Shown in pieces: positions 1 to 64,000 of a stretch of 64,000 bases of DNA (positions within the stretch are counted from its first letter, which is position 1; each line of letters opens with the position of its first letter). Source of the stretch: Synechocystis sp. LKSZ1 (GTDB lineage: Bacteria; Cyanobacteriota; Cyanobacteriia; Cyanobacteriales; Microcystaceae); the NCBI RefSeq assembly GCF_040436315.1, contig NZ_AP031572.1, positions 3,162,001 to 3,226,000 on the forward strand, read 5' to 3'. Position numbers and translations under genes: made by a program. A model generated the notes under the pieces. The model was not told the DNA's origin. It did no database searches and worked only from the letters and a program-made list of their open reading frames with translations.

Positions 1-1223
1 TCAAAAGCTTGAAAACGGAAGTGGATGTCCTGACCCTAACGGCGACTCCTATCCCCCGCACCCTCTACATGTCCCTGTCCGGCATCCGAGAAATGAGCCT
101 AATCACCACGCCGCCCCCCTCCCGTCGCCCCATTCAAACCCACGTTTCTCCCTACAATCCTGAGGTGGTTCGTACTGCGATTCGTAATGAGTTAGACCGG
201 GGGGGCCAGGTTTTTTACGTAGTGCCGCGGATTGAAGGCATTGAGGAACTGGCGGGCCAACTCCAGCAGATGATTCCCGATGCTCGCCTAGCCATTGGCC
301 ACGGCCAAATGGAGGAATCGGAACTGGAAAGCACTATGCTGGCCTTTAATAACGGCGAGGCCGATATTTTAATTTGCACCACGATTATTGAAGCGGGACT
401 GGATATTCCTCGGGTCAACACCATCATTGTGGAAGATGCCCAAAAATTTGGTCTGGCCCAGCTTTACCAACTGCGGGGCCGGGTGGGCCGCTCCGGCATT
501 CAGGCCCATGCCTGGTTACTCTACCCCAACAAACGAGATTTGACAGAAACGGCCCGGCAACGGTTACGGGCCCTGCAGGAGTTTAGCCAACTGGGTTCGG
601 GCTATCAGTTGGCCACGCGGGATATGGAAATCCGGGGCGTAGGGTCTCTGCTGGGGGCCGAACAATCGGGGCAAATGGAGGCCATTGGCTTTGAGTTGTA
701 TATGGACATGCTCCAGGAAGCCATCCGCGAAATCCAGGGCCAAGAAATTCCCAAGGTGGAAGATGCCCAAATTGATCTGCAAATTACGGCCTTTATTCCC
801 AGTGACTACATGCCCGACCTGGAGCAGAAAATGGCGGCCTATCGTCGCATTACTGCCGTGGAGTCAGCCCAGGCCCTGGTCAAGATTGCCTTAGAATGGG
901 CCGACCGCTATGGCCCTCTGCCCAACCCCGTGGAACAACTCTTTCGGGTGGTGGAATTAAAACACCTGGCCAAATCCCTGGGCTTTTCACGAATTAAACT
1001 CGAAGGCCATCAAAACATTGTTCTCGAAACCCCCATGGAAGAGCCGGCCTGGAAACTCCTGTCAGAGAACTTGCCCCAACATTTGCGGACTCGCTTTGTC
1101 TATAGCCCCAAAAAGGTGATTGTGCGGGGTCTGGGGGTCATGAAACCGGCCCAGCAGTTAGAAAACCTCGTGGATTGGTTCAAAAAAATGAAGGGTGCGT
1201 TACCCGAAGCCCAGGATGGCTAA
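1..1223 (+). CDS. mfd: Transcription-repair coupling factor Mfd, C-terminal part (cut by window start)
   Basis: Mfd removes RNA polymerase stalled at DNA lesions and recruits UvrA for nucleotide excision repair. The frame is open from the first bases, so the N-terminal part lies outside the window. The visible part has the end of the helicase core: motif [13 protein letters not shown] near the start, then [16 protein letters not shown] and the [10 protein letters not shown] motif VI. The translocation relay ([18 protein letters not shown]) follows, and then the C-terminal D7 domain. Family identity is clear; only the 5' end is missing. Confidence 0.95.
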
Positions 1224-1279
1224 TATCCCATCTCCGAAACCTGACTACACAACTGACCCCACCTAGGCATTTGGGTGCG

Positions 1280-1921
1280 TTATTCCTGTTTTCCCATTAA
1301 CTCTGGTCGTCGTCCGGGCGCGTTTTCAATGGCCGCCAGGGCCGCTCGGGAGCCAGCTAAAATATCCCGTTCCTCACCGCCTAGATAAAGTCGGCCAAAG
1401 CTACCAATAGAACTCACCTGCAAAATATTAATCAGGGCCGCTTTTTCTGCTTCGTTGGCCGCAAGGGAAGCGTAGGCTGCTGGCTGAACTTCCAGCACAA
1501 ATAAAGTTTGACCCGCCAACAGCATTTGGCCGCGTCGGTTGCGATTGATCAATTGGGCCTGGTAGGCATCAATGTTGCGAATGATCTGACTCGATACCAC
1601 CTGGGGTTTGAGACAATCATGGGGCCTGGCCCCGAGGTATTGCAAAATGGCCTGGCCAGCGGCCCGCACTTCCCCCTGGTTACTGGAGTGAATTTCCAAC
1701 AATCCGTACAAACGCTCAACGAATAGAACCCCCGGCCGAACAACCGCTGACTTGAGGGCAATATCCGTAATGCGATTAATCTCGATCCCCGGCGACACCT
1801 CCACCCAGAGGGAGCAGTCCCCCGGTAGGGGCAAAAAACCCACCGCCACTGTGCCAATATAGGCGGCATGTTGAGGTTGTAGGCTATCGAGATAAACGTA
1901 ACTCCGCAGTTCTAAACCCAT
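1280..1921 (-). CDS. ccmP: Carboxysome shell protein CcmP (tandem-BMC)
   Basis: This is a 213-residue protein with two fused BMC domains (about residues 1-100 and 108-205). It forms a BMC-T trimer that stacks face to face and is thought to gate metabolites through the beta-carboxysome shell. Recognisable stretches are [53 protein letters not shown] and [15 protein letters not shown]. Length matches the known CcmP. It starts 12 bases after the methyltransferase stop, so the two may share a transcript. It lies outside any main ccm cluster, as in other cyanobacteria. Confidence 0.93.
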
Positions 1922-1933
1922 GGGGATTGATTT

Positions 1934-3136
1934 CTAGGCATCGGGGGGATTCACCGGAAAGAAAAATTCAACCCCTTGGTCGATGAGGGCCTGGTTATTG
2001 GCGAGGATTTCCCGCTTGAAGTTCCAGGCCAGGACGTAGTAAATGTCCGGCAGTTCAGTTAATTCCTTTTCAATCACCAGGGGAATGTGCATGCCCGGAG
2101 AAATCAGGCCCCGGCGCAATTCATTTTTTTCCACCAGGCAATCGAGGTACTGAGGGCCAATGCCAAAGTAGTTGAGCAGGGTATTGCCCTTAACGGGGGC
2201 CCCAAAGCCCCAAATGCGCTTACCGGCCTGCTTCGCTTGCTCAAGGTAGGCCAAATTCTCCGTTTTCATCTGTTCAATCCGGCGGGCAAAGTCTAGATAG
2301 GTCTCAAAGTCATTGCTTTTTTCGTCTACCTCAGCCTGCCGCAGAGCCAACAAGCGTTCGCTGGGTTCCCGCCGGCCCTGGTGGGTAACAAAGCCCATAA
2401 TCGAGCCGCCATGGATTGGAGCCAAGTAGGCATCAAATAGGGAAAGGCCATGGCGATTCAGCAGGACTTCGATGGTTTGCAGATTATAGTACAGTAAATG
2501 TTCATGATAAATCTGGTCAAAGGCCAGGTTTTCCACAATGCGCTTCATGTAAAGAAACTGCACCACAAAGACCCCGTCCTCTGCGAGAGCCTCGCGAATG
2601 CCCTCCGTCACGGAATGGAGTTCTTCAAGATGGAAAAAGACGCCCGCCGCATTGATCACATCAAACTTACGGTTGAGTTTCTTGACGACGTCTAGATTAA
2701 AAAAATCATTCAGGGTCGGCACACCGGCATCGTTGGCAATCTTGGCCGTGGTTTTGGAGGATTCTACCCCCAGCACATCGTAGCCCAGGGCCTGGAAATG
2801 CTTGAGTTGGGTACCATCGTTGGAACCAATATCCAACACCGATTTTTGAGCTTTGTCCGCTAGGAACCGTTGATCAACTTCCTCGGCAATTTTGCGAAAA
2901 TGCTCACTCAGGGATTTCGTCACACCCGACAAGTAGGTATGATCGCCAAACATGATTTCTTTTTTGACGGTGTAATCCAACTGGGCCGTACCGCAGTCCT
3001 GACAGTACAGCACCCGTAGGGGATAGTAGGGTTCCTGCCCGACTTCCTCTGGCCGCAGAAAATGGTTACACCAGGGTTGTTTCCCCAGGTCAATGGCCAG
3101 GTCTAGGTGGGTAGAATCACAAACACGACATTTCAT
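1934..3136 (-). CDS. Zn-finger class I SAM methyltransferase (NovU/TylCIII-type C-methyltransferase family)
   Basis: Predicted 400-residue methyltransferase. The N-terminus has paired CxxC motifs (C3/C6 and C45/C48) expected to bind zinc. The SAM-binding glycine motif VLDIGSNDGTQLK is at about residues 100-112. The C-terminal domain carries GFGAPVKGNTLLNYFGI and ends in a PVNPP segment, the architecture of the sugar C-methyltransferase family (methyltransferase 13 plus 14 domains). The substrate is unknown; dTDP- or CDP-sugars are usual for the family. I chose the ATG at 3136 because it puts the CxxC finger at the N-terminus; the frame extends 21 codons further without conserved features. Confidence 0.8.
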   Translation of the reverse strand: MKCRVCDSTHLDLAIDLGKQPWCNHFLRPEEVGQEPYYPLRVLYCQDCGTAQLDYTVKKEIMFGDHTYLSGVTKSLSEHFRKIAEEVDQRFLADKAQKSVLDIGSNDGTQLKHFQALGYDVLGVESSKTTAKIANDAGVPTLNDFFNLDVVKKLNRKFDVINAAGVFFHLEELHSVTEGIREALAEDGVFVVQFLYMKRIVENLAFDQIYHEHLLYYNLQTIEVLLNRHGLSLFDAYLAPIHGGSIMGFVTHQGRREPSERLLALRQAEVDEKSNDFETYLDFARRIEQMKTENLAYLEQAKQAGKRIWGFGAPVKGNTLLNYFGIGPQYLDCLVEKNELRRGLISPGMHIPLVIEKELTELPDIYYVLAWNFKREILANNQALIDQGVEFFFPVNPPDA

Positions 3137-3226
3137 GAGCAATCTGGAGGATGCGAAGGGAGTCGGCTCAGCGAACAATATTGCCAAAAGCCTTATCATC
3201 TTCCCATGTTTCTTGGCCTCCTCGGC

Positions 3227-3252
3227 AAAAAAATAACCCCCAAACGGGGGCT
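3227..3252 (-). terminator. Rho-independent terminator of psbD
   Basis: Read on the minus strand, a CCCCC/GGGGG stem with a GTTT loop is followed by TTATTTTTTT. It lies about 40 bases past the psbD stop and separates psbD from the downstream methyltransferase gene. Confidence 0.8.
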
Positions 3253-3292
3253 ATCACCAATTATCGAGAGTGTGTTCGCACCAGAGCAACGC

Positions 3293-4351
3293 TTAGAGCG
3301 CGTTACCACGGGGCAGAACTTCTTCGGGGAAGATGAAGTTTTCGTGGGGTTGATCTTGGGGGGCCATCCAGGCACGCATCCCTTCGTTCAACAGAATATT
3401 TTTGGTGTAGAAGGTCTCAAATTCAGGATCTTCCGCTGCCCGTAATTCCTGAGAGACAAAGTCGTAGGCCCGCAGGTTCAGCGCCAGACCGACGATGCCC
3501 ACAGAACTCATCCACAGACCCGTCACCGGCACAAACAGCATGAAGAAGTGCAACCAGCGTTTGTTGGAAAAGGCAATCCCAAAGATTTGAGACCAGAAAC
3601 GGTTCGCCGTCACCATGGAGTAGGTTTCCTCGGCTTGGGTCGGCTCAAACGCCCGGAAGGTGTTGGCTTGGTCACCGTCTTCAAATAGGGTGTTTTCCAC
3701 CGTCGCACCATGAATAGCGCAGAGCAGAGCACCGCCCAGAATCCCGGCAACGCCCATCATGTGGAAGGGGTTCAGCGTCCAGTTGTGGAAGCCTTGCAGG
3801 AAGAGAATGAAGCGGAAGATACCAGCGACGCCAAAGCTGGGAGCAAAGAACCAGCTAGATTGGCCCAAGGGGTACATCAGGAAAACACTGACGAAAACCG
3901 AGATGGGGCCAGAGAAGGCAATGGCGTTGTAGGGACGAATGCCGACCAGACGGGCAATCTCGAACTGACGGAGCATAAAGCCGATCAGACCGAAGGCCCC
4001 ATGGAGGGCAACGAAGGGCCACAAACCACCAATTTGACACCAGCGGGTGAAGTTACCTTGGGCTTCAGGCCCCCAGAGGAAGAGCAGGGAGTGACCAAAG
4101 GCATCCGCAGGAGAAGAAACGGCAACGGTGAGGAAGTTAGCCCCTTCGAGATAGGAGCTAGCCAAACCGTGGGTGTACCAGGAGGTAACGAAGGTGGTGC
4201 CGGTGAGCCAACCGCCCAGGGCCAAGAAGGCGCAGGGGAAGAGCAACAGACCAGACCAACCGATGAAGACGAAACGATCGCGCTTTAACCAGTCATCAAG
4301 GGCATCAAACCAGCCTCTTTCCACTGGGGCGCGTCCGACTGCAATAGTCAT
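3293..4351 (-). CDS. psbD: Photosystem II reaction centre protein D2
   Basis: D2 is the 352-residue partner of D1 in the PSII core; it binds P680 chlorophylls, pheophytin, QA and the non-haem iron. Sequence and length are canonical: it starts [20 protein letters not shown], contains [20 protein letters not shown] and [20 protein letters not shown], and ends [12 protein letters not shown]. Five transmembrane helices are expected in the thylakoid. GGAG sits 11 bases before the ATG. No psbC follows; a terminator comes instead. This is therefore probably the monocistronic second copy (psbD2 type) found in many cyanobacteria beside a psbD-psbC operon, though the window cannot show whether another copy exists. 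Confidence 0.98.
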
Positions 4352-4460
4352 GGGCGCGAATCTCCAAAAATTATGAATAATTACGAGATAGCTGACTTCT
4401 CTACCTCTCTCCAGCGGTTTAGGCTTAAACAGGCCACCCTAGAGATGAAATGTGAGAAAT

Positions 4461-4486
4461 CTTAACTTTTCTTAACTTACACTATA
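4461..4486 (-). promoter_or_regulatory. Candidate psbD promoter region with GTTAAG direct repeat
   Basis: On the minus strand, about 110-135 bases before the psbD ATG, there is a -10-like TATAGT (4481-4486). A direct repeat GTTAAGAAAAGTTAAG (4461-4476) follows just downstream. No convincing -35 box is seen. The repeat could be a regulator site or part of the 5' leader; assignment is by position only. Confidence 0.3.
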
Positions 4487-4630
4487 TTAGGGAAAATTGA
4501 CGGGCGTGGCTAGGGCAATCCTAAACAAAAGCTAAAATTTGTCCCTTGGGGATCCGAGCCGGATTTTAGGGAACGCCTTCTTCATGCCTGATAATGATTT
4601 TGTCCTCCTTCAACCCCATCGTCCGAGCCT

Positions 4631-4903
4631 ATGATTAGCATTGATTTGACTCTAAAGTATTCTCCCGTCCCCGTTTCTGTTCAGCGCAAAGAAGCCGCAG
4701 ATGCCGAGGCCCTCTACGCCCAGATTACAGCGGCCATGCGTTCTGCTACCCCGGAATTATTGGAACTCACCTGCGAGAAACAAACGGAAAAAAAAGTGGC
4801 CCTGATGAGTGATCAGATTAGCGCCGTGATTCTTTCCCAAAAAGACGGCTCGGCAGTAGCAGGTAAGGTACCCGGTTTCTTTGCTCTGGCCCAGGACAGC
4901 TAG
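4631..4903 (+). CDS. UPF0367 family conserved cyanobacterial protein
   Basis: A 90-residue soluble protein matching the UPF0367 family, which is restricted to cyanobacteria and plastid relatives as far as I recall. Typical stretches are IDLTLKYSPVPVSVQRKEA, LLELTCEKQ, KKVALMSDQISAV and the C-terminal GKVPGFFALA. The function is unknown. It is transcribed away from psbD and stands alone. No signal peptide or membrane segment is visible. Confidence 0.85.
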   Translation: MISIDLTLKYSPVPVSVQRKEAADAEALYAQITAAMRSATPELLELTCEKQTEKKVALMSDQISAVILSQKDGSAVAGKVPGFFALAQDS

Positions 4904-4944
4904 GAAAATCGGCATCAAAGCTAAGCCGTCTCCCCAATCTCTCT

Positions 4945-5140
4945 AGGCCATGGGTTAAGGCAAAAATGAGAATGGCTATGACATCAGTGGTCAACCCTGC
5001 ACCCGAGTGCGGGGAAGAAAGCCCATGGACTTGAGTTTCGGGTAAACAGATGCCCCCGTGTCCGTATTTCAGCGCTCACCCATCCGAAAAAATATCCCAC
5101 CCAAGTCCAGAGAACTTGATGGGAATACAGGATATTTTTT
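4945..5140 (+). other. Candidate structured RNA between UPF0367 and DUF3155 genes
   Basis: A gene-free stretch rich in self-complementarity. ATGGGT (about 4950) can pair with ACCCAT (about 5079), CCATGGG with CCCATGG near 5022, and an internal GCAC/GTGC hairpin surrounds CCGA. A strong hairpin with a T-run closes the segment. I could not match it to 6S, SRP, tmRNA, RNase P, Yfr or a known riboswitch. It may be a small RNA or simply a 3' UTR. Confidence 0.2.
5087..5140. terminator. Bidirectional hairpin terminator
   Basis: AAAAAATATCC (5087-5097) pairs with GGATATTTTTT (5130-5140). Between them a second stem, CAAGT/ACTTG, is nested. A-run and T-run on either side let it act for the plus-strand UPF0367 transcript (or an sRNA) and for the minus-strand DUF3155 gene. 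Confidence 0.65.
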
Positions 5141-5171
5141 AATAGCGATTTTTTTAAAAAACCTCAAGTTT

Positions 5172-5498
5172 TTAACGACCACTACCAACAGCCACAGGGG
5201 TTTTGGTAGCAGGAACAGGGGGCTGATATTCACGTAGACTGGGGAAGAGGAAATGATTCTCCTCGACGTACTGAGCACCAAAAAGTCCTTTTTCAGCCCA
5301 AAAATATCTGTCGGTGGTGTGCTCGTTTCGTTTTACAATAAGTAGCGCAGGTGGTTGAATCCCAACGGACTGAATATACTTGCGGGCCGCTGTAACCGGC
5401 TTATCTTCACCGCTTTCTATATTAAATTGAGGGATTAATTCGAGTATCTTGCGACCTTCCTGCCGACGGCGACTTTTCCGTTTGCGTTTACGTGCCAA
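5172..5498 (-). CDS. DUF3155-like small basic cyanobacterial protein
   Basis: A 108-residue protein with a very basic N-terminus (MARKRKRKSRRRQEGRK), then a conserved body including PQFNIESGEDKPVTAARKY, IVKRNEHTTDRYFWAEKG and FGAQYVEENHFLFPSL. This fits the DUF3155 family as I remember it. The Arg/Lys-rich head suggests nucleic-acid or ribosome binding, but no function is established. It stands alone, convergent with UPF0367. Confidence 0.75.
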   Translation of the reverse strand: MARKRKRKSRRRQEGRKILELIPQFNIESGEDKPVTAARKYIQSVGIQPPALLIVKRNEHTTDRYFWAEKGLFGAQYVEENHFLFPSLREYQPPVPATKTPVAVGSGR

Positions 5499-5732
5499 CC
5501 CAGTTACCTCCTATTTCAGGTAGATGCTGTAATCATAGTTACAAAAGCCGGGTCGATTATATCCGGTCTGGCCTAGAAAATCAACCACTGTTTCTGCTTT
5601 CTAGGCATCTACCATCTCTACAGTTAGGCCCTAGCTGAAGCCTGGTTTCACCGTTTTGGAGGTCTAGTTTTTAGGGAAGCCCCCATGCTCAAAATCTTAT
5701 TATTCCTTCACAAATCTCTTCTAAACGATTAA

Positions 5733-7076
5733 ATGTCTGCCCAGGACTATTCGGTCTACGCTTTTAGCCCAGAGTTAGTGGCCCTTTGTCAGTCACAGGT
5801 TCGGCTTTTGCAACAAGGATTGCGAGTGGACTGGGGGGGAGTCTATTTGCGGGTACCGGAGGAGGTTTATACGCCCCTAGGCGAGGAAACGGAACTTAGT
5901 TTTATTCCGATTGCCGTCTATCCGACTTATCTAGAAGCGGAGACCAGCATTACCACAGGGCTCATTAGCTTACCACGTCTCGGTCATTTTCCGTCTAATT
6001 TTTCTTTACCCATGGGCAATGACCCGTTTTCTTTGGCGGGGGTTCCTGTCGGAGATGGAGAGTCCCTGCCCCCAGGGGCGCTGATGCCCTTGCCAACAGA
6101 GCCGCTGGTTCTGCCCCTACTCTATCAAGAGATGATGTTAGGGGTTTTAGTCGCTAGCCGTACGAAGGATGAATGGCAAGCCTCGGAACGTCAACAACTG
6201 GAGGCGGTCGCTTACTCCTTGGCCATTGCCTGTGTCCTAGACCGTCGTCAGGCCTGGTATCAAAACCAATGGCAACGGCAACAACAACGACAGCAATGGG
6301 AACATGACCATTGGGATGACCTGTTGCACCAACTCCGTAACCCAATTACGGCCCTGAGAACCTTTGGCAAGTTACTCCTAAAACGCTGGACTGGCGATGA
6401 TAAAACCCAAGGGATTATTCAGGGGATTGTGCGGGAAGGGGAGCACCTGCAAGATTTATTAGTCCATTTTGAACGGGACGTGACAGCAGTCGAGGCCAAT
6501 AGCCTGGAGGCCGATGAGGAAATGTCGGCCCGTGAGCCAGCGGCCCTCTTGCCGAGTCGGTCGTTGTCCCTCGTTCCCCTATCCCTTCAACAGGCCCTAG
6601 AACCGGTCATTCTAGCCATCCAAGCCATTGCAGAGGAACGGCACCTGGCCCTAACGGTGCCTATTTCGGAGTCTGAACCCTGGATTCATGCCCAGGCGGC
6701 GGCACTCCGGGAAGTCCTGAGTAATTTACTGGATAATGCGGTGAAATATAGTCCCGATGGGGGCCAGATTTTTCTCACCTACCGCTCCCATACCATTGCT
6801 CCCGAGGCCTGGATTGGGTTAGAAATTGCGGATACAGGCTACGGTATTCCCCCCGATGATCAGCAACATATTTTTGAGCGGCATTATCGTGGCCAGCAGG
6901 CCCGAGGGCCAATTCCTGGTAGTGGACTGGGTCTCGCCATTGTCAAGGAGTTGATGGAGGCGATGCAGGGCCAGATCGAAGTCATTAGTCCTAACCACGC
7001 CGATCCCCAAGGTCATTACCCTGGCACGAGTTTTCGGCTATGGTTTCGGCGGGCTGACCCCTTGATTCATCCTTAA
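5733..7076 (+). CDS. hik2: GAF-type sensor histidine kinase, Hik2 / chloroplast sensor kinase (CSK) type
   Basis: A soluble 447-residue kinase without membrane helices. The N-terminal sensor domain (about 1-175, GAF-like) has a cysteine at position 19 in FSPELVALCQSQVRLL; from memory, a cysteine at this place is the conserved Fe-S/redox-linked residue of the Hik2/CSK group. The H-box is LLHQLRNPITALRTFGKLLLKR with the phospho-acceptor His about residue 199. ATPase motifs are LSNLLDNAVKYSPDGG, IADTGYGIPPDD and GSGLGLAIVKEL. Hik2 relays plastoquinone redox and salt signals to Rre1/RppA in Synechocystis. Subfamily naming is by recognition and less sure than the kinase call. Confidence 0.8.
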   Translation: MSAQDYSVYAFSPELVALCQSQVRLLQQGLRVDWGGVYLRVPEEVYTPLGEETELSFIPIAVYPTYLEAETSITTGLISLPRLGHFPSNFSLPMGNDPFSLAGVPVGDGESLPPGALMPLPTEPLVLPLLYQEMMLGVLVASRTKDEWQASERQQLEAVAYSLAIACVLDRRQAWYQNQWQRQQQRQQWEHDHWDDLLHQLRNPITALRTFGKLLLKRWTGDDKTQGIIQGIVREGEHLQDLLVHFERDVTAVEANSLEADEEMSAREPAALLPSRSLSLVPLSLQQALEPVILAIQAIAEERHLALTVPISESEPWIHAQAAALREVLSNLLDNAVKYSPDGGQIFLTYRSHTIAPEAWIGLEIADTGYGIPPDDQQHIFERHYRGQQARGPIPGSGLGLAIVKELMEAMQGQIEVISPNHADPQGHYPGTSFRLWFRRADPLIHP

Positions 7077-7149
7077 CAGGTGCGGCAGGATTCGAACCTG
7101 CGACCGTCCGCTTAGAAGGCGGATGCTCTATCCACTGAGCTACGCACCC
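7077..7149 (-). tRNA. trnR: tRNA-Arg (anticodon TCT)
   Basis: On the minus strand the 73-base cloverleaf starts GGGTGCGTAGCTCAGTGGAT. It has anticodon loop CTTCTAA (TCT, reads AGA/AGG), T-arm GGTTCGAATCC and acceptor 3' strand CGCACCT with discriminator G. CCA is not encoded. Acceptor pair 1:72 is G-U. It directly abuts the kinase stop codon, in the opposite direction. Confidence 0.95.
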
Positions 7150-7180
7150 TAGAACCATGCCAATTATACCAAGCTCAGCC

Positions 7181-7306
7181 TTAGAAGAGGGCCAATTCAT
7201 CCTTGACAGTCTCTGGGCTTGGGGCCTCAAATACTATCTTGGGAGCCTGACGCTTCGATAGAGGTTTTTGCATCGGCGGCAGGAGCTGAGCTGAGGATGA
7301 TACCAT
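7181..7306 (-). CDS. Possible small ORF, 41 residues
   Basis: An ATG-started frame of 41 residues ends PSPETVKDELALF and is basic in the middle (KPLSKRQAPKIVF). Codon choice looks natural. There is no Shine-Dalgarno motif and no family I recognise. It lies divergently from the DUF4335 gene, just upstream of tRNA-Arg. An internal ATG would give 30 residues. It may be chance. Confidence 0.3.
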   Translation of the reverse strand: MVSSSAQLLPPMQKPLSKRQAPKIVFEAPSPETVKDELALF

Positions 7307-7368
7307 GCTAGGGAAGATTCTTGAAGTAAGCCACTGTTCAAGCGTCGTCGTCAGGCCTCGAACGCTGT

Positions 7369-8760
7369 ATGCCAATGCTATCCCGTACCCGGATTCTCCG
7401 CAGTTATACCCCACCGACCTGTCGGCTAGAATTATTGGCCCGGCTCCCACTCTGGGAGGCCCTGGGGCGTCAATCCCATTCCCCTCTGCCTGAAGATTTT
7501 CAATTTGAGCTTCGTTTTGATGACCCCCGTCTACCGGAAGACCGTCAGGCAATCCTCCGAGGGAGCGCCACTCAATTGCGGGAACTCCAGCAGGTGCTTG
7601 AGGCCTATTTACAAAATTTTCTCTCCCGCTCTCTTGTCCCAGCTTCAGCGGCTCTCCCCGAATCATCCGAGGCCCCCGTTCAATATGCGACCCTTAATTC
7701 CTTAAGCTTGCAATACTGCCCTCCTCTCCACCACCAATTCTGCTTTGGTCGTTTAGACAGTCCCAGTCATGCCAATCCCCTCCTGACCCTAAGTAGCTCC
7801 CAACTTTTTGATTTAGCCCAGGCCCTAACGGCTTTTGCCCAAGAGACGCACGCGCCAGCCGCGCCCCTGCCCTGGAGTCGTACTCAACGCTGGGGCTGGG
7901 GGGTTGGGGCCGTCGTTGGCATCGCGACGGTCATGGCCCTCACCCATTTTGGTATTCGGACTATCTCAGAAAACCCAACGGCCCTAGAGAATTTACCGAG
8001 CAACCCTCCCATAAAAAACCGCTTTAGCTTTACAGAAGTCATCCCCCCAGTTCCCCCTGCTCCTGGACAAGGCCCTTTTCCCCAGGCTAATCTCCCTACG
8101 CCATTAGCGGCCAGGCCAACCTTACCTCCGCCGGGTAACCTCTCCAGTGCAACACCTCCGCCCCGCAATGCCACCGTTAATCTCGTCGTCCCGCCGAGCC
8201 GAGTTCTGCCCCCGCCTCCCGTCGTACCTCCGGCCCCAGCCAGTAATACGATCACCATCCCCCCTCCTAGTGCTGTCGGTAGTTCGGTTATTCCTGAAGC
8301 GGCCCTCCTGCCCCAGGCTAATTTGCCCATCTTGCCACCGCAAGGCCCGGGCATCGCCAATTTTCAAGGTCAAATTCTGCCCCAGGCCCCCCAATTGCCG
8401 CCCCTGGCCCAAGGAAATGTGGGTTTCTCTTTCCCCTCAGCCCCACGTCCCGAAATGCGCCCGACTCCCAGCCTGCTAGACCCTATTCCCCAGGTCGCAG
8501 AAGTCAGGGCCTACTACGAAAAATATTGGCAACCGCCCCAGGAACTCCAGCAAACCCTAGAATATCGCCTACAACTGGATCCCAATGGAACCTTAAAGCA
8601 AACGACTCCCCTGGGTAAAGCAGCCAGTCTCTACTTGGCAAAACTGCCCCAGCCTAATCCTGGTTCTCCCTGGGTTTCTCCCCTGACCGTTGAGGGAGAA
8701 AGAACGATTCGCCTTGTGCTCAGTCCTAATGGTAGTGTTAAGACTTTTCTGGATGAGTAA
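7369..8760 (+). CDS. DUF4335-like membrane-anchored, proline-rich cyanobacterial protein
   Basis: A 463-residue protein. The N-terminal region contains RSYTPPTCRLEL and FQFELRFDDPRLPEDRQAIL, which recall the cyanobacterial DUF4335 family. One transmembrane helix lies at about residues 175-196, followed by a long proline-rich stretch (about 215-380) and a short C-terminal domain ending SPNGSVKTFLDE. DUF4335 proteins are of unknown function. Two ATGs (7369, 7375) are possible starts; neither has a clear ribosome binding site. No operon partner is adjacent. Confidence 0.7.
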   Translation: MPMLSRTRILRSYTPPTCRLELLARLPLWEALGRQSHSPLPEDFQFELRFDDPRLPEDRQAILRGSATQLRELQQVLEAYLQNFLSRSLVPASAALPESSEAPVQYATLNSLSLQYCPPLHHQFCFGRLDSPSHANPLLTLSSSQLFDLAQALTAFAQETHAPAAPLPWSRTQRWGWGVGAVVGIATVMALTHFGIRTISENPTALENLPSNPPIKNRFSFTEVIPPVPPAPGQGPFPQANLPTPLAARPTLPPPGNLSSATPPPRNATVNLVVPPSRVLPPPPVVPPAPASNTITIPPPSAVGSSVIPEAALLPQANLPILPPQGPGIANFQGQILPQAPQLPPLAQGNVGFSFPSAPRPEMRPTPSLLDPIPQVAEVRAYYEKYWQPPQELQQTLEYRLQLDPNGTLKQTTPLGKAASLYLAKLPQPNPGSPWVSPLTVEGERTIRLVLSPNGSVKTFLDE

Positions 8761-8912
8761 GGAAGTTACGGCTCCATCTTGAGGTTGACTCACTGCTAAT
8801 TTAGGGGCTAATGCCAAAGTAAAAGGGGAGGTGGATCGGCCATCACCCTAGGTGACTAGTGGATTAAATTAGAAAAGCCGTTAAGAGTGTACCACGTTGC
8901 ACAAATACTACG

Positions 8913-8940
8913 TTTATCTCCTGGAAAATTCTTATATAAT
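8913..8940 (+). promoter_or_regulatory. Candidate promoter of the AMIN/beta-barrel gene
   Basis: A perfect -10 box TATAAT (8935-8940) is 36 bases before the ATG. TTTATC at 8913-8918, 16 bases upstream, is a weak -35 candidate. The surrounding sequence is AT-rich, unlike the genes on either side. Confidence 0.4.
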
Positions 8941-8976
8941 TTCAATAAATTTTAAAGCGTGAGGAGTTTTAAGATA

Positions 8977-11217
8977 ATGCATTTAGCGTGGCGATATCCT
9001 AGTTTAGCCCTTGGTTTACTAATGCTAGGTATTTGGAAGGCTCCTGTTTACGCTAACGAAGCTCTTGCTACTGAGGGACAGGAAACCCTGACGGCTAGGC
9101 CTACGACCGTAGATAGTCAAGAAGAAATATTGACAATTGTTGAAGAAGTTTCTGTCACTAGCGAGGGCCTCGTTCTTAAAATTCAGGGAACGGCCCCTCA
9201 AACAAAACTCAAATTGACAGTTGATGAGCAAAACCAAACGAATCAATTATTATTAACCCTAGAAAAAACCAAACTGGCCTTTTCTGTTCCGATCAACAAA
9301 AATCAACCCACTCAAGACATCAGTGGCCTGCAAATTCGCCAAGACTCGACACGCCAAGTCGTTGAAATTCGTTTTAATTCTCTACAAAACTGGCAAGTTA
9401 TCACCCAGCAACAAGCTTTACAACTAAGACCCGCCGCCCTGGCCCAAAATCCACCTGATTCTGTTACCCCCCATTCCCCTAGTCAACCAGTCGTGACACC
9501 GGAAAAGTCTCCGCTCTCGACAGAACCCAAAGCCCTAGCGCCCCTGGCCCAGAGTGCCCCAGAGCAAGTACCCACAACCCCAGAGGAATCTCTTCCAGAA
9601 ACGGAGAATATACTGGAAACTCCGATTGATAAGGCTCCGATGCAGCCGGTTACCCCCCTCAATCGTCAACCGATTCGTCTACTTCATTTGAACACAGCGA
9701 ATCAACTCCAGCAGGGCGATGTTGCTATTAGTTTCGGCGAAACTCAAACCATCCAAGGGGGCTTTGGTACGGGTAATCAAAGCTACTTTGCCTATCTGGA
9801 TTGGGGCGTGACGGATAATTTGCAACTCGGTTGGACTTATATGATCAATGACGATCCGACCTACAACCCAATTAATAGGGTTTTCATTCCTCAGCAATAT
9901 CAGGCCACTGGCCCCAACTTGAAGTATCGATTTTATCAAGATGAGCACTGGAGTTTAGGAATTCTAAGTTCCTTGGAACAATTCCAAATCTATAGTGGCC
10001 CTGGCCTGTTTAATAATTATCGCTCTCCAACGGTGAGTAACACGATTGCAGGAACTGTTCAATTCCCTATTTCCTATCGTTTTAATGAGCAATTTCAAGT
10101 TCACATTACGCCAGCGGTCAATATTTTTTCCAATAGCCTGAATGGCGTTCCCTTCTATGGAACTGTCTTTAATTTAGGCCTGGGCGGTAGTTGGTTAGTT
10201 AGCCAAGATTTTTCTCTCTTTGCCAATGCCGTGATTCCTTTAACCGGCGATAATGCCTTCAATGCTAATCGAGATTTTTATAAAACTGTTATTTGGTCTG
10301 CGGGTGGAACCTACGCCTTCAATAAGGCGATTGCTGTAGAACTTCATGTCACCAATTCCTTTGGGGGAACGCCAACGACAGGAGTGCTAACCTTGCCAAC
10401 GGCGGCCAATGAAGTATTGATTGGAGGTCAATTTATCATGGTTCCCTCCGCCAAAGAAGTGCGTCAGATTCCCTACAGTGAGCACCAGAAAAAATTACTG
10501 TTTGATGGTTTTACCCTCACCTCTCCCTACGTTCTACCCACGGATAATTTTGGCATCCGACTGGCGGGGGATTCCAAGGGCAGTATTGGCGGGGGCCTCT
10601 ACTACGGTTTCTTGCAAAACTTTCAAGCCGAAGTTCTTTTTTCTTCCATTAGTGGCTTTGATACCCAATCGGTGCTGCAAACCGAAGCAGGTACAGAAAC
10701 CCAGTATCGGCTTGGGGGCAAGCTGATGTTTTTAAATCAAGCAGACCAGGACCCCTTTTCCCTAGCGGGCCGCTTAACGGTGGGTCGAGATATTGGCAAT
10801 GAACAGGGATATATGATGCTGGAATTTCCGTTCATGTACGAATTCAATTCCCAGTTAGCGGCTTTGTTTTCACCGAAAGCGGCCATTAACGGTGGTAATA
10901 CCCCTGTCGGTTTGGGGCTTGGCCTGAACTATCAAATCTTACCGGCTGTTCAATTGATTGGTGAAGTGACTCCCATTGTGACCGGTGAGCGAACTGTCTG
11001 GGCAGCGGGTTTGCGTTTCTTGCCCATGGATAGTTTGGCCATTGACCTACTGGGAACCAATGCGACGAGTCTATTAGATCTGGGAGAATTAGTGGCAGAA
11101 CCCGGTACTCGATTTTCGGCTAGTATTCAGTGGCATTTTGGCCCATCCTCTAGTAGTCGTCCATCCCCAGCTGCTGTACCCTCCTCTCAGGATAATCCCC
11201 AGAAGTCATTGAATTAA
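8977..11217 (+). CDS. AMIN-domain outer-membrane beta-barrel protein
   Basis: A secreted 746-residue protein. After a signal peptide (hydrophobic to about residue 27, cleavage near VYANEA) comes an AMIN-like domain (about 40-150: VTSEGLVLKIQGTAP, VVEIRFNSLQNW). AMIN domains bind peptidoglycan or periplasmic partners. A Pro/Thr/Ser-rich linker follows (about 155-225). The long C-terminal region of alternating polar/aromatic strands (QSYFAYLDWGVTDNLQLGWTY and others) looks like an outer-membrane barrel and includes a terminal Ser-rich tail. I start at ATG 8977 because GAGGAG precedes it. The specific role is unknown; porin-like or envelope tether are possibilities. Confidence 0.75.
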   Translation: MHLAWRYPSLALGLLMLGIWKAPVYANEALATEGQETLTARPTTVDSQEEILTIVEEVSVTSEGLVLKIQGTAPQTKLKLTVDEQNQTNQLLLTLEKTKLAFSVPINKNQPTQDISGLQIRQDSTRQVVEIRFNSLQNWQVITQQQALQLRPAALAQNPPDSVTPHSPSQPVVTPEKSPLSTEPKALAPLAQSAPEQVPTTPEESLPETENILETPIDKAPMQPVTPLNRQPIRLLHLNTANQLQQGDVAISFGETQTIQGGFGTGNQSYFAYLDWGVTDNLQLGWTYMINDDPTYNPINRVFIPQQYQATGPNLKYRFYQDEHWSLGILSSLEQFQIYSGPGLFNNYRSPTVSNTIAGTVQFPISYRFNEQFQVHITPAVNIFSNSLNGVPFYGTVFNLGLGGSWLVSQDFSLFANAVIPLTGDNAFNANRDFYKTVIWSAGGTYAFNKAIAVELHVTNSFGGTPTTGVLTLPTAANEVLIGGQFIMVPSAKEVRQIPYSEHQKKLLFDGFTLTSPYVLPTDNFGIRLAGDSKGSIGGGLYYGFLQNFQAEVLFSSISGFDTQSVLQTEAGTETQYRLGGKLMFLNQADQDPFSLAGRLTVGRDIGNEQGYMMLEFPFMYEFNSQLAALFSPKAAINGGNTPVGLGLGLNYQILPAVQLIGEVTPIVTGERTVWAAGLRFLPMDSLAIDLLGTNATSLLDLGELVAEPGTRFSASIQWHFGPSSSSRPSPAAVPSSQDNPQKSLN

Positions 11218-11930
11218 GCGCTGGGACTTCTAGGCCAGAAGCGATAATGCAAAAAAACTTCTTGGTCAATCGTCGCTGCACTCAACAATTCTAGGCCCTG
11301 GGCCTGATTAAGGGGCAAACCGATTCCCCCCAGCGGTGTCGGGGCCAAACGGCCGCCCACCCAGTAGGGACACAGAGTCAACCAAAGGAAATCCAATAAA
11401 TCGTCAGCAAAGAGGGACGCGATCAGTTGACCGCCCCCCAGCAGGCCTAATTGGTGAATGCCTTGCTGCTTGAGCAGGGCCAGCGTTTGGGGCCAATGGA
11501 TATTTAGGCCGTCCTCCTGATAGGGTGTGAGGATAATGTGCTCAAAAGTCTGGGGCCTGGCCTGCCATTGTGCCAACGCCTCTGGGCTGGGTGTTAGGAG
11601 CCAGCGGGAAAAGGGTTGCTGAAAAAAGCGGCAGTGGGGGTCTAACTGGCCGGTGGCTGAACAAACGATTTGAACCGGCTGGGGTGGGCGCCCTTGGCTT
11701 TCTCGCTCGGCCAGCAGGGCCGGTTGGGTGATCACTAAACTGGAGCCGTAGGCCCGTAGGGTTTCAGCACCGAATAGGACGGCATCCATCTGGGCCATTT
11801 GTCGTTCTAGGTGCTGTTTATCTGCCGCAGAGGCAAATCGTGCCGCTGAGCCGTATTCATCACTGATCTTGCCATCGGCAGTCATGGCCAGAATCACCGT
11901 GATTTTGGGACGGGGCAGGGATGGGGTCAA
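11214..11930 (-). CDS. RibD C-terminal domain (pyrimidine reductase-like) protein
   Basis: A 238-residue stand-alone RibD_C / dihydrofolate-reductase fold protein. Key stretches are VILAMTADGKISD at the N-terminus, DAVLFGAETLRAYG and LGLLGGGQLIASLF near the C-terminus, the NADPH-binding hallmarks of the riboflavin-pathway reductase. No deaminase domain is attached, so it could be the reductase partner of a separate RibD deaminase or a related reductase. Its stop codon overlaps the end of the convergent barrel gene by 4 bases. It follows the beta-lactamase-like gene by 6 bases, so the two are probably cotranscribed. Confidence 0.8.
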   Translation of the reverse strand: MTPSLPRPKITVILAMTADGKISDEYGSAARFASAADKQHLERQMAQMDAVLFGAETLRAYGSSLVITQPALLAERESQGRPPQPVQIVCSATGQLDPHCRFFQQPFSRWLLTPSPEALAQWQARPQTFEHIILTPYQEDGLNIHWPQTLALLKQQGIHQLGLLGGGQLIASLFADDLLDFLWLTLCPYWVGGRLAPTPLGGIGLPLNQAQGLELLSAATIDQEVFLHYRFWPRSPSA

Positions 11931-11936
11931 GGTGAT

Positions 11937-12863
11937 TTAATGGGCGCTGGCAAAGGCCTGGGAGAGAAAGGGTAAGATCTGGCGATTGCTAGCGTTCTCT
12001 GGCCCTTCCACAAAAACAGTTAGGAGATAGGGATTGCGATTGGGGATTTCGATATAGGCGCAATCGTGGCGGACTTGACTCGTCCAACCGGCCTTCGACC
12101 AAAGCAGGGCCTTGCCTGGCAGGGCCTCCCCTAAAAAGCCGCTGACTTGATTTTCTTCCCCAGGAATCGGAGCAGTAGCCGGTAGAGAGCGTTGGAGCAG
12201 GGCCATCATGGCCTGGGAGCGAGCAGAAGAGACGGCTACCCCACCAACAATGGCATGGAGTAGACGGGCGACGGCATTAGTCGTCAGCATATTGCGATTT
12301 TCAAATAATTCCCCCAGGAAGGCCCGTTCTCGTCCGTAGGGGCCATCGCACCAAGTTTTTTGATTGACATTGATCGCTTGTAGTTCTTCCCAGCCAAGGC
12401 TTTGCAGATAGCGATTGACAATATTGCGCTGGTGTTGCCAGGTGGTGAAGGGCCCTGCCGTTAGCATGGGGCCACTGGTGGTACCGCTGAGCACATCAAC
12501 AATCAGACTGGTAGCATCGTTACTCGAATCGACGATCATATCCCGCGTGGCCCGCTGGAGTTCCGGTGAATCTTCCACCATGCCCCCTTCCAGCCATTCC
12601 TGGATAGCGAGGAGATAGAACAGTTTGACGACACTAGCGGGATAGATGCGCTCAATGCCACGGTAATGGAAACCTCGCACCGGATGTTGCCAAAATTCTT
12701 GGGCCGACAGGGCCCCGCCGGTATTGACGATTACGGGTGGATCATAAACGAGCCAGGTCAGGGCAATCTGATCCCGCTGCAGACTGGGAAAGGTTTGCCA
12801 AGCGCTCTCTAGAATGACCTCGGCCATATCTTGCAGGGCCGTATCCGGTTGAAAAAATGGCAT
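11937..12863 (-). CDS. Class A beta-lactamase-like serine hydrolase
   Basis: A 308-residue protein of the serine beta-lactamase/transpeptidase-like fold. The three active-site motifs are visible: SVVK (S77, K80), SSN at 113-115 in place of SDN, and KAG (257-259) in place of KTG. No signal peptide is evident, unlike secreted resistance enzymes. The role is probably cell-wall or peptide hydrolysis rather than antibiotic resistance, but this is inference. It is adjacent to murA on the same strand (91 bases away), which fits a peptidoglycan link. Confidence 0.8.
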   Translation of the reverse strand: MPFFQPDTALQDMAEVILESAWQTFPSLQRDQIALTWLVYDPPVIVNTGGALSAQEFWQHPVRGFHYRGIERIYPASVVKLFYLLAIQEWLEGGMVEDSPELQRATRDMIVDSSNDATSLIVDVLSGTTSGPMLTAGPFTTWQHQRNIVNRYLQSLGWEELQAINVNQKTWCDGPYGRERAFLGELFENRNMLTTNAVARLLHAIVGGVAVSSARSQAMMALLQRSLPATAPIPGEENQVSGFLGEALPGKALLWSKAGWTSQVRHDCAYIEIPNRNPYLLTVFVEGPENASNRQILPFLSQAFASAH

Positions 12864-12953
12864 GGTGTGTTTCGGTCAGCAAGGTTAGAAAATGGGGCCA
12901 GAAAAGATGGACTTCCTGGCCTGAAAATAAGGGAGAAAAAGCAACTTGGATGG

Positions 12954-14330
12954 TTACGGCTCAATCCGGCGCAGGTTGGCCCCTAGGCCTTTTAGCTTAC
13001 TCACAATGTCCTCATAGCCTCGATCTAGGTGTTTGAGACCTTGGATCACCGTGGTTCCTTCCGCAGCGAGACCCGCGATAACTAAAGCCGCCGAGGCCCG
13101 TAAGTCCGTGGACATCACCGGCGCACCAGAGAGGAATGGGACACCTTGAACCACGGCCGTATTGCCTTTGACCTTGATATTGGCCCCCATGCGCTGGAGT
13201 TCAGCAACATGCTGGAGACGATTTTCAAACACCGTTTCCGTCACCAAGCTATTGCCCTCACTGACGGCCAACAGGGCCATAAATTGGGCCTGCATATCCG
13301 TGGGAAAACCGGGATAGGGCAAGGTTTCAATATCTGTAGCCCGTAATTCAGCCGGCACGAGGCGGACACGATCTGGCCCTTCAATCACCACCTCCGGGCC
13401 AATTTCCCGCAGTTTTGCAATAGCCGAAGCCAAATGGTCGGGAACGACGGGATAGAGACTGATTTCAGAATGGGTAATGGCCCCAGCACAAAGAAACGTA
13501 CCCGCTTCAATGCGGTCGGGAATAATGGGAAAGTCGGTGGTGTGTAGGCGTTCGACCCCCTGAATGACAATAGTATTGGTGCCATCGCCTTGGATTTGGG
13601 CTCCCATGGAGCGGCAGAAATTAGCTAAATCGATGATCTCCGGCTCCTGAGCCGCATTTTCGATGATGGTTTCCCCTTCTGCCAGGGTCGCCGCCATCAT
13701 AATCGTTTCCGTGGCCCCGACACTGGGATAGTCGAGGTAAATGCGAGCGCCGCTGAGGCGTTGACTGCGACCTTTTACATTGGCATGAACCACCCCATGC
13801 TCAATCCGCACATCGGCTCCCATGGCCTGGAGTCCTCGGACATGGAGATCAACAGGTCTGGCCCCAATGGCACAACCACCGGGTAGGGGAACTTGGGTGG
13901 TGCCCAGACGGGCTAGGAGAGGGCCAATCACAAAAAAGCTGGCCCGGAGTTGGGAAACCAGTTCGTAGGGGGCCTGGGACTGGCCAATGTTGCGGGCATC
14001 AATGTCTAAAACATCCCCTTCTCGCTTGAGCTTAACGCCGATGGCCGCCAGGATTTGGCCCATGCGGTCGATATCCGCTAAGGCCGGCAAATTACGGAGA
14101 CGGCAATCGTCAGCACAGAGTAGGGTTCCGGCCATAATCGCCAGGGCCGAGTTTTTAGCTCCACTAATCCGGACTTCGCCACTGAGGGGGGCCCGGCCAT
14201 AGATTTCGATAACGGGTTCCAGGATCGCCGTCGTTGGGGTGGTCTGATAGGTCGCTTTAATAGTCGTTTCCTCCCGTTGCAATACTAAATATTTTTTTCT
14301 ATACCGCTGTGTTATAGAAATCGGTAACAT
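12954..14330 (-). CDS. murA: UDP-N-acetylglucosamine 1-carboxyvinyltransferase
   Basis: MurA transfers enolpyruvate from PEP to UDP-GlcNAc, the first committed step of peptidoglycan synthesis. The EPSP-synthase fold is complete: [18 protein letters not shown], the loop [14 protein letters not shown] with the catalytic Cys, [20 protein letters not shown], and C-terminal [17 protein letters not shown]. Coordinates give the longest frame from an ATG at 14330, but that ATG has no ribosome binding site. A perfect GGGAGG lies at 14270-14275, eight bases before an in-frame ATT (14259-14261), and homology begins only after it. The real protein may therefore start at ATT 14261 with 435 residues. Confidence 0.95.
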
Positions 14331-14445
14331 CTTAGCCGAATTTAGTCAATTTTCCCGCCCTTGAAAATTTTTTGGGCCAGAGCGTTGACTTCTCGCCCTA
14401 ACTACGCCATGATAGTTATTCGGAAATTATTCCGACCCCTAGCCA

Positions 14446-14529
14446 GCGGAACTGGCGGAATTGGTAGACGCGCTAGATTCAGGTTCTAGTGTTCGCAAGG
14501 ACTTCCGGGTTCAAGTCCCGGGTTCCGCA
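14446..14529 (+). tRNA. trnL: tRNA-Leu (anticodon CAG)
   Basis: An 84-base class II cloverleaf starting GCGGAACTGGCGGAATTGGT, with anticodon loop TTCAGGT (CAG, reads CUG). It has a long variable arm (TGTTCGCAAGGACTT), T-arm GGGTTCAAGTCCC and acceptor 3' strand GTTCCGC with discriminator A. CCA is not encoded. It is uninterrupted by an intron. The methyltransferase gene begins 12 bases later. Confidence 0.96.
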
Positions 14530-14541
14530 TTTCAATAAGCG

Positions 14542-15345
14542 ATGTCTGAGTTGACCCCAGCCATTACCAGCCCCCAAAACCCTTTGGTCAAGCAGATTCG
14601 TCAGTTGCACCGACCCAAGGGCCGACGGGAACAGGCGCAGTTTTTGCTTGAAGGGACTCACCTCCTAGAGACGGCCCTAGCACTGGAATGTTCCCCGATA
14701 GTGGCCTGTTATACCCCCGCTTGGCAGGCTCGCTATCCCCAGCTTTGGCAACGGCTCACCCAGCAGGCCCAACGAGCGGTCTTGGTTAGTCCTGACGTAT
14801 TGGCCCTCCTGGCCACAACCGTTAACCCCGATGGGGTTGTTGCTACTTTGGCCCAATCGGATTTTGAAGCCCCCCCTCCTGCAGTGATGCAGTTGGGCCT
14901 AGTCCTAGAGTGTCTCCAAGACCCCGGTAATTTGGGAACGATTTTGCGTACTGCCGTGGCAACCGAAGTTGGGGGCCTCTGGTTAAGTCAAGACAGTGTG
15001 GATTGGCAGAATCCAAAGGTGCTACGGGCTTCCGCCGGTGCCTGCCTGCAATTAATTCCTCAGACAGCAACTAATCTTAAAACCGTCATTCAATCGTACC
15101 AGGTCCAAGGCTTCCAGATCATCGCGACCCTGCCCCAGGCAACAAAAACCTATTGGGAGATCGATTTCCGGCGACCCAGCCTGCTCCTGTTCGGCAATGA
15201 AGGTCAAGGCTTGAGTCCTGAGCTTGTTGCACTGACCGATGAACAGGTAGTCATTCCCCAGGCCCGGGCAGTAGAATCCCTCAATGTAGCGGTAGCGGTG
15301 GCGCTTCTGCTATACGAGGCCCAACGCCAAAAACAGTTTACGTGA
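14542..15345 (+). CDS. SpoU/TrmH-family RNA 2'-O-methyltransferase
   Basis: A 267-residue RNA ribose methyltransferase. The N-terminal substrate-binding domain (about 1-105) begins with ITSPQNPLVKQIRQL and includes FLLEGTHLLETAL. The SPOUT catalytic domain holds motif 1 DPGNLGTILRTA, motif 2 LLLFGNEGQGLSPEL and motif 3 ESLNVAVAVALLLYEA. The target could be 23S rRNA or tRNA and cannot be told from sequence alone. It may be cotranscribed with the upstream tRNA-Leu and the downstream membrane protein (9 bases away). Confidence 0.88.
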   Translation: MSELTPAITSPQNPLVKQIRQLHRPKGRREQAQFLLEGTHLLETALALECSPIVACYTPAWQARYPQLWQRLTQQAQRAVLVSPDVLALLATTVNPDGVVATLAQSDFEAPPPAVMQLGLVLECLQDPGNLGTILRTAVATEVGGLWLSQDSVDWQNPKVLRASAGACLQLIPQTATNLKTVIQSYQVQGFQIIATLPQATKTYWEIDFRRPSLLLFGNEGQGLSPELVALTDEQVVIPQARAVESLNVAVAVALLLYEAQRQKQFT

Positions 15346-15354
15346 CATTCCTTC

Positions 15355-16872
15355 ATGGTGCTGAAATTAAATAAGGTCCGCTATTTTGAGGCTGGGTTAC
15401 TGCTGGCTTTTTTCCTTCTCGGTCTAGGAGGGATTCTCAACCATGCTATGTGGCGGGATGAACTCAATGGTTGGTTAATTGCTAGAGATAGTTTAAGCCT
15501 GGGAGATTTTTGGCACAATGTACGCTACGAGGGCCATCCTCTGCTGTGGTATTTGTGCCTGTTAGCACTCAACCAAATAACGAGCCATCCCCTTGCCATG
15601 CAACTGTTTCACCTGGTTTTGGCTACGTTAGCTATCAGTCTTTTTATTTTCTATTCTCCCTTTACTCGCCTACAAAAATTATTATTTTGCCTAGGTTATT
15701 TGCCAATCTATGAATATTTGCTGATTAGCCGCAATTATGCCATTGGTTTGCTTTTTTTATTTGCTTTCTGCTGGATTTTTCCTCGACGAAAAAAAGATTA
15801 TTTGGCCTTGTCTTTTATCCTGGCCCTGATGGCCAATACTAATGCCTACGCCTTATTAATCAGTGTTTGTCTAGCCATGGCCTTGGGTTATGAATATTTT
15901 TTTCGTCGGTTCCTCGGTTTTAGAAGCCAGGCATCAAAGTTAAATATGGGTCTCAGTATCATCATTTTTGCGGTTGGCTTAGGCCTGTCCATCATCATGT
16001 TATTCCCCCCAGCAGATAGCCTACTCCAGGGGGGAGCAGAGCAATGGTTTTGGCAATGGGATGGCCATCGCTTTAATCAGGCCCTAACCCGCCTGTGGAA
16101 TAGCTATATTTTAATTCTAGTCCCTGGTGATTCCCAACCCTGGGCTGTCGGATTATTTGCAATTTTATCTACTCTAATTCTTAGTTTTTGGCTAATTTTC
16201 CTAGTAGATAGGCCGGTCATTTTTGTTTTTTACCTTTTGGCCACAGGGGTAATTTTGTTGTTTACTTACCTTAAGTTTTTAGGCTCACCCCGTCACTATG
16301 GCCATTTATATTTAATCTTGATTAGTGCTCTCTGGTTAAAAACCTATTATCAACCAATGGCTCTAACGACAAAACTAAGCCATCGATTGCCTCGACTCCA
16401 GGCCTGGGTAAAAAAACGAGCTTCTTTTTGTTTGATGATTATTTTAATCTGCCAACTGTTAGCCGGACTCGTGGGCTATATCCGGGATCTAACCCTGCCC
16501 TACTCTGCTAGTCGAGCTGTGGCCTATTATCTTCAGGAACAAAGGCTAGATCATAACTTCCTTGTCGGTAGTGAGGACTTTGCCGTCAGTCCGATTAGTG
16601 GTTATTTAGGCCAGAAAATTTATTATCCCGAAAGCCAAGGTTTAGGCAGTTTCGTGCTGTTTAATCGTCAACGTCAAGGCGTGAGCCAAGCTGAAATTCT
16701 CCGACAAATTCAGACCCTGGCTAAGTTTCCCACTGTATTAATTCTCAATCATCCTTTAGACACTCAGTCTCCAGGTTTAGAGTTTCAATTTTTAGCTGAT
16801 TTTAAGCATAGCTTCATTGGTAATGAGCAATACTATCTCTATCAAATTAGCCCGAATGTTTCTATTCCTTAA
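15355..16872 (+). CDS. Polytopic membrane protein, GT-C glycosyltransferase-like
   Basis: A 505-residue protein with about ten transmembrane segments. A short acidic motif, WRDELNGWLIARDS (about residues 33-46), sits in the first extracytoplasmic loop, where GT-C glycosyltransferases of the PMT/ArnT type carry catalytic acidic residues. The C-terminal 100 residues are soluble and extracytoplasmic. A lipid-linked sugar donor is expected for such enzymes, but no substrate can be named. The gene is AT-richer than its neighbours, with fewer GGCC sites. Confidence 0.65.
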   Translation: MVLKLNKVRYFEAGLLLAFFLLGLGGILNHAMWRDELNGWLIARDSLSLGDFWHNVRYEGHPLLWYLCLLALNQITSHPLAMQLFHLVLATLAISLFIFYSPFTRLQKLLFCLGYLPIYEYLLISRNYAIGLLFLFAFCWIFPRRKKDYLALSFILALMANTNAYALLISVCLAMALGYEYFFRRFLGFRSQASKLNMGLSIIIFAVGLGLSIIMLFPPADSLLQGGAEQWFWQWDGHRFNQALTRLWNSYILILVPGDSQPWAVGLFAILSTLILSFWLIFLVDRPVIFVFYLLATGVILLFTYLKFLGSPRHYGHLYLILISALWLKTYYQPMALTTKLSHRLPRLQAWVKKRASFCLMIILICQLLAGLVGYIRDLTLPYSASRAVAYYLQEQRLDHNFLVGSEDFAVSPISGYLGQKIYYPESQGLGSFVLFNRQRQGVSQAEILRQIQTLAKFPTVLILNHPLDTQSPGLEFQFLADFKHSFIGNEQYYLYQISPNVSIP

Positions 16873-16890
16873 TTTGGTCGCTCAATTGAC

Positions 16891-18588
16891 TTAATCTGCG
16901 GCCTGAATCAAAAAAGCTACAACCCCCTCACTAATCCGTTCATAAAAACACTGTGGCCCCAGCGTCTTGACAAAACTATCGCGCTCCATTAATTGATAGA
17001 CGGGGTCTCGGACTCGGGCAAAGCTGAGACGGATCCCCTGAGCTGTTAATTCTCGGTGGACAGTTTTAAGCATTTCCACAGCGGTAATATCGATTAAATT
17101 AATACTTTCCGCGTCAATTAAGACCTGCTGAACTGGGAAAGGAGATGACGCCAGGGCCTGGCGTAGTTGAGCACGAAAATAATTGGCGTTGGGAAAAATT
17201 AAACTACTGCCAAAGCGAAAGATAAGGAGGCCAGGAATCAGAGCCGCATCGGGATGGCGCTTGATGTCCCGATACATTTCTTCTTGGGGTAGTTTGCCTA
17301 AAATAGCCGTCTCGGGGTGGGTGGCCCGTTGGATCAGTAGGAGTAGGGACAGGCCAACGCCTAAGCTAATGCCGGCCAAAACCCCCAGCATCAAGACTCC
17401 CCAAAAAGCAACCATGGCCAGGGCAAAGGCCAGAGGATCGATGCGTCGCAACCGCCACAGGGCCTGCCACTGGACTAAATTCAGCATCGCCATAATTACC
17501 ACCGCAGCCAGGGTCGTGTGGGGCAAAAGCCGAAAGAGAGGCATGAGAAGGCCCAAGGTTAGCAAAATCAAGCCAGCATGGATGAAGGCCGTCAGTTGGG
17601 TTTTCACTCCCGCCGCCTTAGCTACCGAGGTTTTGGATAAGCTCCCCGCCACCACAAAGCCAGAGGAAAGGGCCGAGCCCCAATTGGCTAGCCCATAGGC
17701 AATGAGTTCCTGATGTCCGTCAATATCTGGCTGGCCAGGGGTAGCCGTTGCCATGGCGGCCCCCAGAGATTCCACATAACACAAGAGGGCAATGGCCAAG
17801 GCCCCCGGTAACAGGGCCTGGAATCGTTCTAGGTCTAGTACGGGCAGGGTCAGGGAAGGAAGGCCGGTGGGGGCCGTGCCAATTAAAGCCAAAGAGCTAT
17901 TTTCTAGATGCAACAGGGCCACCAGGCCCAGTGCCCCGATGACCGTTAGTAATTCGGCGGGGAGTTTCGGCCAGGCTCGTTTCAAGCCCCAGAGGAGAGC
18001 GCAACTGCATAAGCCCAGAACACTTGTGAGCAGGTCAAGCTGGGGAAATTGTAGAAGGAATATCCTGAGTTTTTCTAGAAAAGGGCCCTGGGCTCCCTCC
18101 AGACCAAACAGGATCGGTAGTTGACCCAAGATCGTCACCCAAACCAGGCCCTGAATAAAGCCCCGCATCACCGGCAAGGGAATAAAGTCCGCTAACCAGC
18201 CCATTTTGAGCAGGCCCGCTGTGAAGAGTACAGTGCCAACCAGGGCCGCCATCAAAGCCGTGGTTGCAATGTAATCCCCCGTTCCGGCCTGGACTAGGGG
18301 AGCAATCGTCACTGCCGACAACAAAGCCGTGGCGGAATCAGGGCCCACCACTAAACAGCGGGAGGTACCCAGGATACCGTACAGCAATAGGGGTAGGGGA
18401 ACGGAATACAGCCCATAGATGGCGGGCACCCCGGCGATACTGGCGTAGGCCAGGGCCTCCGGTACCATGACGGCCCAGAGGGTCAGGCCCGCTAGAATGT
18501 CCGCTTTGAACCAGGGCCGCTGATAGCGGGGAAACCAACCAAGAACCGGCAAATAGTGTTTCAGACCCGATTCTAGCCCCGTTAACAT
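16891..18588 (-). CDS. SulP-family anion transporter with STAS domain
   Basis: A 565-residue SLC26/SulP carrier. The N-terminal signature is [34 protein letters not shown], split here only for description; [13 protein letters not shown] follows. About twelve membrane helices reach residue ~420. The C-terminal STAS domain (about 445-560) includes [20 protein letters not shown]. Family members move sulfate, bicarbonate or other anions; in cyanobacteria BicA is one member, but substrate cannot be assigned here. I chose ATG 18588, which overlaps the end of selO by 7 bases; an ATG at 18618 would add ten residues within selO. Confidence 0.85.
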
Positions 18589-20042
18589 AGCGTAAAGGGC
18601 TGTTGAGTTTGTAAACAAGCCACCAACTGCTGGAAGGGTTGCCAGTTGTCCTCCTGGTCAATGGCCTCCCAGACCAATTCAATCACCGGCCGGAGCAGGG
18701 CCGTGGGAGGATTGGCCGCCGCGAGGGTCTGGGCTATCTCTGTCATATCCGCCGGGGAAAGCGCCTGTAGATAACGGTGGTAGAGTCGTCGCCAGGTGCC
18801 CCAATCTGCCGAACCCAGCTCACTGTTTTCCAGAATAAAATCCGCCGACTCCCGCCAACTGGGGTTAAATCCCTCGGTGAGGGCCGAAAAAAAGCCGGGA
18901 TAGCTACATTGACTTTCTTCGAGACACAGGAGCGTCATTTCCAGCAGTTCTCGTTGCAGATCCGCCAGGGACGGTTTCGGTGTCGCCAGGCCCAATCGCC
19001 GTAGCAAAAGCTGTTCATAGGCGTGCCAATATTCCCGCTCAAATTCCGCCAGGGCCGTTTTCATCTCCAGGGCCGGTATGACTCGGGCCAGGGGCAACTG
19101 AAGTAGTTCTAAATTATGACGACAGATCAAGGGCTGATTGCCGTAACAGTAGAGGCCGTGGTAGTCAAAATAGGCCGCCACAAAACGCGGATTGTAAGTA
19201 GGAATAAAACCATAGGGGCCATAGTCAAAACTTTCCCCGGTGATGGACATATTGTCTGTATTCAGAACGCCATGGCAAAAGCCCGCCACCATCCACTGGG
19301 CCACTAGCTGAGCCGTTCGTTGAACTAGGACCCGATAAAATTGGCTGTACTGCCCCGGTTCCAGTTCAGGGTAATAGTATTCAATTACATGATCCAGCAA
19401 GCACTGTATCAAGTCCGTCCGCTGGTGGTAGTGCAGACGCTCGAACGTACCAAAGCGAATGTGGGAACGACTAAAGCGAATCATCACCGAAGACCGGGTG
19501 GGGGAAGGTTCATCGCCCCGCCAGAGGGCCTCCCCCGTCTCGATTAAACTCAGGCAACGGGAGGTTTTGACCCCAAAACTAGCCAGGGCCTCCGCCGCCA
19601 AGACTTCCCGGACACCGCCCTTGAGGGTCAGTCGTCCATCCCCCCGGCGAGAATAAGGGGTCTGACCCGAGCCTTTGGTGCCAAAATCATAGAGTTCTCC
19701 ATCCTGGCCCCGAACTTGACCGTAGAGAAATCCTCGGCCGTCACCCAGATCGGGATTATAGGATTGGGTTGGCCCTGCAATCTGATGACCGTGGTAACGC
19801 AGGGCCAGAAAGGGACGCACCCCAACAAACAGGCCAAAACATTCAATAAATTCCTGATCTGTGACCTGCTGAGGATCGAGGCCCAGCTTGGGCAACAGTA
19901 AATCATTCCGAAAGCGTAACTGATGACTTGGAAAAGACGCCGCCGCCACAGGGTCGTAGAATTCACTTCCCAGAGATTCCAGGGCCGGCTCGTAGGCTAG
20001 ATTCAAAAAGGCGTTACTCACATCACTGCGCTCAATAACCAC
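18582..20042 (-). CDS. selO: SelO/YdiU pseudokinase-fold protein AMPylase
   Basis: A 486-residue member of the SelO (YdiU) family, which transfers AMP from ATP to Ser/Thr/Tyr of proteins in redox homeostasis. Hallmarks are [25 protein letters not shown], given here in part (YGHQ-like GHQ and LGDGRG), [21 protein letters not shown], the [11 protein letters not shown] motif and DYGPYGF metal site. Length is normal and the protein ends in Cys, as many SelO proteins carry Cys or selenocysteine near the C-terminus. It is translationally coupled to the downstream SulP gene. Confidence 0.9.
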
Positions 20043-20244
20043 GCTTCACATCCTAACGGTCTTTCCCCATCCTTGTTGTGAAAGAAAACCCTCTTGCAGT
20101 TCATTAGTGTTTATTCTGGCTTGGTCGGCCGCAGGATAGGCTCAACGGTTTCTGTAAATAAATTCAAACTTATCTCGGGGGAATTAGGGGACGTTGCTAG
20201 ACTATAAGTATTACCCGTAAGGAATATATACTCGGGAGGCTTCT

Positions 20245-22701
20245 ATGGTCAGTACCGTCCTAGAAACAACTAGCAAGCTTGATAAAGAGACCGCTCTAAT
20301 CCTCTGGTTTGAGGAGGTCGGAACCCATGATGTGGGCCTCGTCGGGGGTAAAAACTCTTCCCTCGGTGAAATGATTCAACAGCTACAGCCGAAGGGGGTG
20401 AATGTGCCCTCTGGTTTTGCAACCACCGCCTACGCCTATCGTTACTTTATCCAATCCGCTGGCCTAGAAGCCAAGTTACGAGACCTCTTTGCTGATTTGG
20501 ATGTCAATGATGTTGCTAATCTCCAGGAACGGGGGGGCCTGGCCCGACAGTTAATCCTCGATACGCCTTTTCCCCAAGATCTACAGGTGGCCATCGCTGA
20601 AGCCTACAGTGCCATGTGTGACCGCTACAATCACAAGATGCACCGGGCCGGGGTAGATGTGGCGGTTCGTTCCAGTGCGACGGCGGAAGATTTGCCCGAG
20701 GCCAGTTTTGCGGGGCAACAGGAAACTTACCTTAATGTCCATAGCCTGAGTGGGGTTTTGGAATCCTGTCATAAATGCTTTGCCTCTCTCTTCACCGACC
20801 GGGCTATTTCCTACCGTCACCACAATGGTTTTGACCATCTGGCCGTGGCCCTGTCCGTTGGGGTTCAAAAAATGGTGCGGTCTGACCTGGCCACCTCTGG
20901 GGTGATGTTTTCCATTGATACCGAAACCGGCTTTAAAAATGCGGCCTTGATCACCGCCGCCTACGGCCTCGGAGAAAACGTGGTGCAGGGGGCCGTTAAT
21001 CCCGATGAGTACTTTGTTTTTAAGCCGACTCTGAAGGAAGGCTACCGGCCGATTCTCGAAAAACGCCTGGGTAGCAAGGCCATCAAGATGGTGTACGACG
21101 TGGGCGGCTCTAAACTGACCAAAAACGTTGAAGTTCCCGAGCCCGACCGGCAAAAATATTGCATCACCGACGATGAAATTCTGCAATTGGCCCGCTGGGC
21201 CTGCATCATCGAAGACCACTATTCTCAAGTGCGGGGTATTTATACTCCCATGGATATTGAATGGGCCAAGGATGGCAAAACCGGCGAGTTATTTATTGTT
21301 CAGGCCCGGCCCGAAACTGTGCAGTCCCAAAAATCTGCCAACGTCATTAAAACCTACGAACTCAAGGCCCATAGCGACATTCTGGCCACGGGTCGCAGTG
21401 TCGGGGCCGCCATTGGCCAGGGTAAGGCCCAGGTAATTCACAACGTCTCAGAAATTACTCAGTTTCGACCTGGGGAAGTGCTGATCACCAACCGCACTGA
21501 CCCTGACTGGGAACCGATCATGAAACAGGCCTCGGCCATCGTTACCAACCAGGGGGGGCGCACCTGCCATGCCGCAATTATTGCCCGGGAAATGGGCATT
21601 CCGGCCATTGTTGGTTGTGGCGATGCCACGGAAACCATTCCGACGGGTCAGGATGTCACCATCTGCTGTTCTGAAGGGGATGAGGGCCATGTTTTTACCG
21701 GTCTATTGCCCTATGAAGTCCGCGAAACTGCTCTGGATAACCTGCCCCGGACTAAAACCCAGATTTTAATGAATGTGGGCAACCCCGAACAGGCCTTTGG
21801 TCTGGCCAGCTATCCCGCTGATGGAGTCGGCCTAGCTCGTTTAGAGTTCATTATTGCTAACCATATCAAGGCTCATCCTCTAGCTTTGATGAAATTTGAC
21901 GAACTAGAAGAGGGTATGGCTAAAGCTGAAATTGCTGAACTGACCAAACTCTACGAAGACAATCGGGCCCAATTCTTTGTTGATAAACTGGCCCATGGCA
22001 TTGGTATGATTGCCGCCGCCTTCTATCCCAAACCAGTGGTGGTGCGGATGTCGGATTTCAAATCCAATGAGTACGCCAACCTACTCGGTGGCCGTCAATT
22101 TGAACCGAAGGAAGAAAACCCGATGATCGGCTGGCGCGGGGCCTCTCGCTACTACGACCCCAACTACCGCGAAGCCTATGCCCTAGAATGCCAGGCCCTC
22201 AAAATGGTGCGTGACGACATGGGTCTGACCAATGTGATTCCCATGATTCCCTTCTGTCGGACGCCAGAGGAAGGTCGCAAAGTCTTGGCAGAAATGGAAA
22301 AACACGGCCTGAAACGGGGCGACAATGGCCTGCAAGTTTACGTTATGTGCGAACTGCCCAGTAACGTGATCCTAGCCGATGAATTTAGTCAAGTCTTTGA
22401 CGGTTTCTCCATTGGTTCAAATGATTTAACCCAATTAACCCTTGGCCTAGACCGGGATTCCTCGCTGGTGGCCCATCTCTTCGATGAACGCAATGAAGGG
22501 GTGAAACGGATGGTTAAACTGGCCATTGAAACCGCCAAACAGCAGGGTCGTAAGATCGGGATTTGTGGTCAGGCCCCCTCAGATTATCCTGAATTTGCTG
22601 AATTTTTGGTGCAATTGGGCATTGACTCCATTAGCCTCAACCCCGATTCTGTCCTAAAAACCATTTTGCGGATTGCGGAGGTGGAAAAGGCCAACGCCTA
22701 A
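20245..22701 (+). CDS. ppsA: Phosphoenolpyruvate synthase
   Basis: PpsA makes PEP from pyruvate and ATP (with AMP and phosphate as products). At 818 residues it has the usual order. The ATP-grasp N-terminal domain includes VGGKNSSLGEMI and VAVRSSATAEDLPEASFAGQQ. The swivelling phosphohistidine domain includes TNQGGRTCHAAIIAREMGIPA with catalytic His. The C-terminal PEP/pyruvate barrel includes RMSDFKSNEYANLLGG and SIGSNDLTQLTLGLDRD. GGGAGG lies 6 bases before the ATG. It is monocistronic, with a strong terminator after it. Confidence 0.96.
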   Translation: MVSTVLETTSKLDKETALILWFEEVGTHDVGLVGGKNSSLGEMIQQLQPKGVNVPSGFATTAYAYRYFIQSAGLEAKLRDLFADLDVNDVANLQERGGLARQLILDTPFPQDLQVAIAEAYSAMCDRYNHKMHRAGVDVAVRSSATAEDLPEASFAGQQETYLNVHSLSGVLESCHKCFASLFTDRAISYRHHNGFDHLAVALSVGVQKMVRSDLATSGVMFSIDTETGFKNAALITAAYGLGENVVQGAVNPDEYFVFKPTLKEGYRPILEKRLGSKAIKMVYDVGGSKLTKNVEVPEPDRQKYCITDDEILQLARWACIIEDHYSQVRGIYTPMDIEWAKDGKTGELFIVQARPETVQSQKSANVIKTYELKAHSDILATGRSVGAAIGQGKAQVIHNVSEITQFRPGEVLITNRTDPDWEPIMKQASAIVTNQGGRTCHAAIIAREMGIPAIVGCGDATETIPTGQDVTICCSEGDEGHVFTGLLPYEVRETALDNLPRTKTQILMNVGNPEQAFGLASYPADGVGLARLEFIIANHIKAHPLALMKFDELEEGMAKAEIAELTKLYEDNRAQFFVDKLAHGIGMIAAAFYPKPVVVRMSDFKSNEYANLLGGRQFEPKEENPMIGWRGASRYYDPNYREAYALECQALKMVRDDMGLTNVIPMIPFCRTPEEGRKVLAEMEKHGLKRGDNGLQVYVMCELPSNVILADEFSQVFDGFSIGSNDLTQLTLGLDRDSSLVAHLFDERNEGVKRMVKLAIETAKQQGRKIGICGQAPSDYPEFAEFLVQLGIDSISLNPDSVLKTILRIAEVEKANA

Positions 22702-22744
22702 GCGGTGACATGCTCCTAGGGCCTACTCTTTGAGATCTTTCTCA

Positions 22745-22773
22745 GGAGGAGTATCAGAACTCCTCCATTTTTT
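22745..22773 (+). terminator. Rho-independent terminator of ppsA
   Basis: A perfect 8-base stem GGAGGAGT/ACTCCTCC with a 6-base loop is followed by ATTTTTT. It lies 44 bases after the ppsA stop and before argC. This also argues against an argC start upstream of it. Confidence 0.9.
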
Positions 22774-22846
22774 AGCGAAATTGATTGGCTTAAATGGGGA
22801 GTTTGGCCCTAAAATTCAGCATCAGTTGTTTTTGCGGGCAATTATC

Positions 22847-23905
22847 ATGACGGGGCAAGAACGGGTACCAGTTGGCATTATCGGGGCATCGGGGTATGGC
22901 GGCATTCAGTTGGTTCGACTTCTTTTGGAACATCCGGGGGTTGAACTGGTATATCTAGGGGGCCACAGTAGTGCGGGCAAGGCCTATACGGATATTTATC
23001 CCCACTTAACCCATCGTTGCAATCTGAAAATAGAACCCATCGATTTAGAGGTCATTGCGGCGCGTTGTCAGGTGGTCTTTCTCGGCCTGCCCAATGGCCT
23101 GGCCTGTGACATGGCCCCGGCTTTGCTGGCAAAGGGTTGTAAGGTGCTTGACCTGTCAGCAGACTACCGCTTTAGGGATTTGAGCGTCTATAGCGAATGG
23201 TACAAAAAGGAGCGTAGTGATAGCACCATTGTCGCCAAGGCTGTTTATGGATTGCCGGAGCTTTACCGTGAAAAAATTAGGACTGCCCAATTGATTGGTT
23301 GTCCTGGTTGTTACCCCACCGCCAGTTTAATGGCCCTGTCTCCCTTGCTCAAACAAGGCCTGATTGACCCAGCTACCACAATCATTGATGCTAAATCAGG
23401 AACCTCCGGTGGTGGACGCGAGGCTAAGGTCAATATGCTTCTTGCGGAAGCCGAAGGATCTTTAGGTGCCTATGGTGTTGCTAAACATCGCCATACCCCA
23501 GAAATTGAACAGATTTGTCGGGATTTAGCCGGCCAAGAGGTGCGAGTCCAGTTTACGCCCCATCTGATTCCCATGGTGAGAGGCATCCTGGCTACCGTCT
23601 ACGCTACTTTGCGAGATCCGGGCCTGGTGCGAGACGACTTAATCACCATCTACAGTGCCTTTTATCGAGCCTCTCCCTTTGTCAAGATTTTGCCCAATGG
23701 CCTTTATCCCCAAACCAAATGGGCCTGGGGAACCAACCTCTGCTACATCGGCATTGAAACCGACCCCCGCACTGACCGCGTTATCGTCATGTCGGCCATT
23801 GATAACCTGGTTAAGGGCCAGGCGGGTCAAGCGGTTCAGTGCCTGAATTTGATGATGGGCTGGGAAGAATCACTTAGCCTACCCCAATTGGCCTTTTATC
23901 CTTAA
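22847..23905 (+). CDS. argC: N-acetyl-gamma-glutamyl-phosphate reductase
   Basis: ArgC reduces N-acetylglutamyl phosphate to the semialdehyde with NADPH in arginine synthesis. The 352-residue protein has the nucleotide fold [21 protein letters not shown], the active-site [14 protein letters not shown] (Cys155) and [14 protein letters not shown], and ends with the typical SLPQLAFYP-like tail. The chosen ATG directly precedes the Rossmann fold; an open extension back to 22730 runs through the ppsA terminator and has no similarity. Confidence 0.95.
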
Positions 23906-23993
23906 AAATAGAGCTTTTTTATTACTGTCATCAGAAATTTTTCCAGTAAAATCGGCGTAGAGATTATTTCACTTCGGTAGTGAGGACATTGTT

Positions 23994-24416
23994 GTGATTA
24001 AGCGTACATTGCATTATCTTGGCCTTGGTCTATTGCCGGCCCTGTTGGGAAGTGTGTTTGTGGCGACCCCTAAGGCCCAAGCCGGCCAGACCTGCAACTA
24101 TATCAATCAGAATTTATTCATGGCCCAGGCCTATCAAAACGCGAACCAAGTGTGGGTCAGCGAGGGCTGGTGGGTTATCGAGCCGGGAGAATGCGTTGTC
24201 TATGCCGACAATGTCAGCACCTTTTTTAAAATTTCTGAAAACGTTACACCGCCCCGCCTCCAACCCAAAGACGTACAATTAGCAGATTTATGCGTTGTCA
24301 ATGACCGCTTCATGGTCTACCAAGCGGACAATTTAGCAGCCTGTGATAGTCAAGATGGGGATCTAGCAACCTTTCTCAATCCAGGTTCTGGTAAGGAATT
24401 GCTTCAAGAACCCTAG
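23994..24416 (+). CDS. Secreted DUF1036-type protein
   Basis: A 140-residue protein with a signal peptide (hydrophobic segment 9-25, cleavage near AQAGQT). The mature part contains VSEGWWVIEPGECVVYAD, the hallmark of DUF1036, and several cysteines likely to form disulfides. It is probably periplasmic or lumenal; function is unknown. Start is GTG at 23994, with GAGGA 8 bases before it. Confidence 0.75.
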   Translation: MIKRTLHYLGLGLLPALLGSVFVATPKAQAGQTCNYINQNLFMAQAYQNANQVWVSEGWWVIEPGECVVYADNVSTFFKISENVTPPRLQPKDVQLADLCVVNDRFMVYQADNLAACDSQDGDLATFLNPGSGKELLQEP

Positions 24417-24444
24417 GCTCTGGATTTACTTTCCAACAATGGGC

Positions 24445-25590
24445 TCAGGGGGCCGGATACCAAAGGCCCTCTACCTGGGCAATTAACCCCTGTAGTTCTG
24501 TCGAGGTTAAGGGAGGGGTTCTGTCCACCAGCACCGTGACATGGCCTAGTTTACGACCGGGACGGGCATCGCTTTTGCCATACCAATGCACAATGGTATG
24601 GGGCAGGGCCGCCAGGGCCTGGCGTTGGGGCAGATAATCATTCTGGGCCGTTTCGTAGCCTAATAAATTGACCATCACGGCCTGGGAAATCTTCAGAGCC
24701 GGGGAGCCTAGAGGCAGTCCGGTAATGGCCTGGAGTTGCAGGGCAAATTGGGAGGTTTCGCAGGCATCGAGGCTGTAATGACCCGAATTATGGGTACGTG
24801 GCGCTAATTCGTTGACCAAAACCTGTTGATCTGGGGTGAGAAAAAACTCAATCCCCAGTACACCCACAAAATTCAGGGCCGTTAAAATGCGCTGGGTATA
24901 GTCAGCAATCGTTCGCTGAACCTGGGCCGATACCTCCGCCGGCGCGATCACCCAACGACACACCTGATCGACTTGCCGGGTTTCTACCACGGGATATAGA
25001 CGCATTTCTCCCTGGGGATTACGGGCGGCCACAATGGCTAATTCTCGCTCAAAGGGGATGAATTCTTCTACCAGCCACTGGCCGGCCCCCAGTCGAGTTT
25101 GCTGGGCTGACCAATCTGCCTGGGTTTTCAACACGAAAGTCCCCTGGCCATCGTAGCCATGGCGACGGGCCTTGAGGACGCAGGGCAAGGGCAGGGACAA
25201 AGGGGCACCGGGGGAGTAGGCCTGAAAAGTCGGTACGGGAATATCCAGATCTTTGAGCAAGGTGCGCTGATCCAGCTTATCCAGCAACGGGGCCAGGGAA
25301 GCCAGGGAAGGGTAAAAGCAAGTTCCCGCCTGAACGAGGGGCGCGAGAGCCGCCAAGTCAACGAACTCATTTTCAAAGGTGATTACCCCACAGCTTTGGG
25401 CCAATTCTGCCGTTGCCGGGGCCGAATCCACGGGGGCCAACACCACTTGCTGGGCCAGGGCCACCGCCGGGTCATCAGCCTGGGGCGTTTGCACTCCCAT
25501 CTCTAGCCCCAAACGCTGGGCTTCCTGGGCCAACATCCAGGCCAGTTGTCCACCGCCAATCACGCCAATCCGTTGCACTGCCATGGCCAA
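24445..25590 (-). CDS. purK: N5-carboxyaminoimidazole ribonucleotide synthase
   Basis: PurK carboxylates AIR with ATP and bicarbonate in purine synthesis. The 381-residue ATP-grasp protein shows the N-terminal IGVIGGGQLAWMLAQEA, central VLKARRHGYDGQGTFV, VEEFIPFERELAIVAAR, and the metal site GVLGIEFFLTPDQQVLVNELAPR, described here in two parts (GIEFF and VNELAPR). It follows the pentapeptide gene by 19 bases, so the pair is probably one transcript. The start could be either of two ATGs two codons apart. Confidence 0.94.
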   Translation of the reverse strand: MAMAVQRIGVIGGGQLAWMLAQEAQRLGLEMGVQTPQADDPAVALAQQVVLAPVDSAPATAELAQSCGVITFENEFVDLAALAPLVQAGTCFYPSLASLAPLLDKLDQRTLLKDLDIPVPTFQAYSPGAPLSLPLPCVLKARRHGYDGQGTFVLKTQADWSAQQTRLGAGQWLVEEFIPFERELAIVAARNPQGEMRLYPVVETRQVDQVCRWVIAPAEVSAQVQRTIADYTQRILTALNFVGVLGIEFFLTPDQQVLVNELAPRTHNSGHYSLDACETSQFALQLQAITGLPLGSPALKISQAVMVNLLGYETAQNDYLPQRQALAALPHTIVHWYGKSDARPGRKLGHVTVLVDRTPPLTSTELQGLIAQVEGLWYPAP

Positions 25591-25609
25591 GGGTCTTTTC
25601 TACCGGTGC

Positions 25610-26116
25610 TCAAGAACAACCCAAGGATTCCCGCGTACTGACGCCGGTTGTGGGGTTAATGCCGTCGGCCACTTCACAAAGACGACTGACCTGTTCACTA
25701 TCCAGGACGGCCAGACTAAAGTCGGCGCCTTCAATCTGGGCATTTCTAAAGGTGCTTCGCATCATGATGGCCTCCGTTAAAACCGCATTGCGCAGATCCG
25801 CATTATTGAAACTACTGAGGTAGGCTAGACCATTGGTGAGGTCGGCCCCCTGCAAATCTGCTTCATTGAGGACAGCGCCGTTAAAAACGGCCCCCCGCAG
25901 ATCTGCTTCCCGGAAGTTGGTTTGGGAGAGGTCAACGTTAGTGAACTGGGCCATCTGTAAATTTTGGCCGGTAAAATCTTTGCCCACGAGTGCCGTATTT
26001 TCAAAGGTAGAGCTGGAACCCGTCACCGAGGCAGAACTGGCGGCCAGGGCCGGCCCTGACGACAGAAACAACAGGAGCGGCAACAGGGCCAGGAAAAACC
26101 GAGCCAAACTTTTCAT
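25610..26116 (-). CDS. Secreted pentapeptide-repeat protein
   Basis: A 168-residue protein with a signal peptide ([18 protein letters not shown], cleavage near ALAASS). A run of A(D/N)LXX repeats follows ([20 protein letters not shown] and on to about residue 130), expected to form a right-handed quadrilateral beta helix. The C-terminus has two cysteines. It resembles the lumenal pentapeptide proteins of thylakoids such as TL20.3-type. The function of these proteins is not settled. It is upstream of purK on the same strand. Confidence 0.82.
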
Positions 26117-26292
26117 AAATAATTCTCAAGGGACACGACGCAAGGGCGTTCTTTATTGTATCGGAATTGGTTCTTTTCCCCTAGAAACCCGAACAAAAAC
26201 ACCATTTTTGCCGGTAGTACCGAGTCTAGGCGCGGTCTAGGGAGTGTGTCACAATAAGCACTAGCGTTTTCGGAAGATTTTTGACTTATTGC

Positions 26293-26670
26293 ATGGTGTG
26301 TCTTAGTTCCCAAGCCATTGCCCAGTATCGTTCCCAGCTTGCGTCCCTACCGGAAGCCCTCTGGGCCCTGGATTGCATTGAAGATTGTGAAGGGGATTTA
26401 GAAGATGCGGCCCTCACCCTGGGGATTCAAGTCGGCCAGCAACCCGACTGTACCGACTGGCTAGCAGGTCTGGCCAAGCGCTGTCGAGCCGTTCTCTGCG
26501 AGGCCCCCTGGGAAGCCGAATTACGCCAGGGCAATCTGGCCACTGTTGTGAGCCATCTGATGGACAGCCAAATGTGTCATCCCCGCTTAGCCCCGGTCAT
26601 TGTGCTCTACGTCCAGGCCCTAGGAGTACAAGCTTTTTGTGAGCCCCTCCATCTCAAGCTAAATTATTAG
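26293..26670 (+). CDS. Conserved hypothetical cyanobacterial protein
   Basis: A 125-residue soluble, acidic protein with eight cysteines, several in short spacing (CIEDCEGDLEDA, CRAVLCEAPW). No domain is recognised with confidence; the arrangement recalls small conserved cyanobacterial proteins of unknown role. ATG 26293 is chosen over a TTG four codons upstream. It is followed after 21 bases by the MoxR gene and may be cotranscribed. Confidence 0.6.
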   Translation: MVCLSSQAIAQYRSQLASLPEALWALDCIEDCEGDLEDAALTLGIQVGQQPDCTDWLAGLAKRCRAVLCEAPWEAELRQGNLATVVSHLMDSQMCHPRLAPVIVLYVQALGVQAFCEPLHLKLNY

Positions 26671-26691
26671 TGACTAGCGTTCCCATCATCC

Positions 26692-27609
26692 ATGCGCCAA
26701 CAAATTACTACCCTGACCGATAACCTCAGTCGTACCATCGTCGGCAAAGGTGAGGCCATCCGTCTCGTCCTCGTGGCGCTCCTCAGCGGCGGTCATGCTC
26801 TCCTAGAAGATGTGCCCGGGGTCGGCAAAACCCTGCTAGCCAAGTCCTTAGCCCGTTCCATTAACGGCAAATTCCAACGGGTGCAATGTACGCCTGACCT
26901 TCTCCCCACCGATATTACCGGCACCAATATTTGGAATCCCAACCGCCGGGAATTTGAATTCCTGCCTGGCCCAGCCTTTGCCAATGTCCTGCTGGCAGAT
27001 GAAATCAACCGGGCCACCCCCCGCACCCAGTCGGCCCTGCTGGAAGTGATGGAAGAAAAACAGGTAACGGTGGATGGCGAAACCCGGCGCGTCCCCCATC
27101 CCTTTTTTGTGATCGCCACCCAAAACCCCATTGAGTACCAAGGCACTTTTCCCCTGCCCGAGGCCCAGATGGATCGCTTCACCCTCTCCCTCAGCTTGGG
27201 CTACCCCACCGAAGCGGAGGAGCTACAGATGTTACAACGCCAGCAAAATCCTCTGCCCGTTGAGGCCCTGGAACCTTGTATTTCCCTAGAAACCGTGGAG
27301 GCCCTACAACGGTCGGTGCTAGAGGTAAAAGTCAGCTTGGCCCTCCAGCAATATATGCTTAATCTGGTTCGTTGTTCCCGCCAGGATGAGGATATTACCC
27401 TCGGAGTTAGTCCCCGCGGTACCGTTGCCCTGCAAAAGGCAGCCCAGGCCCTGGCCTTTTTAGAGGAACGGGACTACGTGATTCCCGATGATGTCAAGAC
27501 CGTTGCCCCCCACGTCCTGGCCCATCGTCTGATTCCTGCTGGCAACAAAAATGCCAAAACCATCGTGGAACGCCTCCTCCAGCAGGTTCCTGTGGATACT
27601 GACGTATAA
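26692..27609 (+). CDS. MoxR-family AAA+ ATPase
   Basis: A 305-residue MoxR ATPase. Walker A is DVPGVGKTLLA (about 41-50), Walker B LLADEINRA (about 100-107), sensor 1 IATQNPIEYQGTFPLPEAQ, and the C-terminal lid domain follows LGVSPRGTVALQKAAQA. MoxR proteins act as chaperones for maturing complexes, usually with VWA or DUF58 proteins. No such partner is next door: an ABC ATPase follows instead 10 bases later. Confidence 0.92.
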   Translation: MRQQITTLTDNLSRTIVGKGEAIRLVLVALLSGGHALLEDVPGVGKTLLAKSLARSINGKFQRVQCTPDLLPTDITGTNIWNPNRREFEFLPGPAFANVLLADEINRATPRTQSALLEVMEEKQVTVDGETRRVPHPFFVIATQNPIEYQGTFPLPEAQMDRFTLSLSLGYPTEAEELQMLQRQQNPLPVEALEPCISLETVEALQRSVLEVKVSLALQQYMLNLVRCSRQDEDITLGVSPRGTVALQKAAQALAFLEERDYVIPDDVKTVAPHVLAHRLIPAGNKNAKTIVERLLQQVPVDTDV

Positions 27610-27619
27610 AACCAAGGCC

Positions 27620-28471
27620 ATGACCGTTGCTATTCGTTTAGACCAAGTTTTTAAGTATTACAATCAAGTCCCCGTGGTTCACAATCTGTCCTTTGAGATT
27701 GGGGCGGGGGAAATGTTTGGCCTGCTAGGCCCCAACGGCGCGGGCAAATCCACCACCATCCGCATGTTGATTACCCTGACCGAACCCAGTCAGGGGCGCA
27801 TTGAAGTGGCCGGTTACGATGTCCAAAAATCCCCGGAGGGAGTTAAGCGAAGTATTGGGGTGGTGCTCCAGCAGGTGAGCGTGGATGGCGACCTGACGGT
27901 ATGGGAAAATATGGAATTTCACGGCCGCATGCACCATATCCGCAACCCCCAACGTCAGCATCTGATTAGCCAGTGGCTGGATTACGTGGGCCTGACGGAG
28001 CGACGGGATAGTGTGGTGAAAACCTTGTCGGGGGGTATGAAACGTCGTCTCCAGATTGCCAGGGCCCTGTTGCATGAACCCCAGATTCTGTTCTTAGATG
28101 AGCCAACGGTGGGCCTCGATCCCCAAAATCGTCGCCGCCTCTGGGAAGTGATTCGTGACCTCAACCGTCAAGGCATGACTATCCTCCTCACCACCCACTA
28201 CATGGATGAAGTGGAATTTCTCTGCGACCGCATTGGCATTATGGATGAAGGGAAATTGATTGAGTTAGGAACCCTGGCCCAATTCCGGGCCAAGTATGGT
28301 GAAGGGCTGGCGGTACGGCAGGTGGAAGACCGCCTCCAGTCCCAATTCTTTCCGACCCTCCAGGCCGCTAAAGACTATCTGGCCCAGGCAAGTGATCAAA
28401 CAGGCCTGATGGTTAGGCCCTCGAACCTCGAGGATATTTTTGTAGAGTTAACGGGTCATCAATTGGATTAA
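27620..28471 (+). CDS. ABC transporter ATP-binding protein (drug/polysaccharide exporter type)
   Basis: A 283-residue ABC-2-type ATPase. Walker A GLLGPNGAGKSTTIRML, Q-loop VVLQQVSVD, signature TLSGGMKRRLQIARALLHEP and Walker B ILFLDEPTVGLDPQNRRRLW are all intact; the C-terminal accessory region follows the DrrA/CcmA pattern. It must pair with an ABC-2 membrane subunit, but none is encoded nearby; the next gene is convergent. ATG 27620 is chosen because it starts the ABC fold and avoids overlap with moxR. Confidence 0.88.
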   Translation: MTVAIRLDQVFKYYNQVPVVHNLSFEIGAGEMFGLLGPNGAGKSTTIRMLITLTEPSQGRIEVAGYDVQKSPEGVKRSIGVVLQQVSVDGDLTVWENMEFHGRMHHIRNPQRQHLISQWLDYVGLTERRDSVVKTLSGGMKRRLQIARALLHEPQILFLDEPTVGLDPQNRRRLWEVIRDLNRQGMTILLTTHYMDEVEFLCDRIGIMDEGKLIELGTLAQFRAKYGEGLAVRQVEDRLQSQFFPTLQAAKDYLAQASDQTGLMVRPSNLEDIFVELTGHQLD

Positions 28472-28477
28472 TTTCCT

Positions 28478-29137
28478 TTAAGTCGGGTCAACAAGACTAT
28501 TGACTACCTGTTGAATCCGCTGGTGAATAGCTGGCCAATCCTGGCTTTGTACCCAAGCCGGGGGAAACAACTGCCCCGCCAGGCCAACGGCAATGGCTCC
28601 CGCTTGGATTAAGGGGGCCGCATTCTGCACAGTTACGCCCCCGGTGGGAATAAGAGGAATCGACCCCAGAGGGCCTTGGAGGGCCTGGATGTAGGTTACC
28701 CCGCCCAGGGCCTGGATGGGAAACACCTTTACCGCACTGGCCCCGGCCTGCCAGGCTGTGACAATTTCTGTCGGGGTTAAGGCCCCAGGAATAATCGGAA
28801 TATTGGCCCTCACGGCCTGCTCAATCAGGAGGGGATTGGTGTGGGGCGTAAAGCAAAACTGACTGCCACAGGCCAGGGCCTGCTGGAGATCTATGGGCGT
28901 TAAAACCGTGCCCGTTCCCACCCAGCAGTGGGGCAAGGACTGGCGTAAATGGCTAATCACCCGTTCCGGCTGAGTACTATTCCAAGTAATTTCGATTAAA
29001 CGGACACCGGCCTGAGCCGCGAGTTCCGCTAGTGTGATAGCAAGTTCTGGGGAATCGGTGCGGAGTACCGCAATTAGGCGATGATGTCGCAGACATTGGC
29101 CCCAGGTTTCCCGTAGCGTTGTCAAGGTCATCGGCAA
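28478..29137 (-). CDS. eda: KDPG / 2-keto-4-hydroxyglutarate aldolase
   Basis: A 219-residue class I aldolase that splits 2-keto-3-deoxy-6-phosphogluconate into pyruvate and glyceraldehyde-3-phosphate (Entner-Doudoroff pathway). It has the Schiff-base Lys in SAVKVFPIQALGG (K137), the catalytic Glu in LIEITWNST (E49), and the phosphate site IPTGGV. It follows the CysQ-like gene by one base, so the two are one transcript. Proline degradation or other keto-acid roles are alternatives for cyanobacterial Eda. Confidence 0.9.
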   Translation of the reverse strand: MPMTLTTLRETWGQCLRHHRLIAVLRTDSPELAITLAELAAQAGVRLIEITWNSTQPERVISHLRQSLPHCWVGTGTVLTPIDLQQALACGSQFCFTPHTNPLLIEQAVRANIPIIPGALTPTEIVTAWQAGASAVKVFPIQALGGVTYIQALQGPLGSIPLIPTGGVTVQNAAPLIQAGAIAVGLAGQLFPPAWVQSQDWPAIHQRIQQVVNSLVDPT

Positions 29138-29138
29138 G

Positions 29139-30017
29139 CTAGATGGGTAGCGTGGCCAGGGTTTGCGTCGCTAATTGACAGAGGGCCAGGTGTTGGGGGC
29201 TATTACTGGCCAAAATCCCGCCCCATTGGCAGACATCACCCCGGTTGTACCGTAGGGGTTGGCCATCAAAAAAGGTGAACTGGCCCCCGGCTTCCGTCAG
29301 AATAAGCTCCGGGGCGGCAAAATCCCAATCCTTGGCGGCGGATTTACCCGATAGGGAAATATAAACGTCGGCTTGCTGTTCGAGGATGGCCACGATTTTG
29401 CAACCGACACTGCCCACGTAATGACGGTCACGGAAGGGCAGTTGGTCGATCAGGTTTTGGAACCGTTGGTCTCGGTGGGTGCGGCTGACCACGAGGGTCA
29501 GGGCCTGGTCAGGGGCCGGGGCCACGATGGAGACGGGCCGGATTTCCCCACCAGAGCCATTTTCGACAAAACAACCCTGGCCTTGGGCCGCAAAGTAAAG
29601 TTTGTTGGCCTCAGGCACACCGACAAAGGCGAGGACGGGCCGTTGTTGATAGGCCAAAGCAATATGCAGGGCATATTCCCCAGTCCGGTCGATAAAATCA
29701 CGGGTGCCATCGAGGGGGTCAATAATCCAGACCCAATCCTGGGGCAGGGGGTCTTGGCCCTGGTGGGTTTCTTCGCTGAGATAGCCAAAGGCCTCCGTAC
29801 CAAAAGCCGCTGTCAGTTTTTCTAGGATGTGATGATTAGCCGCCAGATCTGCCGCCGTCACAGGGCCATCAGGTTTGCGGTGATCGATATTTAGTTGGGC
29901 ACTGTCCTCGCCCTGGTAATAGGTCTGGAGAATTTTCATCGCGCCCCAGGCAATGGCCCGGACGGTATCAGCCATAGAAGCAATAACAGGGTCAGGATTG
30001 GGGTAAAGCACGGGCAA
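29139..30017 (-). CDS. cysQ: CysQ-like 3'(2'),5'-bisphosphate nucleotidase / inositol monophosphatase family
   Basis: A 292-residue Li-sensitive phosphatase fold. Metal motifs are EETHQG, WIIDPLDGTRDFI and AAKDWDFAAPELILTEAGG. The family includes PAP phosphatase (CysQ), which removes 3'-phosphoadenosine 5'-phosphate in sulfate assimilation, and inositol or fructose bisphosphatases. The length and KDWD motif favour the CysQ side. The symbol is tentative. Confidence 0.78.
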   Translation of the reverse strand: MPVLYPNPDPVIASMADTVRAIAWGAMKILQTYYQGEDSAQLNIDHRKPDGPVTAADLAANHHILEKLTAAFGTEAFGYLSEETHQGQDPLPQDWVWIIDPLDGTRDFIDRTGEYALHIALAYQQRPVLAFVGVPEANKLYFAAQGQGCFVENGSGGEIRPVSIVAPAPDQALTLVVSRTHRDQRFQNLIDQLPFRDRHYVGSVGCKIVAILEQQADVYISLSGKSAAKDWDFAAPELILTEAGGQFTFFDGQPLRYNRGDVCQWGGILASNSPQHLALCQLATQTLATLPI

Positions 30018-30223
30018 AATTCAAAACAAGAGCGGAGTACCTGCCGGAATCGGAATGATTTATCGAGCCAACCTCATCATAGCGGTGTTGTAGAGTCGTT
30101 AATGCACCGAATTGTTGCTAGAGTCCTCATCGGGAAAAGCACCCAAGGCTCAGCTCAGGCTAAACCGGCTGAAAATATGGCAAAATCCAGATCATTCCTT
30201 TTATTTTCCTCACCTTTATAATC

Positions 30224-31702
30224 ATGGCTCTTTCTGCCCCTCCCCAAGGGAATCCTGTGTTCCAAATGCTTCTACCACAGCTTGAAAAAATAGTGGGGCC
30301 CGATGGGGTAATTAAGCGGAAAGATGAACTTTTGACCTATGAATGTGATGGCCTGACAGGTTATCGACAACGACCGGCGGTGGCAGTGTTACCCCGTACT
30401 ACAGAACAGGTTGCGGCCATTGTTCGCCTTTGCCATGAGCAAAAAATTTCGTGGGTGGCCCGCGGGGCCGGCACGGGCCTCTCTGGTGGAGCCTTACCCC
30501 TAGAGCATGGCCTGCTCATCGTCACTACCCGGATGCGGGAGATTTTGAGTATTGACCTGGAAAATCAGCGCATTGTGGTTCAGCCCGGTGTGATTAACAA
30601 TTGGGTCACCCAGGCCGTTAGTGGGGCCGGTTTTTACTATGCCCCCGATCCCTCTAGCCAAATTATCTGTTCCATTGGCGGCAACATTGCGGAAAACTCC
30701 GGCGGTGTCCATTGTCTCAAGTATGGTGTAACTACCAATCACGTCCTGGGCTTGAAGTTGGTCACGCCCGATGGGGACATCGTGGAGGTGGGGGGTTATC
30801 TGCCAGAAATGCCGGGTTATGACCTGACGGGCCTGTTTGTGGGCTCCGAGGGAACCCTGGGAATTGCCACGGAGATTACCCTCAAGATTTTGAAAACCCC
30901 AGAATCGATTTGCGTAGTCCTGGCGGACTTTATGAGCCTGGAGGCCACGGCCCAATCGGTGGCAGACATCATTGCCGCCGGTATTATTCCCGCCGGTATG
31001 GAAATTATGGATAACTTCAGTATCAATGCCGTAGAAGACGTCGTGGCGACGGGGTGTTATCCTCGGGATGCTACCGCTATTTTGTTAGTGGAACTGGATG
31101 GCCTGCCCGCCGAAGTCCAGGCCAATAAGGCAAAAGTGGCCGCTATTTGTCGTCAAAATCAGGCCCGAAGTATTACTACGGCCAACGATGCTGAAACCCG
31201 CTTCAAGCTCTGGAAGGGCCGCAAGGCCGCTTTTGCTGCTGCCGGCAAACTCAGTCCCAGTTACTTTGTCCAGGATGGCGTGGTGCCTCGCACTCAATTA
31301 GTGCAAATTTTGCAAGATATTGAGCAGTTAAGTCAAAAGTATGGTTTTCCCATTGCCAATGTCTTCCATGCGGGGGATGGCAACCTACATCCTTTAATTC
31401 TGTACAATCACCATATTCCGGGAGAGTGGGAACGGGTCGAAGAACTGGGGGGGGAAATTCTGAAGCGATGCGTGGCTTTGGGAGGGAGTCTCTCGGGGGA
31501 ACACGGTATTGGCACCGATAAAAATAACTTTATGCCAGCCATGTTCAATGAGACGGATCTAGAAACCATGGCCTGGATACGCTACTGTTTCAATCCCGAC
31601 AATTTGGCCAATCCGGGTAAGCTCTTTCCCACCCCCCGCTCCTGCGGCGAAGTGGCCAATCGTCAGCCACCATTGAGGGAGAGCTCTCTGCCTTTGTTCT
31701 AA
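30224..31702 (+). CDS. glcD: Glycolate dehydrogenase, FAD-binding subunit GlcD
   Basis: A 492-residue FAD enzyme that oxidises glycolate to glyoxylate in cyanobacterial photorespiration. The PCMH-type FAD domain has VARGAGTGLSGGALPLEHG and GSEGTLGIATEITLKIL. The C-terminal FAD-oxidase domain has HAGDGNLHPLILYN and GEHGIGTDK. No glcE or glcF gene is adjacent; in Synechocystis these subunits are also unlinked. D-lactate dehydrogenase is a related alternative. It stands alone with free space on both sides. Confidence 0.88.
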   Translation: MALSAPPQGNPVFQMLLPQLEKIVGPDGVIKRKDELLTYECDGLTGYRQRPAVAVLPRTTEQVAAIVRLCHEQKISWVARGAGTGLSGGALPLEHGLLIVTTRMREILSIDLENQRIVVQPGVINNWVTQAVSGAGFYYAPDPSSQIICSIGGNIAENSGGVHCLKYGVTTNHVLGLKLVTPDGDIVEVGGYLPEMPGYDLTGLFVGSEGTLGIATEITLKILKTPESICVVLADFMSLEATAQSVADIIAAGIIPAGMEIMDNFSINAVEDVVATGCYPRDATAILLVELDGLPAEVQANKAKVAAICRQNQARSITTANDAETRFKLWKGRKAAFAAAGKLSPSYFVQDGVVPRTQLVQILQDIEQLSQKYGFPIANVFHAGDGNLHPLILYNHHIPGEWERVEELGGEILKRCVALGGSLSGEHGIGTDKNNFMPAMFNETDLETMAWIRYCFNPDNLANPGKLFPTPRSCGEVANRQPPLRESSLPLF

Positions 31703-32047
31703 GGCCTGTCCTTCGCTTGTCTTTGGACAGTTATCAAGCTGGAGTATGGCTCGTCACCAACTCGAAATACTCTATGCTAGCGTGAATAGGCCTGGAACCT
31801 TTTCACCAAGATTAGGTCGGAGAAGTTGCTCTGAGGTCTCACTACTCTGCTGGAGTTTCAAATAAAAAAATGATTATCCATAGCGGTTAACTAATGCTTA
31901 ATTAAGTACTTTTTAACAACCCAGAGGCAGTACTAGAGCCTTTACCTTTGCTCCACAGACATTAGACATTAGAAATAAGGTTACTTGTGAGGAGCACACC
32001 CATGTTTGATTGTAGTTGTTTCATTTAATTCACCGAGGTTACAAGAC
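31703..32047. other. Gene-free interval between glcD and tic22
   Basis: This 345-base stretch holds no convincing gene. A CTGTCC/GGACAG inverted repeat just after glcD may be a weak 3' hairpin without a T-run. The palindrome CTTAATTAAG occurs near 31900. The AT-rich 3' half presumably carries the tic22 promoter, but I could not fix boxes. Confidence 0.4.
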
Positions 32048-32782
32048 ATGCATTCGTTGATTCGTTGGGGAACCACCCTAGGCCTAGTCGGCAGTACCGT
32101 ACTCAGCACATTTCTGGGGGGAATGCTGAAAGTTGTCGCCCTACCCACGGAGGAGGTCGCCAAAATTCTGCAAGGGATTCCTGTCTTTACCATTGCTGAT
32201 CCCCAGGGAGCTCCCTTAGTGGCTGTCGCAGAGAATAAACAAAGAGTGACCGGTGTTTTTATTAGCCAAAAAGAGGCCCAAAACTTTTTCAACGAGTTGA
32301 AAAAGCAAAAGCCAGATGTGGCCTCAAAGGTTAGTGTCCAACCCGTTTCCCTCGGCGAAGTTTATAAACTCATTGTTGCTAATGAGAAAAAACCGGATGC
32401 CCTCGTCTTTTCCTATGTTCCCACCCCCCAGGAAGTGGCCTCCGCTAAGCAGGTAGCAGGTCAGGACTATACCGGTGGCGTGCCTTTGTTTGTGGCTCGG
32501 GGCGGCAAAGAAAAGGGCTACCTGACCATTGAGCAAAACAAAGAACAGGTGATTCCCTTCTTTTTTGAGAAAAAGCAGATTACCGAAATGGTAGAACGCT
32601 TCAAAAAAGATAAACCCGACCTAGCTTCCACGGTTTCCATTGATGTCGTCCCCCTTGAAAACGTCATTTCTACCTTGCAAAGCAGTAATGATGCCATGCT
32701 GAAGCAAATTCGCATCGTTCCAACGGAGGAAGCCCTACAGTTTATTCGCTCTCTTTCGGCCCAACAACCTCAGAAAAAATAA
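32048..32782 (+). CDS. tic22: Tic22-family protein
   Basis: A 244-residue exported protein. A signal peptide (to about residue 31, VVALPTEE) precedes two similar Tic22 repeats: IPVFTIADPQGAPLVA with FISQKEAQNFFNELK, and VPLFVARGGKEKGYLTI with FFFEKKQITEMVERFK. Cyanobacterial Tic22 is a periplasmic/lumenal chaperone thought to help Omp85 outer-membrane assembly; in plastids it is in the import machinery. ATG 32048 puts the signal peptide at the N-terminus; the open frame upstream has no such feature. Confidence 0.88.
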   Translation: MHSLIRWGTTLGLVGSTVLSTFLGGMLKVVALPTEEVAKILQGIPVFTIADPQGAPLVAVAENKQRVTGVFISQKEAQNFFNELKKQKPDVASKVSVQPVSLGEVYKLIVANEKKPDALVFSYVPTPQEVASAKQVAGQDYTGGVPLFVARGGKEKGYLTIEQNKEQVIPFFFEKKQITEMVERFKKDKPDLASTVSIDVVPLENVISTLQSSNDAMLKQIRIVPTEEALQFIRSLSAQQPQKK

Positions 32783-32783
32783 G

Positions 32784-32904
32784 TAATACCAATTCTTCAA
32801 GTAAAGGCTACAAATTTTTACCCCTCCGCCTGCGGCACCTCCCCTTACCAAGGGGAGGACGGGTGGGGTCATTTGTGTCATCAGGTTTCAGAGATTTGGT
32901 ATAA
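32784..32904. repeat. MITE-like palindromic element
   Basis: About 121 bases bounded by near-inverted ends TAATACCAATTCT and AGATTTGGTATAA. The centre holds a perfect hairpin CCTCCCCTT-ACC-AAGGGGAGG (32838-32858) inside an outer ACCCC/GGGGT pairing. It has no coding capacity. Similar hairpin-rich elements with ATACCAA-type ends are dispersed in many cyanobacterial genomes, from memory. Confidence 0.6.
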
Positions 32905-32957
32905 GCCCTGGAGGGCTTACACATAAGAGAAGTCCGGCCAAAGGGCCGGCTTTTTTA
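32902..32957 (+). terminator. Tic22 terminator with preceding perfect hairpin
   Basis: Two hairpins in series. AAGCCCT-GG-AGGGCTT (about 32903-32918) comes first; then CCGGCC/GGCCGG with AAAG loop (32934-32949) is followed by CTTTTTT. It ends exactly at the stop codon of the convergent thf1 gene, so it could serve both directions. Confidence 0.8.
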
Positions 32958-33665
32958 TTCAGGGCTGGTCTCAGCGGAGACAGTAGAATTTTCAGCTTCG
33001 GCGGCTGCTTGTTTTTCCCGCTTTTTGCGCTCGGCTTCGGCCGTTTCTTCGAGAACCTTAAGCAGTTGGTCAACTTTATCGAGGTTACTGCGATACAAAT
33101 CTAGATCTTTCTGGAGTTTTTCGTCAGTGAAACCCAGACTCTCAGCTAATTGCTTTAGCAGTTGTTGACGCTGTTCGGCGTCGGTTTTGAGCTCGGGGGC
33201 TGTTTCTAGCATCAAGGTGTAGAGACCAATGGCAAAAAGACGACTGTATTTAAAATTGGGTCGTTGTTGAATCGTCCGTAGGGTTTGCAGGAGGGGAAAA
33301 GCCGTATCTTGGCTGGCTTCACTAAGTTGAGGCAGGAGTTCTGACCAGACCAGGCCTTGGCAACTCTCGCGCAGGGCCTGGGCATCGCGGCGGTATTGTT
33401 CTGGTTGGCCCCCTACCGCTCGACAGAGAGCCGCAAAAATGGCCGGTAGGTCGGCAGCGGGTTGGTAGCCTTGCATAAAGCGGTCGAAGGCCGTCACCAC
33501 GCCTAGGGCAAAAATAGGGTCGTAGCGGAAATCCCCATTGACCATCAGTAAATGAATTTCTACCAAGAGTTCTTCTACAAAACGTCGGTAAATGGAACTG
33601 ACCGGCCGAGTGTAGTGGGTGTAGAATTCACGTTTGGCTTCTGAAACAGTGCGAATTTTAGTCAC
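32955..33665 (-). CDS. thf1: Photosystem II biogenesis protein Thf1/Psb29
   Basis: A 236-residue protein needed for PSII repair and thylakoid formation; it stabilises the FtsH2/FtsH3 complex. The N-terminus TVSEAKREFYTHYTRPVSSIYRR, given in part, and MVNGDFRYDPIFALG with FDRFMQGYQP are diagnostic. The C-terminal 60 residues form a charged coiled coil (LDKVDQLLKVLEETAEAERK). It has no membrane segment. Located downstream of a NarL-type regulator on the same strand, 67 bases away. Confidence 0.93.
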   Translation of the reverse strand: MTKIRTVSEAKREFYTHYTRPVSSIYRRFVEELLVEIHLLMVNGDFRYDPIFALGVVTAFDRFMQGYQPAADLPAIFAALCRAVGGQPEQYRRDAQALRESCQGLVWSELLPQLSEASQDTAFPLLQTLRTIQQRPNFKYSRLFAIGLYTLMLETAPELKTDAEQRQQLLKQLAESLGFTDEKLQKDLDLYRSNLDKVDQLLKVLEETAEAERKKREKQAAAEAENSTVSAETSPE

Positions 33666-33732
33666 AAACCCAACTTAACAAACATTAACGTTATCCTTAT
33701 TTTCCCCCCTCGGGTCCCCTTTGCCAAGGCGA

Positions 33733-34365
33733 TTAGACCAGACCCGAGCGCAGGGCCAGGACAGCGGCCTGTACCCGGTCATCCACCGAGAGTTTATTCA
33801 TAATGCCCCGGACATGGGTCTTGATGGTATTGGTGCTGAGGTAAAGTTCACTGGCAATTTCTTGATTACTTTTTCCTTCGACGATCAGTTTCAGGACATC
33901 CATTTCCCGTTCCGATAACGCATTCAGGCCAGGAACAACGGGATTAACGGGGGCCTTCAGGTTTTCGACGACTAAACGCGCAATCTGGGGATCTAGATAG
34001 GTTGCGCCTTCCTTAGCTGCTTCGATAGCCGCCAAGAGACGCTCTAAACTGGCCCCCTTGACACAGTAAGCATCGGCTCCACTGGACAGGGCGGCGACCA
34101 CCTCCGTTTGCAGTGTGTGGGAGGTCAACATCACAATATGAACCTGAGGTCGTTGGGCCTTGATTTGTTTGGTAGCAGCAATGCCATCCAGGCCGGGTAG
34201 GCCGATATCCATCACGATTAAGTCGGGCATCAGGGCCAGGGCCTGCTGAACGGCACTATAACCATCTTCAGCTCGACCGATCACCGTAAAATTTGCTTGC
34301 TCACTGAGGGCTTGCTCCAATCCCAACTGCATGAGGGGGTCATCTTCAACGATTAAAATTCGCAT
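33733..34365 (-). CDS. NarL/FixJ-family response regulator
   Basis: A 210-residue regulator. The receiver domain starts MRILIVEDDP and has phospho-acceptor Asp53 in LIVMDIGLPGLDG, switch Thr in VMLTSHT and a Lys in YCVKGAS. The C-terminal LuxR-type helix-turn-helix is LSEREMDVLKLIVEGKSNQEIASELYLS, given in part. It is divergent from the MASE1-GAF kinase 146 bases away, which is its likely partner. ATG 34365 is chosen over one nine codons upstream, as it begins the receiver fold. Confidence 0.88.
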   Translation of the reverse strand: MRILIVEDDPLMQLGLEQALSEQANFTVIGRAEDGYSAVQQALALMPDLIVMDIGLPGLDGIAATKQIKAQRPQVHIVMLTSHTLQTEVVAALSSGADAYCVKGASLERLLAAIEAAKEGATYLDPQIARLVVENLKAPVNPVVPGLNALSEREMDVLKLIVEGKSNQEIASELYLSTNTIKTHVRGIMNKLSVDDRVQAAVLALRSGLV

Positions 34366-34510
34366 AGCATCAGCGAGAAAAAGATTTTTCATCCCTTGGG
34401 GGGAAGTAAAGCCATCTACAGTGTAGGCAATCTGAGGAGGGTATGACAGAATTTGTGAAAAACTTCGCCGCTGCTGGGGTTCTGGCTTTGCCGGTGCTAA
34501 CCTCGTTTCT

Positions 34511-36715
34511 ATGGTAGTTCGCCTTGATCCCTCTCAATTTCGACGCAATTTACTGGCCTTGCCGGCGGTTTTTCCGCCCCTAGCGCTTCCATCGATGGTT
34601 AGGATTAGCCTGCTGGCCCTGGCCTACAGTCTGTTGGGGGCCTGGACCCATGCTCTGCCGATAGTCTTCACCCTGGGTTTTGCCTTAGCCGTTCTGTTGC
34701 TTTGGGACAGCGTAGGCCTTTGGCCTTGGATCTGGGGAGAGTTGGCCCTACAGCTCTGGCTCGGCCAGGGAGTTGCTCAGGCCCTACTCATGGCCCTAGG
34801 CGCTGGCCTGGCTTTAGTCTTAACCCAAAAGGCCCTAACGTTTTGTCAATTTTCTCCCCAGTTGGCCCGTCTGCGGGATGTGATCCTGCTGATTCTATTA
34901 GGAGCCTTTTTCCCATCCCTGCTGAAGGCTTGCTTTGACCACGGCTTGTGGAACCTTGGGCAGGGGGATTGGCTGTCCTACAGTAGCGGGAGCCTACTGT
35001 TAACACCGCTATTGTTACGATTCGGCTTGGCTGGTCGTGGCCTTTGGCGTCGGCGCCACCGTCGTCAGCGGTTGTTAGAGGCCTTGCTCTGTTTTAGTTT
35101 TTTAGCAGTGTTGGGCTGGCTAATTTTTGCCAGTCAGCATTGGCGGCTTAATCCTTGGGATGAGGGCCTGCGTCATGCCCAATCCTTGGAGTATCTACCC
35201 TTTCCCTTTGTTGTTTGGGCGGCCCTGCGTTTTCCGACCTGGGGAGCGGTGGGTTCGACCCTGGTGATATCGGCCCTCGCCATTGTGGGAACGCTCCAAG
35301 GAGAAGGGTCGTTCATTGTACAAAGCCAGGATTTTGGTCAGGCGGTCATTGTCCTACAAATCTTCATTATCATTCTTACTAGTACTACTTTGTTGTTATC
35401 GGCGGCAGTGGCCGAGCGTCAACGTATGGAAAATCAACTGCGTTTGACCTGGGAACGAGACCGTCTGATTGCTGAAACGGCCCAAAAAGTCCGTCAATCT
35501 TTGGATCTGTCCCACATTTTTCAGACGACGGTGACGGAAATTCGTCGGCTTCTTCACACCGATCGCGTCTATATTGCCCTACTCAATACTCACCATCGCT
35601 TTGAAGTGGTGGCGGAATCCCTGGCCCCCGGCTATCCTTCCCTTCGCCAAGGCCAACGGGAAAACCCCCGCTACGAAGATATTGTTTCTCTACTACCCAA
35701 AAGTACTTGGATGGTTCACAACGTCGAGCATCTCACCATCTCAAGTACCCTGGCCAACTACTATCGCCACTATCAAATCAAAGGCCTATTGACTGTCCCC
35801 TTGGTAGCCCAGGGGGTTACCCTTGGGTTGTTAGTCGCCCATCATTGTCATGGCCCCCGCCATTGGCACCGGGGGGATATTCGTCTAATGGAACAGTTGG
35901 GAACCCAGGTGGCCATTGCCATTCAACAAGCTCAACTGTATCAAAAAGTCCAAGCCCTTAATCAAAACCTAGAGGAACAGGTCAAGGCTCGCACGGCAGA
36001 ACTAGAGGAAAAGATGCTGGAGTTGGCTGACCTCAACCAGATGAAAGCCATTTTTCTACAGGCCGTTTCCCACGATCTGAGAACCTCCCTAATGGGCTTG
36101 GTAATGTTATTAAAAAATCTGCAAAATCGTTCTGACGAAACCCTGGTTCTCTCCCGCCCCGTCTTGGATTGTTTAGTACAGAGTGGCGAACGTCAGTTGA
36201 CCCTGCTCAATGCCCTGGCGGAACATCATTTTGCCACCCCCCAGGCCCTCGTACTCAACTGTCAGGCCCTGGCCCTGCCAACTTTGATAGACCAGTTAAA
36301 CCAGGACTGGTCGGCCCTCTTCCAGCAAAACCAAATCCAGTTTCAGAGTGATGTGACCGAGCCCCTTCCCTTAGTGTGGGCAGATGGTACTTATCTACGC
36401 CAAGTGTTGGATAATTTATTGACTAATGCCCTCAAACATAACCCTCCCGACATTGAGCTTCATCTCTCGGCTGTCTTAGAACAAAAATACGTTCGTCTAA
36501 TGCTCCAAGATACGGGTATTGGTATGGATGTCAACCAGTGCCGTCAACTCTTCCGGCCCTATCTCCGTAGTGTGCATAATCAGCGTCTGACCGGAATTGG
36601 TCTGGGCTGTTATCAATGTCGTCAAATTATTGAGGCCCACGGCGGCCAGATTGGCGTCGAGAGTCAACCGGGCCAGGGAACGACTTTTTGGTTTACTCTG
36701 CCTCTGGCGGAGTAA
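34511..36715 (+). CDS. MASE1-GAF sensor histidine kinase
   Basis: A 734-residue membrane kinase. About eight hydrophobic helices (residues 28-300) form a MASE1-like sensor. A GAF domain follows (about 320-475: LLHTDRVYIALLNTHHRF), then a coiled coil, HisKA with AVSHDLRTSLMGL (His521), and an ATPase domain with LDNLLTNALKHNPPD, DTGIGMD and GIGLGCYQCRQIIEAHGG. The G2 box reads GIGLGCYQC, slightly unusual but compatible with activity. The signal is unknown. It pairs by position with the divergent NarL-type regulator. Confidence 0.85.
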   Translation: MVVRLDPSQFRRNLLALPAVFPPLALPSMVRISLLALAYSLLGAWTHALPIVFTLGFALAVLLLWDSVGLWPWIWGELALQLWLGQGVAQALLMALGAGLALVLTQKALTFCQFSPQLARLRDVILLILLGAFFPSLLKACFDHGLWNLGQGDWLSYSSGSLLLTPLLLRFGLAGRGLWRRRHRRQRLLEALLCFSFLAVLGWLIFASQHWRLNPWDEGLRHAQSLEYLPFPFVVWAALRFPTWGAVGSTLVISALAIVGTLQGEGSFIVQSQDFGQAVIVLQIFIIILTSTTLLLSAAVAERQRMENQLRLTWERDRLIAETAQKVRQSLDLSHIFQTTVTEIRRLLHTDRVYIALLNTHHRFEVVAESLAPGYPSLRQGQRENPRYEDIVSLLPKSTWMVHNVEHLTISSTLANYYRHYQIKGLLTVPLVAQGVTLGLLVAHHCHGPRHWHRGDIRLMEQLGTQVAIAIQQAQLYQKVQALNQNLEEQVKARTAELEEKMLELADLNQMKAIFLQAVSHDLRTSLMGLVMLLKNLQNRSDETLVLSRPVLDCLVQSGERQLTLLNALAEHHFATPQALVLNCQALALPTLIDQLNQDWSALFQQNQIQFQSDVTEPLPLVWADGTYLRQVLDNLLTNALKHNPPDIELHLSAVLEQKYVRLMLQDTGIGMDVNQCRQLFRPYLRSVHNQRLTGIGLGCYQCRQIIEAHGGQIGVESQPGQGTTFWFTLPLAE

Positions 36716-36791
36716 AATCAGGCTCCTCGCGTAATATCCTGAGTAAACTTGCTTGCATTGGCTGGGATGTTTAGGTATCCCAGGGAGTACT

Positions 36792-37631
36792 ATGTCCACG
36801 GAACTTCAAGACCGCCTTGCCCTAGCCCATCGCTTAGCGGATCTGGCCGGCACTGTCCTGCGCCAGTATTTTCGTCAACCCTACTTGCCCGCTGAAACCA
36901 AAGGGGAAGAAGTGTCTGCCATCGTTACCCTAGCGGATCAAGAAGCCGAAGATGCGATGGTGGCCGCCATTCGAGAGCAATTTCCTTTGGATGGTATCAT
37001 CCGCGAAGAAGGGGCCGATTACCCGAGCCAGAGTGGTTACGCCTGGGTGCTAGACCCCATTGATGGGACGTCGGCCTTTGTCCGGGGCCTGCCGACCTTT
37101 GGTATTTTAATTGGCCTGGTGGATAGTCTCGGAACCCCCCTCCTGGGAATTGCCGATCAACCCATTCTTGGCGAACGCTGGCAGGGCCTGTGGGGAGAAA
37201 CCAGTTTCTATCAAGGCCAACCCATCCAGAATCCCTACGGCCATTCGTCTCCGCTGGCCCTCGACCAGACCTGTTTGGCCAGTACCACGCCCTTAATGTT
37301 CACGACGCCCCGGCAACGGGCCATTGCGGCCCATCTCCAAAACACTTGTCGGCGCACCGCCTTTGGCGGGGATTGCTACAACTATCTCTGCCTAGCGGCG
37401 GGAAAAACCGCCATGCCCCTGCTCATTTTGGAAGCGGATATGAAGTACTATGATTTTTGCGCCTTGATCCCCATTTTGCAGGGAGCGGGGGCCTCAATCA
37501 CGGACTGGGCGGGCCGGCCCCTCACCCCCTACTCGACGGAAATTCTGGCGGCGTCTAACCCCAGTCTCCACCAATTAGCCCTCCAGGCCATTGCTCGTTG
37601 TCCTGCCTCCCAAGGCCCTGACGATGATTAA
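36792..37631 (+). CDS. hisN: Inositol-monophosphatase-family phosphatase, histidinol-phosphatase (HisN) type
   Basis: A 279-residue phosphatase. Metal motifs are IIREEGADY, WVLDPIDGTSAFVRGLPTFG and MKYYDFCALIPILQGAGA. DGTxxFVRGLPTFG and the EADMKYYD arrangement resemble HisN, which makes histidinol in histidine synthesis; inositol monophosphatase is the alternative. ATG 36792 has GGGAG 5 bases upstream. A 7-base hairpin (CTGGGAT/ATCCCAG, 36762-36783) ends at this ribosome binding site. The symbol is tentative. Confidence 0.78.
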   Translation: MSTELQDRLALAHRLADLAGTVLRQYFRQPYLPAETKGEEVSAIVTLADQEAEDAMVAAIREQFPLDGIIREEGADYPSQSGYAWVLDPIDGTSAFVRGLPTFGILIGLVDSLGTPLLGIADQPILGERWQGLWGETSFYQGQPIQNPYGHSSPLALDQTCLASTTPLMFTTPRQRAIAAHLQNTCRRTAFGGDCYNYLCLAAGKTAMPLLILEADMKYYDFCALIPILQGAGASITDWAGRPLTPYSTEILAASNPSLHQLALQAIARCPASQGPDDD

Positions 37632-37679
37632 CACCGTAACGACCCAAATCCCGGCGCTCACGCCCACTCGACTAACCCT

Positions 37680-38603
37680 ATGAAAATTCTCGTCACGGGT
37701 GGTACTGGCTTCTTAGGCACCATGCTCTGCTCCCACCTCGAGGCCCAGGGCCATGAACTAACCCGCATCAATTCCCGTAACTGTGACCTGACCCAGGCCG
37801 ATTCCCTCCAGCAGTTTAATGGCGAACGTTTCGACCAAATTTACCATTTAGCCGCTTGGACCCAAGCTGGGGATTTTTGCCTCTTCCACCCCGGCGAACA
37901 GTGGATCATCAATCAAAAACTCAACACCAATGTCCTGACTTGGTGGCAGGGCCAACAACCCCAGGCCAAACTGATCTGCATGGGCACCAGTTGTGCCTAC
38001 GACCCCAATCTGCCGCTACGGGAGGAAAATTATTTAACCGGGCTACCCATTGATAGTCTGTTTACCTACGCCATGACCAAACGCATGCTCTATACGGGTC
38101 TATTGGCCCTGCATCGGCAATATGGCCTTAACTATCTCTGTTTAGTTCCCTCTACTCTCTACGGGCCGGGTTATCATACCGATGGCCGACAAATGCATTT
38201 TATTTTTGACTTAATTCGTAAAATTATTCGTGGCAAGCTCTACGGGGAACCCGTGATCCTGTGGGGTGATGGCTATCAGTCTCGGGAGTTGGTGTATGTC
38301 GGAGACTTTGCCCAGATTGCGATCCAATTGGCCCAATCCGTTGACAACGATCTGATTAACATTGGAGCGGGGGAAGAGTTTACCATTCGCCACTTCGCTG
38401 AATTGATTTGCCAAGAAGTAGGCTACGATTTCCAGCAAATTCAGTTTGATACGAGCCGCTACGTCGGTGCTAAATCCAAGTGTTTAGAAGTGGAGCGACT
38501 TCATCAGCGTTTACCCGATGTATCCTTAACGCCTCTGGCAAAAGGGTTAGCTCAAACCATTCAATGGTTCTGGCAAGAACAAGAAAAACTCCTACCCGCC
38601 TAG
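37680..38603 (+). CDS. NAD-dependent sugar epimerase/dehydratase (GDP-fucose-synthase-like SDR)
   Basis: A 307-residue extended short-chain dehydrogenase. It has the N-terminal NAD motif VTGGTGFLGTMLC, IYHLAAW, Ser in MGTSCAYDP and the catalytic YAMTK pair. PSTLYGPGYHTDGRQMHFI and GDGYQSRELVYVGDFA are typical of GDP-L-fucose synthase and related nucleotide-sugar enzymes. The product is probably for surface polysaccharide. It lies 48 bases after the HisN-like gene on the same strand. Confidence 0.82.
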   Translation: MKILVTGGTGFLGTMLCSHLEAQGHELTRINSRNCDLTQADSLQQFNGERFDQIYHLAAWTQAGDFCLFHPGEQWIINQKLNTNVLTWWQGQQPQAKLICMGTSCAYDPNLPLREENYLTGLPIDSLFTYAMTKRMLYTGLLALHRQYGLNYLCLVPSTLYGPGYHTDGRQMHFIFDLIRKIIRGKLYGEPVILWGDGYQSRELVYVGDFAQIAIQLAQSVDNDLINIGAGEEFTIRHFAELICQEVGYDFQQIQFDTSRYVGAKSKCLEVERLHQRLPDVSLTPLAKGLAQTIQWFWQEQEKLLPA

Positions 38604-38608
38604 GAGCT

Positions 38609-38944
38609 TTAGTGCTTGGTTTGGGATTGGGAAATTTGGTATTCCAACTCTTCTCGACCGGTAAAAACTTCAAATACCCGCTCCATCCCCGTTAATTCAA
38701 AGAGCATTTTAATTTGTTCATTGAAGGAACAAAGGAGTAGCTTAACACCCGCTTCACGAGTTATTTTCAAGGCCTGCACTAGAGAGCCCAAGCCAGAACT
38801 GTCCATAAAGGTGACATCTTTAAAATCGACAATAATGATATCAACTTTACAGGCAATTAATTGATCCACATCATGACAGAACTCAGCAGCTTGAGCACTA
38901 TCGAAAATGCCACTGGGTTCTACGACTCTAATACTGTTTGCCAT
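38609..38944 (-). CDS. STAS-domain anti-sigma-factor antagonist
   Basis: A 111-residue single STAS domain. The phosphorylation loop is FKDVTFMDSSGLGSLVQALK, with the DSSG serine characteristic of SpoIIAA-type antagonists. Such proteins bind an anti-sigma kinase or act in partner-switching networks; neither partner is encoded in the window. ATG 38944 is chosen over an upstream TTG. It is convergent with the epimerase, 5 bases apart. Confidence 0.88.
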   Translation of the reverse strand: MANSIRVVEPSGIFDSAQAAEFCHDVDQLIACKVDIIIVDFKDVTFMDSSGLGSLVQALKITREAGVKLLLCSFNEQIKMLFELTGMERVFEVFTGREELEYQISQSQTKH

Positions 38945-39024
38945 ATTTTTACGGGCCAACCTGAGGATTTCAAGGGGAAAGAAACAGTCGTCAACAGGAG
39001 AGAAAGAGTCGGTCAGGCTTCCCC

Positions 39025-39030
39025 TATAAT
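39025..39030 (+). promoter_or_regulatory. Candidate -10 box of crtO
   Basis: TATAAT in CCCCTATAATACCG, 51 bases before the crtO ATG. No good -35 hexamer is seen at the usual distance. Confidence 0.35.
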
Positions 39031-39081
39031 ACCGTTAGCAAAGCTCACCTTACCAGGAACTTTTTTCCCCTTTACATCTGA

Positions 39082-40743
39082 ATGGCCATTAATTTATCAA
39101 CCTCAGCAGACTACGACATTGTCATTATTGGAGCCGGTCATAACGGGTTGGTGTGCGGGGCCTATCTCCTGCAAGCAGGTTATCGAGTTCTTTGGCTAGA
39201 AAAACGTTCTTTACCGGGGGGAGCGGCCACCACAGAAGTTCTCCTCCCCGAGACGGCCCCCGATTTTCGCTTTAATCGCTGTGCCATTGACCACGAGTTT
39301 ATTTTCCTTGGGCCGGTATTACAGGAGCTTCAACTTGCCAACTACGGCCTGGAATACCTGTTCTGTGACCCCAGTGTCTTTTGCCCCCAGCCTGATGGTC
39401 GTTTTTTTTTGGCCCATCGTTCCTTGACCCAGACCTGCGCCGAAATCCGTCGCTACAGTGAGCGAGATGCTGCCCAGTACCACGACTTCATTACCTACTG
39501 GCAAACCATTCTCAAGGCTATTCAACCCCTGTTTAATGCCCCGCCCCAGGCCATTTTTGAGATTATCCGTACTTATGGCTGGGAGGCCCTTCAGGCCGCT
39601 TTCCAGGTGGCTGGTTCTAAAAATAAGGCCCTGGATTTTGTCCGTACCATGCTCAGTTCTCCGCAGGATGTCCTAGAGGAATGGTTTGAAACGGAATTAG
39701 TCAAAGCGCCCCTGGCCCGGCTGGCCTCGGAAATTGGTGCGCCCCCCTCCCAAAAGGGAACCAGTTCCGGCATGATGATGCTGGCCATGCGTCATAGCCA
39801 CGGTATCGCCCGGCCGCGGGGGGGCACGGGGGCCTTGGTGCAGGCCTTGGTTAAATTAATCCAGGCCCTAGGGGGAACCATTCTCACCGAGCAACAGGTT
39901 AAGCGGGTTTTGGTGGAAAATGATACGGCTGTTGGCGTGGAAGTGGCCGATGGCACGATCTATCGGGCCAGGCGGGGGGTGATTTCTAATCTGGATGCCC
40001 GACGACTCTTTTTGCAACTCCTGGAACCTGAAGCGATTCAGTCCGTGAACCCAACCCTGCGCCACCGGATTGACCGCCGCTTGGCCAATAACAATGAAAC
40101 CATTCTAAAAATTGACTGTGCCCTGACCGAATTACCTCGTTTTACGGCCCTGGAAGGCGCCGAAGGGTCGTTAGTGGGAACGATTCTGATTGCCGATTCC
40201 GTGGCCCACGTCGAGGAAGCCCATGCCCTGACCCAGATGGGACAGATCGCCGACCGCAATCCCTCCCTCTACCTGGATATTCCCTCGGTGCTAGATACTT
40301 CCCTGGCGCCCCCCGGAAAACATACCCTCTGGATTGAGTTTTTTGCCCCCTACCAAATTGCTGGCTTGGAGGGAACGGGCTTAGATGGCACCGGCTGGAC
40401 AGCGGCCCTCAAGGAACAGGTGGCCGACCGGGTAATTGATAAACTAACGGACTATGCCCCTAACCTCAAAAACGCGATTCTGGCCCGCCATGTGGAAAGC
40501 CCGGCGGAATTGGCCCAACGCCTGGGGGCCTATAAGGGTAACTACTACCATCTGGATATGACCCTAGAGCAGATGATGTTTCTGCGGCCCTTGCCCGAAA
40601 TTGCCAATTACCGAACTCCCATCAAAAACCTTTACCTGACTGGCGCGGGTACCCATCCCGGCGGCTCCATCTCCGGTATGCCTGGGCGAAATTGTGCTAG
40701 GGTCTTCTTGAAAGAACAGCGAGGCCTGGCCTTGTTCCGGTAA
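39082..40743 (+). CDS. crtO: Beta-carotene ketolase CrtO
   Basis: A 553-residue FAD oxidoreductase of the phytoene-desaturase family that makes echinenone from beta-carotene. The FAD motif is IVIIGAGHNGLVCGAYLL, and FRFNRCAIDHEFIFLGPVLQ, APPSQKGTSSGMMMLAMRH, RPRGGTGALVQALVKL and the C-terminal LYLTGAGTHPGGSISGMPG closely match the Synechocystis CrtO as I recall it. The echinenone product supports orange carotenoid protein and photoprotection. The ferredoxin-like gene starts 5 bases after the stop, suggesting coupling. Confidence 0.9.
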   Translation: MAINLSTSADYDIVIIGAGHNGLVCGAYLLQAGYRVLWLEKRSLPGGAATTEVLLPETAPDFRFNRCAIDHEFIFLGPVLQELQLANYGLEYLFCDPSVFCPQPDGRFFLAHRSLTQTCAEIRRYSERDAAQYHDFITYWQTILKAIQPLFNAPPQAIFEIIRTYGWEALQAAFQVAGSKNKALDFVRTMLSSPQDVLEEWFETELVKAPLARLASEIGAPPSQKGTSSGMMMLAMRHSHGIARPRGGTGALVQALVKLIQALGGTILTEQQVKRVLVENDTAVGVEVADGTIYRARRGVISNLDARRLFLQLLEPEAIQSVNPTLRHRIDRRLANNNETILKIDCALTELPRFTALEGAEGSLVGTILIADSVAHVEEAHALTQMGQIADRNPSLYLDIPSVLDTSLAPPGKHTLWIEFFAPYQIAGLEGTGLDGTGWTAALKEQVADRVIDKLTDYAPNLKNAILARHVESPAELAQRLGAYKGNYYHLDMTLEQMMFLRPLPEIANYRTPIKNLYLTGAGTHPGGSISGMPGRNCARVFLKEQRGLALFR

Positions 40744-40748
40744 ACCCC

Positions 40749-41153
40749 ATGAAAAAACGGGTCACTCTTACCTTTCCCCAGCGCACCATCCAGATGCCCC
40801 TGACCTATCGCTTGGCCAAGGATTTTAATATTGCGGCCAATATTATTCGGGCTCAGGTGGCCCCCAACCAAGTGGGTAAGCTAGTCTTAGAACTTTCCGG
40901 CGATATTGATCAACTCGAAGCGGCTATTGAATGGATGCGGGCTCAGGAAATTGCTGTTTCCCTGGCCAGTCGAGAAATTGCCATTGATGAAGACAGTTGT
41001 GTGGACTGCGGACTCTGTACAGGGGTTTGTCCCACAGAGGCCCTTATCCTTGACCCAGAAAGCTTTAAGCTAACCTTCCGTCGCTCCCGTTGTGTTGTCT
41101 GTGAACAATGCGTTGCCACTTGCCCCGTCCAGGCCATTTCTACTAATTTTTAG
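40749..41153 (+). CDS. NIL-domain 2[4Fe-4S] ferredoxin
   Basis: A 134-residue protein. The N-terminal NIL domain (about 1-75) begins KKRVTLTFPQ, and the C-terminal ferredoxin domain has two cluster motifs, CVDCGLCTGVCP and CVVCEQCVATCP. Domain fusions of this type occur in cyanobacteria and archaea and are linked to methionine/homocysteine or sulfur metabolism in some lineages. Only 5 bases separate it from crtO, so it could be cotranscribed and possibly supply electrons; that link is inference. Confidence 0.88.
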   Translation: MKKRVTLTFPQRTIQMPLTYRLAKDFNIAANIIRAQVAPNQVGKLVLELSGDIDQLEAAIEWMRAQEIAVSLASREIAIDEDSCVDCGLCTGVCPTEALILDPESFKLTFRRSRCVVCEQCVATCPVQAISTNF

Positions 41154-41219
41154 TGGGGGACGCCTCAGGGTACACTGGGGGCAACGCGACGTTGTCTTCT
41201 CTATTCCTTCAGCATCCCT

Positions 41220-41330
41220 ATGACCCTGATTGACTCTGAAAGCTTCCATGGTGTCGCTTTTTTGCTCGGAACCCTACTGTTTACTGGCATTATCCTCTGG
41301 GCCGTTTGGTTTGCCTTCAATATGGATTGA
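41220..41330 (+). CDS. Small single-helix membrane peptide, 36 residues
   Basis: An ATG-to-TGA frame of 36 residues beginning MTLIDSESFHGVAF. One hydrophobic helix spans about residues 12-33 (LLGTLLFTGIILWAVWFAF) with a short acidic N-terminus and terminal MD. The size and layout match small subunits of photosystem, cytochrome or NDH complexes, but the sequence matches none I know (not PsbX, PsbT, PsaM, PetG/N/L, Ycf12 or NdhP). A -10-like TACACT lies at about 41171. No strong ribosome binding site. Confidence 0.6.
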   Translation: MTLIDSESFHGVAFLLGTLLFTGIILWAVWFAFNMD

Positions 41331-41378
41331 AGCCACTGGGGAAGGAATACTCCTAGACCCACCAAGGACGCAAAAAGT

Positions 41379-42491
41379 CTAGGTTGCTGGGGGCGTTTCC
41401 AGGCCTTGCCAGAGTTGACGATATTGCTGTTCCGAAGAATACGGTAGGGGCTGGATGACCTCACAGCGATCCAGCAGGGCCGTAGGCACATTCAATAAGG
41501 CATTTTGGGCAACAGCCGGCATGATTTGGTCAGGGGCCAAGGTCTCCAGACGGGGGGAAGCGCCACCGCCAAAGAGACTAATTTGATTGGCACTGGTGGG
41601 TTCCCAGAGAAAATTAAGCCAAGTAGCTAAGGGAGAAGCAGGGGCCAGGGCCGTCGGGGCTACCCAGAGATCGGCCCAGAGAGCTGTACCCGAGCGGGGA
41701 ATCACAGCGGCCAGATCCGGTTCGGTTTTAAGTAGAGGCAAAATCTCGTTCGACCAGCCGACCGCTAACCAGACATCCTTGAGTAGCAGGGCCTGGAGAT
41801 AGTGACGAGAACTATAGAATCTGACTTGGCGGTGCAGGGCCTGGAGAGCAGGCCGGAGTTGGGGAATCGCCTGTGGTTGGGGTATGTTGTAGGAATGGCC
41901 TAATTTTTTCAAGGTCAGACCGATTACTTCGCGGGGTTCATTGACCAGGGCCAGACGTTGGGCCAATTCCGGTCGCCAAAGGTCTGACCAATCCTGGGGC
42001 AACCAGCCCAAGGCCTCAAAGGCTTCACGACGATAGACCATGAGCGTTGTGCCCCAACGGTAGGGAACGCCCCACAGCTTGCCTTGGGGAGAGGGCAATC
42101 CCTGGGCATCACAACGACCCAGTTCCTGCCAGCGGCGGGCTAGCTTCGGCCATTGGTTCCAGTCCTGGGGGTCGAGGGGCTGGATTTGTTGTTGACGGAT
42201 GACATCACGGAGCCAAGGATGACCAATACTGACTAAGGATTGGGGTTTACTCGGCTGGCTTAGGGTCTCGGCTAATTCTTTTAGTTGGGGTAAGGATTGA
42301 AAAGCAATCGGGGGTAGGTCAGGAAATTCCCGTTGGAAACGAGTCAGGAGTTGTGGCGGGATGGAGTTTTTGAGAAATTGAACACCGAGGGAGGTGGTCA
42401 GGCCCTGACAGGCCCCCAGGGTTTGACTGAGGCTAAGGGCAGTGGCGCCTCCTAGAAACTGGCGACGACTCAAGCGGGACAAAAAATTCAT
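41379..42491 (-). CDS. Tat-exported PotD-like extracellular solute-binding protein
   Basis: A 370-residue ABC solute-binding protein. The N-terminus has a twin-arginine motif (SRRQFLGGATALSLSQTLGAC) that ends in a possible lipobox LGAC. The body resembles polyamine or spermidine/putrescine binders (YRWGTTLMVYRREAF, WSDLWRPELAQRLALVNEPRE, in parts). No ABC permease or ATPase is adjacent. ATG 42491 is chosen as it places the Arg pair correctly. The ligand is unknown. Confidence 0.78.
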   Translation of the reverse strand: MNFLSRLSRRQFLGGATALSLSQTLGACQGLTTSLGVQFLKNSIPPQLLTRFQREFPDLPPIAFQSLPQLKELAETLSQPSKPQSLVSIGHPWLRDVIRQQQIQPLDPQDWNQWPKLARRWQELGRCDAQGLPSPQGKLWGVPYRWGTTLMVYRREAFEALGWLPQDWSDLWRPELAQRLALVNEPREVIGLTLKKLGHSYNIPQPQAIPQLRPALQALHRQVRFYSSRHYLQALLLKDVWLAVGWSNEILPLLKTEPDLAAVIPRSGTALWADLWVAPTALAPASPLATWLNFLWEPTSANQISLFGGGASPRLETLAPDQIMPAVAQNALLNVPTALLDRCEVIQPLPYSSEQQYRQLWQGLETPPAT

Positions 42492-42630
42492 CAACAAGGG
42501 TGACAATGGCGTTATCGCATTTTAGCGGAGATGGCCAGCAAAGATATTGCTAGGATGGGGTCAATTTTACCCGTGTTTTTCTTGGCCCTGAACGTCAATT
42601 GCTACCGACTATTCTGCTCTCGATGCTTCC

Positions 42631-43410
42631 ATGCGGAAATCTCTAATCGGCTATAGCCTAATTTTCGTGGCCACTTTGTCTCTTTTGACACTCCTCTTTG
42701 GTTTCCAAACCGTCGTGTTCCCAGCGGGTATCCGGGTCACCCTGCTAGTGGCCCTTGCCCCCTTGGTCATGGTTTTGCCCTGTGGCTTAGCGAGTCGGAT
42801 AATTTTGGCGAATTACGAGAAGCGTCAGTGGCGGGTGAATTGGGTCAGTACTGGGGCGGGGGGAGCGGCCAGTTTCTTCTACTCAGCGTTTATTGCCGGG
42901 TTGATCAATGCGCCGGACTCCTTATCCAGCTTGTTAATCGTACTGTCCGTTTCTCTGGGGGCCATCGTTGGTATTTTTGCCGCCTCTCTAGGGGCCTTAG
43001 GCCTATCCGGGGGATTAATCATCGTCATTCTAGGAACAAGCTTGATTCAGGATAATCCCCGCTTGTTGGCCATGACGACCGCCAGTAGTTTCTGTGTCGG
43101 TCTCCTCCTGCTGTCAGGGCTGATGAGTTATGTAATTTTCTTTGGGAAACCCCAGGCCTTTCAGAAACAAGCTTTCTCTCAACGGTTCGATGCGGGGGGA
43201 TTGCTGGATCTTGATACATTGACGTTGGCGTTATTAGGCCTGGCCAAGCAACAGAAAAAGGCCCTGACCAAAGCAGAAATCATGGTCGAACTGCAGATCT
43301 CAGCTACGACCGCAGATACGCTCCTCAAGGAAGCTGAAATTAATCAACTCTGTTCTGTGGAATTAGATCAACGGGATGGCACCCTCCGCTACCGCTTTCC
43401 AGTGGAATAG
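42631..43410 (+). CDS. Membrane protein with C-terminal winged-helix-like tail
   Basis: A 259-residue protein with about five membrane helices (residues ~7-165). A soluble tail (~190-259) includes LDLDTLTLALLGLAKQ, LTKAEIMVELQIS, ATTADTLLKEAE and DGTLRYRFPVE, a helix-turn-helix plus wing pattern. No established family comes to mind. A membrane-tethered regulator is possible. It stands alone, divergent from the solute-binding gene. Confidence 0.6.
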   Translation: MRKSLIGYSLIFVATLSLLTLLFGFQTVVFPAGIRVTLLVALAPLVMVLPCGLASRIILANYEKRQWRVNWVSTGAGGAASFFYSAFIAGLINAPDSLSSLLIVLSVSLGAIVGIFAASLGALGLSGGLIIVILGTSLIQDNPRLLAMTTASSFCVGLLLLSGLMSYVIFFGKPQAFQKQAFSQRFDAGGLLDLDTLTLALLGLAKQQKKALTKAEIMVELQISATTADTLLKEAEINQLCSVELDQRDGTLRYRFPVE

Positions 43411-43644
43411 TGGAATAGGGATAGCGCGGCCAAAGCCTTAGCCACCAAGTCAAAGAAGCTGGGATCTTCCCAGTTTGGCAGATGAGTAAATAGACAAAAA
43501 TATCAAGCCCTATTTTAAGCTATTGCATCATAACTATTCTCTCCTCTATGCAGAGGCTCAAGGGAAGAAGTGGCATATCCCCTTTTCTTTGAGGTGTCCT
43601 AAAATAAAAACAATTTAAATGCTCACAATATCAAAGCCGAGCCT

Positions 43645-44325
43645 ATGAAAATTCTAGTAATCGAAGATGACGAGCGTATTGCCTATCCACTCATCGAGGA
43701 TTTAAAGAATCAAAATCACGTCATTGATTTAGCAATGGACGGGCTCCAAGGATGGAACTATGCCATTACAACAATCTATGATCTTATTTTGTTGGATGTC
43801 ATGCTACCAGGCTTAGATGGAATTAGTCTCTGTCAACGCCTGCGTCAACAAAAAATTAGCACTCCAATTTTAATTTTAACTGCCAGAGATACGACAACGG
43901 ATAAGGTCATTGGCTTGGATGCAGGGGCAGATGACTATTTGATCAAACCCTTTGAATTGGAGGAACTGGCAGCAAGAATTCGGGCTTTATCGCGTCGAGG
44001 GAAAGAGACACAGCAATTACAATTAAGTCATGGTAAACTTTTTCTTGACCCCAATACTTGTCAAGTTAGGTATGAAGAAAAACTAATTTATTTAACACCC
44101 AAAGAGTATATGATTTTAGAGCTTTTTTTAAGAAATCCAAACAAGATATTGACTCGCTCTAATATATTAGATAAGCTCTGGAGCTTTGATCAATCTTCAG
44201 GAGAAGGTACGGTCAAAACCCATATTACTAACCTTCGTAATAAATTAAAATCTGCTGGTTGTTCCGAATCGGTGATTGAAACAGTCTATGGTATTGGCTA
44301 TCGTCTAGAATCTCCGAATCAATAA
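43645..44325 (+). CDS. OmpR/PhoB-family response regulator
   Basis: A 226-residue regulator with receiver Asp51 in LILLDVMLPGLDG, Lys in DDYLIKPFELEEL, and a C-terminal winged helix (LTPKEYMILELFLRNPN, VKTHITNLRNKLK, ETVYGIGYRLE). Its last base is the first base of the kinase gene, so the two are translationally coupled. It resembles metal- or redox-responsive regulators such as RppA/NrsR, ManR or CopR, but the signal is not known. The pair is distinctly AT-rich and almost free of GGCC, which suggests acquisition. Confidence 0.92.
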   Translation: MKILVIEDDERIAYPLIEDLKNQNHVIDLAMDGLQGWNYAITTIYDLILLDVMLPGLDGISLCQRLRQQKISTPILILTARDTTTDKVIGLDAGADDYLIKPFELEELAARIRALSRRGKETQQLQLSHGKLFLDPNTCQVRYEEKLIYLTPKEYMILELFLRNPNKILTRSNILDKLWSFDQSSGEGTVKTHITNLRNKLKSAGCSESVIETVYGIGYRLESPNQ

Positions 44326-45656
44326 TGCCAAATTATACAGAAACTTTCTATAAAATTCGTTTTCGTCTTTTATTATCCTATCTTCTTGTCTTTGCGGCTT
44401 TGTTGGTTGCTTTTGCCATAGCAGTTCGCCTTTTTGTTGTTCATAGTTTTAACGAAATTTTGATAAATAAACTTCTTTATTTAGGAGAAGATGCAGAAGA
44501 AAATACCAAAATAAACGATGGTCAAATCATTGTCAATAATCAGGCGATAAAAGATATTTTGATGCGGGAAGGCGTCGTGGAATGGTTTGATAATCAAGGG
44601 AATTTAATTGCTAAGCATGGTGCCTATAAAACCACTGTGCCAGCTACCGGTAAAATTAATTCTCAAATGAAAGCGAGACTTCAAAAGAAAATCAAGCACT
44701 CTGATTATCAAATGATTACCAATTTGCAGAAATCAGATTCAGTTCTCACCAATGATGCCAAAATAAAAAGTATTGTTTTACCGCTTTACGGAATTGATAA
44801 ACAGCAAGCGGTGGGATATTTGAAAATTAGCCAACCCCTTAAAGAGTTAGATGAAAATACGCATAATTTAGATTGGGGGCTCAGCCTTGGAATTGTATTA
44901 AGCTTAGGATTCAGTGGTTTGAGCGGCATTTGGCTAACTCGTCAAGCGATGCGACCAATAGATGATAGTTTTCAACAATTAAGGCAATTTACGGCTGATG
45001 CTTCCCACGAATTACGAAGCCCTCTAATGGCGATTAAAGCTAATGCGAAGGTAGCCTTAAAATATCCTGAAGGAATGAGACCGGATGATCAGAAAAAATT
45101 TATGCTTATTGCTAATTCAGCAGAGCAAATGAGTCGGTTAACAGATGATTTGTTGTTCCTGGTTCGTCATGAGAATTATCCCAGTATCCATTGGGAATCA
45201 CTTAATTTAACAGCGATTCTTGAAGATATTATTCAGCTTTATTCTCCTCTTTTTGAAGCAAAGAAAGTTGCCTGTAAGGCTTCCATCGAGATGGGCTTAT
45301 TTATAAATGGTGATCCTAGCCAAATTCATCGTTTATTTAGCAATTTGGTAAATAATGCATTGAACTATACCCTAGCTGAAGGAGAAATTTCAATTGAAGC
45401 CTCTTCATCTCAGTCCCATATAATTGGGATTGTGAAAGATAATGGTATTGGTATTGCACCGGAGCATCTCCCCCACATATTTAACCGTTTTTGGCGAGCA
45501 GATCAGGCTCGTTCCTATCACCAGGGAGGCTCTGGTTTAGGTTTGGCTATTGCTGCGACCATTGTTCACAATCATCACGGTTCAATTCACGTTACTAGCG
45601 AATTAAACCAAGGAACTTGCTTTACGGTTTCTTTTCCCAAGGGCAGTAAGCTATAA
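44325..45656 (+). CDS. Periplasmic-sensing histidine kinase
   Basis: A 443-residue kinase with two membrane helices (about 15-38 and 184-204) and a periplasmic sensor of about 145 residues between them. HisKA has ADASHELRSPLMAIKANAKV (His228), and ATPase motifs are SNLVNNALNY, DNGIGIAPEHLP and GSGLGLAIAATIVHNHHG. The sensor has no Cys pair or His cluster that would name a ligand. It is coupled to the regulator before it and ends at a hairpin with a T-run. Confidence 0.92.
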   Translation: MPNYTETFYKIRFRLLLSYLLVFAALLVAFAIAVRLFVVHSFNEILINKLLYLGEDAEENTKINDGQIIVNNQAIKDILMREGVVEWFDNQGNLIAKHGAYKTTVPATGKINSQMKARLQKKIKHSDYQMITNLQKSDSVLTNDAKIKSIVLPLYGIDKQQAVGYLKISQPLKELDENTHNLDWGLSLGIVLSLGFSGLSGIWLTRQAMRPIDDSFQQLRQFTADASHELRSPLMAIKANAKVALKYPEGMRPDDQKKFMLIANSAEQMSRLTDDLLFLVRHENYPSIHWESLNLTAILEDIIQLYSPLFEAKKVACKASIEMGLFINGDPSQIHRLFSNLVNNALNYTLAEGEISIEASSSQSHIIGIVKDNGIGIAPEHLPHIFNRFWRADQARSYHQGGSGLGLAIAATIVHNHHGSIHVTSELNQGTCFTVSFPKGSKL

Positions 45657-45674
45657 AATCTTAAGAATTAATAA

Positions 45675-45740
45675 AGCTCTCTAGGAATAACGAGGTAAAA
45701 CACTAAAATCTTCGTCCCGATCCCTAAAGAGCTATTTTTT
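45675..45740 (+). terminator. Terminator of the two-component operon
   Basis: AGCTCT (45675-45680) with nearby TAGG pairs with CCTA and AGAGCT (45728-45733), followed by ATTTTTT. The loop is long. It also lies at the 3' end of the convergent small gene. Confidence 0.5.
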
Positions 45741-45754
45741 AGAAGGGTTAGTGT

Positions 45755-45940
45755 CTACTTTTTGGTAGGTAGGGTACAGGTTTGTTTTGCTTGGTTCCAG
45801 GTTCCCTTTTGTGCTAAACACTGTTGTTGGGTTAATTTGGGCGGAGTTTTAGTCTCTGCTAAAGCAGGAAGAACCAGAGAACCAAAACCAACGACACCGG
45901 CAAGAGAAGAAAGAACGAGAACCTTACTTAAGCGATTCAT
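45755..45940 (-). CDS. Small secreted protein with one Cys pair, 61 residues
   Basis: A 61-residue protein with a convincing signal peptide (MNRLSKVLVLSSLAGVVGFG, cleavage near ALAETK). The mature ~33 residues are basic and hold two cysteines (QQQCLAQKGTW and AKQTCTLPTKK), probably a disulfide. The C-X(12)-C pattern with a Trp recalls small lumenal/periplasmic cyanobacterial proteins of unknown role. It lies immediately downstream of, and convergent to, the two-component pair. Confidence 0.6.
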   Translation of the reverse strand: MNRLSKVLVLSSLAGVVGFGSLVLPALAETKTPPKLTQQQCLAQKGTWNQAKQTCTLPTKK

Positions 45941-46150
45941 AATTAATGCAATCCTTCTTGTATTTAGGAACTGACTTTAACTTAGCAAGCAAAAGTCAAG
46001 AACTCGACAAGATTTTGGGTTGTATATGATAAATGTGATAGAGCTCTGAATACAGCCTAAGATCAGCAGCATCGAACCTCTTGGAAAGATACTAAATCTC
46101 TAAAGATCTTGCTAGGATGAAGCCGACTTGGCCTGCATCGCGTTTTCCCT

Positions 46151-48262
46151 ATGACTAGCTCCCTTTACCTTAGTACCACTGAACCTCGTAGTGGGAAGTC
46201 GCTCATTGTGTTGGGTATTCTCGATCTGATTCTCAAGAAGACGACGAAAATTGCCTACTTTCGTCCCATTATTCAAGATCCTCCCCCCGGTCAACGCGAC
46301 AAAAACATTGATCTGGTCTTACAGTATTTTCAGCTCAACCAATGCTATGAGGAATCCTTTGGCCTCCATCACTGTGAAGTGGCCGCCCTAGCCGCCGAAG
46401 ACCATACTGATGCCATCTTTGACCGTATTATTGCCAAGTACAAAGCCCTAGAGGCCCGCGGTGATTTTATTCTCTGTGAGGGATCGGACTACGCTGGGGA
46501 AGAAAATGCCTTTGAATTTAATCTCAATACGGCGATTGCCAAGGCCTTGAACTGTCCGATTCTGCTCCTGGGCAACGGGGAAGATAATACCCTGGAGGAT
46601 ACGCTCCATCCCATTGATCTGGCCCTGAAAACCTACGAAGAACACGCCTGTCAGGTTATGGGGGTCATCATCAATAAAGTCCAGTCAGACCTCGTCGAGA
46701 GCGTTAAAACAACCCTACAAAAACACTATGGTGACCGCCCCTATCTGCTCAATGTTCTCCCCTTTGATCCCATTCTGAGTAGTCCCCGTCTCTCGGAAAT
46801 TGCCAAAAAACTCGATGCCGAAGTCCTATCGGGCCATGACCGACTGAATAACTTGGTCACCCATTATCTTGTTGTGGCTATGCAGATTGCCCATGCTCTG
46901 GACTGGCTTAAAGATGACAATACCTTGCTGATTACGCCTGGCGACAGGGGGGATGTCATCCTTGGGGCCATCCAGGCCAACCAAGCCATCAATTTTCCTT
47001 CCATTGCAGGGATTGTGCTGACCACAGGATTTCGGCCTGAAGCCAGTTTAATGCGACTGATTGAAGGTTTGCCCAGTGCCCCACCGATCCTGTTAGTTCC
47101 GACTCATACCTTTGATACCGCTGCCCGCCTCGGTAAAATCCACACCATACTGACCATTGAAGATAAGGAAAAACTGGAGCGCAGTATTCGTCTTTTCGAG
47201 GATTGTATTGATACCGCCAAGCTGGAAAACAATATCAAGACTCTACAAGTCCAGGGCATCACTCCTAAGCTGTTTATCTACAACCTAGTACAAACTGCCA
47301 AGGCCCAGCAACGCCATATTGTCTTACCCGAGGGCCACGACCCCCGAATTCTCAGGGCCAGTGCCAGTTTAATCGACCAAGAAATTGTCAAAATTACCCT
47401 CCTGGGACAACGCTCCCGCATTGAGCAAACGCTGAAAAAGGAAAATATTGCCCTAGATCTAGACCAAGTTCAGGTCATTAACCCCATCAACAGTGAGCAT
47501 TTTGAACAGTATGCCCAGACCTTCTACGAATTGCGCCGCAGTAAAGGAGTAACCCTGGACATGGCCCAGGACAATCTTGCGGATATTGCCTACTTCGGGA
47601 CGATGATGGTCTATCTCGGTCACGCCGATGGCATGGTTTCCGGTGCCATTAATACAACACAACATACCATTCGTCCGGCGTTGCAAATTATTAAAACTAA
47701 ACCGGGTTTCAGCCTGGTCTCCTCGGTCTTTTTCATGTGTTTATCCGACCGGGTACTGGTCTATGGCGACTGTGCCGTTAATCCCTTACCGACGGCCGAA
47801 CAGTTGGCCGAAATTGCACTGACTTCCGCTGAAACGGCCCAAACCTTTGGCATTATTCCTCGGGTGGCGATGTTGTCCTATTCCTCTGGGGATTCTGGTA
47901 AGGGAGAAGAGGTGGAAAAAGTCCGCCGGGCGACCCAGATCGCGAAGGAACGAGCACCCCACCTCGCCATTGAAGGGCCAATCCAGTACGATGCGGCTGT
48001 CGATCCCAGTGTGGCTGCCCAAAAAATGCCCGGTTCTCAAGTCGCGGGCCAGGCCACAGTCTTTGTCTTCCCGGATTTAAATACGGGCAATAATACTTAT
48101 AAGGCGGTTCAACGGGAAACCAAGGCGATCGCTATGGGGCCAATTTTGCAGGGCCTAAAGAAACCCGTCAACGACCTCAGTCGGGGCTGTACGGTGGAAG
48201 ATATTATCAATACAGTAGTGATTACAGCGATCCAAGCCGGTCGCACTGAATCCGTTGTCTAA
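46151..48262 (+). CDS. pta: Phosphate acetyltransferase, long form
   Basis: A 703-residue enzyme that interconverts acetyl-CoA and acetyl phosphate. The N-terminal P-loop/BioD-like domain is MTSSLYLSTTEPRSGKS..., the DRTGG domain lies at about 225-330 (LLITPGDRGDVILGAI), and the catalytic PTA domain is at about 370-700 (IVLPEGHDPRILRA, DGMVSGAINTTQHTIRPALQ, MLSYSSGDSGKGEEVEKV, in parts). Length and domain order match the regulated PTA of proteobacteria and cyanobacteria. One HIP1 octamer lies within it (48125-48132). Confidence 0.95.
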   Translation: MTSSLYLSTTEPRSGKSLIVLGILDLILKKTTKIAYFRPIIQDPPPGQRDKNIDLVLQYFQLNQCYEESFGLHHCEVAALAAEDHTDAIFDRIIAKYKALEARGDFILCEGSDYAGEENAFEFNLNTAIAKALNCPILLLGNGEDNTLEDTLHPIDLALKTYEEHACQVMGVIINKVQSDLVESVKTTLQKHYGDRPYLLNVLPFDPILSSPRLSEIAKKLDAEVLSGHDRLNNLVTHYLVVAMQIAHALDWLKDDNTLLITPGDRGDVILGAIQANQAINFPSIAGIVLTTGFRPEASLMRLIEGLPSAPPILLVPTHTFDTAARLGKIHTILTIEDKEKLERSIRLFEDCIDTAKLENNIKTLQVQGITPKLFIYNLVQTAKAQQRHIVLPEGHDPRILRASASLIDQEIVKITLLGQRSRIEQTLKKENIALDLDQVQVINPINSEHFEQYAQTFYELRRSKGVTLDMAQDNLADIAYFGTMMVYLGHADGMVSGAINTTQHTIRPALQIIKTKPGFSLVSSVFFMCLSDRVLVYGDCAVNPLPTAEQLAEIALTSAETAQTFGIIPRVAMLSYSSGDSGKGEEVEKVRRATQIAKERAPHLAIEGPIQYDAAVDPSVAAQKMPGSQVAGQATVFVFPDLNTGNNTYKAVQRETKAIAMGPILQGLKKPVNDLSRGCTVEDIINTVVITAIQAGRTESVV

Positions 48263-48270
48263 GCATGGAT

Positions 48271-48615
48271 TTAAGCCACGGCATAGCCTGAGTATTGGCG
48301 TAGGTAAGGGGGGTGAAAGCCAATGACAATATCCTCTTTGGGGATGCCTCTTTCCACCAGGTCTTGACCAATATCTAACTCTGTATTGTTTATCTGAATC
48401 CAAATTTTGCCGTTTTTAATATCGAGATGGATGGAACAGCCGTAGATTCGCTCTTTTTTGTCCCAGCCCACGGCAACAACCTGGTAGTGATCCTGTTCGT
48501 TGTCGAACACAGTTTGAATTTCAATCTCACCATAGGAGGGTTGGTAGGCGGCATACTCCTCCAGTAATTGTTTGATAACGGTACGATAGGCTGGGAGTCT
48601 CTCTAGGCTTGCCAT
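48271..48615 (-). CDS. xisI: XisI-family protein
   Basis: A 114-residue member of the XisI family, named for control of fdxN element excision in Anabaena. Matching stretches are YQVVAVGWDKKERIYGC, IHLDIKNGKIWIQINNTE, DLVERGIPKEDIVIGFHPP and the C-terminal SGYAVA. It overlaps the end of xisH by 13 bases, so the two are coupled. No excision element or recombinase is visible, so its role here is probably independent of heterocyst DNA rearrangement. Confidence 0.9.
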   Translation of the reverse strand: MASLERLPAYRTVIKQLLEEYAAYQPSYGEIEIQTVFDNEQDHYQVVAVGWDKKERIYGCSIHLDIKNGKIWIQINNTELDIGQDLVERGIPKEDIVIGFHPPYLRQYSGYAVA

Positions 48616-49016
48616 AGCACAATGACCTCGTTTTCAATGTCATAAACAAAGATTTCAAGCTGATACTGCTGGATGACCATGCGGGGGAATTCCTTTTGAA
48701 AAAAGGTTTGGTAGGCAATATCAGGAACAGCGAGAAATAGAGTGCGTTCTGGATCAGCGACTTTTAAGGCCACACGGTAGTTGATGAATTGTCCAAGGGC
48801 GAGATGAAAATCGGCGAGACTGGAGGTGTTGATAAAGCTTTTGATCTCGACAGCAATTTTGTTACCATTGCGCTCGGCGGCTAGTAGTTTTTCTGCTCCC
48901 AGATCAATAAAGAAATCTATCCCACCGACTTTGAGAAAAAGGGGATCATCGGTAATCTGCCAACCATCTTTGATCAGCGCTCTTTTGACGACATCGTGAA
49001 AAAGATCTTTCGCCAT
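48603..49016 (-). CDS. xisH: XisH-family PD-(D/E)XK nuclease-like protein
   Basis: A 137-residue XisH-family protein. The MAKDLFHDVVKRALIKDGW start and the motif GGIDFFIDLGAEKLLAAER, then KIAVEIKSF (D34, E57, K59), fit the PD-(D/E)XK nuclease-like fold reported for the family. ATG 49016 is chosen; 26 more codons are open upstream without similarity. It is the first gene of the xisH-xisI pair. The pair is poor in GGCC compared with neighbours, which suggests transfer. Confidence 0.9.
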   Translation of the reverse strand: MAKDLFHDVVKRALIKDGWQITDDPLFLKVGGIDFFIDLGAEKLLAAERNGNKIAVEIKSFINTSSLADFHLALGQFINYRVALKVADPERTLFLAVPDIAYQTFFQKEFPRMVIQQYQLEIFVYDIENEVIVLWQA

Positions 49017-49270
49017 TCGTTGTTCCCGTAGGAAGCCAATAAAATCAATGGATTTGACCCAACAAGGAGACACTCTCCCTGATGATTTCGTCAAATCTAG
49101 TCTAGAGGCGCAGGGTGGATAGGTAAATTATGGCATTAATCTGAGGGGAGGTCTGTAACTGTATAGACGTTTCAATTTAAGATGGAGTCAGGGTGAACAG
49201 AAGCTTCAGAAACATTGATTTCTCTTGATTTCCCTCTAATGGCTCCCGTAGGCTAATCTAGACCAACTCC

Positions 49271-51820
49271 ATGGGTATTTTTCCCTTCCCGACTCGATTT
49301 CTGTCACGGTTACAAATCGTGTCATTGTTAACCTTTCTGGGAATGGCTTCGGTGTTGGCTCTGGTGATTAGCTGGGTCGAGCAATATCGTATCGAACAAC
49401 GACGGAGTGAAGTCAGGGAAGAGCTTCGTTATCAAGCGGTTGCGATTCAAAATGATTTACAACGGGCCCTCAGCGCCACCTATTCCTTGGCCGCTTTAGT
49501 CCGTCAAGGGAAGGGAACCATTCAGGATTTTGAGGGGGTTGCCCAGGAACTACTGCCCTATTATCCAGGGGTCTCCGCCTTCCAATTGGTTCCCCAGGGC
49601 GTAATTCAACAAACGTATCCCCGAGAAGGTAATGAACCCGCTACGGGTCTAAATTTGCTTCAAAATCCGAAGAAATATCCCGAGGCCCTATTAGCCCGTG
49701 AAACTCGACGCTTAACCCTACAAGGACCCTTTCTCTTGAAACAGGGGGGTCTAGGCCTCGTGGGACGCCTGCCGGTCTTTTTAGATAATCCTCAGGGGGC
49801 GGATCCGTTTTGGGGGTTTACGGCGGTTCTGCTGCGTTTTCCTGAGGTTCTCCAATCCACTTCGCTCCAACAGATTGAAAAGAGTGGCTTCCACTATGAA
49901 CTATGGCAACAGGGTTCGAGTAGTCGTCAGCTATCCCTGATCGCTCGTAATACGGCCACTCCTCTGCGGGCTCCTGTGGAAGCAAGGATCCAATTACCCA
50001 ACAGCACTTGGATTTTGATGGCAAGTCCTCAGCAGGGATGGTGGGATGGAGAAGAGATGGGGCTGTACGTGGTGATGGGTTTGCTGGTCAGTGGCTTAGT
50101 CACACTTCTGGTAGCCAGTCAGTATCGAACAGTTGTGGCTTTGGCTAACACCAAACAGGCCTTGGCCGAGCGAGAACGAAGCCAAGCTGACCGGGTAGCC
50201 AGTGAGCAAAAATTTCGCCTGGCCTTTGATAATGCCAATACGGGGATGTGTTTGGTGGATTTGCAGGGGAAGCTCCTCCAGGTGAATGCCAAGATGGGTG
50301 CGATCTTTGGCTACAGTCAGGCGATGTTGGAGGGTATGACGGTTAATGACCTGACTATCTTGGATGACAAAGGCATTAGTCCCCACTTTATCCAAGAGGC
50401 CGTCGCTGGCAGGGTAGATAGTGCCACCTTTGAGAAACGTTATCGCCATCAGCAAGGCCAGATCATTTATGCAGAGGTGTCCTCTTCCCTGGTTAGAGAT
50501 GCCCAGGGCCAACCCCTATACTTTATTTCTCAGATCCAGGACGTTACCCAACGCAAACAGGCCTATGCTCAATTGGCTCAACTCAATGCAGAGCTAGAGG
50601 AGCGAGTGACCCAACGCACCCAGGATTTACAACAGCGAGAAGCCATTCTACAGAGGCTGAACGAGGAACTGTTGCAGGCCAACCGACTCAAGGATGAATT
50701 TCTGGCCATGATCAGCCATGAACTGCGGACGCCCCTCAATGCCATTCTGGGTATGACGGAAGCTCTCCAGGAGGAAATTTTTGGCCCCCTGACGGCAAAA
50801 CAAAATCAGGCCCTGCAAACCGTCGAGCAGAGTGGGAACCATCTCTTAAACGTGATTAGCGATATCCTTGACCTTTCTAAAATCGAGGCGGGACAAATGG
50901 AGTTGGCCTTAGAACCCACTTCGATCTATACCATCTGTGAGCAAAGCCTTGCCCTGGTCAGGCCCCAGGCCCAGAAAAAACGCATTCATCTCCAGACGCA
51001 ATTGCCCCCCCATCTGCCGCTGTTAACCTTGGATCAACGTCGCTGTTGTCAAGCGCTGACGAATATTCTTAACAATGCGGTGAAATTTACTCCTGCCCAG
51101 GGAACCATCCAGTTAACGGTGAGTTATCGGCCAGCAGAAGCCTCTCATACCGTGGGTCATCTTCATTTCGCTGTCCAGGATACAGGGATTGGCATTGCGC
51201 CAGACAATCTAGATAGGGTGTTTCAACCCTTTATCCAAGTTGATGGTGCGCTGAATCGTCGCTACGAGGGTACGGGATTGGGTTTAGCACTGGTCAAACA
51301 AATTGTTGAACTCCATGGTGGTCACGTTGGGGTCACTAGTGAAATGGGAGTCGGAAGTTGTTTTTGGTTCGATATCCCTTGTTCAGTAGAAGTAGAGACG
51401 TCTTTGGTCTCCGCGCCACCCCAGGCAATGCAGAACCTTGCCCAGGAACCACTACCAGAACCGCCCCTGGTGTTGTTGGCAGAAGATAGCCCGGCCAATG
51501 CGGTCAGCATCCAAAATTACCTCGAAGCCAAGGGCTACCGAGTCAGGGTTGCAGAAAATGGGCAAGTGGCCGTCGCCATCGCCCAGGCTGACCCGCCCGA
51601 TATTATTTTGATGGATATTCAGATGCCAGTGATGAATGGCATTGAAGCCATGGAAATTCTGCGCCAAGACCCTCAGTTTCAAAACCTCCCCATCATTGCT
51701 CTAACGGCCCTCGCCATGGAAGGCGACCGAGAACGTTGTTTGGCCGCTGGAGCCACGGACTACCTCAGTAAACCTGTCAAACTCCGGGAGCTATTGCAAC
51801 GGATTCAACAACTCTGTTGA
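49271..51820 (+). CDS. CHASE-PAS hybrid sensor histidine kinase
   Basis: An 849-residue hybrid kinase. A helix (about 12-35) and a second (263-283) flank a CHASE domain (80-225, including FQLVPQGVIQQTYPREGNE). A PAS domain follows (310-430: NTGMCLVDLQGKLLQVNA), then coiled coil, HisKA with MISHELRTPLNAI (His483), ATPase domain (DTGIGIAPDN, GTGLGLALVKQ) and a C-terminal receiver (about 735-849, LMDIQMPVMNG with Asp, YLSKPVK). CHASE domains sense small extracellular ligands. There is no adjacent regulator gene. Confidence 0.88.
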   Translation: MGIFPFPTRFLSRLQIVSLLTFLGMASVLALVISWVEQYRIEQRRSEVREELRYQAVAIQNDLQRALSATYSLAALVRQGKGTIQDFEGVAQELLPYYPGVSAFQLVPQGVIQQTYPREGNEPATGLNLLQNPKKYPEALLARETRRLTLQGPFLLKQGGLGLVGRLPVFLDNPQGADPFWGFTAVLLRFPEVLQSTSLQQIEKSGFHYELWQQGSSSRQLSLIARNTATPLRAPVEARIQLPNSTWILMASPQQGWWDGEEMGLYVVMGLLVSGLVTLLVASQYRTVVALANTKQALAERERSQADRVASEQKFRLAFDNANTGMCLVDLQGKLLQVNAKMGAIFGYSQAMLEGMTVNDLTILDDKGISPHFIQEAVAGRVDSATFEKRYRHQQGQIIYAEVSSSLVRDAQGQPLYFISQIQDVTQRKQAYAQLAQLNAELEERVTQRTQDLQQREAILQRLNEELLQANRLKDEFLAMISHELRTPLNAILGMTEALQEEIFGPLTAKQNQALQTVEQSGNHLLNVISDILDLSKIEAGQMELALEPTSIYTICEQSLALVRPQAQKKRIHLQTQLPPHLPLLTLDQRRCCQALTNILNNAVKFTPAQGTIQLTVSYRPAEASHTVGHLHFAVQDTGIGIAPDNLDRVFQPFIQVDGALNRRYEGTGLGLALVKQIVELHGGHVGVTSEMGVGSCFWFDIPCSVEVETSLVSAPPQAMQNLAQEPLPEPPLVLLAEDSPANAVSIQNYLEAKGYRVRVAENGQVAVAIAQADPPDIILMDIQMPVMNGIEAMEILRQDPQFQNLPIIALTALAMEGDRERCLAAGATDYLSKPVKLRELLQRIQQLC

Positions 51821-51890
51821 TACCGTGATCATAATGCTGGCCAAGCTGTCTGACGGGAAACGTAGAGAGGGCGACGCGGGCTCCAAGGTT

Positions 51891-52352
51891 CTATGAGTAG
51901 CGCTTTGTCAGGAGAAGCCCGATTACCTGAGGAAACAGTAGGGCTAAGCCCGCACCACAGACTAACCAGCCGATGGAGCTAAACCCCTTCTTCCGCAGTT
52001 CTCCCCCGGCCCCTTGACCAGGGAAAGCCTTTTGCACCAATCCCCAGACAGCTAGAGCCAGGGCCAGTTGCACCAGACTGAAACCCAGGAGGTAGGCAAA
52101 TAACGGCGGCATTCCTGTTCCGACAATGGATTCACCGTAGGCGTAGCCATGGAGTAGGCCGGCTAGGATAAATAGTCCTAACGACAAACTCAAGGGCAGG
52201 GATTTCTGAAACGCCAACAGGAGGCCAATCCCTAGGACAGAGGTAGAAATGAGGAATTCAATGCCCGGAATAGTGAAGGCGGCTAAATGTAGGCCCGTTC
52301 CTAGCAAAGCAGAGACGATAAAGGCCCCCAGCAATCCCAGGCCTCGGGCTGA
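51891..52352 (-). pseudogene. hupE: hupE remnant lacking the 5' third
   Basis: The frame encodes about 150 residues matching the C-terminal two thirds of HupE/UreJ permeases: LLGAFIVSALLGTGLHLAAF, FILAGLLHGYAYGESIVG and FSLVQLALALAVWGL. A full protein has a signal peptide and the metal-binding HPxxGxDH segment in front. Here an in-frame TAA (52353-52355) sits just upstream and no ATG or ribosome binding site is near. Cyanobacterial HupE is a cobalt/nickel transporter usually placed behind a cobalamin riboswitch. The riboswitch is now 1.5 kb away, behind cbtB and another gene. A shortened active protein from a TTG is possible but unlikely. Confidence 0.75.
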
Positions 52353-52457
52353 TTAAGCGGCTGCAAGTAACCTCTGCAACAACACTGAGATTTCTCGTCA
52401 GTCCGCTCCAGCAGGTTTGTCAGACCGTTTTTGCAATCGTAGCTAGCAAAACTTCAG

Positions 52458-53588
52458 CTAACGACTAAACAGGATACTTGATCGAGAAGAACGTCGATGA
52501 AACCAAATACCAGCTAACAAACTTAAAGCAAAAATTCCAGTGTAGTAACTGAGTGAAATAAACCGAATGTAGAGAGGCGGTTCAATTCTTTCAACCTCTA
52601 CCTCGTGACTCACTTGCAACGCAACTCCGTTAGGCGGTGTAACTTCCGCAATGACCTGATGAGGTGCACCATCGAAAAACTGCTCGTTCCAAGTTAGCTT
52701 ACCCTGGTCGTCAGTGCTCCCCTGATAAGCAAACATCTGTTTATTATCTTCAAGCGCAATTGATTTCGCGTTGACAATAACATTCACTTCAGGATTACCA
52801 GTTTTTGCGTTAAAAATCTGAATAGTCTGACTTGCAAGCCGTCCGACTGTTGCCCGTTGATCTCCTGATAAACGAATCTCTAAATCTTGGGATCTCTGTA
52901 CAGATAGAGTCGTCGTGGTTTGCGTCTCCTCTCTAGCGTGGGCGGATGCAAGTTCCGCGCTGATATTAACGAACAAAAGAACCGCGATCGCAAGCACAGT
53001 AACAGCACTGAGCAGTAACCGTATGGGTTGAGGTGCAATTTCACCATCTTGAACCGTTTGGTCGCCTCCAATTATCCAGCCACTAACGCCTCCAACAAGT
53101 ATCAGAATGCCAATCAAAATAGCAGCATTCCTATACTTCACAAATCTTTCAGGCACTGAAAGCTTTAACGATTGCTCGAATGGCTCAAATGCCCCTGCAA
53201 CAAGAGGAGTCACTTGAGCTTTCAACATGTAGTTTCCCCGAATTGGCATTACTTGCTCAAACTCTAGTTTCCCGCTAGGAGCTTTTGCATTGAGTTCAAG
53301 CAATTTAGTTCCTTCCACAATTGGAAAATCAGAAGTGAACCAAGGCGTTTTGGCCGGGGTTAGTAGTTGTAATTGGAACCGCACATCAGATAAGGGCTGT
53401 CCCATTGGATCAACTGCTTGCAACGCAACCCGAACGGACGCTTCATCGGGAATAACTTGGCTTAAAGCGGGTTCAGTCTGCACCTGTACAGTCGGCTGAG
53501 ATGCCGGGGAAGGAAGAGGATTGAACCAAAGGAATACTGAAACAAGGCTAGCTGCTAAAGCCAGCCCAACATACTTTAAATTTCTCAT
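52458..53588 (-). CDS. Novel 376-residue membrane-anchored beta-domain protein, riboswitch-controlled
   Basis: I recognise no family. Helices lie at about 5-22 (signal anchor or signal peptide), 155-174, 190-210 and 342-364. Two beta-rich, Ig-like domains are at about 30-150 and 225-335, likely extracytoplasmic. A short His-containing segment (ASAHAREE, about 215-221) follows the third helix. It lies 36 bases after cbtB and before the hupE remnant, under the cobalamin riboswitch, so a role in cobalt uptake is inferred from context. It lacks the GGCC-rich character of neighbouring genes and contains a HIP1 site (52984-52991). Confidence 0.75.
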   Translation of the reverse strand: MRNLKYVGLALAASLVSVFLWFNPLPSPASQPTVQVQTEPALSQVIPDEASVRVALQAVDPMGQPLSDVRFQLQLLTPAKTPWFTSDFPIVEGTKLLELNAKAPSGKLEFEQVMPIRGNYMLKAQVTPLVAGAFEPFEQSLKLSVPERFVKYRNAAILIGILILVGGVSGWIIGGDQTVQDGEIAPQPIRLLLSAVTVLAIAVLLFVNISAELASAHAREETQTTTTLSVQRSQDLEIRLSGDQRATVGRLASQTIQIFNAKTGNPEVNVIVNAKSIALEDNKQMFAYQGSTDDQGKLTWNEQFFDGAPHQVIAEVTPPNGVALQVSHEVEVERIEPPLYIRFISLSYYTGIFALSLLAGIWFHRRSSRSSILFSR

Positions 53589-53623
53589 GACATTCTCTCA
53601 GTCTGGATAACGCTGTAATGATG

Positions 53624-53809
53624 CTAATGGCAGGCAACTGCCGCCGTACCGTGCCGGGTCGTATGCAACGCATCATGCACGGGTGGATAAGTGCTGAAGT
53701 ACAGCGTCCAGATAATTAGTGCACATAGGCTAGTTAGCAGAGCCACCTGAACTGGAAGCGAAAGTGTAACTTGCTTGGTGCGTTGCCAAACAGAAGTTGA
53801 ACTGATCAT
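53624..53809 (-). CDS. cbtB: CbtB, proposed cobalt transporter subunit
   Basis: A 61-residue protein with one membrane helix (about 18-38) and a metal-ligand-rich C-terminus: FSTYPPVHDALHTTRH and a final CH (H45, H49, H53, C60, H61). This is the CbtB signature. CbtA/CbtB was proposed as a B12-regulated cobalt transporter in proteobacteria. CbtA is not found next to it; the 376-residue gene takes its place. ATG 53809 has GAGG nine bases upstream, and lies just after the cobalamin riboswitch. Confidence 0.88.
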   Translation of the reverse strand: MISSTSVWQRTKQVTLSLPVQVALLTSLCALIIWTLYFSTYPPVHDALHTTRHGTAAVACH

Positions 53810-53835
53810 GATCTGTACCTCGCAGTGGAAACTAG

Positions 53836-53962
53836 AGCCAATCATCGGCGGGTATTCTGACTTAGAAATTAGGCTATTTCATCACAGTTGCGGGCCAGCG
53901 CTGGACTTGCACCAAACTTTCCCCTTTACCTTCGGCGACTGTTCCCCGCCGAAACCGACTTA
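53836..53962 (-). promoter_or_regulatory. Cobalamin riboswitch
   Basis: Read on the minus strand it holds the diagnostic blocks in order: GGTTTCGGCGGGGAACAGTC, AAAGGGGAAAGTTTGGTGCA, then AAGTCCAGCGCTGGCCCGCA, ACTGTGATGAAATAGCC and finally GTCAGAATACCCGCCGATG. The B12 box lies in GCGCTGGCCCGCAACTGTGA. The 3' end is about 27 bases before the cbtB ATG. It should repress translation or transcription of the cbtB operon when adenosylcobalamin or B12 is ample. Confidence 0.95.
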
Positions 53963-54010
53963 GTCAACATATCACACCTCGGCTAAGAAACTAGCTCAGA
54001 GAAATTGAAC

Positions 54011-54784
54011 TTAACGACTACGGAGATGGCGTTCCAAAAAGGCCAACAGGGCCGACCAGGACTGGAGATCTGCGTGGGGATCATAGTCATCGGAGGTCCA
54101 AACAGAAAAGGAGTGCCGGACACCGCCATAAATATCCATATCAAAATTGGCCTTAACCGCGTTAAGGGCCTCGGCCAATTCCGTCACCTGGGTCATGGGG
54201 GCCACGGGATCGGCCGCTCCATGCAGAATTAGCAGAGGAGAACTTAAGGCCTTGTAATCTTGGCCAGGGGGAATGGCTAGGCCGCCATGGAAGGAAACGA
54301 GGCCATCCAGGTCGGCCCCACTCCGGGCCAATTCCAACACCGCTGACCCCCCAAAACAGTAGCCAATGGCCGCAATGCGATTGGGATCAACCCCCGGCAG
54401 TTTTTTGGCCTCGGCAATGGCCGCCAGGAGACGCTGACGCATCAGGGGCAAATTCCCGTACAGCTTGCCACTTTCTATTTTCGATTCTTCGGTATTCTTG
54501 GGGCGAACGCCCTGGCCGTAGAGGTCAATGGCAAATACGGTGTACCCCTGGGTTGACAGCATATTGGTGCGCATTTTTTCGTACTGATCCAGCCCATTCC
54601 AATCGTGGATCAGGATAACGATGGGTTGGTTTTTGCCAAAGCCAGTATTTTGGCCAACGTAACCTTCAAAGGGCTGATTATCAATTTGGTAGACCCAGGG
54701 CTTGGCGAGCATTTCGGCTTGGGCCAGGGGGGCCCAGCAAGTGAGAGCGGCAACAGTACAGGCAAAGAGAAAAGACTTGACCAT
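54011..54784 (-). CDS. Secreted dienelactone-hydrolase-family protein
   Basis: A 257-residue alpha/beta hydrolase. A signal peptide (MVKSFLFACTVAALTCWAP, cleavage near AQAEML) precedes the DLH fold: VILIHDWNGLD, the nucleophile elbow GYCFGG (Cys in place of Ser, as usual for DLH), SSPLLILHGAADPVAP with Asp and GVRHSFSVW with His. The protein is therefore probably periplasmic. Natural substrates are unknown; family enzymes open lactones. ATG 54784 gives the signal peptide; the open extension upstream lacks features. Confidence 0.86.
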   Translation of the reverse strand: MVKSFLFACTVAALTCWAPLAQAEMLAKPWVYQIDNQPFEGYVGQNTGFGKNQPIVILIHDWNGLDQYEKMRTNMLSTQGYTVFAIDLYGQGVRPKNTEESKIESGKLYGNLPLMRQRLLAAIAEAKKLPGVDPNRIAAIGYCFGGSAVLELARSGADLDGLVSFHGGLAIPPGQDYKALSSPLLILHGAADPVAPMTQVTELAEALNAVKANFDMDIYGGVRHSFSVWTSDDYDPHADLQSWSALLAFLERHLRSR

Positions 54785-54938
54785 GGCGGTATCTAGGACA
54801 TTAACAGCAGTATGGGTCAACCCCTGGAGAAGGTGTCTTCTTTCCAGGAACTGACCTGTTAAGATTTTAGGGGCGATCAATCTAGGGGAGAAACGATTAC
54901 CCAGACGGGGATAGTCCCATCGCACCGCCATGAAGACT

Positions 54939-55859
54939 TCAATTTTCTAAACCTTGGATTAGGGCTGTTACCTGGGCCAAGCCCTCGGGGGCAATTTTTT
55001 CGAGGGTAGTAATGAAGTGGGGATGGGTCATGCCACTGATCAGGAAAGTATAGCGGTAGGCCCTGAGCTGACGATTACTAAGTAGTGCCTTTTCGGGAGT
55101 AGTTAACAAACGACCCATGGCATTTTCAAGGCTCAGTCGGTCTAATTCCACCTGTTGTTGCAGGCCCTGGTCGATCATCTCCACAATTGCACCATAGTCC
55201 GCCAGGCCCTGGGCAATTTGAGCTGGGGTGGATTCCGCCGCTAAGGTTTCGGCCATCAGCGTATCAAGCTTGGCGTGCTGGGCCTCCTCCAGCCAATGGT
55301 GCTTGAGCAGAGAAGCAAACTGGGGGTCAAGGTGGTGATTATTCCGAACACTGTCCAAGTAATGGCGCTGGGTCATCCATTCAATGTGGAGGATGATGAG
55401 GACAACTCCTAGGGGAGATTTGGCTAGAACAGCCTGGGCAAAGTCGGCGGCAGGGCCAATCACCCCACAGGACGTTCCAAAGCCAGCTTCAAAGGCCTTG
55501 GCAAATTCCTTAAACAGGTGAATGTGTTTGGCCTCTTCCTGGGCGAATTGCAGGAGCGACCGGGTTTGGTAATCATCCCCTAGTTGGTGACTACGCACAT
55601 GGTCGAGCACAAAGGGCAAAATAAATTCCTCCACCAGGCCAAAAAGATGGAGATAACTATGGCCTCGGATCTGATTCAGGAGTCGTTGTTCCTCCGGTGA
55701 GAGAAACGTCAGGGCTTGGACTTGGGCCAGGGCTTCCGGCAGAAAGGGATAGTGAAAGTTGAGGGGTTTATCGTTGCCGATCAAGTCGTGGACTTGCCAG
55801 TTGACCTTGAGGGACGCCTCCAGGGCCGCACGATAGGTGTAATGGTGCTCCAGTAACAT
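54939..55859 (-). CDS. Ferritin-like diiron carboxylate protein (AurF-like)
   Basis: A 306-residue all-helical protein. Two helix motifs carry iron ligands: FAQEEAKHIHLFKEF and HHWLEEAQHAKLD, plus VEEFILPF and IEWMTQRHY on flanking helices, the E / EExxH / E / EExxH diiron pattern. It resembles N-oxygenase and related ferritin-like oxidases, so oxygen-dependent chemistry is likely, but the substrate is unknown. It lies between the OsmC and dienelactone hydrolase genes on the same strand. Confidence 0.78.
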   Translation of the reverse strand: MLLEHHYTYRAALEASLKVNWQVHDLIGNDKPLNFHYPFLPEALAQVQALTFLSPEEQRLLNQIRGHSYLHLFGLVEEFILPFVLDHVRSHQLGDDYQTRSLLQFAQEEAKHIHLFKEFAKAFEAGFGTSCGVIGPAADFAQAVLAKSPLGVVLIILHIEWMTQRHYLDSVRNNHHLDPQFASLLKHHWLEEAQHAKLDTLMAETLAAESTPAQIAQGLADYGAIVEMIDQGLQQQVELDRLSLENAMGRLLTTPEKALLSNRQLRAYRYTFLISGMTHPHFITTLEKIAPEGLAQVTALIQGLEN

Positions 55860-55927
55860 TGTTGCTGATTCCTAAACATTAAGGGTGAGGAGGGGCGGGA
55901 GTCTTGGCCCCCGCCAGGAGAAGCGAT

Positions 55928-56512
55928 TTAAACGTGGGTGAGAACCGGCTCTCGGACAGTAGCAATCTGTTCCAGGGAACCGCTGAGGGGAATCCCCTTG
56001 GCCACCGTCATGGCATTGGGGCTAAAGTTAACAGCTTTGTCGTGCAGGAGGGCCAATTGTTCTGGGGAAGCATCGCTATCCACTGAAATTTTGTACTGAA
56101 TACCCAGCATTTCCACGGGGGCATGGGGGTCTAGATCCAAAAAGCCTGCCAGATTCAGGGAACCGGTAATGCTGACGGTGAGTTGGCGGATCGGAATCCC
56201 TAGGATGGCGGCATTGACGGTAAAACCGACGAGGATACAGGCCCCGACACCAGACATTAAATATTCTTGGGGGGTCGGGCCTTGATTGCTACCCAGGAGG
56301 GCCTGGGGTTCATCCACCGTCCAGGTAAAGGGGCGGTCGATCCATTCTTGGCCCATGTGGAGGGGGAGGGCCTTGGCGATGGCCCGCGTACCGCCCTGCC
56401 AAGCTAGCTCAACCCCGTAGGTGACAATACCAAGGTCAGGTTGGCCCTGGATATTAGTTTTGGCTTCAGCTAGGGCGATGGGATCAATGGTTGTGAGAGG
56501 AGTCGTGTTCAT
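55928..56512 (-). CDS. OsmC-family protein
   Basis: A 194-residue OsmC/Ohr-fold protein. The first active-site Cys is in MSGVGACILVGFTVNA (C92). At the place of the second cysteine, usually CPVS, the sequence reads NFSPNA, so the redox pair looks incomplete. Glutamine/arginine environment GPTPQEYL is conserved. It may act as a thiol-binding or hydrolytic variant rather than a classical peroxidase. It sits 68 bases before the diiron gene. Confidence 0.85.
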   Translation of the reverse strand: MNTTPLTTIDPIALAEAKTNIQGQPDLGIVTYGVELAWQGGTRAIAKALPLHMGQEWIDRPFTWTVDEPQALLGSNQGPTPQEYLMSGVGACILVGFTVNAAILGIPIRQLTVSITGSLNLAGFLDLDPHAPVEMLGIQYKISVDSDASPEQLALLHDKAVNFSPNAMTVAKGIPLSGSLEQIATVREPVLTHV

Positions 56513-56614
56513 GATGTTTCGTGTTGGGAGTGTGAAGAGGGAAAGGGTTGCCCAGTGTTCGTTGCTGGTTTGGGCCAGGCCGACGGGCCAAAGAAAGCAT
56601 TGGCAAGGAAGGGC

Positions 56615-57595
56615 CTAGGCGCTGAGGAGGGGACGCTGGGTAAAGTAGGGCCAGACCAAGGGGAGACAGGCCTGGCAAATCGCTTCAATGTGACGGTGAT
56701 CGGTTCCACAACATCCCCCCAGGACATTAACGTGGGGGAATTGCTTGCGGAGAGTTTGATAGTGACTGCCTAGATCGGCGGGATTACCGTCATCCAGCAC
56801 CGTCGCTTCATCCAGTTCCGCATGACTTTTTTTAGAAGCATTGGCCCGGATACCCCGAATGCGTTTTACAAAGGTGCCGGCTGTAAGGCTAGAAGCAAAA
56901 TGGGAGGGATGAGCACAGTTGATCATGTAGTAGAGGGGGCCCTGCTGGGTCGCCTGATCGACTTGTTCAATGGCTGTCTGGAGACTTTGGCCCGAGGGAA
57001 GACGGCCATCGGTTTCCACCGTAAAGGAAATGACAACAGGCATACCATAGGCCTGGGCCGCCCGGACAATGCCTATGGCCTCTTCCACGTAGTTAATGGT
57101 CATGGCGGTAACGAGGTCAGCGGCGGTTTCGGCAAAGGTGGCAATCTGGGGGCGATGGTAGCGCTCGGCCCCAGCTTCACTCATCCGGTAGGCGGCATTG
57201 TAGCCATCCCCTCGAGGGCCAACGCACCCACTAATGACCAGAGGCGTGGTAGGAGATTCCTGTTTTTGGCGTAGGTCTTGGAGGAGGGCAATCGCTTGGC
57301 GGTTCGCTTCGGCCAGGGCCTGGCGATGGTAGCCGAGTTTGGTGCCCCAGTCGCTATTGGCCCGCCACGTGGCACTCTCTAAAATCAAACCAACAGCGTA
57401 GGTTTTGGCCAGGTCAATGTAGGTACGGTAGTAATTCTGGATCGATTGACGACCAGCCGGGTGGTTGAGTAGATCAAAGGCGGCAAAATCGCGGAGTTCC
57501 CAGCCCTCATGGAAAATTAGCGTTGTTTCCATACCACCATCGGTGATAAATAAATCGTTATCCAGTTGGGGTAAATGATTGCGGTACTTACTCAC
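56615..57595 (-). CDS. Homocysteine S-methyltransferase-family protein
   Basis: A 326-residue zinc enzyme. Homocysteine-binding motifs are FITDGGMETTLIFHEG at the N-terminus, MINCAHPSHF with the first Zn Cys and LGGCCGTDHRHIEAI with the last two. VISGCVGPRGDGYNA is typical. MmuM-type enzymes use S-methylmethionine or SAM; some relatives act on other thiols or selenohomocysteine. The start is GTG at 57595 with AGGAGG 6 bases before it. First full-length gene in a cluster with OsmC, diiron and DLH genes. Confidence 0.87.
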   Translation of the reverse strand: MSKYRNHLPQLDNDLFITDGGMETTLIFHEGWELRDFAAFDLLNHPAGRQSIQNYYRTYIDLAKTYAVGLILESATWRANSDWGTKLGYHRQALAEANRQAIALLQDLRQKQESPTTPLVISGCVGPRGDGYNAAYRMSEAGAERYHRPQIATFAETAADLVTAMTINYVEEAIGIVRAAQAYGMPVVISFTVETDGRLPSGQSLQTAIEQVDQATQQGPLYYMINCAHPSHFASSLTAGTFVKRIRGIRANASKKSHAELDEATVLDDGNPADLGSHYQTLRKQFPHVNVLGGCCGTDHRHIEAICQACLPLVWPYFTQRPLLSA

Positions 57596-57686
57596 AGTAA
57601 CCTCCTGGGGGTGAAAGACTCCGCAGGGAAAAATATCGTGTCCCTGCGAAGCTGCTTATGAAGAACTTAGGTTGAAGATAAACAAG

Positions 57687-57706
57687 AATCGAGAAGAACT
57701 AGGGAA
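57687..57706. repeat. Direct repeat copy 2 (20 bp) at the small-ORF locus
   Basis: AATCGAGAAGAACTAGGGAA; 19 of 20 positions match the copy at 57908-57927. On the minus strand each copy precedes TATCTT and a strong GGAGG start site, so the leader region looks duplicated. The copy overlaps the stop codon of the small ORF. Confidence 0.7.
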
Positions 57707-57857
57707 GAGAAACCGTCCTAACGATCAAAGGGGATGAGGTCGCAAAACTGGGGGGGAAGGATGACGGAACGGTACTAATCCGAGAAACCACGAGGGTCAC
57801 GGTTAAGCCCGTGGCAACCCCTAGGCGATGGAAATGTTCAATAAGGATAGCTGGCAT
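57699..57857 (-). CDS. Small ORF of 52 residues ahead of the homocysteine S-methyltransferase cluster
   Basis: ATG at 57857 preceded by a perfect GGAGG seven bases upstream. The peptide starts MPAILIEHFHRLGVATGLTV and is moderately hydrophobic in its first half, Ser/Pro-rich after. There is no family I know. It ends about 100 bases before the GTG of the next gene. Its stop lies inside the downstream copy of a duplicated leader sequence. It may be a leader peptide or a small functional protein. Confidence 0.5.
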   Translation of the reverse strand: MPAILIEHFHRLGVATGLTVTLVVSRISTVPSSFPPSFATSSPLIVRTVSLP

Positions 57858-57907
57858 AGCAATACCTCCTGAAACCGTAATTGAACCTGTGTTCCAAGAT
57901 AGGTAGC

Positions 57908-57927
57908 AATCGAGAAGAACTCGGGAA
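57908..57927. repeat. Direct repeat copy 1 (20 bp) upstream of the small ORF
   Basis: AATCGAGAAGAACTCGGGAA. It contains a short inverted repeat CGAG-TTCTT-CTCG on the minus strand. It is about 50 bases before the small ORF start and may be a regulator site or a promoter-proximal duplication. Confidence 0.7.
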
Positions 57928-57952
57928 AAGGGTTTGCTCCAGTGGGGGAGAC

Positions 57953-59029
57953 CTAGGGGGCTGTTTCTTCCAGGGCCGTTGTCGGGGGCAGGGCCGTTTC
58001 CGAGATCCAGGCCCTGAGCAATTCGTAGCCCAAACTTAAAACTACTGGGCCAATAAAGAGGCCAAGAATCCCTTGGGTTAGGGTACCGCCCAACACACCA
58101 ATTAAAATAACCACCATGGGAACGGGTAGGCCCCGGGCCATCAAAATCGGCTTGAGGACGTTATCCACCAACATACAGGGAATCATCCAGAGGGTATAGG
58201 CCAGGGCCGCCAAGGGCGGAAAGGTGAACCAAGCATAGACTAGGGTACCGATGATGATAATCCCTGGGCCAATCTGCACAATTGTTAAGAGTAAACAAAG
58301 GGGAATCAGCAGGCCAGCGGCAGGGATTTTAGCCACCATAAAACCTAGCCCCACCAAAAGGGTTTGGATGACCGCGACCCCAAGAATGCCACGGGTGACA
58401 CTGCGAATCGTAACCGCCATCAGTTTTAAAAAGGCCGGCCCCCGCTCGGGAGAGAGACGGGTCATCAAGCGCGTCAGGCTAATTTTCAAGCTGGCCTGAT
58501 TAAGAATCAGAATGTTGGCAATGACGATGGATACCATAAATTTCAAGAGAATTAAGCTGGTATCCGCCGCTAGCAAGAGTATTTTAGTTGCGATGTCCTT
58601 GAGTTGAGGTTTAAATTGGCTGAGCACAGACCCCAAGTTACTGGAAGCCTTGGCCCAGAAACCGTAAATCGGTGGGCCAATCAACGGCCAGGACGAAATA
58701 TCTGAGGAGGGCGGCGGAATCACCAAAGCGCCTTCTTTGAGTTGATCCGCCAGGGCCTGGGCATTGCCGGCCGAGAGGGTGGCCATGACACTGACGGGGC
58801 CGATGATAATGCCTAAGCCCAGCAGGATTAACAGGGCACTGGCCAGTTTGGAGCGTCCTTGCAACACCGCCCTGAGCCATTCAAAAATAGGGAAAATGGC
58901 AATGGCCAGGATTGTGCTCCAGAGAATAATGTCCATGAAGGGCCGTAGTAAGAGAAAGCACCAGGCCCCCAGCCCCCCTAGAATGCCGAGACGAATCAAA
59001 AAATCCACATTTTTAACATTGCTGTCCAT
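57953..59029 (-). CDS. AI-2E family (PerM-like) transporter
   Basis: A 358-residue membrane protein with seven to eight helices. DILLWSTILA-like MDIILWSTILAIAIFPIF, GLFIGPVVLSLGYELL at the C-terminus and WMIPCMLVDNVLKPILMARG are typical of the AI-2E/PerM family. Members export or exchange small molecules including Na+/H+; the cargo of cyanobacterial forms is unknown. No cluster partner is evident. Confidence 0.85.
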   Translation of the reverse strand: MDSNVKNVDFLIRLGILGGLGAWCFLLLRPFMDIILWSTILAIAIFPIFEWLRAVLQGRSKLASALLILLGLGIIIGPVSVMATLSAGNAQALADQLKEGALVIPPPSSDISSWPLIGPPIYGFWAKASSNLGSVLSQFKPQLKDIATKILLLAADTSLILLKFMVSIVIANILILNQASLKISLTRLMTRLSPERGPAFLKLMAVTIRSVTRGILGVAVIQTLLVGLGFMVAKIPAAGLLIPLCLLLTIVQIGPGIIIIGTLVYAWFTFPPLAALAYTLWMIPCMLVDNVLKPILMARGLPVPMVVILIGVLGGTLTQGILGLFIGPVVLSLGYELLRAWISETALPPTTALEETAP

Positions 59030-59116
59030 GGTCTGACCTTCTCCCCGAGGCGCGATACTGCCCTATGATCCGTCGCGAATGCCCGTTGGCTTCGCTTAAT
59101 TCCCGCTGGTTTTGAC

Positions 59117-60643
59117 CTAGATCAGGCAACGAATGGCCTCGAGCAGGCCCCGGGCCTTATTGAGGGTTTCTTCGTATTCCTTTTCCGGGTCAGAATCCGC
59201 GACGAGGCCGGCCCCCGCCTGAACAGAGACTTGATGGCCCTGGCCGCCGGCTTTTTTTTGCACGACCATGGTGCGAATAGCAATGGCCGTATTGAGTTGG
59301 CCCTCAAAATCGTAGTAACCGTAGACACCTGAGTAAGGCCCTCGTCGCTCTGGTTCCAGTTCATGAATGATTTCCATGGCGCGAATTTTCGGGGCGCCAC
59401 TGACAGTGCCTGCTGGAAAACAGGCCTGGAGCAAATCCCACGCCGTTTTACCGGGGGCCAATTGACCCACGACATTGCTGACAATGTGCATCACGTGGGA
59501 ATAGCGCTCAATAACCATCAGTTCATTCACCCGGACAGATCCCTGGACACAGACCCGGCCTAGATCGTTCCGGCCGAGATCTACGAGCATGATGTGCTCG
59601 GCAATTTCCTTGGGATCCTGGAGCAGTTCCTCCGCCAATTGTTCATCTTCCTGGGGGGTTAGGCCACGACGACGGGTGCCTGCAATGGGCCGCACGGTAG
59701 CCTGGAGATTATTGTCCCCCTGCCACTCGGCCTTGACCATTACCTCAGGGCTAGAACCAATGATTTGCCAATCGCCAAAATTGTAGAAGGCCATGTAGGG
59801 AGAGGGATTGATCAAACGCAGAGAGCGGTAGAGGTTGAAGGGCGCGTCGCTGTAGGTCGTGGTCAGGCGCTGGGAAAGCACGACCTGAAAAATATCCCCG
59901 GCTTTGATGTAGTCCTGGGCCTTGCTGACGTTATGACAGAAAACATCGTGATGGGTATTGCTCTGGTAGGCCAGATTACTGGCGGCGTCAGGATGGGGTT
60001 GTAGTTCCAAGGAGGTGGCCTTGGGGGGTAGGGGCAATTGCAATTTCAGCACTAACTTGGTAACGCGGTCACAGGCCTGTTGATAAGCCGCTTCTAAGCT
60101 GCCCCCTTCCTCCCGCACATCGGCGTAGGCAATGGCCCAAATTTTTCGTTTTACCTGGTCAAAAATAATCAGATGATCGATCTGCATCCAGATACCATCG
60201 GGCAGATCCTGGTCTTGGGCCTCGTAGATGGGCACTCTTGGCTCCATCCAGTGAATTAATTCGTACCCCCAAACTCCAAACAGGCCCCCAATACCGGGCG
60301 GCAACTGGGGCAATTTGACGGGATGAATCGGGGCCAAACAATCCGCCAAAATTGTTAGGGGATTCCCCTGAAAGTGTCGCTGGCTTTCATCCCGGAAGGT
60401 CTGGGTTGTTTTCTGCCCCCGAGCCTCTAGCACCCACACCGGGTCACAGCCCAAAAAACTATAGCGCCCTAGATTTTCTCCCCCCTCCACCGACTCCAGC
60501 AAAAAACTATAGGGTTGACCCGCACAAACCTTATACCAGGCGGAAACCGGCGTTTCCAGATCCGCGACCCACTCTTGGTAAACCGGAATAAAATTACCTT
60601 GCTGGGCCAAGCTAACGAAATGGGAGAACTCAGGAAAAATCAT
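59117..60643 (-). CDS. trpE: Anthranilate synthase component I
   Basis: TrpE makes anthranilate from chorismate with ammonia supplied by TrpG. At 508 residues it has the feedback motif LLESVEGGENLGRYSF and the chorismate core: RLINPSPYMAFYNFG, VRPIAGTRRRG, LVDLGRNDLGRV, CFPAGTVSGAPKIRAMEI and AGAGLVADSDPEKEYEET. TrpG is not adjacent. The gene follows psaD after a terminator, on the same strand. In Synechocystis psaD and trpE are also neighbours, to my recollection. Confidence 0.94.
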   Translation of the reverse strand: MIFPEFSHFVSLAQQGNFIPVYQEWVADLETPVSAWYKVCAGQPYSFLLESVEGGENLGRYSFLGCDPVWVLEARGQKTTQTFRDESQRHFQGNPLTILADCLAPIHPVKLPQLPPGIGGLFGVWGYELIHWMEPRVPIYEAQDQDLPDGIWMQIDHLIIFDQVKRKIWAIAYADVREEGGSLEAAYQQACDRVTKLVLKLQLPLPPKATSLELQPHPDAASNLAYQSNTHHDVFCHNVSKAQDYIKAGDIFQVVLSQRLTTTYSDAPFNLYRSLRLINPSPYMAFYNFGDWQIIGSSPEVMVKAEWQGDNNLQATVRPIAGTRRRGLTPQEDEQLAEELLQDPKEIAEHIMLVDLGRNDLGRVCVQGSVRVNELMVIERYSHVMHIVSNVVGQLAPGKTAWDLLQACFPAGTVSGAPKIRAMEIIHELEPERRGPYSGVYGYYDFEGQLNTAIAIRTMVVQKKAGGQGHQVSVQAGAGLVADSDPEKEYEETLNKARGLLEAIRCLI

Positions 60644-60670
60644 ACCGTTGGGGAAGCGGGGGCTAAACAG

Positions 60671-60717
60671 AAAAGACCCTCACCGGCGATTTCTCCAAAC
60701 TGAGAGAAGGGTGAGGG
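60671..60717 (-). terminator. Terminator between psaD and trpE
   Basis: CCCTCACC (60677-60684) pairs with GGTGAGGG (60710-60717), with an inner CTTCTC/GAGAA stem, and on the minus strand it is followed by TCTTTT. It lies 26 bases past the psaD stop and could separate abundant psaD mRNA from trpE. Confidence 0.75.
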
Positions 60718-60742
60718 AATACAGACAAGCAATTGAGTTGAC

Positions 60743-61195
<453 letters not shown>

Positions 61196-61213
61196 TTAGG
61201 GAATCCTATCACT

Positions 61214-61252
61214 GAGTTACGGGTCTCTTGTGGCTTTGTCAAGAACTGTAAC
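61214..61252 (-). promoter_or_regulatory. Candidate psaD promoter with HLR1-like repeat
   Basis: On the minus strand GTTACAGTTCTTGACAAA (61235-61252) resembles the HLR1 element bound by RpaB, which controls PSI genes in high light. The second half doubles as a -35 TTGACA (61237-61242), with TAACTC (61214-61219) 17 bases later as a possible -10. About 46 bases lie between this and the psaD start. Confidence 0.45.
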
Positions 61253-61432
61253 AAAACTCAAGCTGATTCAATCTCTGCTCGCTTTTTCAAGGTTTTTGTG
61301 GGCAATTTTGGGATCTCCATAGACAGCGGTCTGGTCTCCCCAGAGTTATGACCTCCGGTGTACTGCCCCTCGGGCAGACGGTCGAGCTGGTTGGATGCCG
61401 AGTTCCAGGGAATTTGCCGCCGCTATACTGAG

Positions 61433-61825
61433 ATGGCGATGGTGACAGAACAGACATTGATGGATATAGGTAATCTTTTTTTCCAGGCCGATCCCCCGCC
61501 CCAGGGAGAATCGTTTGAAACCCTACTGAAACAAAAAGGGGTAGTGATTGAGCGTATCCTCAGTTCCTCCCAAATAGAGCCCCAGGAATATATTCAGGTG
61601 CAAGATGAATGGGTGGTTTTACTGCAAGGGGAAGCGTTACTAGAGATAGCTGGTGAGACTATCCGGCTACGGGCCGGGGATTATATTTTTCTGGCATCGC
61701 AAACACCGCATACCGTTTTGGCCGTGTCCCAGGGCGCATTATGCCATCCACTTCTGAGAAAATTGCGCCAGCGATTCCCCAGCGTTCCGTCACCGCCATC
61801 AGCTTCTAGAATGGGAGGCGATTAA
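61433..61825 (+). CDS. Small cupin-domain protein
   Basis: A 130-residue single cupin. The beta-barrel motifs are DEWVVLLQGEALLEI and the metal-like LRAGDYIFLASQTPHTVLA, with a conserved His in TPHT. Upstream residues FFQADPPPQGESFETLL fit a known cyanobacterial cupin type. ATG 61433 is one of two close ATGs; an open extension to 61358 has no similarity. Function is unknown. Divergent from psaD. Confidence 0.78.
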   Translation: MAMVTEQTLMDIGNLFFQADPPPQGESFETLLKQKGVVIERILSSSQIEPQEYIQVQDEWVVLLQGEALLEIAGETIRLRAGDYIFLASQTPHTVLAVSQGALCHPLLRKLRQRFPSVPSPPSASRMGGD

Positions 61826-61843
61826 TTCCCATAGGTGCCCTTC

Positions 61844-62344
61844 ATGAGTGATCTAATTGTTATTGCCTACGATGATGAATTTAAGGCCGAAGAGGTTCGG
61901 CTGACCCTGGCTAAATTACAGGTAGAACATCTGATTGAAATGGAAGATGCGGCCGTTGTGGTCAAAAATGAGCAAGGTAAGGTCAAGCTCAAGCAAGCGG
62001 TTAATTTGACCAGTGCCGGGGCCGTTAGTGGCAGTTTCTGGGGCCTGCTCATTGGCACCCTATTTCTGTCTCCCCTATTTGGGGCCGCCGTTGGGGCTGC
62101 CAGTGGCGCCTTGGCCGGTGCCCTCAGCGACATTGGGGTTAACGATGACTTTATGCGGGAACTGGGGGAAAGCTTGAAGCCCAAGAGTTCTGCCCTCTTC
62201 GTGTTAGTGCGGAAAGTCACCCCTGATAAGGTTCTCGCAGAAGTGGCCCCCTACGGTGGCAAAGTGCTAAAAACCTCTCTGTCCAAGGATGAGGAGACCC
62301 AACTTCAGGAAGTGCTTGATCGTCATGGCCTGCCGACGGTTTAG
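61844..62344 (+). CDS. DUF1269-family membrane-associated protein
   Basis: A 166-residue protein: N-terminal domain MSDLIVIAYDDEFKAEEVRL, a Gly/Ala-rich hydrophobic hairpin (FWGLLIGTLFLSPLFGAAVG, AASGALAGALSDIGV) and a C-terminal domain with SALFVLVRKVTPDKVL. This is the DUF1269 pattern. Function is unknown, though the glycine-zipper-like hairpin suggests membrane association. ATG 61844 is chosen over an upstream GTG. It follows the cupin gene by 18 bases. Confidence 0.85.
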   Translation: MSDLIVIAYDDEFKAEEVRLTLAKLQVEHLIEMEDAAVVVKNEQGKVKLKQAVNLTSAGAVSGSFWGLLIGTLFLSPLFGAAVGAASGALAGALSDIGVNDDFMRELGESLKPKSSALFVLVRKVTPDKVLAEVAPYGGKVLKTSLSKDEETQLQEVLDRHGLPTV

Positions 62345-62419
62345 AGACTTCGACAATTTCAGCACAAAATCAGTCTCAGCCTAAAACTCCAATCGATGGC
62401 CCCTCATTCGTTAGCCTTA

Positions 62420-62445
62420 ACCCAAGGACGAAGGTGGGTCTTTTT
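62420..62445 (+). terminator. Weak terminator after DUF1269 gene
   Basis: ACCCA (62420-62424) pairs with TGGGT (62435-62439), then CTTTTT. Just before the end of the convergent PatA-like gene. Confidence 0.4.
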
Positions 62446-62465
62446 ATTACCTGGTTTCTTTTTCA

Positions 62466-63617
62466 TCAGGCACTTAATGGCCGGCGGAGTTGTTGTTCAA
62501 CCATTTGGAGAATGTCGTTAGGAAGAAAGGGAATGCCTAAAGACCCTGATGCACCAGAAAGTTTAATTCTCAGCTTATCAATCAGGTTGTTACCATGGGT
62601 TAAAACGACAATGGGTAAGTGAGCCAAATGGGGCGACTTATGGCACAACGCTGTAATCTCATAACCATCTAGACCTTCCATGTCCGCTCGTACAAACAAT
62701 AATTCTGGTTGACGACTCTGTAATACAGCCAAGGCCTTGAAGGGGTCTTCAATACAGAGTAGCTTGATTCCTTTTTCTCCTAAAATATAACGAATTTGAT
62801 GCTGATAAATAGGGGAAGTATCAACATAGGCAATCAGGGAACTATGATGATTTTTGATTTCTTGATGAGGGAGCATCGTCACCGCCCCGGTTTGGATTAA
62901 AGGATGAAAAAGAAAAGCTAATTTTAGCGTATTGAGACGAGTTTTTCCGGCGATTAAATATAGAGAATTAAGGTCTTCTAAGCAAGCCTTTAGTGGTTTC
63001 ACCCAACTAGTACCAGTCAGTTGTCTTTTTTCAAAAATCTCATCGACTTCTTGCCAATTATGTACCAAAGGACGCTGGAATGGCGAGCTAATTTTAGAGC
63101 GAACCTGCCACCAGTAACCCACTTTAGATTGGATTTTGGGAGTAATTTGTTGAATATCTAAATTCAAAAATAACGTATCTAGATAACTAGCATGAGTAAA
63201 GTGATATTTTGTCTTTGGTAAAGACATGATATGCACTAAAGCCTCCGTCGTGAATTGCTCCAGAATAGAACGGGTTTGTTGAAAAGAGAAAACCCCTCGT
63301 TTCCATAATGATGAAATATATTGATAGTCATCTTTAATATAGGGAGGCACTTGTAAATTCAAGTGGTGAATCAAGTCTCCCAGCATATAGATTAAGCGAT
63401 CGGAAAAACCCGTTAAGCTACTGGCAAAATGGATTTTTCCTTTACCAAAGTAGATTTGCCAAAAAACAAATTCATCAAAGGGATTTTGAACAATTAACTT
63501 GCCAGTCACTTGTTCTTCCACTAATTGGTGAATTAATTTGTGAGGAATTTCCATAGGATTATCCTCAGGAATAATGATATTCGTAAAAAGGGGAGCAGAG
63601 AGAGCTGAAATTTCCAT
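62466..63617 (-). CDS. PatA-like protein with DUF4388-type N-terminus and degenerate receiver
   Basis: A 383-residue protein. The N-terminal region (about 15-160: TGKLIVQNP..FVFWQIYFGKGKIHFASS) matches the PATAN/DUF4388 domain of PatA- and TaxP1/PixG-type cyanobacterial regulators. The C-terminal 120 residues form a receiver fold, but the key residues are missing: the acidic pair reads VDTSP, the phospho-acceptor Asp is replaced by Arg310 (VRADMEGLDG) and the Lys by Ile (GIPF). It cannot be phosphorylated normally. The start is ATG 63617 with GGAG nine bases upstream. Both the gene and its surroundings are AT-rich. Confidence 0.8.
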   Translation of the reverse strand: MEISALSAPLFTNIIIPEDNPMEIPHKLIHQLVEEQVTGKLIVQNPFDEFVFWQIYFGKGKIHFASSLTGFSDRLIYMLGDLIHHLNLQVPPYIKDDYQYISSLWKRGVFSFQQTRSILEQFTTEALVHIMSLPKTKYHFTHASYLDTLFLNLDIQQITPKIQSKVGYWWQVRSKISSPFQRPLVHNWQEVDEIFEKRQLTGTSWVKPLKACLEDLNSLYLIAGKTRLNTLKLAFLFHPLIQTGAVTMLPHQEIKNHHSSLIAYVDTSPIYQHQIRYILGEKGIKLLCIEDPFKALAVLQSRQPELLFVRADMEGLDGYEITALCHKSPHLAHLPIVVLTHGNNLIDKLRIKLSGASGSLGIPFLPNDILQMVEQQLRRPLSA

Positions 63618-63737
63618 TGGATGACTCCTGATAATAAATGGATGGTTAGAGATAATTATGTTGAGTAGCAATAAGCTCTTGGGAGAGATATTTGCTAACT
63701 TAATTAGGTAAATAACTATTGCTAAGAGCCAACAATT

Positions 63738-64000
63738 CTAGTAACAACAGGAAAAATGTTCAATGACTTTTTGAGGGATAAGGGGAGGATCAATTAAATA
63801 ACCTTGGATAACATCACAGTCTATGGATTCTAGAATTTCCATTTGCTCTTTTTCCTCTACTCCCTCAACAATGACCTCTAACTCTAAGTCGTGACTAAGA
63901 TTAATTAAATTCCTAACCAAGGAGATGCCTCGAGAAGAATACTGAAAGTCTTTTATGAATGACCGATCAATTTTAATGGTTGAAAGGGGGAGTTCTTTTA
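63738..64000 (-). CDS. EAL-domain cyclic-di-GMP phosphodiesterase, C-terminal part (cut by window end)
   Basis: The visible 87 residues begin KELPLSTIKIDRSFIKDFQ and continue with NLINLSHDLELEVIVEGVEE, QMEILESIDCDVIQGYLID. These are the later motifs of an EAL domain, which degrades cyclic di-GMP. The catalytic Asp and Glu of IKID and VEGVEE are present. The N-terminal part, with EAL motif and any GGDEF or sensor domains, is beyond the end. It is 120 bases from, and on the same strand as, the PatA-like gene. Confidence 0.88.
   Translation of the reverse strand, partial: KELPLSTIKIDRSFIKDFQYSSRGISLVRNLINLSHDLELEVIVEGVEEKEQMEILESIDCDVIQGYLIDPPLIPQKVIEHFSCCY

Follow-up and report, generated by a model that had tools for sequence, protein, structure and literature searches.

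Three described systems of cobalt transport lie closest to the locus analyzed here. The CbtAB system (PF09490 and PF09489) is defined by the presence of CbtA, either adjacent to CbtB or elsewhere in the genome; to our knowledge, uptake of this type has hardly been tested. The ECF transporters CbiMNQO and NikKLMQO include subunits in which an extracytoplasmic domain lies between two transmembrane (TM) helices, and NikK/NikL or CbiN serve these transporters as accessories. The third system is the HupE/UreJ cobalt permease; HPXXGXDH has been described as the signature of the HupE family, and HupE of Synechocystis has been reported as a cobalt importer (PMC7689651). CbtAB is called a predicted cobalt transporter (PMC2667541; PMC4771312). 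As reported for a methanotroph that has both CbtA and CbtB, repression of cbtB improved growth, as did a lower cobalt content of the medium (PMC13108547), and in a Methylobacterium study overexpression of CbtA/B gave no growth gain under cobalt limitation (PMC2773004).

Here, we describe an operon from Synechocystis sp. LKSZ1 located in the window, i.e., the whole stretch of 64,000 nucleotides that was analyzed. A cobalamin riboswitch is followed by cbtB, by the gene of a 376-residue protein (hereafter X), and by a remnant of hupE (Table 1). The locus shares with CbtAB the one-helix CbtB with its His tail, the cobalamin riboswitch and the B12-making hosts; however, the partner of CbtB is X, CbtB falls below the TIGR02459 cut-off, and, because CbtA is absent from the genome, the locus is not CbtAB. 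With HupE/UreJ it has in common the riboswitch class and an element in the start region, and HupE stands behind the switch in two genomes of the same genus, whereas neither X nor CbtB matches HupE, and the window has only a remnant that lacks both HPxxGxDH and the full set of helices. The likeness to the ECF transporters consists of CbiM-CbiQ genes adjacent to cbtB-X at 7 of 28 loci and of the TM-extracytoplasmic domain-TM plan found in X as well; in contrast, the operon in the window has neither an ATPase nor CbiM, and profile comparison shows no significant similarity between X and the K or L proteins of Nik type. Among the literature matches listed, subscription papers being outside the scope, there was no cyanobacterial CbtB with a named partner and no CbtB-X pair.

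B12 is limited by cobalt supply, and cbtB-X points to a little-studied route of cobalt uptake. Because CbtB travels here with X and not with CbtA, the pair hints at the part of CbtAB that can be exchanged. The two genes form a pair open to deletion and assay, and the combination of a broken hupE with a cassette behind the only cobalamin riboswitch of the genome amounts to a natural replacement experiment.

Table 1. Features of the riboswitch-cbtB-X region (positions in the window)
Feature	Position	Strand	Basis
Cobalamin riboswitch (RF00174)	53830..53972	-	cmscan, 49.2 bits vs gathering threshold 31.5
Conserved element CUGCGAGGUACAG ahead of the cbtB start; may form a small hairpin whose loop holds the Shine-Dalgarno GAGG	53811..53827	-	comparison with other leaders
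cbtB; product of 61 aa with one predicted TM helix and the motif HxxxHxxRHxxxxxxCH at the C terminus	53624..53809	-	PF09489, alignment with relatives, TM scan
X; 376 aa, TM - Ig-like - TM - TM - Ig-like - TM, no family, near-constant neighbor of cbtB	52458..53588	-	
hupE remnant without the N-terminal part that bears HPxxGxDH	51891..52346	-	PF04955, comparison with intact HupE
Likely transferred cassette riboswitch-cbtB-X	52453..53958	-	81% identity to a Cyanosarcina MAG locus (L003), ending at the X stop codon

The riboswitch, its leader and CbtB

The genome of the window (G000) is a single contig of 3.67 Mb, and a genome-wide RF00174 search found one cobalamin riboswitch in it, the one before cbtB. 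A preliminary description, made from the letters of the sequence, had recognized this riboswitch, and cmscan on the window bears it out, with a score well over the gathering threshold (Table 1) and the model covered end to end (positions 1-189 of 189). Its placement stood, whereas its end had to be moved: the 5' limit is 53972, ten bases past 53962. The element between the riboswitch and the cbtB start is also found before hupE in G074, G091 and G005. It may possibly fold as a small hairpin with the Shine-Dalgarno sequence in the loop, weakly supported by pair counts: in a covariation test over 18 riboswitch loci (all 20 except two near-copies), the score was reached by 11 of 500 shuffles, and a slide by one column scores higher.

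The identification of CbtB was likewise confirmed by PF09489 (32.2 bits, above the cut-off of 27), although the protein reaches only 24.3 bits against a cut-off of 64.4 in TIGR02459, a hypothetical equivalog in NCBIfam. Comparison with relatives places the start of cbtB at the ATG at 53809; the mechanical start of the open reading frame, 53845, falls inside the riboswitch. Single-sequence fold prediction gives one long helix at low confidence (mean pLDDT 67) and an unreliable tail. All 32 rows of the alignment conserve the HxxxHxxRH part of the tail, and 31 conserve the terminal CH (FH in L102). The tail is the clearest candidate for a metal site of the pair.

Counting each cbtB locus once, a riboswitch lies 5' of cbtB at 20 of 43 loci, i.e., at 8 of 11 on plasmids (one of them the plasmid copy of Leptolyngbya boryana) and at 12 of 32 on chromosomes or contigs (the window, L003, L004, L005, L007, G131, G195, G294, G165, G306, G058 and G127). 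Of the 20 riboswitch-negative chromosomal loci, 16 were searched with lax settings, and no cobalamin match came up. We mapped the riboswitch label on a midpoint-rooted tree of 41 X proteins, from which the broken copies of G332, G127 and G350 were excluded; three changes are needed, compared to a mean of 14 after shuffling. Riboswitch loci occur in both deep branches, one clade of 19 has none, and three further loci beyond this clade also have no detected riboswitch. On this tree, the riboswitch before cbtB looks like the ancestral state. The riboswitch-free clade is made of 16 loci of the family labeled f5 and of plasmids of Anabaena, Microchaete and Scytonema; f5 is taken to be Nostocaceae because of this grouping, and three other f5 loci are placed elsewhere in the tree. 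At two loci (L100 and L101), the 3' part of the riboswitch persists before cbtB though the Rfam search scores none, a case of riboswitch decay.

Protein X and its pairing with CbtB

The search with X gave no Pfam match below E 0.1 and no NCBIfam match. A Pfam scan of 29 members of the family gave weak matches only, mostly of Ig type (YtkA in 6, Big_1 in 4, others in at most 3; best E 5e-4), and PF09490 matched none of the 29 at E 0.1. The earlier claim that the protein following CbtB is not CbtA thus stands, and a known unrelated family, which had been named as a possible refutation, did not emerge from either database. The AlphaFold2 model built from five sequences (mean pLDDT 75, pTM 0.65) has a helix at 4-22, an Ig-like domain, two helices at 149-174 and 187-216, a second Ig-like domain and a helix at 339-374, and the hydropathy profile is consistent with these four helices. 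There was no known transporter fold among the best 50 matches of the fold search in PDB, which were mixed, mostly Ig-like or otherwise beta-rich, with TM-scores of 0.16-0.23 by query length. In the sequence search in PDB, a giant bacterial grappling-hook protein was matched weakly (E 2e-4); the seven other matches have E of at least 0.5, and six of them are transthyretin or transthyretin-like. Few candidate ligands are conserved at 93% or more in the 30 aligned rows, namely D60, D87, E92, E147, E183, E212, E280, D306 and H310. Compared to each other, the two halves of X reach an hhalign probability of 18-23%, which is suggestive only of an internal duplication. By eye, a 249-residue protein downstream of X in L107 resembles half of X, having one extracytoplasmic domain and one helix, and adjoins a putative membrane protein; L104 has a similar case.

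The preliminary description had suggested that X be sought together with CbtB and with cobalamin riboswitches in other genomes. An alignment search detected X in 27 of 386 genomes of the phylum, and CbtB (PF09489, E 0.01) was found in 28 of them, in 18 above the cut-off; 26 genomes have both (Fisher test, 5e-37, a value that ignores common descent), and the riboswitch accompanies the pair at the 20 loci given above. The order and strand of cbtB and X are constant at all 29 loci measured, including four from named contigs (L003, L004, L005 and L007), with a gap of 4-501 bp. The exceptions are mostly broken genes. In G350, which has X without CbtB, X is reduced to a 3' remnant of the last ~70 residues; in G127, which has CbtB without X, a frame-shifted remnant preserves the first ~74 residues of X; and in G222, also without X, the CbtB match is weak (17.8 bits vs the cut-off of 27). 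In G332, a change of frame breaks X in two. The G127 locus (L084) presents X decaying in place while cbtB stays. CbtA is over the cut-off in none of 232 genomes of the class, with three sub-threshold matches; this sample overlaps that of the 386 phylum genomes and is not identical to it. Therefore, of the proposed new module of CbtB and the 376-residue protein, the module itself stood as a recurring unit, but it is not peculiar to this genome and occurs in other cyanobacteria as well as on cyanobacterial plasmids.

X is present on 14 plasmid records, all cyanobacterial; in 13 of them, 80% or more of the query is matched at a single site. The neighborhoods of 11 of these records were inspected (H5, H6 and H11 were left out), and in each of the 11 cbtB adjoins X, which is annotated as hypothetical or unknown. 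A multicopper oxidase of one cluster, one member of which was confirmed by Pfam, occurs near X at 15 of 28 loci. At seven loci (L085, L089, L091, L094, L098, L102 and L105), cbtB-X is combined with a divergent multicopper oxidase and with downstream CbiM-CbiQ, and there is no riboswitch; perhaps the regulator or the metal changed at these loci. The idea that X replaces a missing N-terminal part of the adjacent CbiM was dropped because this CbiM has ~307 residues with a long C-terminal extension. A DUF1636-type gene lies 3' of X in L096, L100 and L101 (in L101 by Pfam).

The hupE remnant, probable transfer of the cassette and other transporter genes

The truncation of hupE noted earlier is real: the match to PF04955 (67.1 bits) covers profile positions 60-176 of 179 only, with the N-terminal end missing, and this remnant is the sole HupE match in the genome. 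The motif HPxxGxDH is present in 6 of 6 HupE relatives chosen regardless of it, and in six more chosen by an HP/DH filter. Among genomes of the same genus, G074 has an intact hupE next to GcpE behind the riboswitch, as does G091, judged by DNA similarity, and the riboswitch precedes cbiM and cbiN in G078, in which no HupE was found; X is absent from the three genomes of the genus that were tried. Around GcpE (ispG) of LKSZ1, the 1.5 kb to each side contain no hupE. The remnant is 46-47% identical to hupE of the genus over 127 residues and 43% to that of G294 over 138 residues, and the genes flanking it in the window gave no match to the flanks in G074 or G091. Because the remnant is not especially close to the hupE of the genus and the flanks are unlike, we consider this a replacement in role rather than one demonstrated in place.

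Besides the Cyanosarcina locus (Table 1), L004 matches positions 52459-53959 at 75% identity. The DNA similarity covers riboswitch, cbtB and X and stops at the X stop codon, so that the simplest account is a transferred cassette; the match has the riboswitch itself at its 5' end, and recombination within the riboswitch is therefore possible too. The GC content is 0.46 in cbtB-X, 0.546 in the hupE remnant and 0.511 in the window, and the GC3 of X is 0.374 vs 0.53-0.61 in three neighboring genes. The 120-base stretch that separates X from the hupE remnant was considered as a possible inserted element; this idea was rejected, the stretch having matched its own genome only, among the loci compared. 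A viral carrier for X was rejected as well: there were two pattern matches in viral contigs, neither of them a relative.

Our inventory of transporters in the LKSZ1 genome covered CbtA, NicO, HupE and CbiM. In this genome-wide search, CbtA (PF09490), NicO and an intact HupE were absent; a cbtA elsewhere in the genome, which would have spoken against the proposed module, was thus not found. X is present in one copy. The genes scanned around the riboswitch (CbtB, X, the HupE remnant and a dienelactone hydrolase, n=4) include no CbiM, CbiQ or CbiO. A single CbiM lies ~158 kb from the riboswitch locus. Its operon also encodes CbiQ, an ABC ATPase and two accessory proteins; we term it Nik-like, after the gene order of nickel systems, and it has no riboswitch. 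The identities of CbiQ, the ABC ATPase and GcpE were confirmed by Pfam for representatives; the smaller accessory protein has weak matches to DUF4198 and carboxypeptidase-regulatory domains, and the larger has no Pfam match. This operon is located in L144 at 6130-9796, and its first protein, of 316 residues, gave no match in Pfam. The Nik-like system might carry cobalt. CbiD is present in the genome, as it is in 31 of 31 genomes tried, and therefore LKSZ1 probably makes B12.

Proposed function and alternatives

We lean towards the reading that the cassette was acquired horizontally and, taking over from HupE, provides cobalt for the synthesis of B12, as an uptake module free of CbtA. The near-constant pairing, the riboswitch, the absence of CbtA and the broken hupE, which can be read from the sequence together with the parts of the operon, all point to cobalt uptake. 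The detailed topology, formation of a complex, identity of the metal, import and independence from other permeases are what we infer, and CbtB-X may work like CbtAB. When cobalamin is scarce, the riboswitch would permit production of CbtB and X; when it is plentiful, the riboswitch would turn both off, probably at translation. An inner-membrane complex would consist of CbtB, contributing one helix and a His/Cys tail in the periplasm, and of X, contributing four helices and two periplasmic Ig-like domains; in this complex, X would occupy the position of CbtA. The CbtB tail and the domains of X would capture Co(II), and the joint helices would carry it inwards. It should be noted that 19 of the 41 loci of the X tree form a clade with no detected riboswitch, that three more loci lack it as well, and that X has few conserved metal-ligand residues and no known transporter fold; these findings count against the cobalt-uptake reading. 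More tentatively, CbtB-X could import cobalt by itself and represent a new type of importer, which has five helices and two Ig-like domains in the periplasm, lacks both an ATPase and a known permease fold, and is spread by plasmids as a B12-switched cassette displacing HupE or CbiMN.

The pair could also be an accessory that captures metal in the periplasm and hands it over to another permease, such as CbiM(N)QO, a Nik-type MQO, ZIP or Nramp, without being the path itself. We consider this less likely than a CbtA-free uptake module, although several observations agree with it. At the 7 of 28 loci mentioned above, CbiM and CbiQ lie downstream of X on the same strand, at four of them within ~0.65 kb of X, and an ABC ATPase is present at six of the seven. 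A CbiM match was found in 24 of the 27 genomes with X (one of these is broken, in G123), so that X might only assist CbiM; Nramp- or ZIP-type genes lie near the plasmid copies, and X has the TM-Ig-TM plan twice, loosely like the small Nik-type protein. However, cbtB-X is kept in the three genomes without a CbiM match, G165, G189 and G195. HupE is present in the first two and absent from G195, and each of the three has NicO-type matches, which are strong in G165 and weaker in the other two. Moreover, G019, which lacks X, has CbiM beside a gene whose start resembles multicopper oxidase, and a relationship of X to the Nik-type L or K proteins was rejected, with hhalign probabilities of 4% and 1% that are not significant (alignments of three rows each).

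Neighboring genes both on plasmids and on chromosomes concern many metals: among the 11 plasmids, an Nramp or manganese transporter is found on 4, a multicopper oxidase on 6 and a metal P-type ATPase on 6. Because these neighbors point to metals in general, the cobalt claim is weaker for the riboswitch-free clade. They also agree with a module whose substrate is a corrinoid or a metal other than cobalt (Mn, Zn, Cu or Ni), the riboswitch reporting B12 status only indirectly, and in Anabaena PCC 7120 a cobalamin riboswitch is reported to govern a cobalamin-uptake cluster (PMC10878165). Such a substrate is nevertheless improbable, given that the same switch precedes HupE or CbiMN in the genus, that CbtB carries the His/Cys tail, and that the operon of G127 (contig C6, ~5270-7540) consists of the riboswitch, cbtB, the X remnant, DUF1636 and CobW. 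That X is a chance neighbor, unrelated to CbtB and part of an operon decaying along with hupE, agrees with the broken hupE and with the GC content of the segment, which is unlike that of its flanks, but is very improbable, X being an open frame that is repeatedly found paired with cbtB, both in the phylum at large and on plasmids.
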